Assembly: GCA_903856295.1 (NCBI GenBank)
Contig: CAIOBP010000074.1
Location: 1-43,120 of the forward strand
Direction of reading: 5' to 3'
DNA: 43,120 nt
Origin: an uncultured Rhodospirillales bacterium
Lineage (GTDB): Bacteria > Pseudomonadota > Alphaproteobacteria > Azospirillales > Azospirillaceae
A program made the translations under genes and the position numbers. The notes beneath the pieces are model-generated. The model ran no database searches. It had not been told where the DNA came from and was given only the letters and a program-made list of their open reading frames with translations. Below are positions 1 through 43,120 of this stretch, in pieces (positions within the stretch are counted from its first letter, which is position 1; each line of letters opens with the position of its first letter).

Positions 1-141
1 GAAATCATCGACGCCCAGGACGATCGGATGATCGCCGTGGTCGTCACCGTCGCCGCAGTCTTCAACCTGATGTTCTTCCTCTTCCCCGTTCCGATCATCA
101 ACGGCGCGACAAACGCCGCAGCTACCCTCTTCGCCGGATGA
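1..141 (+). CDS. 3' end of a membrane protein (partial)
   Basis: The open frame runs from the window edge to a TGA at 139-141 and gives the last 46 residues of a protein that starts outside the window. The fragment has a charged stretch (DAQDDR) followed by a hydrophobic run of about 25 residues (VVVTVAAVFNLMFFLFPVP), consistent with a terminal membrane helix. No family can be assigned from so little. It lies 56 bp upstream of sppA on the same strand, so the two could be cotranscribed. The hairpin that begins on its last codons may end its transcript. Confidence 0.5.
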   Translation, partial: EIIDAQDDRMIAVVVTVAAVFNLMFFLFPVPIINGATNAAATLFAG

Positions 142-174
142 GCGTTTTCGCTTGGAGTCGCAGCTTCATCCGGC
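133..174 (+). terminator. Hairpin after the partial membrane-protein gene
   Basis: A 9-bp perfect inverted repeat (GCCGGATGA at 133-141, TCATCCGGC at 166-174) encloses a 24-nt loop and overlaps the stop codon of the upstream gene. No T-run follows, so an intrinsic terminator is only weakly supported. It could equally be a stem that protects the mRNA 3' end. Confidence 0.25.
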
Positions 175-197
175 ATAGGCTTCCAGTCTGAAAACGG

Positions 198-1946
198 ATG
201 GGTCGTTCCATGATCAAGGTCGTCGTGCGCGCCTTCGCGCTGTTCGGGTTTCTGGTGATCGCGGGAGCGGCCGGCGGTTGTTATCTGTTGTATCAGGCGT
301 TTCTGGCGCCGCCGTCGCTGCCTGAAGCGGTGGTGCTGGCCATCGACCTTGATCAGAAACTGACCGAGCAGGGCGGCGACAGTTCGGTGACCGGCGGCCT
401 GTTCGACGGGGCGGGCGGAGTGCGTGACATCGTCAACGCCTTCGACCGTGGCGCCCGCGACAGCCGGGTCAAGGGCGCGGTGCTGCGTTTCGGCGGCGAC
501 GCCCTGGGCATCGCCCAGGCCCAGGAGCTGCGGGCGGCGATCTCGCGCTTTCGCGCCGCTGGCAAGTTCACCACCGCGTTCGCCGAGAGCTTCGGCGAGT
601 TCGGCCCGGCCAACAAAAGCTACTATCTCGCCAGTTCCTGTGATCAGGTTTGGCTACAACCGGTGGGGATGCTCGGGTTGACCGGCCTTTCCGCTGAAAT
701 GCCGTTTGCCCGGAAGGTGCTGGAACAACTGCATGTGGTGCCGGAGATTCTTCATCGCGAGGAATATAAGAGCGCCATGGAGATGTTCACCGAGCGCGCC
801 ATCTCCGGTCCCCACAAGGAAATGCTGGAAAGCTTGGTCGAGGACCTGTCCGAGCAGATGGTGATCGGGCTCGCGGCGACCCGGAAGCTCGACCCGCCCG
901 CGGTGCGCCGCCTGATCGACAGTGGGCCGCTGCTTGGCCGCGAGGCGCGCGAGGCCGGCCTGATCGACCGTATCGGCTATTACGACGAAGCGACTGATGA
1001 GGCGTTGGACAAGGCCGAAGCCGGCGGCGGTGAAGCCGGTCTGGTCTCGCCCGAGGATTACCTGGACGCGGCGGGCGAGCCCAACGACGACGGTCCGACG
1101 GTGGCGCTGATTTACGCGGTCGGGGGCATCGAGCGCGGTGGCGGCGGTGTCAACCCGATGCTTGGCGGCGAGACCGTGGGCTCCGAGACGGTGGTGCAGG
1201 CCTTTCAGGCGGCGGTCGAAGACGACGACGTCAGGGCGATCCTGTTCCGCATCGACAGCCCCGGCGGCTCGGCGGTGGCTTCGGAGACCATCCGGCGGGC
1301 GGTGCTTCAGGCCAAGGCGGCAGGCAAGCCGGTGATCGTGTCGATGGGCGACACCGCGGCCTCGGGCGGCTACTGGATCGCCATGAACGCCGACCGCATC
1401 GTCGCCGAACCCGCGACCCTCACCGGCTCGATCGGGGTGATCGTCGGCAAGATGGCCACCGGCGGGCTGTGGGACCTGCTCGGGGTTACCTGGGACGCTG
1501 TCCGGCGCGGCCAGAATGCCGGCCTGTGGTCGGGGATTTCCCAATACAGCCCGGGCGAGCGGTCGCGGGTCGAAGCGGTGACCGACGATATCTACGCCAC
1601 CTTCGTCAAAAATGTCGCCGAGGCGCGCCACATGACTCCGGAGAGGGTGCGCGAAATCGCCCGTGGCCGGGTCTGGACCGGCCGTCAGGCGCTGGGGCTG
1701 GGGCTGGTCGACGAACTCGGCGATCTGGACACGGCGCTCAAGCGCGTGCGCGAGGCCATCGGGGTCAAGCCCGACGCGCCGGTCAGCCTCGACGTTTATC
1801 CCCGGCCGAAATCCCAGATCGAGCGGGCCATGGAGTTGCTGACGGTCAGCGGCGCCCGTCTGCGCGATGGCGCCACGGTTTTGTCGCCACTGCTGCGGGC
1901 GGCCAAGGGGGGCGAGGCGCTGCGGATGTCGGAGACCGGCTTGTAA
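198..1946 (+). CDS. sppA: Signal peptide peptidase SppA, 67K type
   Basis: Membrane-anchored serine protease that degrades cleaved signal peptides in the inner membrane. The 582-residue length fits the long SppA form with two ClpP/crotonase-like S49 domains. An N-terminal hydrophobic segment (about residues 10-35) is the membrane anchor. The first S49 domain carries the candidate catalytic lysine in REEYKSAMEMF, and the second carries the nucleophile serine in DTAASGGYWIA, preceded by the family motif RIDSPGGSA. This split Lys/Ser dyad is what is known for E. coli SppA. An alternative start at 210 (MIKVVVRAF) lies just downstream and has a better purine-rich upstream sequence. The TAA stop is also one copy of the direct repeat bounding the MITE-like element. 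Confidence 0.93.
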   Translation: MGRSMIKVVVRAFALFGFLVIAGAAGGCYLLYQAFLAPPSLPEAVVLAIDLDQKLTEQGGDSSVTGGLFDGAGGVRDIVNAFDRGARDSRVKGAVLRFGGDALGIAQAQELRAAISRFRAAGKFTTAFAESFGEFGPANKSYYLASSCDQVWLQPVGMLGLTGLSAEMPFARKVLEQLHVVPEILHREEYKSAMEMFTERAISGPHKEMLESLVEDLSEQMVIGLAATRKLDPPAVRRLIDSGPLLGREAREAGLIDRIGYYDEATDEALDKAEAGGGEAGLVSPEDYLDAAGEPNDDGPTVALIYAVGGIERGGGGVNPMLGGETVGSETVVQAFQAAVEDDDVRAILFRIDSPGGSAVASETIRRAVLQAKAAGKPVIVSMGDTAASGGYWIAMNADRIVAEPATLTGSIGVIVGKMATGGLWDLLGVTWDAVRRGQNAGLWSGISQYSPGERSRVEAVTDDIYATFVKNVAEARHMTPERVREIARGRVWTGRQALGLGLVDELGDLDTALKRVREAIGVKPDAPVSLDVYPRPKSQIERAMELLTVSGARLRDGATVLSPLLRAAKGGEALRMSETGL

Positions 1947-2105
1947 GGAGTCGAGCAGAAATAACCGCTCCGTCTGCCTTGGTCTCGTCGGTCCCCGCGT
2001 CGTTGCCCCCCACCTTGTGTACCTCTGGTACACGGCGGAGGGGGGCGCCTAGCGGGGTCTCGACAATCCCTGCGGCATCCGACGCGGTTATTTCTGCTCG
2101 ACTCC
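1947..2105. mobile_element. 159-bp MITE-like palindromic element
   Basis: The ends are 22-bp perfect terminal inverted repeats (1947-1968 and 2084-2105; left end GGAGTCGAGCAGAAATAACC). They are flanked by a direct TAA (1944-1946 and 2106-2108) that looks like a target-site duplication. The centre has a second perfect palindrome (GTGTACC/GGTACAC, 2017-2033), and the intervening arms are partly complementary, so the whole element can fold into one long hairpin. It is too short for a transposase. A TA-containing target would fit mobilisation by an IS630/Tc1-type enzyme, but that is inference. The element touches the sppA stop codon, which is therefore part of the duplicated target. Confidence 0.7.
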
Positions 2106-2110
2106 TAAGG

Positions 2111-2144
2111 CGACCAAGGGGCTTTGCCCCAGGACCCCAGACCC
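2111..2144 (+). repeat. Modular palindromic repeat, copy A (short)
   Basis: Contains the module AAGGGGCTTTGCCCCAGGAC and the terminal CCCCAGACCC seen in longer form at 10811-10899, 17626-17731 and 34193-34305. It fills the gap between the MITE-like element and the 3' end of the leftward FliK-like gene. Confidence 0.6.
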
Positions 2145-2149
2145 TTGAC

Positions 2150-3706
2150 TTAAGCGACAAATCCGTGGCTGGGGCGGCGTGGCGGTGGCGGTGGTTTGAC
2201 CCAGCCGCGCGCGCCGGGTTGGAAGGCCAGGCCGCCGGCATAGCCTACGGCGTCGAGGCTGGCCGAAAAGCCCTCGATCAGCTCGGCGCGCAGGGAGTCG
2301 GGCAAGGGCGCGCGGCTGCGCAGGATCAGGTCGAAGTGACGGGATTTCGACTTGACCAGCCCGTCGAGCTGAAGCGCGCCGAAACGGCTGAGGTCGAGAT
2401 CGAGAATGAAGCGGTGGCTGCGTTCGCCGCCGCCCTTGCCGCCGGAGCCGGCCTCGTCATCGTCGTCGCGCCGGACCTTGACGAACAGGTCGAGCCGTTG
2501 AAAGCCGGTGCCGTCGAACAGCGGCAGAGTCAGCGCCCGCCATTCGCCCGGCGGGGCTTGCGCCGCCTCGCGGGCCTGGGTGCGGAACTCGTCGGTCAGG
2601 CGCGAGAGCACATCCTCGTGGCCGCTCTCTTCCAGCGCCTCGGAGGCTTCCTCGCCCAGCCAGCTTTTGGCGTCGCCTCGGCGGATGGCGTCCAGAAAAA
2701 ACGTCAGCGCCGCCGCCAGCTTGCGGTTGGGCTGCGGCACGACGCTGCCGAGCAGCGTCTGGGCCAGCGCACCATCGAGGCCGCCCAGGTTGGTCAGGGT
2801 TTCGGACAGGGTTGACCAGGGCGCCGTCTTGCCGTCCGTCGTCTCCGCCGGGTGGCTGAACACCAACTGCCGGGGATCGACCAGCTCGACCGTTAGTTTC
2901 GTGCCCTGGGGCAGCGGCCCCCGGATGGCCAGGGCCAGACTGCCCTGGGGCGTCACCAGCACCGGCTGGCCATTGGCGGTGCTGCCGGCGATGGTTCCGC
3001 TCAGGACCGGCCCGCCCTGGGGCGCGGCCACTTCCTGCCCGGCGGAAAGCGTGGCGGGGGTTTCGAGAATACGCACCGCCAAGGGCGCGCCGGGAACCAG
3101 GGCCGGCGCCGGGGCGGCGGGCTGGCCCGGCCCCGGGGTTCCCGGTCCGGGCATCGGCGCTTGCCGGGCGAGCGGCGGCGGGTTCGGAGCCGCCTGGGGC
3201 GCGGGCGCCGCCCGGCCCCCCGCCGACAGCAACTGTGCCGGCACCACGGTTCCCGGCTGGGGGGGCGGGACCTCGGTCTCCGGGGTGGTGTGGGGGGGGG
3301 CGGCCGCGACGTTCCGAGGCTGGCGCGCCGCCGGCTGCTCGGCCCCCGCCGGCATGGGCAGTGCGGCCAAAGCCGCCGCCGCCGGATTGGCGCCGGGCTG
3401 AGCGGTCAGGAACGCGGAGGCGCGGCTGGGCGGCTGGCCGGCGCCGATCTGGAGGGTGACCGGCGTGTCGTTCGGCAAGGGGGTGGCGGTGCGCATCACC
3501 ACCTCGCCGGCCTGGGTGCGCAGGCGGGTGGCGCCGTCCGCGGTCTGGCCGACCACGGTGCCGGTGATCACCACCGGTCGTGACAGCTGGCTGAGGCGCT
3601 GGGGCAGACGTTCAAGCCCGACATCGCCCAGCGGCAGCGAGGCCGCGCCCGCCGGTCCGGCGACCGCCGGCCCGGATGGAGTGAGCAGGGAGCCGACGTC
3701 GGACAT
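2150..3706 (-). CDS. FliK-like flagellar protein with Flg_hook-type C-terminus
   Basis: A 518-residue protein with two parts. Residues about 70-250 are a low-complexity Pro/Ala/Gly linker. The C-terminal 150 residues form a compact domain with WRALTLPLF, a central FILDLDLSRFGALQLDGLVK and a final HFDLILRSRAPLPDSLR. That layout resembles FliK, the secreted ruler controlling flagellar hook length, whose C-terminal domain switches the export gate. The assignment rests on architecture and on adjacency to flhG and flhF; sequence identity of FliK C-termini is low. The start ATG has GGGAG 6 nt upstream and lies 12 bp after the flhG stop, so the two are surely one transcript. The C-terminus ends in an unusual run of prolines (KPPPPPRRP). 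Confidence 0.6.
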   Translation of the reverse strand: MSDVGSLLTPSGPAVAGPAGAASLPLGDVGLERLPQRLSQLSRPVVITGTVVGQTADGATRLRTQAGEVVMRTATPLPNDTPVTLQIGAGQPPSRASAFLTAQPGANPAAAALAALPMPAGAEQPAARQPRNVAAAPPHTTPETEVPPPQPGTVVPAQLLSAGGRAAPAPQAAPNPPPLARQAPMPGPGTPGPGQPAAPAPALVPGAPLAVRILETPATLSAGQEVAAPQGGPVLSGTIAGSTANGQPVLVTPQGSLALAIRGPLPQGTKLTVELVDPRQLVFSHPAETTDGKTAPWSTLSETLTNLGGLDGALAQTLLGSVVPQPNRKLAAALTFFLDAIRRGDAKSWLGEEASEALEESGHEDVLSRLTDEFRTQAREAAQAPPGEWRALTLPLFDGTGFQRLDLFVKVRRDDDDEAGSGGKGGGERSHRFILDLDLSRFGALQLDGLVKSKSRHFDLILRSRAPLPDSLRAELIEGFSASLDAVGYAGGLAFQPGARGWVKPPPPPRRPSHGFVA

Positions 3707-3718
3707 GGGCGCTCCCGA

Positions 3719-4504
3719 TCAGGTAAACAGGCTCCGGGCGATGGCTTCGACGTCCTTGGCGGCATCGCTGGTCGGCGAGCGGACCAGCAGCGGCACCTGA
3801 TGGCGGATCGCCTCGCGCACCTTGAGATCGCGGCGGACGATGCCGGCCAGCGGCGGCTGAAACTTGAGGAAATTCTGGCAGGCCTTGAAGATCGTGCCGT
3901 AGGTGCGCTCGCCTTCCTTCTGGTTCTGGGCGAGGTTGACCACGATCCGGATGTCGGCGGCCGGATTGGTCGCCCGTGTGACCTTGATGAAGGCGTAGGC
4001 ATCGGTGATCGAGGTCGGTTCGTCGGTGGTCACCACCAGGGTGGTGCCGGCCGGGCCGGCGAGCTGGCGGACCACGCGGTCGATGCCCGCACCCATGTCC
4101 ATCACCACGCAATCATAGGTGCGCGCCATGTCCAGCAATTCGTTGCGCAGACCGGTGAGCTGCTGCGAGGCGAGGGTGGCCAGGCTGCCCGAGCCCGAAC
4201 GGCCGGCGATGATGTCGAAACCGCCCTCGATGAAGCGTTCGGCGGCGCGCACCATGGTTACCGACCCGGCGATCACCTGCCCGAGGTCGTATTCCGGGGT
4301 TAGCCCGAGCTGGATGTCGACGTTGGCCAGCCCGAGATCGCCGTCGAACAGCAAGGTTTTGCGGCCGAGCCGGGCCATGGCGTGGCTGAGGGTGATGGAG
4401 AACCAAGTCTTGCCCACGCCGCCCTTGCCGCTGGCCACCGCGACGACATTGTGGCCGCGCAGCGGCTTGACGTTCGTGGGCGAGGCGGAAAATTGTTCGG
4501 TCAT
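3719..4504 (-). CDS. flhG: MinD-like ATPase FlhG (FleN)
   Basis: P-loop ATPase of the SIMIBI class that acts with FlhF to set flagellar number and place. A deviant Walker A (GKGGVGKT, residues 26-33) is followed by the MinD-type switch FDGDLGLANVDIQLGL and a switch II region VVMDMGAGI. The 261-residue length is usual for FlhG. The N-terminal DQAxxLR motif, by which many FlhG proteins stimulate the FlhF GTPase, is not visible: the N-terminus reads MTEQFSASPTNVKPLRG. Its position between flhF and the FliK-like gene supports the flagellar role over a cell-division MinD, and no MinC or MinE is nearby. The Shine-Dalgarno is weak. Confidence 0.85.
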   Translation of the reverse strand: MTEQFSASPTNVKPLRGHNVVAVASGKGGVGKTWFSITLSHAMARLGRKTLLFDGDLGLANVDIQLGLTPEYDLGQVIAGSVTMVRAAERFIEGGFDIIAGRSGSGSLATLASQQLTGLRNELLDMARTYDCVVMDMGAGIDRVVRQLAGPAGTTLVVTTDEPTSITDAYAFIKVTRATNPAADIRIVVNLAQNQKEGERTYGTIFKACQNFLKFQPPLAGIVRRDLKVREAIRHQVPLLVRSPTSDAAKDVEAIARSLFT

Positions 4505-4541
4505 CTCGGTTCACTCATCGTTCGACGCTGGTGTGCCGGGC

Positions 4542-5564
4542 TCATGCGTGAGTCCCCGTGTGGCGGGTGACCCGGACGGTCCGCTCGTGGTTCGGCATCA
4601 TCAGCCGGGCGAGGGCGAGGGGGTTGAGCGGCGTCAGCCCTTCGGCCACCTTGGGCGAAATGCTGACATCGCAGAAATCAAGACGCGACTGGTAGACCGC
4701 CGCCAGCATGCTGCCGAAACGGCGGGTGAGGTCGAGACGGGTGACGATCACCCGCCGCACGCCCACCGAGCGGAAGATGGCGCCCATTTCGGCGGCCTCG
4801 ACCGGATCGATGCCGGCGGGAATGACCAGCACCGGCTCGACCGGCGTCACCGCCATCATCTCGCGCAGTTCGTCCATGTCGTCGCCGTCGAAGGGATTGC
4901 TGCCGGCGGTGTCGATCACGATCTGGTCGGCGCCGGCGTTGACTTCGAGCGCGCCCGCCAGGGCCGCCGCGTCCTCGACCGTCAGCAGCTTCAACTTCAT
5001 CAGCCGGGTGAAGGCCGAAAGCTGCTCGACCGCGCCCGCGCGCACGGTGTCGGTGGTGATGATGCCGATCGAGCGGTTGCGGAACATCGCCCGCGCCGCC
5101 AGCTTGGCCACCGTCAGGGTCTTGCCGGCGCCCGGCGGCCCGACCAGCATCAGGGGCCGGTCCGAGTGCTCATCGCCCAGCGGCTGGAAGGTGAACACCG
5201 AGTCCAGCGCCGCGCCGAGCGCCATCAGCGGGTCGGTGATGGCGAGTTCCTCGATGGCTTCGATCAGCTTTTCCGAAATCACCGCCGGAGTGCCGTGGGC
5301 GTAGAGCGTGTCGGCGACCACCTGGGCGACGTCGAACTCGTCTTCATAACTGCCGGCGTTGCGCCGGACGGCGTAGTCGGAGCCGGATGCCGGAGCGTTG
5401 GAGACCGCCGGGGGGGCCTCGTCGTCCTCGATGGCGGCGGTCAGGCGGACGCCGCCGCCCTCTTCCTCGCGGGTGGCGACGATGATCGCATTCTCGCCCA
5501 GCGACAGCCGGACCTGACGCATCGCCTCGGCGACCGTCCGGGCATAGAAAGACTTCAGGCGCAC
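4542..5564 (-). CDS. flhF: Flagellar SRP-like GTPase FlhF
   Basis: SRP-family GTPase that marks the site of flagellar assembly and recruits early flagellar components at the pole. The N-terminal B-domain begins MRLKSFYARTVAEAMRQVR, typical of FlhF. The NG domain follows with G1 at residues 142-149 (GPPGAGKT), then ITTDTVRAGAVEQL (G2 region), IDTAGSNPF (G3) and VTRLDLTRRFG (G4). The 340 residues are slightly short for the family. The start is a GTG with GAGAGGA about 9 nt upstream. The gene opens a leftward operon flhF-flhG-fliK-like. The usual upstream partner flhA is absent and is replaced by a coiled-coil gene. Confidence 0.9.
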   Translation of the reverse strand: MRLKSFYARTVAEAMRQVRLSLGENAIIVATREEEGGGVRLTAAIEDDEAPPAVSNAPASGSDYAVRRNAGSYEDEFDVAQVVADTLYAHGTPAVISEKLIEAIEELAITDPLMALGAALDSVFTFQPLGDEHSDRPLMLVGPPGAGKTLTVAKLAARAMFRNRSIGIITTDTVRAGAVEQLSAFTRLMKLKLLTVEDAAALAGALEVNAGADQIVIDTAGSNPFDGDDMDELREMMAVTPVEPVLVIPAGIDPVEAAEMGAIFRSVGVRRVIVTRLDLTRRFGSMLAAVYQSRLDFCDVSISPKVAEGLTPLNPLALARLMMPNHERTVRVTRHTGTHA

Positions 5565-5650
5565 GGCGGCCCGTCCTCTCTACAGCCGGCACTGGCAAGC
5601 AAACAGCGCATCAAACCCTGTGTCACCGAATTGAACAATCCCCGCAACGC

Positions 5651-6004
5651 TCACTTGCCCGGTTTAACAAGATGGGTCACCAACAGGTCAAGCTTGGTCT
5701 GGACCTGATCAAGCTGAGCCTGCATCCGGAGCTGATTCTCCATCAAAATCTCTTGTCCCCGCTCCAGTGCGGTTTGCCCCTGCTTGAGCGACACCTGTCC
5801 CCGCTCCAGGGACGCTTGTCCCTGCTTGAGGGCCGTCACGTCGCTTTGCAGGGACGCCTGTCCCCGCTCCAGGGCGGTCACGCTCTGGCTCACCGCGACA
5901 AAGCCGGCGGTAAGGCGACGATCCATGGCGTCGACCTTACCGGTCAGGAGTTCGAGACTCTCGGCCGTGGCATCGGCGGGGGCATGCTTCTTGATGGCGA
6001 CCAT
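5651..6004 (-). CDS. Small heptad-repeat coiled-coil protein, function unknown
   Basis: A 117-residue hydrophilic protein. Residues about 42-100 are built from near-perfect seven-residue repeats (VTALERG, QASLQSD, VTALKQG, QASLERG, QVSLKQG, QTALERG), so it should form a long left-handed coiled coil. At the DNA level this shows as a degenerate 21-bp tandem repeat over about 5740-5880. There is no signal peptide or membrane helix, and the N-terminus is Lys-rich. The gene is 86 bp upstream of flhF on the same strand, so it may be cotranscribed with the flagellar genes, but there is no direct evidence that it is flagellar. Repeat number could vary between strains. Confidence 0.75.
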   Translation of the reverse strand: MVAIKKHAPADATAESLELLTGKVDAMDRRLTAGFVAVSQSVTALERGQASLQSDVTALKQGQASLERGQVSLKQGQTALERGQEILMENQLRMQAQLDQVQTKLDLLVTHLVKPGK

Positions 6005-6081
6005 GAGACGATCCTGGAACCGGCCGGAACATCCATAGTGTGAGGCGTCGGCCCGGCGCTGTCAATGACCGGGCGATTCGC

Positions 6082-7368
<1,287 letters not shown>

Positions 7369-7532
7369 TCGAATTCCTTCGGGGTTTGGAGTCGGATGAG
7401 CGGGCTGGCGCGGGTCTCAGATCGACCCCAAAACAAACGCGACGCCAACCGGCGCCGCGCTCTGCCACCCTGGATGCGACATATAGCAGCATCTCAACTT
7501 TATTGCCAGCGGGTTTTTGCGGGTGCGAAAGA

Positions 7533-7580
7533 ATCCAGGGCGTCGCCCTGGACCCGCCAAAGGCCGCGGGCCTTTGGAAA
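7533..7580 (-). repeat. Modular palindromic repeat, copy B
   Basis: On the minus strand it reads as two joined palindromes, CCAAAGGCC/GGCCTTTGG then CCAGGGCG/CGCCCTGG, the same order as in copies C, D and E. It lies just past the 3' end of the leftward FAD-oxidase gene, within the 232-bp gap that also holds the rhlE leader (7369-7532). I see no other clear element in that gap. Confidence 0.7.
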
Positions 7581-7600
7581 TCATCGACTGGAAAGCGCGA

Positions 7601-9013
7601 TCAGGGCACCAGCTTGCCAGGGTTCATGATGCCTTTGGGGTCGAAGGCGGATTTGATGGCGCGCATCAGTTCGACATCGAGCGGGGATTTGACCCGGGCG
7701 AGTTCCTCGCGCTTGATCCGGCCGATGCCGTGCTCGGCGCTGATCGAGCCATCCATGCCGCGCACGATATCGTTGACCGCGGTCTGGATTTCGTCCCAGC
7801 GGGCCATGAAGCCGGCGGTGTCGGCGCCTTCGGGCTGGCTGAGGTTGAAATGGATGTTGCCGTCGCCGACATGGCCGAACGGCACCGGACGCAGGCCGGG
7901 AATCCGCGCACACACCGCGTCGGTGGCCTGGGTGATGAAATCGGCGACCCGCGATACCGGCACCGAAACATCGTTCTTGAGCGAGCCGCCCTCATACTTC
8001 TGGGCTTCGACGATCGCCTCACGGATGAACCAGAAGGCGCGCTGCTGGCTGCTGCTTTCGGCGAGCACGGCGTCGAGAATCGTTCCGGCTTCGAAACCTT
8101 TCTCCAGGCCGGATTCGAAGAGGGCGCGGAAGCCGTCGGAGCGGGTGCCGGCGCTGGCTTCGAGCAGCACATACCAATCATGACGTTCCGATAGCGGATC
8201 GATCACGCCCTGGACGTGACGGAGGGCGAAGTCGATGCCGATGCGCGGAATCAGTTCGAAGGCGGTGATGGCATCGCCGGTCGCCTCGCGCATCGTCGAC
8301 AGCAGTGCGATGGCGGCGGCCGGGTCGGGCACCGCGCCAAAGGCCGTCTCAGTTTGTTTCGGTTTCGGAAAGAGCTTGAGCACGGCGGCGGTGATCACCC
8401 CGAGCGTGCCCTCGGCGCCGATGAACAGGTGCTTGAGATCATAGCCGGTGTTGTCCTTGCGCAGCCGGCGCAGGCCGTTCCAGACCCGGCCGTCGGGCAG
8501 CACCGCTTCGATGCCGAGCACCAGATCCCGGGTGTTGCCGTAGCGCACGGTCATGGTGCCGCCGGCATTGGTCGACAACACGCCGCCGATCTGGCAGGTG
8601 CCCTCGGCGCCGAAGCTGAGCGGCAACAAGCGGTCGGCCTCGGCGGCGGCCTCCTGGACGGTCTGGAGCACGCAGCCGGCTTCGACGGTGACGGTGTGAT
8701 TGAGCGGGTCGAGGTCGCGGATGCGGTTCATCCGGCTCAGGCTGAGGACGATTTCGGCGCCGGATTCAAACGGGATCGAGCCGCCGACCAGGCTGGTGTT
8801 GCCGCCCTGGGGCACGATGGCCTGGCCGGCCTCATGACACAGCCGCACCACCTCGGCCACTTCGGCGGTGCTGGCCGGGCGGATCACCGCCGCCGCCTTG
8901 CCGGTAAACCGGCCGCGCCACTCGGAAAGGTAGGGCGCGGTGTCGGCGGCGTCGCTCAGCACGCCCTTGGGTCCGACGACGGCCTTGATGCGGTCGAGAA
9001 GTTCGGGTGTCAT
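7601..9013 (-). CDS. FAD-linked oxidase, D-2-hydroxyacid / D-2-hydroxyglutarate dehydrogenase type
   Basis: Flavoenzyme oxidising a D-2-hydroxy acid (D-lactate, glycolate or D-2-hydroxyglutarate). The N-terminal FAD_binding_4 (PCMH) fold is marked by IVPQGGNTSLVGGSIP and CQIGGVLSTNAGGTMTVRYG. The C-terminal FAD-oxidase domain carries FGHVGDGNIHFNL (about residue 383) and SAEHGIGRIK (about 425), the metal- and substrate-site signatures of this family. The ending DPKGIMNPGKLVP is typical. The 470-residue single-subunit form lacks the iron-sulfur partner domain of GlcF, which favours D-2-hydroxyglutarate or D-lactate dehydrogenase over glycolate oxidase; the exact substrate cannot be read from the sequence. 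It lies 16 bp after the tsaC stop on the same strand. Confidence 0.85.
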   Translation of the reverse strand: MTPELLDRIKAVVGPKGVLSDAADTAPYLSEWRGRFTGKAAAVIRPASTAEVAEVVRLCHEAGQAIVPQGGNTSLVGGSIPFESGAEIVLSLSRMNRIRDLDPLNHTVTVEAGCVLQTVQEAAAEADRLLPLSFGAEGTCQIGGVLSTNAGGTMTVRYGNTRDLVLGIEAVLPDGRVWNGLRRLRKDNTGYDLKHLFIGAEGTLGVITAAVLKLFPKPKQTETAFGAVPDPAAAIALLSTMREATGDAITAFELIPRIGIDFALRHVQGVIDPLSERHDWYVLLEASAGTRSDGFRALFESGLEKGFEAGTILDAVLAESSSQQRAFWFIREAIVEAQKYEGGSLKNDVSVPVSRVADFITQATDAVCARIPGLRPVPFGHVGDGNIHFNLSQPEGADTAGFMARWDEIQTAVNDIVRGMDGSISAEHGIGRIKREELARVKSPLDVELMRAIKSAFDPKGIMNPGKLVP

Positions 9014-9029
9014 GAGCTTCGCCTATTCG

Positions 9030-10034
9030 TTACGGGTTCGTAATTGTTTCGCGGGGCGCAGCAGCCCGGCGCAGCCGGTCGTTGATCGCGATGCCGATGC
9101 TGCGCTCGGGAATGGTCATCACCGCGATGGCCGCATAGTCGGGCTGGTCGAGCCTGCGCAGCATGGAATAGAGATTGCTCGCCGCTTCCAGCAGATCGCC
9201 CTCGGGCGAAAGATTGAGCCGGGTGGCGCCACCGCGGATGAAGCGGTCGGGGCCGAAGGCGAGCAGCGCCTCGGTGGGGCCGACGGTGACGGCGTTGAGC
9301 CGCACCGGCAGCCGGGGGGCATAGTGGCTGACCAATTGTCCGGGCGAGGCCGGAGCATTCATTTCGGTTCCGATACAACCTGTCGCCTCTTCGGGCGCCC
9401 AGATCGGGCCGATCAGCCCCTCGATCTCGCGCCGGCTGACCCGGCCGGGACGCAGCAGGCGCGGCGGCGTGCAGCTCATATCGACGATGGTCGATTCGAG
9501 ACCGACCTCGCAGCGTCCGCCGGCCAGAATCATCGCCACCCGGTCGCCGAGTTCGGTGGCCACGTGCATCGGCGTGGTCGGGCTGACCGCTCCGGAGCGA
9601 TTGGCGCTGGGCGCGGCGATCGCGCCGCCGAACTCCTTGAGCAGCGCCCGCGCCACCCGGTGGGCGGGCACCCGCACCGCCACGGTGTCGAGCCCGCAGC
9701 TGACCAGGGGCGACACCGGGGCGTCGGCGCGCCGGGGCAGCACCACGGTGAAGGGGCCGGACCACAGGCACTGGCCGAGCACGCGGGCGCGGTCGTCGAA
9801 CACCGCGATGGTCTCGGCCATTTCCAGGTCGGGGACATGGACGATCAGCGGGTTGAAGCGCGGCCGGCCCTTGGCGGCGAAAATCGCCTCGATCGCCCGC
9901 TCATTGGCGGCGTCGGCGCCCAGGCCATAGACGGTTTCGGTGGGAAAGGCCACGAGGTCCCCGGCCCGCAGCAGCTCAGCCGCGCGTTCGAGGGCATCAT
10001 AGGAGGGCGGGACGATTTCTGGGCGTGGGATCAT
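9030..10034 (-). CDS. tsaC: L-threonylcarbamoyladenylate synthase (TsaC/Sua5, long form)
   Basis: Makes threonylcarbamoyl-AMP from threonine, bicarbonate and ATP, the first step of the t6A37 modification in ANN-decoding tRNAs. The YrdC fold is seen in GDLVAFPTETVYGLGADA, KGRPRFNPLIVHV, a central PSANRSGAVSPT and STIVDMS. At 334 residues it is the long Sua5 form, with an added C-terminal domain after a linker near residue 215 (SPGQLVSHYAPRLPVRL, a region conserved in Sua5). It heads a two-gene leftward operon with the FAD oxidase and is divergent from the orphan ParA gene. Confidence 0.92.
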   Translation of the reverse strand: MIPRPEIVPPSYDALERAAELLRAGDLVAFPTETVYGLGADAANERAIEAIFAAKGRPRFNPLIVHVPDLEMAETIAVFDDRARVLGQCLWSGPFTVVLPRRADAPVSPLVSCGLDTVAVRVPAHRVARALLKEFGGAIAAPSANRSGAVSPTTPMHVATELGDRVAMILAGGRCEVGLESTIVDMSCTPPRLLRPGRVSRREIEGLIGPIWAPEEATGCIGTEMNAPASPGQLVSHYAPRLPVRLNAVTVGPTEALLAFGPDRFIRGGATRLNLSPEGDLLEAASNLYSMLRRLDQPDYAAIAVMTIPERSIGIAINDRLRRAAAPRETITNP

Positions 10035-10100
10035 GACGCCGTTTTACAGGAGCGCGCCGCGCTTGAAAACCGCGTCGACCGCAGAATTTCCGAGGAGGCG

Positions 10101-10128
10101 GCTTGCGCGCCACGGAACCCTGTACTAT
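10101..10128 (+). promoter_or_regulatory. Candidate promoter for the orphan ParA gene
   Basis: TACTAT at 10123-10128 fits a -10 box and has a GC-rich GCTTGC 16 bp upstream as a poor -35. It lies 36 bp before the ATG in the 129-bp divergent gap. Found by eye only. Confidence 0.3.
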
Positions 10129-10163
10129 TGAACTCTGGCGGCGTTCATGAGGGGGCGAAGGTC

Positions 10164-10808
10164 ATGGCGGGTAAGATCATCACCGTTGCGCAGCAAAAGG
10201 GCGGAGCCGGCAAGACCACCCTCACGGCTCATCTCGCCGTGGCCTGGATGCAGGCCGGCAAGAAGGTGGCGCTGGTCGATATCGACCCGCAAGGTAGCCT
10301 GACCCGCTGGTACCAGACCCGCACCGCCGCTCTCGAGGGCAAGGTCGATCTCATTCATAGCCAGATCACCGGCTGGCGCACCCAGAAAGAGGTCGAGCGC
10401 GTCGCCAAAGAAAATGATCTGGTGGTGATCGACAGCCCGCCCCACGCCGAGACCGAGGCGCGAATCGCCGTGCGCGTCGCCTCGCTGGTGGTGGTGCCGA
10501 TCCAGCCCAGCCCGATGGATTTCTGGGCCACCCAGCCGACTCTCGATCTCAGCAAGCAGGAGAAGGTCAAGGTGCTGCTGGTGCTCAACCGCATGCCGAC
10601 CCGCTCCAAGATGACCGAACAGCTGGTGAGCGAAATCCGCGGGCTGCTGACCCCGCCGGCGGTGGACATGGCGGAGACCCGCGTCGGCAACCGCATCGCC
10701 TACGCCGGCGCCCTGCTCTCCGGCCGCGCCGTCACCGAAATTGACCGCCACTCGAAGGCCGCAGAAGAAATGAACGCCCTGGCCGCCGAAATTTTACGGC
10801 GCATCTAA
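10164..10808 (+). CDS. Orphan ParA-family ATPase
   Basis: A 214-residue MinD/ParA ATPase with deviant Walker A QKGGAGKT (residues 11-18), DIDPQGS (Walker A') and VVIDSPPH (switch II). There is no N-terminal DNA-binding extension and no ParB gene or visible parS near it, so chromosome or plasmid partition is unlikely. Short stand-alone ParA proteins of this type position large protein complexes such as chemoreceptor arrays or carboxysomes, or act as plasmid-type ParA; the cargo here is unknown. The ATG at 10164 was chosen because it precedes the conserved AGKIITVAQQKGGAGK start and has GAGGGGG upstream. The longer open frame upstream runs antisense through tsaC. It is followed at once by repeat copy C. 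Confidence 0.88.
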   Translation: MAGKIITVAQQKGGAGKTTLTAHLAVAWMQAGKKVALVDIDPQGSLTRWYQTRTAALEGKVDLIHSQITGWRTQKEVERVAKENDLVVIDSPPHAETEARIAVRVASLVVVPIQPSPMDFWATQPTLDLSKQEKVKVLLVLNRMPTRSKMTEQLVSEIRGLLTPPAVDMAETRVGNRIAYAGALLSGRAVTEIDRHSKAAEEMNALAAEILRRI

Positions 10809-10810
10809 CG

Positions 10811-10899
10811 GTTTCCAAAGGCCCTCGGCCTTTGGCAGGTCCAGGGCGGCGCCCTGGCCTTGCCTTCGGTGACCAGGGGCCTTGTGCCCCAGACCCCGG
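10811..10899 (+). repeat. Modular palindromic repeat, copy C
   Basis: Begins GTTTCCAAAGGCCCTCGGCC and continues with the CCAGGGC.../...GCCCTGG and CCAGGGG.../...CCCCAG modules, ending in AGACCCC. Each module can form its own stem. It fills the gap between two convergent genes (parA-like and the AsmA-like gene), where it may act as a bidirectional transcript end. Confidence 0.75.
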
Positions 10900-13800
10900 T
10901 TAATCCAGGAAGAATAGGTTGCGCAGGAAGCCCGGGGCCAGCACGGCCAGCGGGTTGACCGAGACGTCGGGCTGGGAGGCGCGGCCGGTGAGATGGTAGG
11001 TGGCGGCGAACAGGCCCTGGCCCTTGCCGCCGCTGAGCAGATCGCCGAGGAACGGCACCAACCCGAGCACCCGGTTGATGCCGTAGAGCGGCACGATGGT
11101 GCCCTCGATGTCGAGGGCGTCGGCGGCAAGGTGGATCGGCCCGTCGGCGGTCAGCCCCAGCGCGCCGCCCGAGCTGCGGAAATCCGCGAGAGTGAGGGTG
11201 CTGCCGCTCCAGGTGACGTCTCCGGCCAGTTGCGAGAACACCAGCCCCTCGCCGCTCAGCAACTCGACCAGACCGGTGATCGAGAGGGCATGGAGCAGGC
11301 GGGCGAGCAGCGGCGCCCCGACCATCCTGAACTCGCCCAGTTCCACCTTGCCGGAGACCGGACGGGTGGGCACGCCGGGCTCGCCGCTGCCGGTGATCGA
11401 GAACGGGCCGCCACGAATGGTGTCGGTCAGGTCGAGGGCGCGCAGCACGGCGCCGGCATCGCCGCCGGTGACCGAGAGCCAGCGCCGCGCTCCCGCCGGC
11501 AGATAGCGCAGCGTCAGGCCGGCGGAACTGCCGGCCACGAGGCCGTTCAACTCGACGGTGTCCCAGCCGATGCCATTGTTGCGCAGCTTGCCCCAGACTC
11601 CGGTGAAGGCGTGGTCCTTCTCGCCGGTCACCGCCCGCGCCGTCTGGAGCGTCAGATCGTAGCGAGGACCGGACGGCGGCGCGGCGGTTTGGCCGCCAGC
11701 CGCCGCCGGGGTGGCGCGTCTGGCCGCGAAGGCCTCGCGCAGCTTGCGCTTTTCCTGCTCGTTGCCGGGGCTGGAGAGAAAGGGCCTGGCATCGAGGCTG
11801 GGGCCGGCCAGCGCGATTTCGAAACTGCGGTCCGGCCGCGCCTTCAGCTCCAGCTTGAAATCATTGACGCCGCTTTTCACCTCGCTCAGGCTCAGCCGGT
11901 CCAGGCCGTCGGCGGCGATATCGTAAAAGCCGGTGCCCGTGACCTTGAGCCCCGCAGCGTCCCACCATAGCTGGAACGGCCGCATCGGCTTGCTCTTGTC
12001 CATCGCCAGGGTGAAGCGCAGGTTGCCCGGCGTGCCCACCGGCTTGTTCCAGTTCAACTCGGAGATGGCGAGCTGGGCGCGGGCGAGGCTGAGCTGGCCG
12101 GAGAGCGTGGTTTTCCGCCGCTTGTTCACCACCAGCGCGACGTCGGCCCCCACCGGTCCGGTGAGGCGGCCCTTGAGCAGCAGCGGCGCCCGCGCCACCG
12201 CCTGATCCTCGCTGAGCTCGCCCTTGACCTCCACCCGGGTCTGGGGATCGGCGGCGTCGTCGAAATTCTCGCGCCAGTGCACGGTCGCGGGAATGCCTTC
12301 CAGCTTGGCGGTGCCGGTGGTGTCCATGCCGGAGTTGTCGAGGTCCAGCTTCAACTCGCCGCTGGTGACGGTGATGCCGCCGGCGACGTTTTCCGCCCCG
12401 GCACCGTGCAGGGTGGCGCGGGTGCGAATCGCGACATCCTGAAGCGTGATGTCCCGCTTCAGCGGAAAGGTGAAATGCAGGTGCGCGGTCTGGCTGCCCT
12501 GGGTGCGGGCGGGATCGATGCCGACCTTGCGGGCATAGCCGAGCGGCGGCGTGTCGAGCACCCGCAGGGTCGAGCGGATCGATCCCGAGAGCGGGGTATC
12601 GATATCCATCCATTCCTGGGGGGTGTCGAGCTTGCTGACGACGATGTGAGCCTCTCCAAGCGGCATATCAAGAATATGGCCACCGCTTGTGACAAGGCTT
12701 AGCGCTCGACCATCCGTGGTGCCCCGGCCCGAGACGCCGATGATCGGCGGCAGCTTCTTGAAATAATTCACCGTCAGGTTGGAGCCGGCGAGGCCGCCAT
12801 TGAGGGTGGTGGCGACGATCTCGGACGGGTCGGCCAGCGGCGCCGAGCCCTCGACGGCGATCCAGGCCTCATCGATCACGCCGTCGGTGATATTCTGGGT
12901 CACCCACTCGCGCGCGCTGGCGCCGACGCCGGCCGGCCACAGCGCGTCGAGAGCCGGCGCCGGGGTCCGCTGCAAGCGAAGCCCGCCCTGGATGGCCAGG
13001 CGTTCGCCCGACCGGGACAGCCGGCCTTTGAGGGAGAGCTGCGGTCCGCCGAAATTCAGCGCGATGGTCTCGATATCGAGCCGTTCGGGAGCGGCCGTGA
13101 ACGGGTGCTCCGGCGCCAGCCGCGCCGACAGGCGAACCGTGCCGCCGGTCACGGTCACCGGCGCGGGGAGCTGGGAGGGCGGCAGGGTCAGCTTGCCCGG
13201 CGCCAGCGCGAGGTCGAGCGCCAGCTGGCCGGGGGTCCATGCCGGGTCGAGGGTCAGGCGCAGGGTGCCCGAGAGCGGCACCGCCGCCGCCGCCAGCGGG
13301 GCCAGGGTCTCGCCCAACCCGGCGAAAGCCGCCGGCTCAAGGCCGGTGACCGTGAGCGCCAGTTCGGACCCGGCCGCATCCGGAGTCAGTGTCGTCTCGA
13401 TCCGGCCGATGTGCTTGCCGGCGGTCAGGGTGAAGCAGATGCGGCCGCCATGATTCTTGCCCCGGCCGGCGGCGGTGATCGTCAGGTCGGGCGCGGTCAG
13501 GCTCAGTTGCGCGTGTTCGAGGGCGAAGCCACCGGTTGCCGGGTCGATCGCCGCGGTCAGGGCCAGCGCGCCGATGTCGACCGGCGCCGGCAGTAGGGCC
13601 GGCGCCTCGATCCGGCCGGGACCGGCGCCGCTCAGCGCCACCAGGAGCCGCACGGGCCGGAGATCGCCGCCGAGCACCGCTTCGACGCTGCCCGAAAGCG
13701 GCAGGCGGCTGCCGGTGAAGGGCGCCAGCGCCGGCACCACCGTGGCCAGCGCGCCGCCATCGACGTCGCGCAGCTTGAGGGATGCCAGGATCGAGCCGTC

Positions 13801-14547
13801 GCCACTTTGCTCGCTGGCGGCGATTTCCAGTGTTCCCGGATGTCCGGGCGCCGGCACTTCGAGGCTGGCCTGGGCGCGCAGGCCCTCGGCGCCGCGACGG
13901 GCGGTCAGATTCGCCAGCGGCAGCGTCCAGGTGACCCCGGAGACATGATCGGCCAGGGTCAGGCTGGCGTTGACGATCGACAGCTGGGTCAGCGCCGCCA
14001 GCGGTCCGTCCTGTCCGGCGGGCTGGTGCAGGGCGGCGACGAGAGCGGCCAGCGGCGACGGCTGATCGGCGGCGCCGGCGTGGTCCGGGAGGGGCGCCGG
14101 AAGGTCGGCCGTCGGGCCTGCGCCGTCGAGGTCCAACCTCACCCGGCCGTCGGCGGTGCGCTCAAGGTGGAGGGTCGCCCCGATCACGCCCAGACGGGAT
14201 AGCGCCAGCCGGCCCTGGATCAGGGCGCGCAGCGACACCCCCACCGCCAACTCGGGCACCTGGGCGATCTCGCGGCCGCCGACGGTGCCGACCTTGACCT
14301 GACGCAAGCGCAGTTCCAGGGGATGGCCGAAGCCGCCCCAGCTCAGCACGGTACCGGCAACCTCGGTGCGCAGATTGCCGGCGGCTCCGGCGGCATCGTC
14401 GAGGGCGCGGGCGAGGTAGGGCGTGACCTGGTCGACCGCGATCGGCCCGCTGGCCACCCGCCAGACCGCGAGCCCGGTCAGCACCGCCACCGCGAGCATC
14501 AGCGTGGCCAGGGTCTGAACCACAAACAGGACGATCCGGCGGATCAC
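10900..14547 (-). CDS. Giant AsmA/YhdP-like envelope protein
   Basis: A 1215-residue protein with one N-terminal membrane helix (about residues 5-30, IVLFVVQTLATLMLAVAVLT) and a long periplasmic part rich in beta-strand patterns. The C-terminal region (VTWSGSTLTLADF, then DALDIEGTIVPLYGINRVLG and ASQPDVSVNPLAVLAPG) matches the AsmA-like C-terminal domain of the YhdP/TamB group. These proteins form long beta grooves thought to carry phospholipids between the inner and outer membranes. The start is GTG with a G-rich Shine-Dalgarno. The gene is divergent from glnE over 75 bp. The exact sub-family cannot be separated by eye. Confidence 0.85.
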   Translation of the reverse strand: MIRRIVLFVVQTLATLMLAVAVLTGLAVWRVASGPIAVDQVTPYLARALDDAAGAAGNLRTEVAGTVLSWGGFGHPLELRLRQVKVGTVGGREIAQVPELAVGVSLRALIQGRLALSRLGVIGATLHLERTADGRVRLDLDGAGPTADLPAPLPDHAGAADQPSPLAALVAALHQPAGQDGPLAALTQLSIVNASLTLADHVSGVTWTLPLANLTARRGAEGLRAQASLEVPAPGHPGTLEIAASEQSGDGSILASLKLRDVDGGALATVVPALAPFTGSRLPLSGSVEAVLGGDLRPVRLLVALSGAGPGRIEAPALLPAPVDIGALALTAAIDPATGGFALEHAQLSLTAPDLTITAAGRGKNHGGRICFTLTAGKHIGRIETTLTPDAAGSELALTVTGLEPAAFAGLGETLAPLAAAAVPLSGTLRLTLDPAWTPGQLALDLALAPGKLTLPPSQLPAPVTVTGGTVRLSARLAPEHPFTAAPERLDIETIALNFGGPQLSLKGRLSRSGERLAIQGGLRLQRTPAPALDALWPAGVGASAREWVTQNITDGVIDEAWIAVEGSAPLADPSEIVATTLNGGLAGSNLTVNYFKKLPPIIGVSGRGTTDGRALSLVTSGGHILDMPLGEAHIVVSKLDTPQEWMDIDTPLSGSIRSTLRVLDTPPLGYARKVGIDPARTQGSQTAHLHFTFPLKRDITLQDVAIRTRATLHGAGAENVAGGITVTSGELKLDLDNSGMDTTGTAKLEGIPATVHWRENFDDAADPQTRVEVKGELSEDQAVARAPLLLKGRLTGPVGADVALVVNKRRKTTLSGQLSLARAQLAISELNWNKPVGTPGNLRFTLAMDKSKPMRPFQLWWDAAGLKVTGTGFYDIAADGLDRLSLSEVKSGVNDFKLELKARPDRSFEIALAGPSLDARPFLSSPGNEQEKRKLREAFAARRATPAAAGGQTAAPPSGPRYDLTLQTARAVTGEKDHAFTGVWGKLRNNGIGWDTVELNGLVAGSSAGLTLRYLPAGARRWLSVTGGDAGAVLRALDLTDTIRGGPFSITGSGEPGVPTRPVSGKVELGEFRMVGAPLLARLLHALSITGLVELLSGEGLVFSQLAGDVTWSGSTLTLADFRSSGGALGLTADGPIHLAADALDIEGTIVPLYGINRVLGLVPFLGDLLSGGKGQGLFAATYHLTGRASQPDVSVNPLAVLAPGFLRNLFFLD

Positions 14548-14622
14548 GACTTGCCCCCCGCGCGTCCGGCGTGCATATGGTGGCCGGGGACTCTCGCCCG
14601 ACCGTCAAGGACTCCCGCCGCC

Positions 14623-17619
14623 ATGATGCCAGTCTTCGCCATCGATCGCCTGCCCGCGCCGGGCGATGCCGCCAGGGCCGCGCGCGGCCTGGACAGCTGG
14701 CGTGACGCGGCGGCGGCGGCAGACCCGGAGCTGGCCGGTTTCGCCCGCGCCTTCGCCGAAACGCCCGGGGGCCGGCGGCTGATCGAGTCGGTGACCGGCA
14801 ACAGCCCGTATCTCGGACTGAGCCTGACCCGCGACCTGCCGTTCGCGCGCCGGCTGTTCACCGAGGGCTTCGACGCCTGCTTCGCCGGCGTGCTGGAGGA
14901 GCTGAAACGGCAATATGCCGGGGAAACCGATCTCGCCAAGCTGATGACCGGGTTGCGGCTGGCCAAGCGGCGGGCGGCATTGTTGATCGGCATCGCCGAC
15001 ATTGCCTGCGCTTGGGCGCTGGAGCGGGTGACCGGCGCCCTCAGCGATCTTGCCGAAACCTGCCTTGAGCTGGCGGCCACGCATCTGGTGCGGGCGCTGG
15101 CCGCCAAGGGGGCGCTGATGCTGCCCGATCCGCAGCGGCCGTTGCAAGGCTCCGGTCTGATCATTCTGGCCATGGGCAAGTTCGGGGCGCGCGAGCTTAA
15201 TTATTCCAGCGATATCGATCTGATCGTGCTCTACGACGACACGGCGGTGAAGGCCGCGGAACCGGAGAAGCTCGCGCGCACCTTCATCCGGCTCGCACGC
15301 GATCTGGTGCGCATTATGGACGAACGAACGCGGGACGGCTATGTCTTCCGCACGGATTTGCGCCTGCGTCCCGATCCCGGCGCGACGCCCTCGGCGGTGG
15401 CGGTGTCCGCCTCGGAAATCTACTACGCCAGCGTCGGCCAGAACTGGGAGCGCGCGGCGATGATCAAGGCCCGGCCGGTGGCCAGCGATCCGCTGGCCGC
15501 CGCCGCCTTCATGGCCACCATCCGCGCCTTCGTCTGGCGGCGCAGCCTGGATTTCGCGGCGATCCAGGACATTCACTCGGTCAAGCGCCAGATTCACGCC
15601 CATAAGGGCCATCATCGCCCGGCGGTCAACGGCCACGACGTCAAGCTCGGGCGGGGCGGCATCCGCGAGATCGAGTTCTACATCCAGACCCAGCAATTGA
15701 TTTATGGCGGCCGCGATGATCGCCTGAGGGTGGCGCCGACCTGCGACGCCCTGAGGGCGTTCGTCGCGGTCGGCCGGGTCAAGGCCGAGGTGGCGGCGGA
15801 GCTGATCGCCTCATACCGCTTTTTGCGGCAGGTCGAGCACCGGCTCCAGATGATCGACGACCGCCAGACCCACCAGATACCGAAATCCGACGAGGAGGTG
15901 GCGCAGCTCGCGACCTTCCTGGGCCATGACAGCGCCGAAGCCTTTCGGGAGGTGCTGCTTGGTCATCTGATGAGGGTTGAGGTCCATTACGCCGAATTGT
16001 TTGAAGAGGCGCCGTCGCTGGCCGCCCCCGGCAATCTGATGTTCACCGGCACCGATGACGATCCCGGTACGCTCGAGACCTTGCGCGGTCTGGGCTTCGG
16101 CAATCCCTCGGGGGTGATCGCCACCGTCGCGGCGTGGCACCGGGGGCGCTATCGCTGCATGCGCAACGCCCGCGCCCGCGAGTTGCTGACCGAGTTGACC
16201 CCGGCGCTGCTCCAGGCCCTGGGCCGGACCCATTATCCCGACGAGGCGCTCGGCCGTCTCGATCAGTTCATGAGCCGGCTGCCCTCGGGGATTCAGCTGT
16301 TCTCGTTGTTCTACAACAAGCCCGGCCTGCTCGATTTCATCGCCGAGGTCATGGGCACCGCGCCGCAGCTCGCCCAATGGCTGAGCCGCAAGCCGGCGCT
16401 GCTCGACTCGATGGTCGCGCCCGACTATTTCGACCCGCTGCCGGGCAAGGACGATCTTGCCGCCGAATATCGCCGGGCGATCGGCGGCGCCGGCAATTTC
16501 GAGGATGTGCTCAACCAGTCGCGGCGCTGGGTGCAGGATCAGAGCTTCCGGGCCGGCGTTCACATTCTGCGCGGCATCGCCGATGGCGACCGCTGCGGCC
16601 CGTTTTTGTCGGCGGTGGCCGACATCGTGCTCGACGATCTCGCCGGGCAGGTCACCGAGGATTTCGCCCGGCGCTTCGGACGGATTCCCGGTGGCTCGAT
16701 GGCCATCATCGCCATGGGCAAGCTGGGCAGCGGCCAGATGACCATCGCCTCGGACCTCGACCTGATCACGGTCTACCAGGTGCCGCCCGAGGTGACGCAG
16801 TCGGACGGGCCAAAGGCCATTTCGCCCTCGGAATATTACATCAAGCTGACCCAGCGCCTGATCAACGTCATCACCGCGCCCACCGCCGAGGGCCGGCTCT
16901 ACGAGGTCGACATGCGCCTGCGGCCGTCGGGCAATGCCGGACCGGTGGCGGTCAGCCTCGACGCCTTCACCCGCTATCAGGAGGAAAGCGCCTGGACCTG
17001 GGAGCACATGGCCCTGACCCGCGCCCGCATCGTCAGCGGCTCGCCCGCGCTCAGGGCGCAGCTGGAACGGGTCGCCCGCTCGGTGCTGACCCGGCCGCGC
17101 GATGCCGTGCGGTTGGTGCTCGACGTCGCCGACATGCGCCGGCGCATCGACCGCGAGCACGCCACCAAAAACCCCTGGGAGGTCAAATACGCCCGGGGCG
17201 GCTTCATCGACATCAACTTCATCGCCCAATACCTGATGCTGCGCCACGCCCCCGATCACCCCGACGTGATCAGCTCCAACACCGTTCACGCCCTGGAAGG
17301 GTTGCGCGCGGCCGGGGTGCTGGAGGCCGGAGTCGCCGCGGACCTGATCAGGGTGCACCGGACATGGCGGCGGGTTCAGGGCTTCTTGCGCTTGACCACC
17401 GGCGGCGGCCTGGAGCCCAACGACGCCCCCGAGGCGATTCGGATCGCGCTCGGCCGCTGCGTCTTTCCCGAGCGTTGCGAGCCGGTGCCGTTCCGGGAGA
17501 CCGACGAGCGGGTGCGCGAACTCGCGGCCACCGCCTACCATCACTTTCAAATGCTGATCGACGAGCCGGCCGAGCAGGAGCACCTGACCCGCTGCCGCAA
17601 CCAATATCCACCGGACTAA
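14623..17619 (+). CDS. glnE: Glutamine synthetase adenylyltransferase / deadenylase
   Basis: Bifunctional enzyme that adenylylates and deadenylylates glutamine synthetase according to PII state, setting nitrogen assimilation. Two nucleotidyltransferase domains are visible. The N-terminal removase has MGKFGARELNYSSDIDL (about residue 183), and the C-terminal transferase has MGKLGSGQMTIASDLDL (about 697) followed by YEVDMRLRPSG. The 998-residue length is normal for GlnE. The start at 14623 (ATGATG, either codon possible) comes just before the conserved region; the open frame extends upstream to 14323 but overlaps the AsmA-like gene antisense. No glnA or glnB is in the window. Confidence 0.95.
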   Translation: MMPVFAIDRLPAPGDAARAARGLDSWRDAAAAADPELAGFARAFAETPGGRRLIESVTGNSPYLGLSLTRDLPFARRLFTEGFDACFAGVLEELKRQYAGETDLAKLMTGLRLAKRRAALLIGIADIACAWALERVTGALSDLAETCLELAATHLVRALAAKGALMLPDPQRPLQGSGLIILAMGKFGARELNYSSDIDLIVLYDDTAVKAAEPEKLARTFIRLARDLVRIMDERTRDGYVFRTDLRLRPDPGATPSAVAVSASEIYYASVGQNWERAAMIKARPVASDPLAAAAFMATIRAFVWRRSLDFAAIQDIHSVKRQIHAHKGHHRPAVNGHDVKLGRGGIREIEFYIQTQQLIYGGRDDRLRVAPTCDALRAFVAVGRVKAEVAAELIASYRFLRQVEHRLQMIDDRQTHQIPKSDEEVAQLATFLGHDSAEAFREVLLGHLMRVEVHYAELFEEAPSLAAPGNLMFTGTDDDPGTLETLRGLGFGNPSGVIATVAAWHRGRYRCMRNARARELLTELTPALLQALGRTHYPDEALGRLDQFMSRLPSGIQLFSLFYNKPGLLDFIAEVMGTAPQLAQWLSRKPALLDSMVAPDYFDPLPGKDDLAAEYRRAIGGAGNFEDVLNQSRRWVQDQSFRAGVHILRGIADGDRCGPFLSAVADIVLDDLAGQVTEDFARRFGRIPGGSMAIIAMGKLGSGQMTIASDLDLITVYQVPPEVTQSDGPKAISPSEYYIKLTQRLINVITAPTAEGRLYEVDMRLRPSGNAGPVAVSLDAFTRYQEESAWTWEHMALTRARIVSGSPALRAQLERVARSVLTRPRDAVRLVLDVADMRRRIDREHATKNPWEVKYARGGFIDINFIAQYLMLRHAPDHPDVISSNTVHALEGLRAAGVLEAGVAADLIRVHRTWRRVQGFLRLTTGGGLEPNDAPEAIRIALGRCVFPERCEPVPFRETDERVRELAATAYHHFQMLIDEPAEQEHLTRCRNQYPPD

Positions 17620-17625
17620 GTCCCG

Positions 17626-17731
17626 GTTTCCAAAGGCCCCCGGCCTTTGGCGGGTCCAGGGCGGCGCCCTGGCCGTCGGAGACCAGGGGTTTCACCCCTG
17701 GACCCCACTGGGGTCACGGACCCCAGACCCC
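17626..17731 (+). repeat. Modular palindromic repeat, copy D
   Basis: The fullest copy. Four palindromic modules in series: CCAAAGGCC/GGCCTTTGG, CCAGGGCG/CGCCCTGG, CCAGGGGT/CACCCCTGG and CTGGGGTC/GACCCCAG. It separates glnE from bcp on the same strand and ends about 20 bp before the bcp start, so it forms most of the bcp leader if transcription reads through. Confidence 0.8.
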
Positions 17732-17751
17732 ATGACTTGAGGACATGACCC

Positions 17752-18216
17752 ATGACTCTCGAAATCGGCCAAGCCGCTCCGGATTTCACGCTGGTGACCG
17801 ATGGCGGCGGCACCGTCGCGCTTTCGGCTCTCGCCGGCAAGACGGTGGTGCTCTACTTCTACCCGAAGGACGACACGCCGGGCTGCACCCGCGAGGCCTG
17901 CGCCTTTCGCGATGCCATGCCCGACTTTTCGGCGGCCAACGCGGTGGTGATCGGCGTTTCCAAGGACAGTCCGGCCAGCCACGACCGCTTCAAGGCCAAG
18001 TATCAGCTGCCCTTCATCCTGGCCGCCGACACCGACACCGCGCTGGCCCAGGCCTATGGCGTCTGGATCGAAAAGAAGAACTACGGCAAGACCTACATGG
18101 GCATGGACCGCGCCACCTTCGTCATCGACGGGTCGGGGGTGGTGCGGGCGGTCTGGCGCAAGGTCAAGGTCGACGGCCACGCCGAAAAGGTGCTGGCGGC
18201 GCTGGCCGGGCTCTGA
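17752..18216 (+). CDS. bcp: Thioredoxin-dependent peroxiredoxin Bcp (PrxQ)
   Basis: Reduces hydrogen peroxide and organic hydroperoxides with electrons from thioredoxin. The 154-residue protein has the Bcp layout. The start reads MTLEIGQAAPDFTL, then YFYPKDDTPGCTREAC gives the peroxidatic Cys45 and the resolving Cys50 of the atypical two-Cys (PrxQ) type. The Arg-containing segment MDRATFVIDGSG follows later. A Shine-Dalgarno GAGG lies about 10 nt upstream. It converges on the lipoprotein gene, with 12 bp between the stop codons. Confidence 0.95.
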   Translation: MTLEIGQAAPDFTLVTDGGGTVALSALAGKTVVLYFYPKDDTPGCTREACAFRDAMPDFSAANAVVIGVSKDSPASHDRFKAKYQLPFILAADTDTALAQAYGVWIEKKNYGKTYMGMDRATFVIDGSGVVRAVWRKVKVDGHAEKVLAALAGL

Positions 18217-18228
18217 CCCGGCGCGGCG

Positions 18229-18813
18229 TTACCTGGCGCTGTTGGCCTTGCGGTTGGCGTCGAGCTGGTCCTGGGTGAGCTGGAAGCCGACCAGGACCTG
18301 ATAGCCGCGCGCGTCCTTGCCCTTTTCCAGGGGGATGAAGGGCTGGATTTCCTCGCGCGAGCCGGCGCGCGGCACATTGCCGTTGAAATCGACGGTGGTG
18401 TCGAATTGCTGGCGGGCGATCGCCTTGCCATCGGGGTTGATGATCGCGGCGAAGTAGCTCAGCGGTACCGAGTTGCCGGCGAGCGCCGGTCCGCGCTCGG
18501 CGATCAGGACCACGCCGACATCGACGGTGACGCCGGTTTCGTCGTAGGTGCAGTTGCCCTGGTAATCGACGATCTGGGCGCGAAGCTGGATGTCGGGGGC
18601 GCTGCGGCCGCCGCCGGGGCGGTAGGTGGTGATCTGATTGGCGTCGCGCAGAATTCCGAATTTCGGGCAGGCGAGGTCGATCTTTTTGCCGTCGATGGTC
18701 TTGCCATAGAAGGAGTCGCAGCCGCCGAGCGCCGGTGCCGTCAGCAGCATGGCCAGGGCGAGCCGGGCCGCGCGGCGGCGAAAACGGGACGTGGAATGGG
18801 TCGGGCTGGTCAT
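18229..18813 (-). CDS. Putative lipoprotein, function unknown
   Basis: A 194-residue protein with a basic N-terminus (RFRRRAARLALAMLL), a hydrophobic core and a lipobox ALGGC, so Cys32 should be lipidated after cleavage. The mature part reads as a mostly beta-strand domain (IQLRAQIVDYQGNCTYDETGVTVDVGVVLIAERG) that may hold one disulfide (Cys residues in LACPKF and GNCTYD). I do not recognise a named family. The ATG at 18813 was chosen for the signal sequence; the longer open frame (to 19305) runs antisense into the helicase gene. It is divergent from the SUV3-like helicase over 114 bp. Confidence 0.75.
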   Translation of the reverse strand: MTSPTHSTSRFRRRAARLALAMLLTAPALGGCDSFYGKTIDGKKIDLACPKFGILRDANQITTYRPGGGRSAPDIQLRAQIVDYQGNCTYDETGVTVDVGVVLIAERGPALAGNSVPLSYFAAIINPDGKAIARQQFDTTVDFNGNVPRAGSREEIQPFIPLEKGKDARGYQVLVGFQLTQDQLDANRKANSAR

Positions 18814-18927
18814 GAGGGCGCCATGGGGGCTGGTTGCGGGTGCGGAGCGACTGTAAAGAAGCCGCTGTTCTGAAACAAGGTCAAGGCTGCCCTTGCAATC
18901 GGGCGCGCGCCGGATGATTCTCGGGTC

Positions 18928-21420
18928 ATGACGCCAGCCGTCCGCCCCCCCTCCGGAGCTGCGTCGGCCGAGGCGGCGCGTGTGGTCGCGGTGCTGGGGC
19001 CGACCAATACCGGCAAGACCTACCTCGCCATCGAGCGCATGCTCGGGCATCGCTCGGGCATGATCGGATTTCCCCTGCGCCTGCTGGCCCGGGAAAACTA
19101 CGACCGCATCGTCGCGCTCAAGGGGCCGCGGGCGGTGGCGCTGATCACCGGCGAGGAGATGATCGTCCCGCCCAATCCGTCCTATTTCGTCTGCACCGTC
19201 GAGGCGATGCCGGTGGACCGGGCGGTGGCGTTTCTGGCCGTCGACGAAATCCAGCTTTGCGCCGACCCGGAGCGCGGCCACGTCTTCACCGACCGCTTGC
19301 TCCATGCGCGCGGGCTGGAGGAAACCATGGTGCTGGGCGCCGAAACCATCCAGCCGCTGATTCGCCGCCTGGTGCCCCGCGCCGAATTCATCACCCGGCC
19401 GCGCTTTTCATCCCTGAGCTATGCCGGGGCGAAAAAGCTGGCGCGGTTGCCGCCGCGCTCGGCGGTGGTGGCGTTTTCGGTCGCCGAAGTTTATTCCATG
19501 GCCGAACTGATCCGCCGTCAGCGCGGGGGAACCGCGGTGGTATTGGGGGCGCTCAGCCCGCGCACCCGCAACGCCCAGGTCGCGCTCTATCAGTCGGGCG
19601 ACGTCGATTATCTGGTGGCCACCGATGCCGTGGGCATGGGGCTGAACATGGATGTCGATCACGTCGCCTTCGCCGGTTTGCGCAAATTCGACGGTCGGGC
19701 GCCGCGCCGGCTGGAGGCCCACGAGATCGCCCAGATTGCCGGCCGGGCCGGACGGCATCGTAGCGACGGCACCTTCGGCACCACGGGCGAGCTTGATGGT
19801 TTCGAGCCCGAACTGATCGAGGCGATCGAAAACCATCAGTTTCCGCCGCTGAAGGCGCTCCGCTGGCGCAATGCCGAGCTGCGTTTCGAGAGTCCCGAGG
19901 CGCTGTTGCGCTCCCTCGATCTGCGGCCACCCCGGCCGGACTTGATGCGGGTGCGCGAGGGCGACGATCAGGCGGCGCTGATGGCGCTGGCCCGCGACTC
20001 GGAGGTCGCGGCGCTGGCCACCGGACGGCAGGCGGTGGAGCTGCTGTGGGAGGTCTGCCGGATTCCCGATTTCCGCAAGGTGCTGTCCGACGCCCATACC
20101 CGTCTGCTCGGGCAGATCTACCGGCATCTGCGCACCGGTGCCCAGCGGCTGCCCGAGGATTGGGTGGCCGGGCAGGTGGCCCGGCTCGATCGTTTCGATG
20201 GCGATATCGATGCTCTGGTTTCGCGCATCGCCCACATCCGCACCTGGACCTACATTTCCAACCGTCAGCGCTGGCTGAAGGACCCGCAGCACTGGCAGGA
20301 GCGCGCCCGGACCATCGAGGACCGGCTCTCCGATGCCCTGCACGAGCGCCTGACCCAGCGCTTCGTCGACCGCCGGTCGGCGCTGCTGGTGCGCAGCCTC
20401 GCGGGCGGTGGCGCGTTGCTGGCGGCGGTCAGCCGCGCCGGCGAGGTGATCGTCGAGGGCCATGGGGTGGGCGAGTTGCGGGGATTTCGTTTCGTTCCCG
20501 ATCCGACCGCTCTCGGCGAAGATGGCCGGGCCTTGATGAGCGCGGCGCGCCGGGCGCTGCGCGGCGAGATCGCCGAGCGGTTGCGCCGGCTGGAGGCCGA
20601 GCCGGAGTCCGCCTTCGCCCTGGGGGCGGAGGGGGTCATTTATTGGCGGGGCGAGGAGCTGGCGCGGCTGGTGCCGGGGCCATCGTTGCTCGAGCCCGGC
20701 GTGGTGGCGCTGCATGACGAGCTGCTCGACCATCCCCAGCGCGAGCGGGTGCGGGTGCGGCTCGCCGGCTGGCTCGGGCCGGTGATCGCCGGACCGCTGG
20801 CGCCGCTGGTCCGGCTGGCGGCGGCGGAGCTGTCCGGCCCGGCGCGGGGGCTGGCCTTCCAGCTGGTCGAGGCCCTCGGCGATCTGCCCCGGCCGGCGGT
20901 GGCCGAGTTGCTGGCCGGGGTACGGCGCGAGGACCGGCGGGCGCTGGCGGCCCACGGGGTGCGCATCGGCACCGGCCGGCTGTATCTGCCGGCGCTGGTC
21001 AAGCCGGCGGCGGTGGCCATGCGGGCGCTGCTCTACGGCGTGCGCCACGGCCTGCCCTTGCCGGTGCCGGTGCCGCCGGCCGGCCGGGTCTCGATGGTCG
21101 CCGATCCCCGCCTGCCCGCTGCCTGCTATGCCGCCATCGGCTATCCGCTGGTCGGAGCCTGGGCGATACGCTCGGATATTCTTGATCGTTTCGAAACCGG
21201 TATCACATCTGGCGCGCCTTTCGGCCGGATCATCGGCGTTGGCGAGGCCGAGGTGCCGGAGGTGCTGGCGGCGCTGGGCTATCGCAAGGCGGTGGGCGCC
21301 GATGGCGGCGAGGTCTGGCGCGCCCGGCCCGCCGTCCGCACGGCCCGGCCGCGACCGGCCCATCCGGCCGGAGCCGACAGCCAGCACCCCTTCGCCAAAC
21401 TGCGGGAGTTGGCGCGATGA
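18928..21420 (+). CDS. SUV3-like superfamily II RNA/DNA helicase
   Basis: An 830-residue helicase resembling the mitochondrial SUV3 family, which works in RNA turnover. Motif I is GPTNTGKT (about residues 29-36) and motif II is a DEIQ variant, VDEIQLC. The second RecA domain carries YLVATDAVGMGLNMDVDHV and QIAGRAGRH (motif VI). The C-terminal half (about 420-800) is alpha-helical and rich in Arg/Leu. Alphaproteobacterial homologues are common, in keeping with the origin of mitochondria, but their bacterial role is poorly defined. The 3' end overlaps the S4 gene by ATGA, so the two are translationally coupled. Confidence 0.88.
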   Translation: MTPAVRPPSGAASAEAARVVAVLGPTNTGKTYLAIERMLGHRSGMIGFPLRLLARENYDRIVALKGPRAVALITGEEMIVPPNPSYFVCTVEAMPVDRAVAFLAVDEIQLCADPERGHVFTDRLLHARGLEETMVLGAETIQPLIRRLVPRAEFITRPRFSSLSYAGAKKLARLPPRSAVVAFSVAEVYSMAELIRRQRGGTAVVLGALSPRTRNAQVALYQSGDVDYLVATDAVGMGLNMDVDHVAFAGLRKFDGRAPRRLEAHEIAQIAGRAGRHRSDGTFGTTGELDGFEPELIEAIENHQFPPLKALRWRNAELRFESPEALLRSLDLRPPRPDLMRVREGDDQAALMALARDSEVAALATGRQAVELLWEVCRIPDFRKVLSDAHTRLLGQIYRHLRTGAQRLPEDWVAGQVARLDRFDGDIDALVSRIAHIRTWTYISNRQRWLKDPQHWQERARTIEDRLSDALHERLTQRFVDRRSALLVRSLAGGGALLAAVSRAGEVIVEGHGVGELRGFRFVPDPTALGEDGRALMSAARRALRGEIAERLRRLEAEPESAFALGAEGVIYWRGEELARLVPGPSLLEPGVVALHDELLDHPQRERVRVRLAGWLGPVIAGPLAPLVRLAAAELSGPARGLAFQLVEALGDLPRPAVAELLAGVRREDRRALAAHGVRIGTGRLYLPALVKPAAVAMRALLYGVRHGLPLPVPVPPAGRVSMVADPRLPAACYAAIGYPLVGAWAIRSDILDRFETGITSGAPFGRIIGVGEAEVPEVLAALGYRKAVGADGGEVWRARPAVRTARPRPAHPAGADSQHPFAKLRELAR

Positions 21421-21728
21421 CCGCAGAGCGCTTGCGCCTCGACAAATGGCTATGGTACGCGCGGTTCTGCAAGAGCCGGAGTCTGGCCGCCGACTTGTGC
21501 GCGAGCGGTCGCCTGCGCTGCAACGGCGCGCTTGTCGGCAAGGCTCATTTCGCGGTCGCAACGGGTGATGTGCTGACCTTTCCGTTGGGACGCCAGATTC
21601 GGGTGGTCAGGGTGGTGGCGCTGGGCGAGCGGCGCGGTCCGGCCGTCGAGGCGCGCGCTCTTTACGAGGATCTGGCGCCGCCAAGTGCCGAGACAGCATT
21701 GCCGTTCGGGGAAGGGGGACTGCGGTGA
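21417..21728 (+). CDS. hslR: S4-domain RNA-binding protein, Hsp15 (HslR) type
   Basis: A 103-residue protein beginning RLRLDKWLWYARFCKSRSLA, the S4 alpha-L RNA-binding fold. E. coli Hsp15 binds free 50S subunits with stalled peptidyl-tRNA after heat shock. The fold is complete (ASGRLRCNGALVGKAHFAVATGD), followed by a short basic tail. Its ATG lies inside the SUV3-like helicase stop (ATGA) and its own stop overlaps the next ATG (TGATG), so all three are one translationally coupled operon. Function in 50S rescue is by homology only. Confidence 0.85.
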   Translation: MTAERLRLDKWLWYARFCKSRSLAADLCASGRLRCNGALVGKAHFAVATGDVLTFPLGRQIRVVRVVALGERRGPAVEARALYEDLAPPSAETALPFGEGGLR

Positions 21729-22414
21729 TGAAGGCGTTTTTGCTGGCGGTGTCGCTGGTGCTGGGGGCGGCGCTGGCTCCGGGACAGGCGGCCGCCCGGT
21801 CGATCGCACCCGATTCGTGGTTCCAGCGCGACTTCGACACCAATTACAAGCTGTGCGCGGTGCGCAACAACCGGCCGGGCTGGTGCAATGGCTGGATCGA
21901 CGCCGTCGAGGCGGTGCGGCCGAAAACCGATGATCTGACGCTGGCGGAATGGCTGCGGGTGCCCTTCGGCGACTATATTCTGGTCTGCTCGACCATGCTG
22001 CCGCCGACCTGGTGCCACGATTGGTACGACGCCTTCAAGATGTACAGCACCCTGCCGGAGTTCACCGAGCCCGCCTCGGTGCTGGCGAACCAGCGCATGC
22101 GGGAGGAGGACGCCAAGGCGGCGGCGGCCCAGGCCTGGAAAGACACGCTGGTGCGCATCTCGCAAAACAAGGTCAAGCAGGATGACATCGAACTGGTCAC
22201 CCAACACGCGAAGGCCGGAGAGGTGTCGGCGCTCGAATTGCTCGGATGGATCTATTTCGATGGCCGGGGCGTCATCAAGGATTATGGGTTGGCCTACAAG
22301 TATTATGGCCGCGCCGTGCTGGCCGGGCGCGAGGATTTGCGGCCGATCCTTGAAAAAATCTGGGGTATGCTCAACGAGACCCAGAAACTGGAAATCAATC
22401 AGGTGTTCAAGTAG
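21728..22414 (+). CDS. Exported Sel1-repeat protein, function unknown
   Basis: A 228-residue protein with a signal peptide (MKAFLLAVSLVLGAALAPG, cleavage near AAARS). The mature part has a Trp/Cys-rich N-terminal domain in which four Cys are spaced as two pairs (LCAVRNNRPGWC and LVCSTMLPPTWC), suggesting disulfides. A single Sel1-like helical repeat follows (SALELLGWIYFDGRGVIKDYGLAYKYY). The ATG at 21728 shares one base with the S4 gene stop (TGATG); a GTG one codon earlier is possible. The gene ends in a 16-bp tandem duplication that repeats its stop codon. I do not recognise a characterised homologue. Confidence 0.75.
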   Translation: MKAFLLAVSLVLGAALAPGQAAARSIAPDSWFQRDFDTNYKLCAVRNNRPGWCNGWIDAVEAVRPKTDDLTLAEWLRVPFGDYILVCSTMLPPTWCHDWYDAFKMYSTLPEFTEPASVLANQRMREEDAKAAAAQAWKDTLVRISQNKVKQDDIELVTQHAKAGEVSALELLGWIYFDGRGVIKDYGLAYKYYGRAVLAGREDLRPILEKIWGMLNETQKLEINQVFK

Positions 22415-22431
22415 CCAGGTGTTCAAGTAGC
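22400..22431. repeat. 16-bp tandem duplication across two convergent gene ends
   Basis: The unit CAGGTGTTCAAGTAGC occurs twice in direct contact (22400-22415, 22416-22431). The first copy holds the last codons and stop of the Sel1-like gene; the second holds the stop codon of the leftward rnhA. A recent slippage duplication is the simplest reading. Confidence 0.9.
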
Positions 22432-22896
22432 GGGCCGGCCGGCGGCGCGGCCTTCGGCGATCGCGGCGCGGGCCAGGGCGTCGCAGCGCTCATTCTCGGG
22501 ATGGCCGGAATGGCCGCGCACCCAGCAAAATTCGATGCGGTGGCGCTGCTTGGCCTGATCCAGGCGCTGCCACAAATCCTGGTTCTTCACCGGCTTCTTG
22601 TCGGCGGTCTGCCAGCCCTTGGCCTTCCAGCCGAAAATCCATTTGGTGATGCCGTCGCGCAGATACTGGCTGTCGGTGTAAAGCCGCACCGGCAGCGGCC
22701 GCTTCAATGTTTCCAGAGCGACGATCGCCGCCATCAATTCCATGCGGTTGTTGGTCGTTTCGCGCTCGAAACCATTTAGTTCTTTCTCGACGCCGCGATA
22801 GCGCAGAATCGCGCCCCAGCCGCCGGGGCCGGGATTGCCACTGCAAGCGCCATCGGTGAAGATGTCGCAGACCTCGCCTTCGGCTTCATCGCTCAT
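22423..22896 (-). CDS. rnhA: Ribonuclease HI
   Basis: Endonuclease that cuts the RNA strand of RNA-DNA hybrids. The 157-residue protein has every catalytic carboxylate: Asp15 in [16 protein letters not shown], Glu53 in NNRMELMA, Asp75 in YTDSQYL and a final Asp in GHPENERCD, each about five residues later than in E. coli. The ATG at 22896 overlaps the thrB stop (ATGA), which argues for this start over the one 18 nt upstream and shows coupling to thrB. The thrB-rnhA order is common in alphaproteobacteria. Confidence 0.96.
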
Positions 22897-23864
22897 TCGG
22901 GACCGTCCAGACAATAGCAGCCGAGACCGCGCACGCTTTGATGGAAGCGCAGCTTGCGCAGATACTCCCGGGGGTCCTTGGGCGTGACCAGCGCGCCCTC
23001 GGGACGGTTCAGCCAGTCGTAAAGCCGGGTGAGCAGGAAGCGCAGGGCGGCCCCGCGCGCCAGCACCGGCATCGCCTCCAACTCGGCGCTCTGGAGCGGC
23101 CGCCGCCGCTGATAGCCGGCGAACAGTGCCCGCGCCTTGGTGGTGTTGAACTCACCATTCGACTCGAAGCACCAGGCGTTGAGGCAGATCGCGAGGTCGT
23201 AGGCCAGGAAATCGGCGCAGGCGAAGTAGAAATCGATCAGCCCCGACAGCGCCTCGCCGCGGAAGAACACGTTGTCGGGAAACAGGTCGGCGTGAATGAT
23301 GCCGGTGGGCAGGCCGGCCGGCCACGCGGCTTCCAACTCGGCCAGTTCCTGCTCGATCAGCGCCTCGAGTCCCGGTATCACCTCGTCGGCGCGGCTCCGG
23401 CAGCGTGTGAACAGCTCGCGCCAGCCGCCGACCGCCAGGGCGTTGGGCCGGGTCAGGGTGAAGTCGGCCCCGGCAAGGTGCATCGCGGCCAGCGCTCCAC
23501 CGACCGGCGCGCAGTGGCGGGCGAGCACCCGGCGCGGCCACATGCCTTCGAGAAAGGTGAAAATCGCCGCCGGCCGGCCACACAGCTGGCGCAGAACCTC
23601 GCCATCAGTGCCCGGCACCGGCTGCGGGCAGGCCAGCCCCTTGGCCCGGAGATGATCCATCAGGCCGATGAAGAACGGCAGATCGGCAGGATCGACCCGC
23701 TTCTCGTAGAGGGTGAGGATGCGCGGGCCGTGCTCGGTGACCAGCAGGAAGTTGGAGTTCTCGACCCCTTCGGCGATGCCCTTGCACGAAACCGCCCCGC
23801 CCAGTGGATAATGGGCGAGGAAGGCGTCCAGATCCTCATCGGTGACTTCGGTGTACACGGCCAT
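22893..23864 (-). CDS. thrB: Homoserine kinase, APH-type (ThrB)
   Basis: Phosphorylates homoserine in threonine synthesis. The 323-residue protein belongs to the aminoglycoside-phosphotransferase-like kind of homoserine kinase, not the GHMP kind of E. coli. Diagnostic segments are [13 protein letters not shown] near the nucleotide loop, the Brenner-type catalytic motif [13 protein letters not shown], and the metal-binding [17 protein letters not shown]. It is the first gene of a coupled thrB-rnhA pair. The ispH gene often found upstream in this lineage is absent; a divergent exported-protein gene starts 118 bp away. Confidence 0.93.
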
Positions 23865-23982
23865 GGCCGTGCGGACTAAAGCAATCGGCGCCCCGGGTCA
23901 ATACGCACTCATATCGGTCATGGACCGCGGCCCCCGGGCGCGCTATTTCTTGTCGGACGGAACGAACCCGAGGGGAGAGGTC

Positions 23983-25575
23983 ATGCTTCGGTCATTTATG
24001 CGCGGCGGCGCGGCGACGGCGCTGGTGTTGGGGCTGGCCGGCTGGCCGGCGGGGGCGGGAATGGCGCAGACTGCGGCGCCCGTGCCGCTGGTGGTGCCGG
24101 CGCCTTCGGCGGCGCCTGCGGCCGTTCCGGCTCCTGCGGTCGCTCCGGCGCCTGTGGTGTCCGACTCCGCGGCGGTGTCGCCCGCGGCGGCGGCGACGCT
24201 GGCGAACACCATCGATGCCGGGTTGCGTCAGTGGTTGCCCATAGGCGGTGCCAAGTCCGGCTGGAAGTGGAGCGGAAAACCGCAGGTCACGCCCGCGGGC
24301 GACCACTATGATGTCGGCCTGCCCTCGCTTTCGCTTGTCGACGACGATGGCAGCAGCGTCAAGGTCGGCATCGTCAAGATGACGATGGCGCCGCTGGCCG
24401 GTGGCGCGTGGCAGGTCGGCATGACCGTGCCGTCCCAGATGCAGATCATCGCGGCCGATGGCAAGCCCGATGGCGAACTCACGATCGGCTCTCAACGCTT
24501 TTCCGGCCGCTGGCTGCCCTCGCTCGGCATCTTCACCGCGATGGATGGCGAGTACGGCGCCGTGACGGCGGCCTCCAAGAAGGATACCTCCCGCCTTGAA
24601 ATCGCCAGCCTGATCGCCAAGGCCGATACCACCGAAAAGCCGGCGGGCCTGTGGTCGGGACCGGGGACCTTCGCGGCGAGCGGCGTGGTGATGACCGATG
24701 AGCATGGCGTCGAGTTGGCCCGGGTCGGCCGAGTCGCAGTCGAGACGGTGGTGACCGGAATGGACTTGGCCGGGTTGGTCAAGGCCGGTTCCAATCCCGA
24801 GATCGGCCGCCACCCCGAAATGCTGCGCGGCTTGCTCGGCGGGGTTTCGGGCAAGCTGATCGTTTCCGACGCCACCGTCACCTCTCCCGGCGACGGCAAC
24901 GCCTTTTCGATCAAGGAGATCAGCACCCATGGCGGCATCGAGGGGCTGAGCGGGGAGCAGACCTCGATCTCCTTCGGCTATGGCCATTCCGGTCTGAAGC
25001 TCAATCCCAGCCCGGCCCCGGCCGAGTTCACGCCCGACCGGGTCAAGCTGGATCTGGCGGTTTCGGCGCTGCCCAATGCCAAGCTGTGGGCGGCGGTCGA
25101 AGCCTTGCTCAAGCCCCCGGCGCCCGAGCAGACCGAGGACACCCTGAGCGAGCAGTTCTCCCAGGCGGTGCTGGCCGCGCTGTCCGAGGCCGGCAGCCGG
25201 GTCAGCATCAAAGCGCTCGACATCTCGGCGCCGATTTCCTCGGCCGAGATCAAGGGCGACGCCACCTTCGACAGCAAGGCCGCCTTCGGGATGGTGGCCG
25301 GAGTCGACATGGTGGTGCGCGACTTGGAGGCGGCGATCAAGACGCTTCAGCCGGCTCCGGGCACCAAGGCCGACGAGGACACCCAGAAGACCCTGGCCAC
25401 GCTCGGCCTGATTCAGGCGCTGGGCGTTCCGGGCAAGGATGCGGCCGGGCGCGATACCCGCACCTATAAGTTCTCGCTGGGCGGCGACGGCAAGGTCATG
25501 CTCAACGGGACCGACATGTCGGCGATCATTCAGGGCTTCGAAGGCCCCAGTCACGGTCCCGCAGACAAGCCCTGA
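23983..25575 (+). CDS. Exported protein of unknown function
   Basis: A 530-residue protein. A signal peptide (FMRGGAATALVLGLAGWPAG, cleavage near GMAQT) is followed by a Pro/Ala-rich spacer (about residues 30-70) and a long region with alternating hydrophobic strands (VKVGIVKMTMAPLAGG, LELASLIAKA-like segments). The composition suggests a periplasmic or outer-surface beta-rich protein. I recognise no motif; a loose likeness to DUF945/DUF2125-type periplasmic proteins is a guess. The ATG has the strong Shine-Dalgarno GAGGGGAGAGG. The gene stands alone and is followed by a strong hairpin. Confidence 0.75.
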   Translation: MLRSFMRGGAATALVLGLAGWPAGAGMAQTAAPVPLVVPAPSAAPAAVPAPAVAPAPVVSDSAAVSPAAAATLANTIDAGLRQWLPIGGAKSGWKWSGKPQVTPAGDHYDVGLPSLSLVDDDGSSVKVGIVKMTMAPLAGGAWQVGMTVPSQMQIIAADGKPDGELTIGSQRFSGRWLPSLGIFTAMDGEYGAVTAASKKDTSRLEIASLIAKADTTEKPAGLWSGPGTFAASGVVMTDEHGVELARVGRVAVETVVTGMDLAGLVKAGSNPEIGRHPEMLRGLLGGVSGKLIVSDATVTSPGDGNAFSIKEISTHGGIEGLSGEQTSISFGYGHSGLKLNPSPAPAEFTPDRVKLDLAVSALPNAKLWAAVEALLKPPAPEQTEDTLSEQFSQAVLAALSEAGSRVSIKALDISAPISSAEIKGDATFDSKAAFGMVAGVDMVVRDLEAAIKTLQPAPGTKADEDTQKTLATLGLIQALGVPGKDAAGRDTRTYKFSLGGDGKVMLNGTDMSAIIQGFEGPSHGPADKP

Positions 25576-25606
25576 GCCGGGCGGCACGGGTCATTGTGCG
25601 ATTTGA

Positions 25607-25641
25607 GAAGGCCGGGAGGGTTGTAACCCCGCCCGGCCTTC
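25607..25641 (+). terminator. Strong hairpin between the exported protein and htpG
   Basis: GAAGGCCGGG (25607-25616) pairs with CCCGGCCTTC (25632-25641), and the inner GGGTT/AACCC extends the stem. No clean T-run follows (CTCATATAC). It lies 32 bp past the upstream stop and 57 bp before htpG, and probably ends or pauses the upstream transcript. Confidence 0.6.
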
Positions 25642-25697
25642 CTCATATACGGCGTCGGCTTTCTTCCATTAACGGATTTCAGGAAGGGTACTCAGGT

Positions 25698-27575
25698 ATG
25701 ACCGAAGAACGTCTCAGCTTCCAGGCCGAGGTGAGCCGGTTGCTCGATATCGTCGCGCATTCGCTCTACAGCGAGAAGGAAGTCTTTCTTCGCGAATTGA
25801 TTTCCAACGCCTCCGACGCTTGCGACCGGCTGCGCTACGCCGCGCTGACCGAGCCCGCGCTGTCGGCCGAGGACCCGGTGCTCGGCATTACCCTCAGCGT
25901 CGACACCGAGGCGCGCATCCTCACGATCGCCGATAACGGCATCGGCATGAACCGCGAGGATCTGGTGGCCAATCTCGGCACCATCGCCCGCTCGGGCACC
26001 GGCGAGTTCATGAGCAAGCTTACCGGCGACGCCAAAAAAGATGTGGGGCTTATCGGGCAATTCGGCGTTGGCTTCTATTCGGCGTTCATGGTGGCCGACA
26101 AGGTCGATGTCTTCACCCGCCGGGCCGGGGAAAGCCACTCGTGGCATTGGAGTTCCGATGGCCGGGGCGAGTTCACCGTTGGCGAGGCGCCGTCGGAGGC
26201 CAAGCGCGGCACCCGGGTCGTGCTGCATCTGCGCGAGAATGACGGCGAGTATCTCGAAGAGCACCGGCTTGGCGAGATCGTGCGCAAATATTCCGACCAT
26301 ATCGCGCTGCCGATCCGCTTCACAGGTGGCGAGGAGGGCGCGGAGACCAAGACTCTCAATCAGGCATCGGCGCTGTGGACCCGCTCCAAGTCGGAAATCA
26401 CCGAGGAGCAGTACAAGGAATTCTATCACCACGTCGGTCATAGCTTCGATGAGCCCTGGCTGACCTTGCATTGGCGCGCCGAAGGCAAGATCGAATACAC
26501 CAGCCTGCTGTTCGTGCCGGCGATGAAGCCGTTCGATCTCTTCGATCCCAAGCGCGCCCACCGGGTCAAGCTCTATGTCCGCCGGGTGTTCATCACCGAG
26601 GGCGTCGAGGGGTTGCTGCCGGCCTATCTGCGCTTCCTGCGCGGCGTCGTCGACAGCGAGGACCTGCCGCTCAATGTCAGCCGCGAAATGCTCCAGCACA
26701 ACCCGATGGTGGCCAAGATCAAGTCTGGTCTGGTTCGGCGGGTGCTCGCGGATCTGGCCAAGAAGGCCGAAGAGGATGCGACCAAGTATGCCGAGTTCTG
26801 GGAGAATTACGGCGCGGTGATCAAGGAGGGCCTCTACGAGGATTTCGAGCACCGCGACAGCCTGTTCAAGCTGCTGCGCTTTTATTCGACCGCCGGCGAG
26901 GGGCTGGTGTCGCTTGAGGAGTATCTCGGGCGGATGAAGGAAGGCCAGGAGGACATCTTCGTCATCCAGGGCGACGATCGCGAGGCGCTGCTGAAATCGC
27001 CCCAGATCGAAGGCTTCAAGGCGCGCGGCGCCGAGGTGCTGCTGCTCACCGATCCGGTCGACGAGTTCTGGGTCGGCGCGGTCGGCACCTACAAGGATAA
27101 GAAGTTCAAGTCGGTGACCCGGGGCGGCATCGATCTCAGCAAGATCAAGCCCGTCGAGGATGCCAAGGAGGCGGAAACGCCCAAGGCCGGCGAGGGCGAG
27201 CTGTCGACGCTGATCGCGCTGTTCAAGACCACTCTTGGCGAGGCGGTCAAGGATGTCCGGACCTCCGAGCGCCTGACCGACAGCCCGGTCTGTCTGATCG
27301 CCGACGAAAACGACATGGACATGCATCTCGAGCGCATGCTCCGTCAGCACAAGCAGCTCAACGTCAGTCACAGCCGGATTCTCGAACTCAATCCGCGCCA
27401 TGGCCTGATCCGCCGTCTTGCCACCCGGGCGGGCGAGCCGGGGGCGACCGACGCTCTCGCCGATATGGCGTGGCTGCTGCTCGATCAGGCCCGGATCGTC
27501 GAGGGTGAGCACGTCGCCGATCCGGTGGCGTTTGCCCGGCGCTTCGCGTCGTTGATGGAGAAGGGGGTTGGGTGA
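25698..27575 (+). CDS. htpG: Hsp90 chaperone HtpG
   Basis: ATP-dependent chaperone that remodels client proteins with DnaK. The 625-residue length is usual. The GHKL ATPase domain shows FLRELISNASDACDRLRY, ADNGIGMNREDL and GQFGVGFYSAFMVADKV. The middle domain has the catalytic-loop LPLNVSREMLQ with its Arg. The C-terminal dimer region is complete to MEKGVG. The ATG at 25698 begins MTEERLSFQAEVSRLL, the normal family start. The stop overlaps the GTG of the hydrolase (GTGA). I could not find a convincing sigma-32 promoter upstream, although an RpoH-like gene lies at 39929. Confidence 0.97.
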   Translation: MTEERLSFQAEVSRLLDIVAHSLYSEKEVFLRELISNASDACDRLRYAALTEPALSAEDPVLGITLSVDTEARILTIADNGIGMNREDLVANLGTIARSGTGEFMSKLTGDAKKDVGLIGQFGVGFYSAFMVADKVDVFTRRAGESHSWHWSSDGRGEFTVGEAPSEAKRGTRVVLHLRENDGEYLEEHRLGEIVRKYSDHIALPIRFTGGEEGAETKTLNQASALWTRSKSEITEEQYKEFYHHVGHSFDEPWLTLHWRAEGKIEYTSLLFVPAMKPFDLFDPKRAHRVKLYVRRVFITEGVEGLLPAYLRFLRGVVDSEDLPLNVSREMLQHNPMVAKIKSGLVRRVLADLAKKAEEDATKYAEFWENYGAVIKEGLYEDFEHRDSLFKLLRFYSTAGEGLVSLEEYLGRMKEGQEDIFVIQGDDREALLKSPQIEGFKARGAEVLLLTDPVDEFWVGAVGTYKDKKFKSVTRGGIDLSKIKPVEDAKEAETPKAGEGELSTLIALFKTTLGEAVKDVRTSERLTDSPVCLIADENDMDMHLERMLRQHKQLNVSHSRILELNPRHGLIRRLATRAGEPGATDALADMAWLLLDQARIVEGEHVADPVAFARRFASLMEKGVG

Positions 27576-28567
27576 GCGTTGACGCAACCGATCCGCCGCA
27601 GGGGGCGCCGCCCCCTGCGCCCCGGCCGGGGGTGTGCCCCTGGACCCTCGACTGGTTCCTCGGGCCGGGGGGCGGGCGGTTGCGCTGGGGGTATGTTAGC
27701 TGCGACATGCCGTGTCGGGGTACCTTGCTGCTGTTCATGGGGCGGACCGAGTATCTCGAGAAGTATGATGAGATGGTCCGCGAGTGGGCCGGGCGGGGCT
27801 TTCAGGTCTTGGCCCTTGAATGGCGTGGCCAGGGATTGTCGGGGCGCTTTCTCGATAATCCAATGAAATGCCATATCGATGATTATGCCGTTTTCTATCT
27901 GGACTTTGGCGCCTGGTACGAGGCCGAGGTGCGGCCGCGCGTCGTCGGGCCGCTGGTGCTGTTTGCGCACTCCATGGGCGGGCTGATCGGCTTGCGGGTC
28001 CTCGCCGATCAACCGGGCCGCTTCACCGCCGCCGTGCTGACCGTGCCGATGGTCGCGATCAACACCGCGCCCTGGCCGGTGTTCGTCGCGCGGTTGCTGG
28101 CGCGGGCGGCGTGCGCCGTGGGCCGCGGCGGCTCTTACGCCTTCGGCCAGGGGGATTATGACACCGCCACCGACGGTGTTTTCGCGGGCAACCCCCTGAG
28201 CGGCGATCCCGAGCGCTTTTGCCGCATCCATGACGGCTTCCGGCGCGACCCCCGGTTGCGGCTGGGCGGCGTGACGTTTGGCTGGCTCGCGGCGTCGTTC
28301 CGCGCCCAGGCGGCGCTGGTCCGGCCCGACGTGCTGCGCGGGATCGCGACGCCGGTGCTGCTGCTGACCGCCGGGCGTGACCCGCTGGTGCCGCCCGAGG
28401 CCCAGCGCCGGCTCGGACGTTTGCTGCCCGCCTGCGTGATGCGGGATTATCCCGAGGCCCGCCACGACCCATTTTCGGAACAAGACACTATCCGTACGTG
28501 TGTCTGGGCGGATATCGATGTATTTCTCAACCAAACATTGCCAGATATCCGGTTGTATCCTGAATAA
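27572..28567 (+). CDS. PldB-like alpha/beta hydrolase (lysophospholipase/monoacylglycerol lipase type)
   Basis: Serine hydrolase probably acting on lysophospholipids or monoacylglycerols. The family signature FMGRTEYLEKYDEMVREW and LALEWRGQGLSGR is clear. The nucleophile is Ser134 in FAHSMGG, the acid is in TAGRDPLVPP and the His is in EARHDPF, so the triad is complete. Translation starts at a GTG sharing bases with the htpG stop. Residues about 9-27 (PQGAPPPAPRPGVCPWTLDW) are encoded by palindromic DNA of the intergenic repeat family and do not look like a hydrolase N-terminus. Some downstream start might therefore be used, although no good one is seen before the core. Confidence 0.88.
   Translation: MSVDATDPPQGAPPPAPRPGVCPWTLDWFLGPGGGRLRWGYVSCDMPCRGTLLLFMGRTEYLEKYDEMVREWAGRGFQVLALEWRGQGLSGRFLDNPMKCHIDDYAVFYLDFGAWYEAEVRPRVVGPLVLFAHSMGGLIGLRVLADQPGRFTAAVLTVPMVAINTAPWPVFVARLLARAACAVGRGGSYAFGQGDYDTATDGVFAGNPLSGDPERFCRIHDGFRRDPRLRLGGVTFGWLAASFRAQAALVRPDVLRGIATPVLLLTAGRDPLVPPEAQRRLGRLLPACVMRDYPEARHDPFSEQDTIRTCVWADIDVFLNQTLPDIRLYPE
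27597..27649 (+). repeat. Palindromic repeat inside a coding region, copy F
   Basis: The block has the palindrome AGGGGGCGCCGCCCCCT and then GGGGGTGTGCCCCTGGACCC, matching the third module of copies D and E. It lies wholly within the first 30 codons of the PldB-like hydrolase and is read in frame. Confidence 0.6.
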
Positions 28568-28608
28568 ATCACGATCATCCCGCTGCTGAGTCCGCCGTTT
28601 CTTCGCTC

Positions 28609-28638
28609 TTGACGAAATAGCGGCCCTTAAGCGTATCA
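28609..28638 (+). promoter_or_regulatory. Candidate promoter for the SLBB export gene
   Basis: TTGACG at 28609-28614 is a good -35 match. The -10 is weaker: GTATCA at 28633-28638 with 18-bp spacing. It lies 52 bp upstream of the ATG in the 122-bp gap after the hydrolase. Found by eye. Confidence 0.4.
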
Positions 28639-28689
28639 TGCGAGTGTATGCCGGGCGATCTCCGCCCGAGCGCGGTTGTTTGAAATTTG

Positions 28690-31600
28690 ATGTTTGCTGC
28701 TGCGTGCAGGATTATCGCCCGGCTGGTGCTGGCGGCGGCACTTTGCGTGTGGGCGTTTGCTGTGTCGGCTGTCGAGCCGGCGCAGGGCGAGGCCGTGAGC
28801 GCGCAAGGCCCGGCGCCGACCCGTCTTGAGGCCGCCTATTCCGCGCGGGCCGGCTTGCCGGTGCGCCAGTTCGGCTATGAGCTGTTCGCCCATGGCACCG
28901 GGAGCGCCGCCGGAGCGGTTACCGGCGTGGCGCCGGTCGGCTCGGTTCAGGGCGATTATGTGCTCGGCGTCGGCGACGCGGTGCAGGTGGTGCTGCGCGC
29001 CAGCCTGAAGGGTGGCACCAAGCGCTATCTGATCGATAGCCAGGGCTTGCTGGTGGTCGATGATTTCGTGCCGGTCGCCGCCGCCGGCCGCACCCTGGCC
29101 GAGGTGCGCGACGAATTGCGGGCGGTGGCGCGCGCCGCCATTCCCGATGCCGACCTGTTTGTCTCGCTGGTCGAATTGCGGCGGATTCACGTGATGGTGG
29201 TGGGCGAGGTCGCCCGGCCCGGCCGCTACGCCGTGACCAGCCTCGGCACCGCCCTCGACGCGCTGTTTGCCGCCGGCGGCGTCACCTCCGCCGGCAGTCT
29301 GCGCCGGATCACCCTGACCCGCGCCGGCTCCACGGCGCCGAGCCGGATCGATCTCTACGATTTGCTTCAGGCCAGCGGCCGGGGCGGCGACTTGCGCCTG
29401 ACCGATGGTGACCGGTTGGTGGTGCCGCCGCTCGGGCCGACGCTGGCGGTGGCGGGCGCGGTGCGCCGGCCGGCGATTTATGAACTGGCGGCGGACAGCG
29501 CCGCGCTGTCGGTGGCCGAGGTCGTGCATCTGGCCGGCGGGCCGCTGCGCCCCGGCGCCGCGCGCGCCGTGCGGCTGATGGTCGGCTCCGATGGCATCGA
29601 GCGCCCTGTCGAGATCAACGACGTCGATCAGGATAAGCCATTATTGGGAAATGCCGATGTCATTCTCATGTCGCCGCGCCATGAGAATCGGGTCGGCGAG
29701 GTCCGGCTCGATGGCCATGTCCGGCGTCCCGGCCCGCGCGGTCTGGCCGAGCATCCGAGCGTCGGCCTGCTGGTCGGCCCCGACGATTTGCTGCCCCAGC
29801 CCTACTTGCATTTCGCGGTGCTGGAGACCGGGGCGACCGGCGGGCGGGCGCGGACGCTGGTGCCGGTCAGTCTCTCGGCGATCTTCGCGCTGCGCGAGGA
29901 CCGCGCCCTGCGTGACGGCGACACTCTGATCGCGCTGGGCGCGCGCGACGTCGAGTTTCTGACCTCGCGGCCGGTGCTGGAGTTGCTGCGCGGACGCCCG
30001 GCGCCCGAATGGGCCGAGTGCGCCGGCCTGACCGTGCTGGCCCGCGCGCTGTCCGCCGATCCCGAGGGACCGCTGGCCAAAGGGCCGCTGGCGCGGGCGG
30101 CCGGCAAACTCGTCCCGGCCGAGGGCGGCTGCCCGCCGGTGTTCGACCGTCACCCGGATCTGCTGCTGTTCGCGCTCACCCATGCGGCATTGCTGACCAA
30201 TGGCGTGCCCCGGCCGGGTTTCTATCCCGCCGCCGCCGCGGTGGCGGTCGGCGACCTGGCGCGCGAGGCCGGCGGCACCAGCGGCGCGGCGACCGGCGGC
30301 CGGGCCTCGGGCGGCGACATCGTCGAGCAGCTGGACCCCTGGGTCGAGCTGGCCGGGCCGTTCCGCCATCCCGGCGTCCGGCCGCTGAAGCGCGCCCGCA
30401 CGCTGCGCGCCGCGCTCGGCCGGGGCAAGGATTTGGACTCGGGAGTCTATCCGCTGTTCGGCGTCATCGACCGTTTCGACCGCATCGGGCTGGTGCGCAA
30501 ACTGATCCCCTTTTCGCCGCGGGAGGTGCTGGCCGGAAGCGTCGAGCACACTCTGGCCGATCATGACCGGGTGCTGCTGTTCCAGGCCGATGAGCTGCGG
30601 CGGTTGCTGGAGGCGGCCGAGGCGGCGGCGGCCGGCTATGCCCGGAGCAGCGGTCTCGGCAACGCGCCCGGACCGGGACGCGGCCGGAGCAATGCCGAGT
30701 CCCCGCCGGAAAAGCAGGCGGCGGCCGAGACACAGCCGCTGACCGATGATCCCGATGCGGCGCGGGTGCCGCCGCCGGGGCGGGCGGTGGCACCGGGGCC
30801 GGCGGGCGTCGAGGGCGATGGCGGCTTCGCTGCCCTGGAACGGGACGCCGCGCTGCTCACCCTGGTGCGCGATCATGTGGTGACGGTGCGGGGCGCGGTG
30901 CGCCGGCCCGGCGGCTATCCGGTGGCCGGACCGGGGGCGTTGGCGGCGGTGATCGAGGCGGCGGGCGGGCTGACCGCCACGGCGGACGCCGCCAGTGTCG
31001 AGGTCACGGTTGACACCGCGCACGGGCCGGGGCGGATGCTGGTCGACCTCAACGGCTATACCGGTGACGCCGCCCTGGTCGGGCCGGGCGACGCGGTGCG
31101 GGTCAATGGCCGCTTCGTGGCGCTGGAGAGCCGGGGCGTGGTCATTGAGGGCGAGGTGGTGCGGCCCGGAACCTATGATGTCCTTCATGGCGAAACGCTG
31201 TCCTCGCTGCTCGCCCGGGCCGGCGGCCTGACCCGCGACGCCTATCCGGCCGGAGCGGTGTTCACCCGCGAGACCGCGCGCCGCCGCGAGAGCGAGCAGT
31301 TCCAGCGTCAGGCCCAGGATATCGAGCGGGCGCTGACCTCCGAGCTGTTTCGGCCCAACACCACCACCCGTCCCGAGGGCGTGGCCATGGCGCGGCAACT
31401 GGCCAACGAGTTGCGCGGCCAGACCGGCATCGGCCGCATCACCGTCGAGGCCGACCCGAGGGCGCTCAAGGCCCGGCCGCAGGTCGATCTTCTGCTCGAG
31501 CCCGGCGACCGGCTGGTGATTCCCAAGCGTTCGCTGACGGTGGCGGTGTTCGGCGAGGTGCAGGCGCCGGCGACGCTGCAATACGACCCGGCCAAACGGG

Positions 31601-31866
31601 TGGAGGATTATGTTTTCCAGGCCGGCGGCGCCACCCGCAACGCCGACGAGGATCGCATCTTCGTGCTGCTGCCCAATGGCAGCTCGCGCCCGGCGGCGAC
31701 TTCGGCCTGGAGTTTCAGCGACATCACGATTCCGCCCGGTTCGACCATCGTGGTGCCGCGCGATCCCCATCCCTTCGACTTCCTCGAAGCGGCGCGCGAT
31801 ATCGGCGGCGCGCTCGGTCAGCTGGCCCTGACCGCCGCCTCGATTTCCGTGTTGCAGCGACAATGA
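28690..31866 (+). CDS. Very long polysaccharide-export protein with multiple SLBB domains
   Basis: A 1058-residue periplasmic/outer-membrane export protein of the Wza/OPX superfamily. A signal peptide (ARLVLAAALCVWAFAVSA) precedes a poly_export domain at about 87-160 (GDYVLGVGDAVQVVLRASLKG). SLBB-type domains follow, each opening with a G-x-V-x-x-P turn: VVGEVARPGRY (about 170), VAGAVRRPAIY (255), LDGHVRRPGPR (337), LAGPFRHPGVR (550), VRGAVRRPGGY (730), IEGEVVRPGTY (817) and VFGEVQAPATL (952). A Pro/Ala/Glu linker (about 650-720) splits the protein in two. E. coli Wza is about 380 residues, so this is nearly three times longer. No lipobox is evident. The start is ATG 28690; a TTG one codon earlier is less likely. 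Confidence 0.85.
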   Translation: MFAAACRIIARLVLAAALCVWAFAVSAVEPAQGEAVSAQGPAPTRLEAAYSARAGLPVRQFGYELFAHGTGSAAGAVTGVAPVGSVQGDYVLGVGDAVQVVLRASLKGGTKRYLIDSQGLLVVDDFVPVAAAGRTLAEVRDELRAVARAAIPDADLFVSLVELRRIHVMVVGEVARPGRYAVTSLGTALDALFAAGGVTSAGSLRRITLTRAGSTAPSRIDLYDLLQASGRGGDLRLTDGDRLVVPPLGPTLAVAGAVRRPAIYELAADSAALSVAEVVHLAGGPLRPGAARAVRLMVGSDGIERPVEINDVDQDKPLLGNADVILMSPRHENRVGEVRLDGHVRRPGPRGLAEHPSVGLLVGPDDLLPQPYLHFAVLETGATGGRARTLVPVSLSAIFALREDRALRDGDTLIALGARDVEFLTSRPVLELLRGRPAPEWAECAGLTVLARALSADPEGPLAKGPLARAAGKLVPAEGGCPPVFDRHPDLLLFALTHAALLTNGVPRPGFYPAAAAVAVGDLAREAGGTSGAATGGRASGGDIVEQLDPWVELAGPFRHPGVRPLKRARTLRAALGRGKDLDSGVYPLFGVIDRFDRIGLVRKLIPFSPREVLAGSVEHTLADHDRVLLFQADELRRLLEAAEAAAAGYARSSGLGNAPGPGRGRSNAESPPEKQAAAETQPLTDDPDAARVPPPGRAVAPGPAGVEGDGGFAALERDAALLTLVRDHVVTVRGAVRRPGGYPVAGPGALAAVIEAAGGLTATADAASVEVTVDTAHGPGRMLVDLNGYTGDAALVGPGDAVRVNGRFVALESRGVVIEGEVVRPGTYDVLHGETLSSLLARAGGLTRDAYPAGAVFTRETARRRESEQFQRQAQDIERALTSELFRPNTTTRPEGVAMARQLANELRGQTGIGRITVEADPRALKARPQVDLLLEPGDRLVIPKRSLTVAVFGEVQAPATLQYDPAKRVEDYVFQAGGATRNADEDRIFVLLPNGSSRPAATSAWSFSDITIPPGSTIVVPRDPHPFDFLEAARDIGGALGQLALTAASISVLQRQ

Positions 31867-31884
31867 GAGCGGAGTGCCCCCGAC

Positions 31885-32715
31885 ATGATCCATAAGGGTA
31901 TCGGCGCGGCGCGCGATGCGGTGGAGCCGGCGCTGTTTTCGGTGGTCACGGTGGTGCGCGACGATCTCGCCGGGCTGGTGCGCACCCATGCCAGTCTCGA
32001 GGCGCAGCAGTGTCGGGACTTCGAGTGGATCGTGGTCGATGGCGATTCGCGCGACGGCAGCCGCGACTGGCTGGAGGCGAACCGGTCCCGGATCGGCTGG
32101 TGGCGCTCGGCCCCCGATGGCGGGATTTACGACGCCATGAATATCGGGCTCGGCGTGGCCTCGGGCCGCTATGTGCTGTTTCTCAACGCCGGGGATGCTC
32201 TGGCCGAGGCGGGGACCCTGGCTGCCGTGGCCACCGCCCTGGCCGGGGCGGGCTGGCCCGATTTCTGTTATGGCGACGCCTTCGAAACCGGCCCCGGCGG
32301 CCGGCTGCTGCTCAAGCCGGCCCGCTCCCATCGCCGGGTTTGGTACGGCATGTTCACCCATCATCAGGCGATGTTCTGCCGGCGGGCGATCCTCGCCGGA
32401 CTGGCCTTCAATCCGGCTTACCCGGTCGGGGCCGACTATGCCTTCACCATCGAGGTGCTGGGCCGGGCGCGCAGCCATCACCGTGTGTCGCGGCCGGTTT
32501 GCATCTTTGCCCCCGGTGGTTGTTCTCAGCGCATGGCCTCGTCAGGGCGCCGGGATCAGTCGCTGATTCGGAAAAGTCTGCTGAAACACAGCATTGTCCG
32601 TCGATGGCTGATTCACGCCTTGCAACTTATAGTTTATAATTCCCGCAAATACCTGCCGCATGTGTTTTGCGCGCTGCGTTACAGAGATAGATTTGACATG
32701 GTTAATCCAGAATAG
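31885..32715 (+). CDS. Family 2 glycosyltransferase
   Basis: A 276-residue GT-A enzyme likely to add a sugar to a lipid-linked polysaccharide precursor at the cytoplasmic face. It opens with FSVVTVVRDDLAGLVRTHAS and EWIVVDGDSRDGS (nucleotide site), then GGIYDAMNIGLGVASGRYVLFLNAGD, where NAGD replaces the usual DxD, as in some WcaA-like enzymes. GADYAFTIEVL carries the probable acceptor-site acid. It starts 18 bp after the SLBB export gene and is surely cotranscribed with it. Donor and acceptor sugars cannot be told. Confidence 0.87.
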   Translation: MIHKGIGAARDAVEPALFSVVTVVRDDLAGLVRTHASLEAQQCRDFEWIVVDGDSRDGSRDWLEANRSRIGWWRSAPDGGIYDAMNIGLGVASGRYVLFLNAGDALAEAGTLAAVATALAGAGWPDFCYGDAFETGPGGRLLLKPARSHRRVWYGMFTHHQAMFCRRAILAGLAFNPAYPVGADYAFTIEVLGRARSHHRVSRPVCIFAPGGCSQRMASSGRRDQSLIRKSLLKHSIVRRWLIHALQLIVYNSRKYLPHVFCALRYRDRFDMVNPE

Positions 32716-32718
32716 TGT

Positions 32719-32737
32719 GCGGCGCAACAAGCGCCGC
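32719..32737. terminator. Short GC hairpin after the glycosyltransferase
   Basis: GCGGCGC (32719-32725) and GCGCCGC (32731-32737) form a 7-bp stem with an AACAA loop, starting 4 nt after the stop. An A-run, not a T-run, follows on the plus strand, so intrinsic termination rightward is not well supported. Confidence 0.35.
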
Positions 32738-32747
32738 GCGAAAAAAG

Positions 32748-32772
32748 TGTAATCAGAGGATTGTAATCTGAG
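32748..32772 (+). promoter_or_regulatory. Tandem 11-bp direct repeats upstream of the XRE regulator gene
   Basis: TGTAATCAGAG (32748-32758) and TGTAATCTGAG (32762-32772) differ at one base and repeat at a 14-bp period. They lie 58-82 bp before the regulator ATG in AT-richer DNA than the surroundings. A regulator binding site, perhaps for autoregulation, is the obvious guess. Confidence 0.45.
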
Positions 32773-32829
32773 CGTGCTCGGAGTAAGAACTGCTGACTGA
32801 CGAGGACAGTGAGCAGTTGGAGCCCGAAG

Positions 32830-33309
32830 ATGCAAACGATTGACTCGAAGCTTGCTCCCGCGAGTACGATTACCCGCCGGGGCGAAGGGCCGAATCCGAT
32901 CGACATTCACGTCGGCAACCGGTTGAGACAATGCCGGACCCTGCTGGGTATCAGCCAGGAAAAGCTGGGTGAGGCGATCGGCATCACATTTCAGCAATTG
33001 CAGAAATACGAGCGGGGCTCGAACCGCATCAGCGCCAGCCGCCTTTTCAATCTTTCTCAGGTGCTTGGCGTGCCGGTGAGCTTCTTTTTCGACGATATGC
33101 CGCCGACCTTGCAGAGCGAACCGCCGCTCGAATCGGCCGAGGAGGTCAGCGAGCCCGAAGGATTCGCACCCCGGGCCCGGCGTGAGACCCTCGAACTGGT
33201 GCGGGCCTATTACCGGATCGGCGAGTCGCCGGTGCGGCGCCGGGCCTTCGACCTGATCCGGGCGCTGGGCGGCGAGGTGGCGGTGCTCGAGGGCGCGGTT
33301 GCCGATTAG
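32830..33309 (+). CDS. XRE-family transcriptional regulator
   Basis: A 159-residue protein with a Cro/C1-type helix-turn-helix at about residues 26-90: IHVGNRLRQCRTLLGISQEKLGEAIG, then FQQLQKYERGSNRISASRL and VPVSFFFDDMP. A flexible acidic linker leads to a helical C-terminus (RRETLELVRAYYRIGES). Stand-alone regulators of this form are common in alphaproteobacteria. The ATG at 32830 has GGAG 7 nt upstream; an upstream GTG (32809) has a Shine-Dalgarno too close to work well. Placed between polysaccharide genes, it is a fair candidate to control them. Its last 4 bp overlap the convergent glycosyltransferase gene. Confidence 0.85.
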   Translation: MQTIDSKLAPASTITRRGEGPNPIDIHVGNRLRQCRTLLGISQEKLGEAIGITFQQLQKYERGSNRISASRLFNLSQVLGVPVSFFFDDMPPTLQSEPPLESAEEVSEPEGFAPRARRETLELVRAYYRIGESPVRRRAFDLIRALGGEVAVLEGAVAD

Positions 33310-34178
33310 AGCCGGGGGCCGTGGCGGGGGCTGCGCTCGACGCCTCCGCGGCCGGCCTTCAGTTCACCGAGCTTGAGCCCGATCTGCCAGTAGTAGAAGG
33401 CGCGGGCCAGCGCGTAGTGAAACCCGGCGCGACCATCGAGCACGCCGAGTCGCCATAGGTAGCTGTGGAGAAAGACGAGCAGCGGGCGGGCCGGCGCCCG
33501 GTCGAGCAGCCGTTTCAGCAGGCGGCGCCAGCGGCTTTCGCCCTCGGCCATGGCCTGCAACCGGCCGTCGTTGCGCAGTGTCGCCTCCCAGTCGGAGTAG
33601 CGGTTGTGCCGCTCCAGCCACGCGAACAGGGGTTTGGCATCCTCGTGGAGCAGCGGCGCCTGGAGCCGGCCGGCGCTGCCCCCGAGTCGCGGCTGATAGT
33701 GGCCTTCGACTTCCCACATCGCGGCGACGTCGAGATCGGGGCAGTCCGGATAGCGGGCGTGGCGGCGGTCGAGCAGGGCGAGTTTGTGGTTGCGGGCGCC
33801 GAAGCGCAACCTGCGGCCGATAAACCTCATGCGCCCGGAGATATAATAACCGGCGTGGCGCGGCCCCGCCGTCATCAGAGCGGCGATTTCCGCTGTCAGC
33901 TCCGGAGTCATCCGTTCGTCGGCGTCGAGGTACAGCACCCAGTCGTGGGCGAGGGTCAGGGTGTCGAGGCACCATTGCTTCTTTTTGGGATAGCGGCCGT
34001 TCCAGTGGAACGGCACCACCCGCGCCCCGGCGGCGGCGGCCAGTTCGGCGGTGCCGTCGCCGCTCGCCGAATCGACCACTACCCGCTCGGCAAAATCCCG
34101 CACCGAGTCGAGGCAGGCGACGATATTGGCCGCCTCGTCGCGGGTCATCACGATCACCGAAACCGGAATCCGCTCCAT
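33306..34178 (-). CDS. Family 2 glycosyltransferase, WaaE/KdtX-like
   Basis: A 290-residue enzyme. The start RIPVSVIVMTRDEAANIVACL and the VVVDSASGDGTAELAAAAGA segment form the nucleotide-sugar site; DWVLYLDADERMTPEL carries the DxD metal motif. The segment YPKKKQWCLDTL and the C-terminal RPLLVFLHSYLWRLGVLDG region resemble lipopolysaccharide-core beta-1,4-glucosyltransferases of the WaaE group. It probably decorates LPS or exopolysaccharide; the true substrate is not shown. It lies downstream of the Wzz-like gene, with repeat copy E between them, and converges on the XRE gene with a 4-bp overlap. Confidence 0.87.
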   Translation of the reverse strand: MERIPVSVIVMTRDEAANIVACLDSVRDFAERVVVDSASGDGTAELAAAAGARVVPFHWNGRYPKKKQWCLDTLTLAHDWVLYLDADERMTPELTAEIAALMTAGPRHAGYYISGRMRFIGRRLRFGARNHKLALLDRRHARYPDCPDLDVAAMWEVEGHYQPRLGGSAGRLQAPLLHEDAKPLFAWLERHNRYSDWEATLRNDGRLQAMAEGESRWRRLLKRLLDRAPARPLLVFLHSYLWRLGVLDGRAGFHYALARAFYYWQIGLKLGELKAGRGGVERSPRHGPRL

Positions 34179-34192
34179 CGGGCCTCGTTCAG

Positions 34193-34305
34193 GTTTCCAA
34201 AGGCCGCCGGCCTGTGGCGGGTCCAGGGCGGAGCCCTGGCCTTGTCTCCGACGGCCAAGGGGCCTTGCCCCTGGACCCCACTGGGGCCGGCGGCCCCAGG
34301 CCCCG
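34193..34305 (+). repeat. Modular palindromic repeat, copy E
   Basis: Starts GTTTCCAAAGGCCGCCGGCC and carries the same four modules as copy D (the third reads AAGGGGCCTTGCCCCTGGAC), ending CCCCAGGCCCC. It occupies almost all of the gap between two leftward genes (Wzz-like, then glycosyltransferase), so transcription of the second must pass several potential stems. Confidence 0.8.
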
Positions 34306-34308
34306 GTG

Positions 34309-35301
34309 TTAGTCTACCGTCGCTTCGGCCATGCGGCGGCGGAAGGCGCGGCGCACCGGCTCTTGCCAGGCGCGGCGGGCGAAGACCAGGAACAGTCCCA
34401 GCCCGGCGCCGACGGCGGCGGCCAGGGGCAGGATGATCAGCGGATTCGGCCAGTCGGGCTGGTTTGAGGCGCTGGGCGGCTCGATCGGGTCGGCGGCGAA
34501 GGGCAGATCGACTCCGATCATCATGGCCACCCGCTCCTGGTCGCCGAGCAGTTCGACCAGGGCCTTGCGCGAGTCGGCGGTTTGGGCGGCGGCGAGGCCG
34601 GCCCGGATGTAACCGATTTCGGCATTGGCCCGGCGGGCGGCTTCGGTGCGCAAATGGGCGTCGGCGGCGGCGGTCAGCCGGTGCAGCAGGGTCACCGCGA
34701 ACGCGCGGTCGGAGTCGCGGTAGCTGATGCGCCGCATCGGAGTGGTGCCAAGTGACTGCACGACGATGGCGCGGCGCAGATGGTGCGACACGATGTCGAC
34801 GTCGGGGGCGCTCCAGTCCTCCCGTCCGGCCAGCCCCAGAATCAGGCCGCGCAGCCAGCCGCTCAGGCCGCCGGGGGTGTGCCAGCGGCCGGTTGCCGGG
34901 TCCCAGCGCTCGGGGAAGAGGTGGGCCAGCAGGCCGGGCTCGGTCATCAGCCGGGCGGCCACGGTGGGCGAACTCAGCAGCTCGACGAATCGGGCGAAGT
35001 CGGAGAGCATTTCGTCGCCGTTGCCGAACTCCAGCATGCTCATGGGCATGTCGGCGCGCATGGCCACCGGCGTCCGCGCGCCCATCGCCGAGGCGCCGGT
35101 GCGGGCGATCGGCCCCACCACCATCGAGGCGGTATGCTCGGGAGGCAGCCCGCGCAGCGCGAAAGCGGCGAGCAGCAGGGATCCCAGGGCGCAAACCGCC
35201 ACCAGCCGCCATCCCGAGGTCAGGGAAAGCGCCAAAGGACGCCAGGGCGAGGCGCGCTCCCGGAGCAGGGACAGGTGAAAGGCGGCGGTCAGCTCGGTCA
35301 T
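34309..35301 (-). CDS. Wzz-like polysaccharide chain-length / co-polymerase protein
   Basis: A 330-residue inner-membrane protein with the PCP layout: a membrane helix near the N-terminus (about residues 33-52, LVAVCALGSLLLAAFALRGL), a large periplasmic region, and a second helix near the C-terminus (PLIILPLAAAVGAGLGLFLV) followed by a short basic tail. No cytoplasmic tyrosine-kinase domain is attached and none is seen nearby, so it is of the Wzz (PCP-1) kind and not Wzc. The periplasmic part is divergent, so the call rests on topology and on polysaccharide neighbours. The start at 35301 was chosen because the region upstream (to 35520) does not look like coding sequence. Confidence 0.65.
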   Translation of the reverse strand: MTELTAAFHLSLLRERASPWRPLALSLTSGWRLVAVCALGSLLLAAFALRGLPPEHTASMVVGPIARTGASAMGARTPVAMRADMPMSMLEFGNGDEMLSDFARFVELLSSPTVAARLMTEPGLLAHLFPERWDPATGRWHTPGGLSGWLRGLILGLAGREDWSAPDVDIVSHHLRRAIVVQSLGTTPMRRISYRDSDRAFAVTLLHRLTAAADAHLRTEAARRANAEIGYIRAGLAAAQTADSRKALVELLGDQERVAMMIGVDLPFAADPIEPPSASNQPDWPNPLIILPLAAAVGAGLGLFLVFARRAWQEPVRRAFRRRMAEATVD

Positions 35302-35460
35302 CGTCGGTGGACCCCTCGGCTCGGACCGTTGGCATGCGGGATGCGCATGCAAGAGTATGCCATCGTCCGTCTCCCGGCGCAAACCGGGGCTATGCTGCGC
35401 CGCAGTCGCGACCGCGTCGATCAATCCGCTTGATCGGAGCTCAACAAGGCCTTCAGGCCC

Positions 35461-35489
35461 TTGAGGGTTTCGGAAAAGCCGTGTAACTT
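35461..35489 (+). promoter_or_regulatory. Candidate promoter for the three-gene small-protein cluster
   Basis: TTGAGG (35461-35466) and TAACTT (35484-35489) with 17-bp spacing, 88 bp before the first ATG. The match is moderate. It lies in the 276-bp divergent gap with the Wzz-like gene, in which I see no other element. Confidence 0.3.
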
Positions 35490-35577
35490 CCACCACTGAA
35501 ACGGTCATGGTGCGTCGCACCAGCGGCCCCGGCGCTGTGTGGCGCGGTGCCGTTCGTCTGGCCCCGGGGGAAAAGCC

Positions 35578-35904
35578 ATGCGCAACCTCGTTTTTGCCGC
35601 CTTGATCGCCGTGATCGGCCTGGGGCCGGTGTCGGGTAATGCCCAGACGACCCCGTCGGCGAAGCCGTCCGCCCCGGCCGCCGCCGCGAGCACCGCCGTG
35701 TCCGCCGCCTACACCGACGATACCAGCCGCGTGCTGGCCATCGGACTCGGCGCGATCTCCGGCATGGTCACGCTGACCGTGATCAGCGGCAACCTGATCA
35801 CCAGGACGGCGCTGGCCAGTCTCGGGCAGGGGGCGCTGGTGTTCATCGGCACCGCGCTGGGCGGGCTGGCGGGCAACTGGTTCTACAATCGCGAGCGTTC
35901 GTGA
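35578..35904 (+). CDS. Small exported membrane protein, first of three tandem paralogues
   Basis: A 108-residue protein. A signal peptide (MRNLVFAALIAVIGLGPVSG, cleavage near GNAQT) is followed by an Ala/Pro-rich spacer and two hydrophobic segments: RVLAIGLGAISGMVTLTVIS and ALVFIGTALGGLAGNWFYN. The second has a GxxxG-rich glycine-zipper face. The motif GLGAI-x-G and an aromatic end (NWFYN) recur in the next two genes, which points to duplication. No family is recognised. It is the first gene of the cluster and divergent from the Wzz-like gene, hence perhaps linked to polysaccharide export, but only by position. Confidence 0.75.
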   Translation: MRNLVFAALIAVIGLGPVSGNAQTTPSAKPSAPAAAASTAVSAAYTDDTSRVLAIGLGAISGMVTLTVISGNLITRTALASLGQGALVFIGTALGGLAGNWFYNRERS

Positions 35905-35973
35905 GCGGAAAGACAGTGTGAACGGAGCCCGAGGCTTCGAGACTAAATCCGGCGTGTTATGGAGCTTGTGACC

Positions 35974-36309
35974 ATGCGAAAACTGGTGATGGCCGCCCTG
36001 GTTGCCTTGATCGGCGTTATGCCACTGGCCGCCGCTCCGGCTCTGGCCCAGACGGAGACCGCGACTCAGACCGCTCCCCAGGTCCGCACCACCGGGCCGC
36101 TGTACCCGATTTTCCTCGGGCTGGGGGCGATCTCCGGAGTCGCCGTCTATAATATGGCGAGTTTTGGCGTGGCGGGGGTGCCGTTCCTGGCCCCGGCGGC
36201 CACCACCGGCCTGATGGTCACCAACGCCGCCATTTCTCGGAATCGCCTTTATACCGTGGTGAGCGCCGTGGTCGGCGCCTGGGTGCTGAACTGGCTGTAC
36301 GGAAACTGA
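35974..36309 (+). CDS. Small exported membrane protein, second of three tandem paralogues
   Basis: A 111-residue protein. The signal peptide is MRKLVMAALVALIGVMPLAA with cleavage near ALAQT. The mature part starts with a Thr-rich spacer, then PIFLGLGAISGVAVYNMASF, a central hydrophobic stretch (VPFLAPAATTGLMVTNAAIS) and a last helix VVSAVVGAWVLNWLYGN. It keeps the GLGAISG motif and aromatic terminus of its neighbour. GGAG lies about 9 nt before the ATG; an ATG five codons upstream is possible but would spoil the signal sequence. It lies 69 bp after the first gene. Confidence 0.75.
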   Translation: MRKLVMAALVALIGVMPLAAAPALAQTETATQTAPQVRTTGPLYPIFLGLGAISGVAVYNMASFGVAGVPFLAPAATTGLMVTNAAISRNRLYTVVSAVVGAWVLNWLYGN

Positions 36310-36353
36310 AGCGGGCGAATCGGGCGTTGCGTCGCGGGCGTTGGGGAGGGGGC

Positions 36354-36821
36354 ATGCGCAGGCTGGTGGTGTATCTCATGGTCGGACTGCTCGCGCTGGC
36401 GACGGCGATGCCGTCGCGATTCGCCTGCGCCCAGGAGCCGTGGCAGGAACCGCCTCCGGTCAAAATCCAGACCCGCGACATCACGCCCTATATGGTCGGG
36501 CTCGGCGCGATCATGGGCATGATCGCCTTCAACATCGCGGCGCCGACGGTTTCGGCTTGGTATGGTTCGGCGCTGGTCTCGGCGAAAAACATCCGTTCGG
36601 TGCTGTGGGCGACCGGGCAGGTCGCGGCGGGTGTGCCGGCCGCCACCGCCGGCGCCGCCGCGCGTCCGGCCGCCGCTGCTGCGGGGCCGGTGGTGCAGCC
36701 TTTGACTCAGACCATGATGGCCCAGGCCCAGATCATGGGCACCGCCGCCGCCGCGGCCGGCGCCATCGTGGTCAACGCCTTCTACAAGACGGTCAACTGG
36801 GTAACCGGGGCGGCGCCCTGA
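36354..36821 (+). CDS. Small exported membrane protein, third of three tandem paralogues
   Basis: A 155-residue protein, longer than its two neighbours. After the signal peptide (VVYLMVGLLALATAMPSRFA, cleavage near ACAQE) comes PYMVGLGAIMGMIAFNIAAP, the shared motif with Met in place of Ser. An Ala/Pro-rich insert (about residues 90-125) precedes a last segment TAAAAAGAIVVNAFYKTVNW that matches the aromatic end of the others. The ATG has a strong GGGGAGGGGG upstream. It starts 44 bp after the second gene, completing an apparent three-gene operon. Confidence 0.75.
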   Translation: MRRLVVYLMVGLLALATAMPSRFACAQEPWQEPPPVKIQTRDITPYMVGLGAIMGMIAFNIAAPTVSAWYGSALVSAKNIRSVLWATGQVAAGVPAATAGAAARPAAAAAGPVVQPLTQTMMAQAQIMGTAAAAAGAIVVNAFYKTVNWVTGAAP

Positions 36822-36863
36822 CGCTCCCGCCGGCGATGTCCCGCCGGCTCGGGATCGTTCCGG

Positions 36864-37349
36864 TCAGTACCGGGCGTCGGAGCGGAACACGAACTGGTTC
36901 AGCGACTTGAGCTCCAGGGTCGCGTCGTCGTAGAGGCCCTCGAGGGCGTCCTTGCGGGTGATCAGCCCCTTCAGCCGGCCGTCTTCGACCACCGGGAGAT
37001 GCCGGATGTCCTTTTCGGCCATCAGCTTGAGCAAGGACACGACGTCGTCGCTCAGCTTGGCCGCGATCACGGTTTTCGACATGATGTCGGCGACGGTGAG
37101 GGAGAACAGGGCCTCCTTGTGATGCTGAATCGCGTAGACGATATCGCCCAGCGACAGCACGCCGACGACGAAGTAATCGGGGTCGAGCACCACCGCCATC
37201 GAATATTTCTTGCCGCCGACTGTGGCGTGAAAGTGGCTGGCGGCATCGACGACGGTATCGGTGCTTTGCATCGTCAGTGCCGAGTGCCCGTACTGGTCCA
37301 AGAAGCGCTGGGCGGTCAGGGGCGTGGATGAGGTTGCGCTGTAGTCCAT
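36864..37349 (-). CDS. Two-CBS-domain protein
   Basis: A 161-residue cytoplasmic protein made almost only of two CBS motifs, about residues 22-75 (MQSTDTVVDAASHF, then VVGVLSLGDIVYAI) and 85-140 (VADIMSKTVIAAKL, then IRHLPVVEDGRLKGLITRKD). Such CBS pairs bind adenosyl ligands (AMP, ATP, SAM) and regulate a partner enzyme or channel; none is encoded next to it. GAGGA lies 7 nt before the ATG. It converges on the small-protein cluster, with 42 bp between the stop codons. Confidence 0.9.
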   Translation of the reverse strand: MDYSATSSTPLTAQRFLDQYGHSALTMQSTDTVVDAASHFHATVGGKKYSMAVVLDPDYFVVGVLSLGDIVYAIQHHKEALFSLTVADIMSKTVIAAKLSDDVVSLLKLMAEKDIRHLPVVEDGRLKGLITRKDALEGLYDDATLELKSLNQFVFRSDARY

Positions 37350-37453
37350 GGTGAGTCCTCAAACGCTGGGCTGGAGCAGGACAAATATTTGCGATTGGAT
37401 ACTATCACAGCTCGGCGGAGTGGCGACAATTTTCCCGGCGTGGTACCGGCAAT

Positions 37454-37643
37454 CGGGGGAGCGCCGCTCCCCCGGCCCCCCTTGCCAGGGACCGCCGGCC
37501 CCTGGACTCCGGGACTTTTTTCTGTTCCCCCCATCCCGGCGGTGTTGTCGCGGCTTCGGGGATGGGGGGAACAGAAAAAACCCGTGGGGTCCGGGGAGCC
37601 CATCGGGTTCCCCGGGCAGGGGTTCGGGGGCGGCGGCCCCCGA
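37454..37643. repeat. Large nested inverted repeat, copy G
   Basis: Two diverged copies of the GC-rich repeat face each other (about 37454-37513 and 37581-37643; CGGGGGAGCGCCGCTCCCCC on the left, GGGGGCGGCGGCCCCC on the right). Between them is the 22-bp perfect inverted repeat at 37516-37580. This fills the 314-bp gap between the CBS gene and the next leftward gene. Confidence 0.75.
37516..37580. terminator. Perfect 22-bp hairpin with T- and A-runs (bidirectional terminator-like)
   Basis: The arms at 37516-37537 and 37559-37580 are exact reverse complements. The left arm opens with six T, then CTGTTCCCCCC; the right arm ends in six A. The loop is 21 nt. The order (T-run at the outer left, A-run at the outer right) puts the U-run 3' of the stem on the minus strand only as part of the stem, so classical termination is not assured. 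Confidence 0.5.
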
Positions 37644-37663
37644 CAGCGTCCGGCTGGCCCGAC

Positions 37664-38131
37664 TCAGCCCAAGGATGCTAGGGCTTTCAGGATGTGCTTG
37701 TCGTATTTGAATTCAGCCTCGGCGAGCATCCGGTCTCTGGACGCATCCTCATTGCCATCACTGTCTTTGATATAGTCTTCTCGAGAGAACTCTTCGGCCT
37801 GATAAAAATTCGCCGCCGCAACGTGGTTGAGGCAACTGTTGCAGTGTTCGGTATCGTGCATGTGAATGACGTGGACGGCGATCACGACGCCGAGGCTGCC
37901 GTCGCGCACCTTGGCGAAGACATCGGTGAAGAAATCGCCATAGCCTTCATCCCAACTGCCGTCACAGTACAGGCCATGTTCATGCCGAACCAGGGTGTCA
38001 TCGAGCCAGGTCTTCGTGCTGTATTCGTTGGCGCCCGGTTCGCGCTGCTCGAAGCGTTCAAAGCCTTCGGTGCGATACAAGGCCGCGACCTTTTCCTGGT
38101 CGCCGATCACAAACAGTTTCATCCAGTCCAT
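37664..38131 (-). CDS. Hypothetical protein with His/Cys-rich centre
   Basis: A 155-residue soluble protein rich in Asp, Glu and aromatics, from DNA visibly less GC-rich than its neighbours. The centre reads VIHMHDTEHCNSCLNHVAAA, where a CxxC and several His could bind a metal. No membrane segment or signal is seen and I know no family. The start ATG has GGGAAG about 7 nt upstream; MKLFVIGD, three codons in, is the alternative. It lies downstream of the carbonic anhydrase gene on the same strand but beyond a terminator, so it is probably a separate unit. The low GC suggests possible recent acquisition. Confidence 0.7.
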   Translation of the reverse strand: MDWMKLFVIGDQEKVAALYRTEGFERFEQREPGANEYSTKTWLDDTLVRHEHGLYCDGSWDEGYGDFFTDVFAKVRDGSLGVVIAVHVIHMHDTEHCNSCLNHVAAANFYQAEEFSREDYIKDSDGNEDASRDRMLAEAEFKYDKHILKALASLG

Positions 38132-38227
38132 TTACCGCTTCCCGGCCAAGGGCTCACGACCGGACGGGGTCCGGCGAACTCCTGAGGATACGCCAAAACC
38201 CCAGGCATTGCCAATCGCTCGCACAAA

Positions 38228-38258
38228 GAAAACGGCGGACCCTTCGGCCCGCCGTTTC
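38228..38258 (-). terminator. Intrinsic terminator of the carbonic anhydrase gene
   Basis: On the minus strand the stem AACGGCGG/CCGCCGTT (arms 38249-38256 and 38231-38238) is followed by TTTTCTTTGT, a good U-run. It lies about 55 nt beyond the carbonic anhydrase stop in the right direction. Confidence 0.8.
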
Positions 38259-38310
38259 TGGAGCACCTTCCGGTCCGGCGCGATCCGCGCGGGCCGGCAA
38301 CCGAGTCGGC

Positions 38311-39090
38311 TCAGCCGTCGAGCAGGAAGCGGCGGTTGAGCGGCAGCACCGGGCGGGCGTTGTTGGAGAACAGCGCGCCGACGGCCTTGATCTGGTCCGC
38401 GGTGGCGGTCATCGGCACCTTCAGCACGTTCCAATGCACGATCTCGCCGCAGGCCGGGGTGGTCAGCGAACCTTCGTAGCGGTAGCGGTCATGGTTGGTC
38501 GGCAGCAGCTTCGTGGCATCGAGGGTGAGGGTGGTCTTGGTATCGCCCTTTTCCTTGGGCATGTTGGCGAACACCGAGGCCCACGACTCATTGGAGGCGC
38601 CCTCGGACATGAAGACGCCGATCACCAGCGCCGCATCCTTCTTTTCGTTGAAGTGGACGAAATGCGCCTCGAGCGCAAAGGTCTTGCCGTCGACCAGATG
38701 CTCGCTCGGATGGTGGATGTGGAACTGGATCAGATTAAAGACTTCGCCATCACCTTCGGTGGTGGTGTTTCCCGGCGGAATATTGACCACGATGGTGTGG
38801 CCGTTGTGGCTCACGGTCAGCGGGAAGGGCTTCCAGTTCAAAACCAGCTGGGACAGGGAGGCGTGAACCGGCTTGGCCAGATTGATCGGCGATTGCTGGG
38901 TGCCGATCGAGCAGCTCTTATAGTCGGGCTTGAGTTCGCCCCAGTGCTCCGGACCGGTGTCACCCTCATAAGTCCAGTGTTTTTCATGACCGCCGTGGGC
39001 TTCTTCGGCGGAGACCCCGCTGGCAAGACAAATCGGACACGCGGCGGCGGCAGCCATGCCGGACAACACAGAGCGACGCTTCAACTGCAT
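38311..39090 (-). CDS. Periplasmic alpha-class carbonic anhydrase, Tat-exported
   Basis: Zinc enzyme interconverting CO2 and bicarbonate in the periplasm. The N-terminus KRRSVLSGMAAAAACPICLA is a twin-arginine signal. The mature 230 residues show the alpha-CA pattern: QQSPINL, the zinc ligands His124 and His126 in IQFHIHHPSEH, and His143 in LEAHFVHFNEK. SLTTPACGEIVHW is the substrate-pocket segment with the Thr. Cys60 and the Cys of TPACGE are placed like the disulfide of other bacterial alpha-CAs. The ATG at 39090 has AAGGAG 6 nt upstream. It forms a single-gene unit with its own terminator. Confidence 0.93.
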   Translation of the reverse strand: MQLKRRSVLSGMAAAAACPICLASGVSAEEAHGGHEKHWTYEGDTGPEHWGELKPDYKSCSIGTQQSPINLAKPVHASLSQLVLNWKPFPLTVSHNGHTIVVNIPPGNTTTEGDGEVFNLIQFHIHHPSEHLVDGKTFALEAHFVHFNEKKDAALVIGVFMSEGASNESWASVFANMPKEKGDTKTTLTLDATKLLPTNHDRYRYEGSLTTPACGEIVHWNVLKVPMTATADQIKAVGALFSNNARPVLPLNRRFLLDG

Positions 39091-39359
39091 GTGAGGCTCC
39101 TTGATCAAAAAATAATTGGGTGAACCATCGGCGAAAATGCGGCCGCCGCACACTTGGGTCAGCTGTGCGGGCGGCGAGGAGTGGCTGCCAGTGACCACTC
39201 TCAAAGCAGTCGAATTTATGCCATGACGCGCTGCGAAATCAAATAGCTATTGTGGCGGAACCATGGCGGTGCCGGCCGGTGCGGACACTCTTGACGGCCG
39301 CCGGGAAAACGCTACCAGTGCCTGCGGCGGAGCGCGCGGCTTGGAGGAGGGAAGGGGCG

Positions 39360-39818
39360 ATGGGGGAGGCAAAGGCGGGGCAGCCGCCCCGATTCGTTGT
39401 CCAGTGCGCCAAGGGCAAGGCCTGGAAAACCCTGGTGGTCGAAGAGGATCAGGGGCTTGGCGAGCGGGCCTTCCGGGAGGTGGTCAAGGTCAACCCCCGG
39501 GGCTACTTCCGGCTGATCCGACTCGACTACAACCCCGCCTCCAACTTCGAGGGTCAGGAGTTCGACTGGAAACTCTTGAACCTGCACGACCCCAAAAAGG
39601 GCCGGAGCGGCGGCGGCGCGGGGCGAGGCCAGGATCGGCGTCGCCGGGGGCCGAAGGAAAAAGTGCCGGTGCCGTTCCGGCTCTATGCCGTGGCGGTGGT
39701 GCTCGGGGTGATTCTGGCCGCGCTGCTGTATCTGCTCTATGGTCCGCACCCCGGAGGGCGGGGGGATCAGCCGGTGCCGCCGTCCTCGGCGTCCCAGGTT
39801 CAGACGGCGCCGCGTTAG
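39360..39818 (+). CDS. Small C-terminally membrane-anchored protein, function unknown
   Basis: A 152-residue protein. Residues about 10-75 form a compact domain (FVVQCAKGKAWKTLVVEEDQ, then AFREVVKVNPRGYFRLIRLD). A basic Arg/Gly-rich linker (RRRRGPKEKV) leads to one membrane helix (LYAVAVVLGVILAALLYLLY) and a short Pro-rich end. The order suggests a cytoplasmic domain with a tail anchor. No family is recognised. The ATG at 39360 has GGAGGAGGGAAGGGG upstream; the longer open frame from 39252 lacks coding character. It stands alone between the direct repeats. Confidence 0.7.
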   Translation: MGEAKAGQPPRFVVQCAKGKAWKTLVVEEDQGLGERAFREVVKVNPRGYFRLIRLDYNPASNFEGQEFDWKLLNLHDPKKGRSGGGAGRGQDRRRRGPKEKVPVPFRLYAVAVVLGVILAALLYLLYGPHPGGRGDQPVPPSSASQVQTAPR

Positions 39819-39866
39819 AGTGGGATCACATTGACCGGACTCGGTCAATGTGTGAATCCCGCTCTA
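39816..39866. terminator. Long palindrome after the membrane-anchored protein gene
   Basis: TAGAGTGGGAT..ACATTGACCG pairs with CGGTCAATGT..AATCCCGCTCTA in an imperfect stem of about 20 bp that begins at the stop codon. A short AT-rich stretch follows. It could serve as a transcript end or be a copy of a dispersed palindrome. Confidence 0.5.
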
Positions 39867-39877
39867 AAATCAAATAG

Positions 39878-39932
39878 CTAGAGCAAGATTTACGCTGCGA
39901 GGTGGTTCCATCTCTTCGCGATCTTGCTCTAG
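39878..39932. repeat. Imperfect palindrome overlapping the end of the sigma-factor gene
   Basis: CTAGAGCAAGAT (39878-39889) and ATCTTGCTCTAG (39921-39932) enclose partly pairing inner arms (GCGAG..TGG/CCA..CTC). The right end supplies the stop codon region of the leftward sigma gene. It sits directly beside the previous palindrome. Confidence 0.65.
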
Positions 39933-40810
39933 CCCGGCAGGCCGTGGATGGCGGCCTGGGGTTGGAGCAGGTCGCGCAGGCGGGCGAGCGCCTGCTTTTC
40001 CAGTTGGCGCACCCGGTCCTTGGACAGGCCGAGTTCGCGCCCGATCGCCTCGAAGGTCTTCACGACGTCGCCCATATGGCGTTCGCGGATGATCGCGGCT
40101 TCGCGCGCCGGCAGCATGGCGAGGGCCTTGTCGATCAGGCCGACCCACAGCCGGGTCATGCCCGAGGCGGCGACGATCTCTTCCGGAGTCGGCTGATCGG
40201 CGGCGAGGCGGTCGGCGAAGCTGCCCCGTGGCCCGCCATGATCGGACGAGGATGGCAGCGGCGCGTCGAGCGGTTGGTCCTTGCCCGCCACCCGGCGCGC
40301 GAGTCCCGCCACCTCGGCCGGCGGCAGACCGAATCGGCGGGCCAGCCGTCCCATCACATCCTCGGCCAGGGTTTCGCCGAAGGGCGCGCTGGGCTGCGAC
40401 TCGGCGTTGTGGCGTTTCAGGTTGAAGAACAAGGCCTTGTGGGCCGCGGTCTTGCCGATGCGCACCAGCGACCACGAGCGCACGACATAATCCTGGATCG
40501 CCGCGCGGATCCACCACATGGCGTAGGTGGCGAGTCGGGCGTTGTGATCGGGATCGAATTTGCGCACGGCCTGAATCAAACCGATCGTGCCTTCCTGGAT
40601 CAGATCGTTGATCGGCAGGCCAAGCCGGCCATAGCGGCGGGCGATGGTCGCCACGACCGCAAGGTGGCTGACGATCAGTCGTTCGGCGGCGGCACCGTCA
40701 CCGGCCGCCGCCCGCACCGCCAAGTCCCGTTCCTCGTCGGGCGCGAGGAACGGCACGCGGTGGCCGCGACGCTCGGGGGAGGGGGCGAAGAGGGCGGGTA
40801 TGGGGACCAT
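39929..40810 (-). CDS. rpoH: RpoH-type (sigma-32-like) sigma factor
   Basis: Directs RNA polymerase to stress promoters. Region 2 is plain (RYGRLGLPINDLIQEGTIGL and LATYAMWWIRAAIQDYVVRS), with the RpoH box KALFFNLKR at residues 125-133. Region 4 ends with the helix-turn-helix IGRELGLSKDRVRQLEKQAL. The 293 residues (ATG at 40810) match the family length. The box differs from the usual QRKLFFNLR, and the segment after it is divergent, so this may be a second RpoH paralogue and not the main one. The Shine-Dalgarno is poor at both possible starts (ATG 40810, TTG 40843). htpG, a usual client of RpoH, lies in the same window. Confidence 0.85.
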   Translation of the reverse strand: MVPIPALFAPSPERRGHRVPFLAPDEERDLAVRAAAGDGAAAERLIVSHLAVVATIARRYGRLGLPINDLIQEGTIGLIQAVRKFDPDHNARLATYAMWWIRAAIQDYVVRSWSLVRIGKTAAHKALFFNLKRHNAESQPSAPFGETLAEDVMGRLARRFGLPPAEVAGLARRVAGKDQPLDAPLPSSSDHGGPRGSFADRLAADQPTPEEIVAASGMTRLWVGLIDKALAMLPAREAAIIRERHMGDVVKTFEAIGRELGLSKDRVRQLEKQALARLRDLLQPQAAIHGLPG

Positions 40811-41483
40811 CGCGAACGGAATGCTGCGTATTCGGTGCCCCAAGATGGCACGCCCGGAGGGCCAGTCAACCCTTTGCCGCAGAGGCCGGGGCGCTGCGCG
40901 GCGCTGCGGCGATTTGACACGGCGTTGGTGCCGGGCGCGACTCGCAAGGCGCGATTCCCGTGGGTTTTGCGCGGGCGGAGGATGGGCGCGCGCGTTTGGT
41001 CCGGCCGGCTCCGGGCGCGTGTCGGAGGGCGTCGCCGATTCTTCATGGAGTGTTAAAGACTTGTGCGGCGAGAGGTCGAAAAAGCGGCAAACGGGAGGGA
41101 ATCATCGCCTTGACTCCCGGTGCGGACGGGAGGAAAATCCGCCGCTTCCGCCCGCGCTCCGTCTGCGGTTTCCGGCCGCTCTTTTCCGGCCCTGGAGTAG
41201 GCTGCCACATGTTGTGTGTAGCGCGCGGCTTCGCCCCCCTATCTAGTGTGCGTGAGTTTCCGCAGGGGGGAAGCGCCGAGGTTTGGAATTATGCTGCGCC
41301 GCACAAAATAATCGTTGACGGCAAATTCGACGTTTGCATATTATTAACTCAGATGTGTTGCGGAGCGACGAAGCTGGCGAACAGCCTTCGGATATCGCTC
41401 CCCGCCAGACAGTTCGCTGGATGACCGGGGAGAGTCGCCGCTTCGTGAAATCTGTGACGCGGCTATATTTGAGGAAATCACCC
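40811..41483. other. 673-bp gap between the divergent sigma-factor and phasin genes
   Basis: No convincing gene is seen; the open frames here lack ribosome sites and family motifs. The rightward part turns AT-rich from about 41285 and holds the phasin promoter. The leader of the sigma factor must lie within about 40811-41045, but I could not place a promoter. Long leaders are known for rpoH genes in other bacteria. Confidence 0.5.
41315..41344 (+). promoter_or_regulatory. Candidate sigma-70 promoter of the phasin gene
   Basis: TTGACG (41315-41320) and TATTAT (41339-41344) with 18-bp spacing, in a locally AT-rich stretch 140 bp before the phasin ATG. A near-match to the CTGC-N3-GCAG site known for the PHB regulator PhaR (CTGCGCCGCAC) lies at 41294-41304 just upstream; its role is a guess. 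Confidence 0.55.
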
Positions 41484-41921
41484 ATGGCTAAACCGACTGC
41501 CTATCCGTTCTTCGAAATGGACGTCTCCAAGGTTCTCGCCGAGTTCAAGCTGCCCGGCGTTGATGTCGATGCGATCCTGGCTTCCCAGCGCAAGAACATC
41601 GAAGCTGTGACCGCCGCCAATCAGCTCGCGATTGAGGGCATGCAGGCGGTGGTTCGTCGTCAGGCCGAGATCCTGCGCACCACCCTCGAAGAGACCGGCA
41701 CCATCCTGACCGAGGTTCTCGGCGCCGGCGCTCCTGAAGACAAGGCTGCCAAGCAGGCCGAACTGGTGAAGAGCGCGTTCGAGAATGCTCTTTCCAACAT
41801 GAAGGAATTGGCCGAACTGGTCGCCAAGTCCAACACCGAGGCCGCCAACGTCATCAGCAAGCGGGTCAGCGAAGGCCTGGAAGAGCTGAAGACCGCGCTC
41901 GCCAAGGCGTCCAAGAAGTAA
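41484..41921 (+). CDS. Phasin-family granule-associated protein
   Basis: A 145-residue helical protein that coats polyhydroxyalkanoate granules in related bacteria. After a short N-terminus (PTAYPFFEMDVSKVLAEFK) the sequence is almost all amphipathic helix (ASQRKNIEAVTAANQLAIEG, then KNTEAANVISKRVSEGLEEL-like repeats) with few aromatics and an Ala/Lys tail. The pattern fits the Phasin_2 group. GAGGAA lies 7 nt before the ATG. The gene has a clear promoter and terminator and stands alone, as is usual for highly expressed phasins. No phaC, phaA or phaB is in the window. Confidence 0.88.
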   Translation: MAKPTAYPFFEMDVSKVLAEFKLPGVDVDAILASQRKNIEAVTAANQLAIEGMQAVVRRQAEILRTTLEETGTILTEVLGAGAPEDKAAKQAELVKSAFENALSNMKELAELVAKSNTEAANVISKRVSEGLEELKTALAKASKK

Positions 41922-41969
41922 TTCGGCTGTCGCAGCCGGTTTTCCGGCGGCGTTCGTCAGCAGGAATTG

Positions 41970-41997
41970 GGCCGCCCGCTTCGGGCGGCCTTTCTTG
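41970..41997 (+). terminator. Intrinsic terminator of the phasin gene
   Basis: GGCCGCCCG (41970-41978) and CGGGCGGCC (41982-41990) form a 9-bp stem with a CTT loop, followed by TTTCTTG. It is 48 bp past the phasin stop. Confidence 0.9.
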
Positions 41998-42130
41998 TGT
42001 CTGACATCAGGGCAAGAATGGGAACGGCAATGGCTGGACTGCCTCAAGCACGCAAAACCGTGAGGCCGGGGCTGCCGGTGAGCCTCTCCGCCGTCAAGGC
42101 CGGAGTTCGCATGATGGCGGGTCGCGACGG

Positions 42131-42165
42131 CTGAGCCCAGTTCCCGCTGATCTGGGCTCAGCGGG
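42131..42165. terminator. Overlapping alternative hairpins downstream of the QueF-like gene
   Basis: CTGAGCCCAG (42131-42140) can pair with CTGGGCTCAG (42152-42161). Alternatively CCCGCTGA (42143-42150) can pair with TCAGCGGG (42158-42165). The two stems exclude each other. They lie in the gap past the 3' end of the leftward QueF-like gene; no U-run follows on either strand. Confidence 0.45.
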
Positions 42166-42184
42166 ATTTGGTCTGAGGCGCTGG

Positions 42185-42556
42185 TCAGGGGCGAAGCGCG
42201 GCGGTGTCCCAACCCGGTTGGCGATCGCTGGCCGTGACGCGGTGGCTGACGGCGCCGTTCTGAGTGCCGCTCACCCGGACCCAGCGCGGCACCAACTCGT
42301 TGTTGATGTCGTCGAGGATGGCCGAGACCAGGGCCTCCAGAGTCGGCCAGGGCGCCGCGTTCAGCGAATCGAGGTAGGCCGCGAAGGCGTCGGGACGCAA
42401 AACCCGGCGGTCGGGAACGTATTCGAGGGTCAGCGCCCGGCCATCGGCCAGCGTGCCGCTCCAACACACCTGGGTGTCGAGCCGGGGGGCCGGATTGGGG
42501 GTTGAGCCCAGCCATTGGCGGCGGGTCAGCCGGCCGCAATCGTCACCATGTGCCAT
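42185..42556 (-). CDS. Short QueF-like (T-fold) protein
   Basis: A 123-residue protein whose core recalls bacterial type I QueF, the NADPH-dependent preQ0 reductase of queuosine synthesis. TQVCWSGTLADGRALTLEYV followed by PD lines up without gaps with the QueF stretch around the catalytic Cys. Cys31 and Asp38 keep the seven-residue Cys-Asp spacing, and DDINNELVPRWVRVSG matches the QueF end region. The conserved Glu-Ser before KSLKLYL is replaced by Arg-Pro, and the His-Glu motif is not clear, so substrate binding may differ. GGAGG lies 9 nt before the ATG. It is divergent from tadA over 52 bp. The alignment was done from memory, not computed. Confidence 0.6.
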   Translation of the reverse strand: MAHGDDCGRLTRRQWLGSTPNPAPRLDTQVCWSGTLADGRALTLEYVPDRRVLRPDAFAAYLDSLNAAPWPTLEALVSAILDDINNELVPRWVRVSGTQNGAVSHRVTASDRQPGWDTAALRP

Positions 42557-42608
42557 CGCCGGAGCCTCCGCGCTTGACCGTGCCATCGTCGCCCGCCACC
42601 CTGGGGCC

Positions 42609-43061
42609 ATGAACCGACCATCCTATATGGCCCAGGCGCTGGCCGCAGCGGAAACGGCGGCGGCGCTCGGCGAGGTGCCGGTGGGTGCGGTGATCGTCGA
42701 GGCGGCCAGCGGCCGGGTGCTGGCCGCCTGCGGCAACCGCGTCGAGTCGCTGGCCGATCCCACCGCCCACGCCGAGGTGCTGGCGATTCGCGCTGCCTGC
42801 GCCGCGCTGGGGGCGCCCCGGCTGCCGGGGTGCGACCTTTACGTGACGCTGGAGCCCTGCGCCCTGTGTGCCGCCGCCATCAGCTTCGCGCGGGTGCGGC
42901 GGGTCTATTTCGGCGCCTACGACCCCAAGGGCGGCGCCGTCGATCACGGCCCGCGCTGGTTCCGCCAGCCGACCTGCCTGCACGCGCCCGAGATCATCGG
43001 CGGCCTGGAGGAGCAGCGCTGCGGCGCCCTGCTGCGCACCTTCTTCCAGGCCCTCAGATAA
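42609..43061 (+). CDS. tadA: tRNA-specific adenosine deaminase TadA
   Basis: Converts A34 to inosine in the anticodon of tRNA-Arg(ACG), needed to read CGN codons. The 150-residue protein has the cytidine-deaminase zinc site: His54 and Glu56 in PTAHAEVLAIR, and Cys84 and Cys87 in LEPCALCAAAI. The TadA segment VYFGAYDPKGGAVDHG follows. The ATG at 42609 begins MNRPSYMAQALAAAETAAAL, the normal family start; the open frame upstream runs antisense through the QueF-like gene. It is followed at once by repeat copy H. Confidence 0.95.
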   Translation: MNRPSYMAQALAAAETAAALGEVPVGAVIVEAASGRVLAACGNRVESLADPTAHAEVLAIRAACAALGAPRLPGCDLYVTLEPCALCAAAISFARVRRVYFGAYDPKGGAVDHGPRWFRQPTCLHAPEIIGGLEEQRCGALLRTFFQALR

Positions 43062-43062
43062 C

Positions 43063-43120
43063 CGGGGTCTGGGGCCTGCGGCCCCAGTGGGTCCAGGGCG
43101 AAGCCCTGGCCGTCGGAGAC
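43063..43120 (-). repeat. Modular palindromic repeat, copy H (cut by the window end)
   Basis: Reads CGGGGTCTGGGGCCTGCGGC, then the CCAGGGCG/..GCCCTGG module and CCGTCGGAGAC, that is, the modules of copy E in reverse order. It starts right after the tadA stop. Confidence 0.7.

Follow-up and report, generated by a model that had tools for sequence, protein, structure and literature searches.

An undescribed family of small glycine-rich proteins, usually encoded in ordered sets of three, in an uncultured genus of Azospirillaceae

Introduction

The window analysed here, a stretch of 43,120 nucleotides from an uncultured Rhodospirillales bacterium of the Azospirillaceae (contig CAIOBP010000074.1, positions 1 to 43,120), contains three consecutive small genes, P1-P3, beside a set of polysaccharide-type genes. 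The locus raises two questions: what the three proteins are to one another, and whether they work with the genes at their side. A sequence-only reading recognised no family in them. It proposed that tandem duplication had produced subunits of a glycine-zipper oligomer in the inner membrane, which perhaps assists the export or anchoring of a polysaccharide. Here, we compare the trio with its relatives in other genomes. The features of the window on which the analysis rests are as follows.

34309-35301, minus strand: Wzz-like gene, divergent from the P1-P3 trio
35460..35485, plus strand: promoter-like element, CTTGAGGGTTTCGGAAAAGCCGTGTA, upstream of the trio and aligned in all five congeneric genomes
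35509..35521, plus strand: 13-bp dyad, GGTGCGTCGCACC, a possible operator kept in the five genomes
35578..35904, plus strand: P1 (A1 subunit), open reading frame of 108 aa; the A1 type forms one clade (support 99/94)
35974..36309, plus strand: P2 (A2 subunit), open reading frame of 111 aa; B1 and B3 of a second triplet are closest
36354..36821, plus strand: P3 (A3 subunit), open reading frame of 155 aa; Gly-rich first segment as in P1 and P2

Results

P1-P3 are homologous genes under constraint

The three open reading frames lie on one strand and diverge from the Wzz-like gene, with the lengths and the start and stop positions that the sequence-only reading had given. The Pfam Wzz match of the latter gene is weak (E=0.0033) and under the curated cut-off. 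Each of the three proteins starts with a signal-peptide-like N-terminus whose last residues are A-Q, followed by a Pro/Ala/Thr spacer and hydrophobic segments rich in Gly, as had been described. The first segment carries the motif GLGAISG in P1 and P2 and GLGAIMG in P3, and the C-terminal ends are GNWFYN, NWLYGN and NAFYKTVNW, respectively. In P3, an Ala/Pro-rich linker stands between the first Gly-rich segment and the last helix. The N-terminus of most family members follows the pattern MRRLL..ALIALIG..P...AQ, which has the sequence and hydropathy of a Sec/SPase I-like signal; calls of signal peptides and membrane helices drew on hydropathy and AlphaFold2 helices. Against the orthologues at the same position in the congener G003, dN/dS is 0.27 for P1, 0.13 for P2 and 0.17 for P3. 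P1-P3 are real, homologous genes under constraint.

The homology extends beyond the signal peptides. In whole-genome searches, a mixed family profile that includes P1- and P2-type rows matched P1, itself one of its sequences, with E=4.5e-20, and P3, which is absent from this profile, with E=1.2e-8. P1 and P3 each match P2-type profiles as well. HHalign was run on mature regions only, with the signal peptides cut off, to exclude similarity of the signal peptides themselves. The probability was 94.6% between the A1 and A2 types, 99.4% for A2-B3, 99.3% for A2-B1 and 97.8% for B1-B2. The A3 type (that of P3) aligns over the first hydrophobic segment only, with 44% for B3 and 66-95% for the remaining four subfamilies. 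The proposed tandem duplication of one ancestral gene is thus well supported by profile and HHalign homology, with weaker support in the C-terminal half of P3.

The family also stays unrecognised in the libraries. Profile searches of P1-P3 in Pfam, NCBIfam and PHROGs gave no significant match, with no Pfam match even at E<=1, and a search of PDB sequences with the family gave none either. A Foldseek search of the P2 model against the PDB had no match with E under 4.9, so no similar solved structure was found, and we found no description of the family in the literature. This is an undescribed family whose members usually come in ordered threes, in some cases fused to give one or two proteins.

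Predicted structure

The AlphaFold2 model of P2, built on 26 sequences, has a signal helix at residues 2-19 and two further helices at 44-68 and 84-110 (mean pLDDT 70, pTM 0.48). The low-confidence model of P3 (pLDDT 50) has helices at 44-90 and 119-151. Both are single-chain models on shallow alignments, moderate (pLDDT 70) or poor (50) in quality, and they support a predicted helical hairpin at no finer detail. The helices are moderately hydrophobic (19-residue Kyte-Doolittle values of about 1.4-2.1), which leaves room for a surface or periplasmic aggregate.

Three triplets in one genus

Across the uncultured Azospirillaceae genus, we notice three tandem triplets of the family: triplet A (P1-P3), triplet B at heparinase-purH and triplet C between rplI and dnaB. 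Triplet A is present in all five congeneric genomes, with A3 of G002 cut by a contig end. Triplet B likewise occurs in five of five, always in the order B1-B2-B3; in the source genome, contig C155 carries it, with a divergent kinase-like gene on one side and heparinase-purH on the other. Triplet C, on contig C197 of the source genome, is more divergent. It is complete in four of the five (G000, G001, G002 and G003) and broken by a contig end in G004.

The complete C triplets lie at L068 2540-4093, L107 4369-6133, L110 4715-6424 and L114 4138-5907 and share the motif TAGVVGxVVVADxLTxGALTGPLL, while G004 (L115) has one member at the contig end. Beside triplet B, a divergent block (L035 5695-8889 and its equivalents in L040-L043) encodes a 686-aa protein, whose protein-kinase-like match is weak and which has a hydrophobic segment at its C-terminus, together with two small proteins of unknown function. 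In G001 and G002, single A1-like genes adjoin a conserved gene of 348 aa (L106 4666-6182; L108 3293-4828).

Ordered arrays and natural fusions

The order of the subunits is also kept outside the triplets of the genus. G011 has a five-gene tandem array, A1-B1-B2-B3-A3, and G013 a four-gene array, B1-B2-B3-A3. In three Azospirillaceae genomes of other genera (G026, G074 and G080), B1 stands alone and B2 and B3 are fused, giving two genes. G261, which belongs to another family of the class, encodes the whole set in one reading frame, as a B1-B2-B3 polypeptide. In a maximum-likelihood tree of 47 domains, the fused domains cluster with the subunit that corresponds to them in position, and A1 and A2 each form a single clade. 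The position labels change 9 times on this tree against 31.4 times in shuffles, with the qualification that the alignment has few columns and long branches meet. The family therefore consists of tandem homologous subunits with a conserved order.

In its own taxonomic family, the family profile matched 12 of the 82 genomes. All five genomes of the genus are among these, with 8-10 matches each. Carriers outside the taxonomic family were few. The class sample added 2 other genomes of 385, and in the phylum sample (n=399) one weak match was found besides the own genome. Singletons occur in several genomes. The neighbours of these singletons, as well as an 11-gene cluster in G026/G019, were examined and gave no interpretable function. 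Family members recur near a cluster that encodes an ABC-MlaE fusion, a TPR protein, proteins resembling bestrophins and a conserved, uncharacterised protein of 140-158 aa (L047 334-15272; L048; L076 7614-11423; L070 1-7139).

One further set lies on contig CAIRSR010000221.1, which is binned to the Thiotrichales. Here, B1-B2-B3 stand in order (L083 6001-7132) among unrelated genes, adjoining a probable aspS and a DedA-like gene, and each is 51-66% identical to proteins of the genus. The GC content of the triplet and both flanks is 0.56-0.59, against 0.63-0.69 at the loci compared from the genus and from G011 and G013. These data suggest a transfer between classes, with misbinning still possible despite the different GC content. 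Neither IMG/VR viral contigs nor plasmids contained a relative, and a phage or plasmid origin of the family accordingly finds no support.

A conserved element upstream of triplet A

The region upstream of A1 has the same layout in the five congeneric genomes: CTTGAGG-N-TT...AAGCCGTGTA, then a GGYGC-NNN-GCRCC dyad. With up to three mismatches allowed, the pattern of the 26-bp element was found once per genome in all five, always just upstream of A1 and with no mismatch; the reversed pattern, used as a control, was absent from four genomes and occurred twice in the fifth. The element is a putative promoter. Its presence does not depend on whether the HTH gene or the Wzz-like gene lies upstream, and the trio is therefore probably transcribed from a start of its own.

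Across the five genomes, the 13-bp dyad shows symmetric T-A to C-G changes. The P1 leader RNA in the window folds no better than shuffles, which gives no support to an RNA-hairpin role. For this reason the dyad fits a possible DNA operator better than an RNA hairpin. The A trio is best read as a derived paralogue that carries a conserved promoter-like element of its own.

The trio and the polysaccharide module

In the window and in G003, the trio adjoins an SLBB - GT2 - HTH - GT2 - Wzz-like module. The module spans 28690-35301 of the window and is syntenic in G011 (L117 4594-11550); its SLBB protein has 1059 aa with five SLBB stretches, and the HTH gene inside it is of the Cro/C1 type. In G001 and G002, the trio directly follows the HTH gene. 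Whole-genome searches found neither the SLBB nor the Wzz-like gene in G001 (98% complete), G002 (91%) or G004 (99%), and all three genomes carry the trio. In G011, the syntenic SLBB, GT2, HTH, GT2 and Wzz-like genes have no family member beside them. Taken together, the trio without the module and the module without an adjacent trio demonstrate that the association is dissociable in both directions.

Regular co-occurrence of the trio with the SLBB and Wzz-like genes was looked for across genomes and was not found. The earlier proposal that the trio aids polysaccharide export or anchoring finds no support, three of the five trio-bearing congeners being without these genes. The sequence-only reading had itself named regular presence of the trio without a polysaccharide locus as a ground for refuting it, and G001, G002 and G004 answer to this.

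Discussion

Proposed assembly

We lean towards the reading that P1-P3 are copy A of an undescribed, self-contained envelope module, in which small helical-hairpin subunits form a hetero-oligomer. The dN/dS values, ranging from 0.10 to 0.36, count in its favour. Each subunit would carry a cleavable Sec-type signal peptide, followed by a flexible Pro/Ala/Thr spacer. The mature part would be a hairpin of two Gly-rich hydrophobic helices, the first with G-x-G-A-x-x-G and the second with one conserved Gly and a terminal aromatic residue. Most likely, the different subunits from adjacent genes would pack against one another by their Gly-rich faces, forming a single hetero-oligomer of the cell envelope that would probably sit in the inner membrane. 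The steps that we infer are signal-peptide cleavage, membrane insertion and hetero-oligomerisation.

We prefer a hetero-oligomer because fixed order, position-specific lineages and natural fusions are the usual signature of the subunits of one assembly. The Gly-packed oligomer of the sequence-only reading gains plausibility, as a hetero-oligomer, from the fixed gene order and the fusions. The fusions concern the B set, and a three-part assembly of the A set itself would follow by analogy. On a wider and more tentative view, the family may be a horizontally mobile, self-contained three-subunit membrane complex, made of three diverged hairpin copies, triplicated in one genus, fused to one polypeptide elsewhere and possibly serving as a channel or membrane-organising scaffold. 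That the hetero-oligomer acts as a small scaffold or channel is a rather doubtful suggestion.

Comparison with known systems

Glycine zipper 2TM domain proteins (PF05433, Rick_17kDa_Anti) are, like P1-P3, small and exported, with Gly-rich paired helices. However, a conserved lipobox cysteine is missing from the P1-P3 family, which also has one G-x-G-A-x-x-G motif in place of long GxxxG repeats. The PF05433 profile gave no significant match against 26 family members (best E 0.38, 2 of 26 members). Wzz (polysaccharide co-polymerase) and SLBB export modules are physical neighbours of the trio in two genomes, but they have no sequence relation to it and are dissociated from it in other genomes. 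The contact-dependent Cdz bacteriocins of Caulobacter rely on type I secretion and an immunity protein, and Cdz-like systems are reported to contain one to three small glycine-zipper toxins (PMC5380434). Cdz resembles the P1-P3 family in that small Gly-rich proteins occur as paralogous sets in an alphaproteobacterium. The P1-P3 family differs from Cdz in its Sec-type signal, in the lack of secretion and immunity genes beside the set and in its conserved chromosomal positions.

Alternative readings

The strongest alternative is that the members are independent, homo-oligomeric envelope stress or structural proteins, which stand in tandem only by duplication and share no complex. Singleton members in several genomes and the lineage-specific expansion to 8-10 profile matches per genome speak for this reading. 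We regard it as unlikely, given that the B1-B2-B3 order is fixed across genera, the clades are position-specific, the fusions are in order and the whole set is present on the Thiotrichales contig. That same contig, carrying one ordered set in a bin assigned to the gammaproteobacteria, would suit surface-displayed or secreted multi-component glycine-zipper bacteriocins resembling CdzC/CdzD, as would the occurrence of small Gly-rich paralogues in sets, comparable to the one to three toxins reported for Cdz-like systems (PMC5380434). By sequence and hydropathy, however, the signal peptides are Sec-type and not RTX-like secretion signals. Gene maps and neighbour family searches revealed no type I secretion genes adjacent to triplet A or B, and no small immunity gene is evident beside either. 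The sets also occupy the same sites in each of the five congeners and have low dN/dS. Horizontal acquisition is, in contrast, described as frequent for Cdz loci, and we consider a bacteriocin role improbable.

Least probable, and by our estimate very remote, is an accessory of the adjacent SLBB/Wzz/glycosyltransferase module that helps polymer export or anchoring. It draws on G000 and G003, where trio and module are neighbours and the Wzz-like gene is transcribed divergently from the trio, and on the heparinase-like gene beside triplet B in all five congeners. Against it, G001, G002 and G004 keep the trio with the SLBB and Wzz-like genes missing genome-wide, G011 has the module with no trio alongside, and triplets B and C as well as the Thiotrichales-contig triplet lie away from such modules.

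Implications

For P1-P3, the neighbouring polysaccharide locus says little about function. The envelope-module reading that we prefer makes the family a tractable case of how one small hairpin becomes an ordered hetero-set, duplicated again at three loci in one genus, with an intact set also on a contig binned in another class. Since the natural fusions map domain to subunit, the assembly is directly testable.
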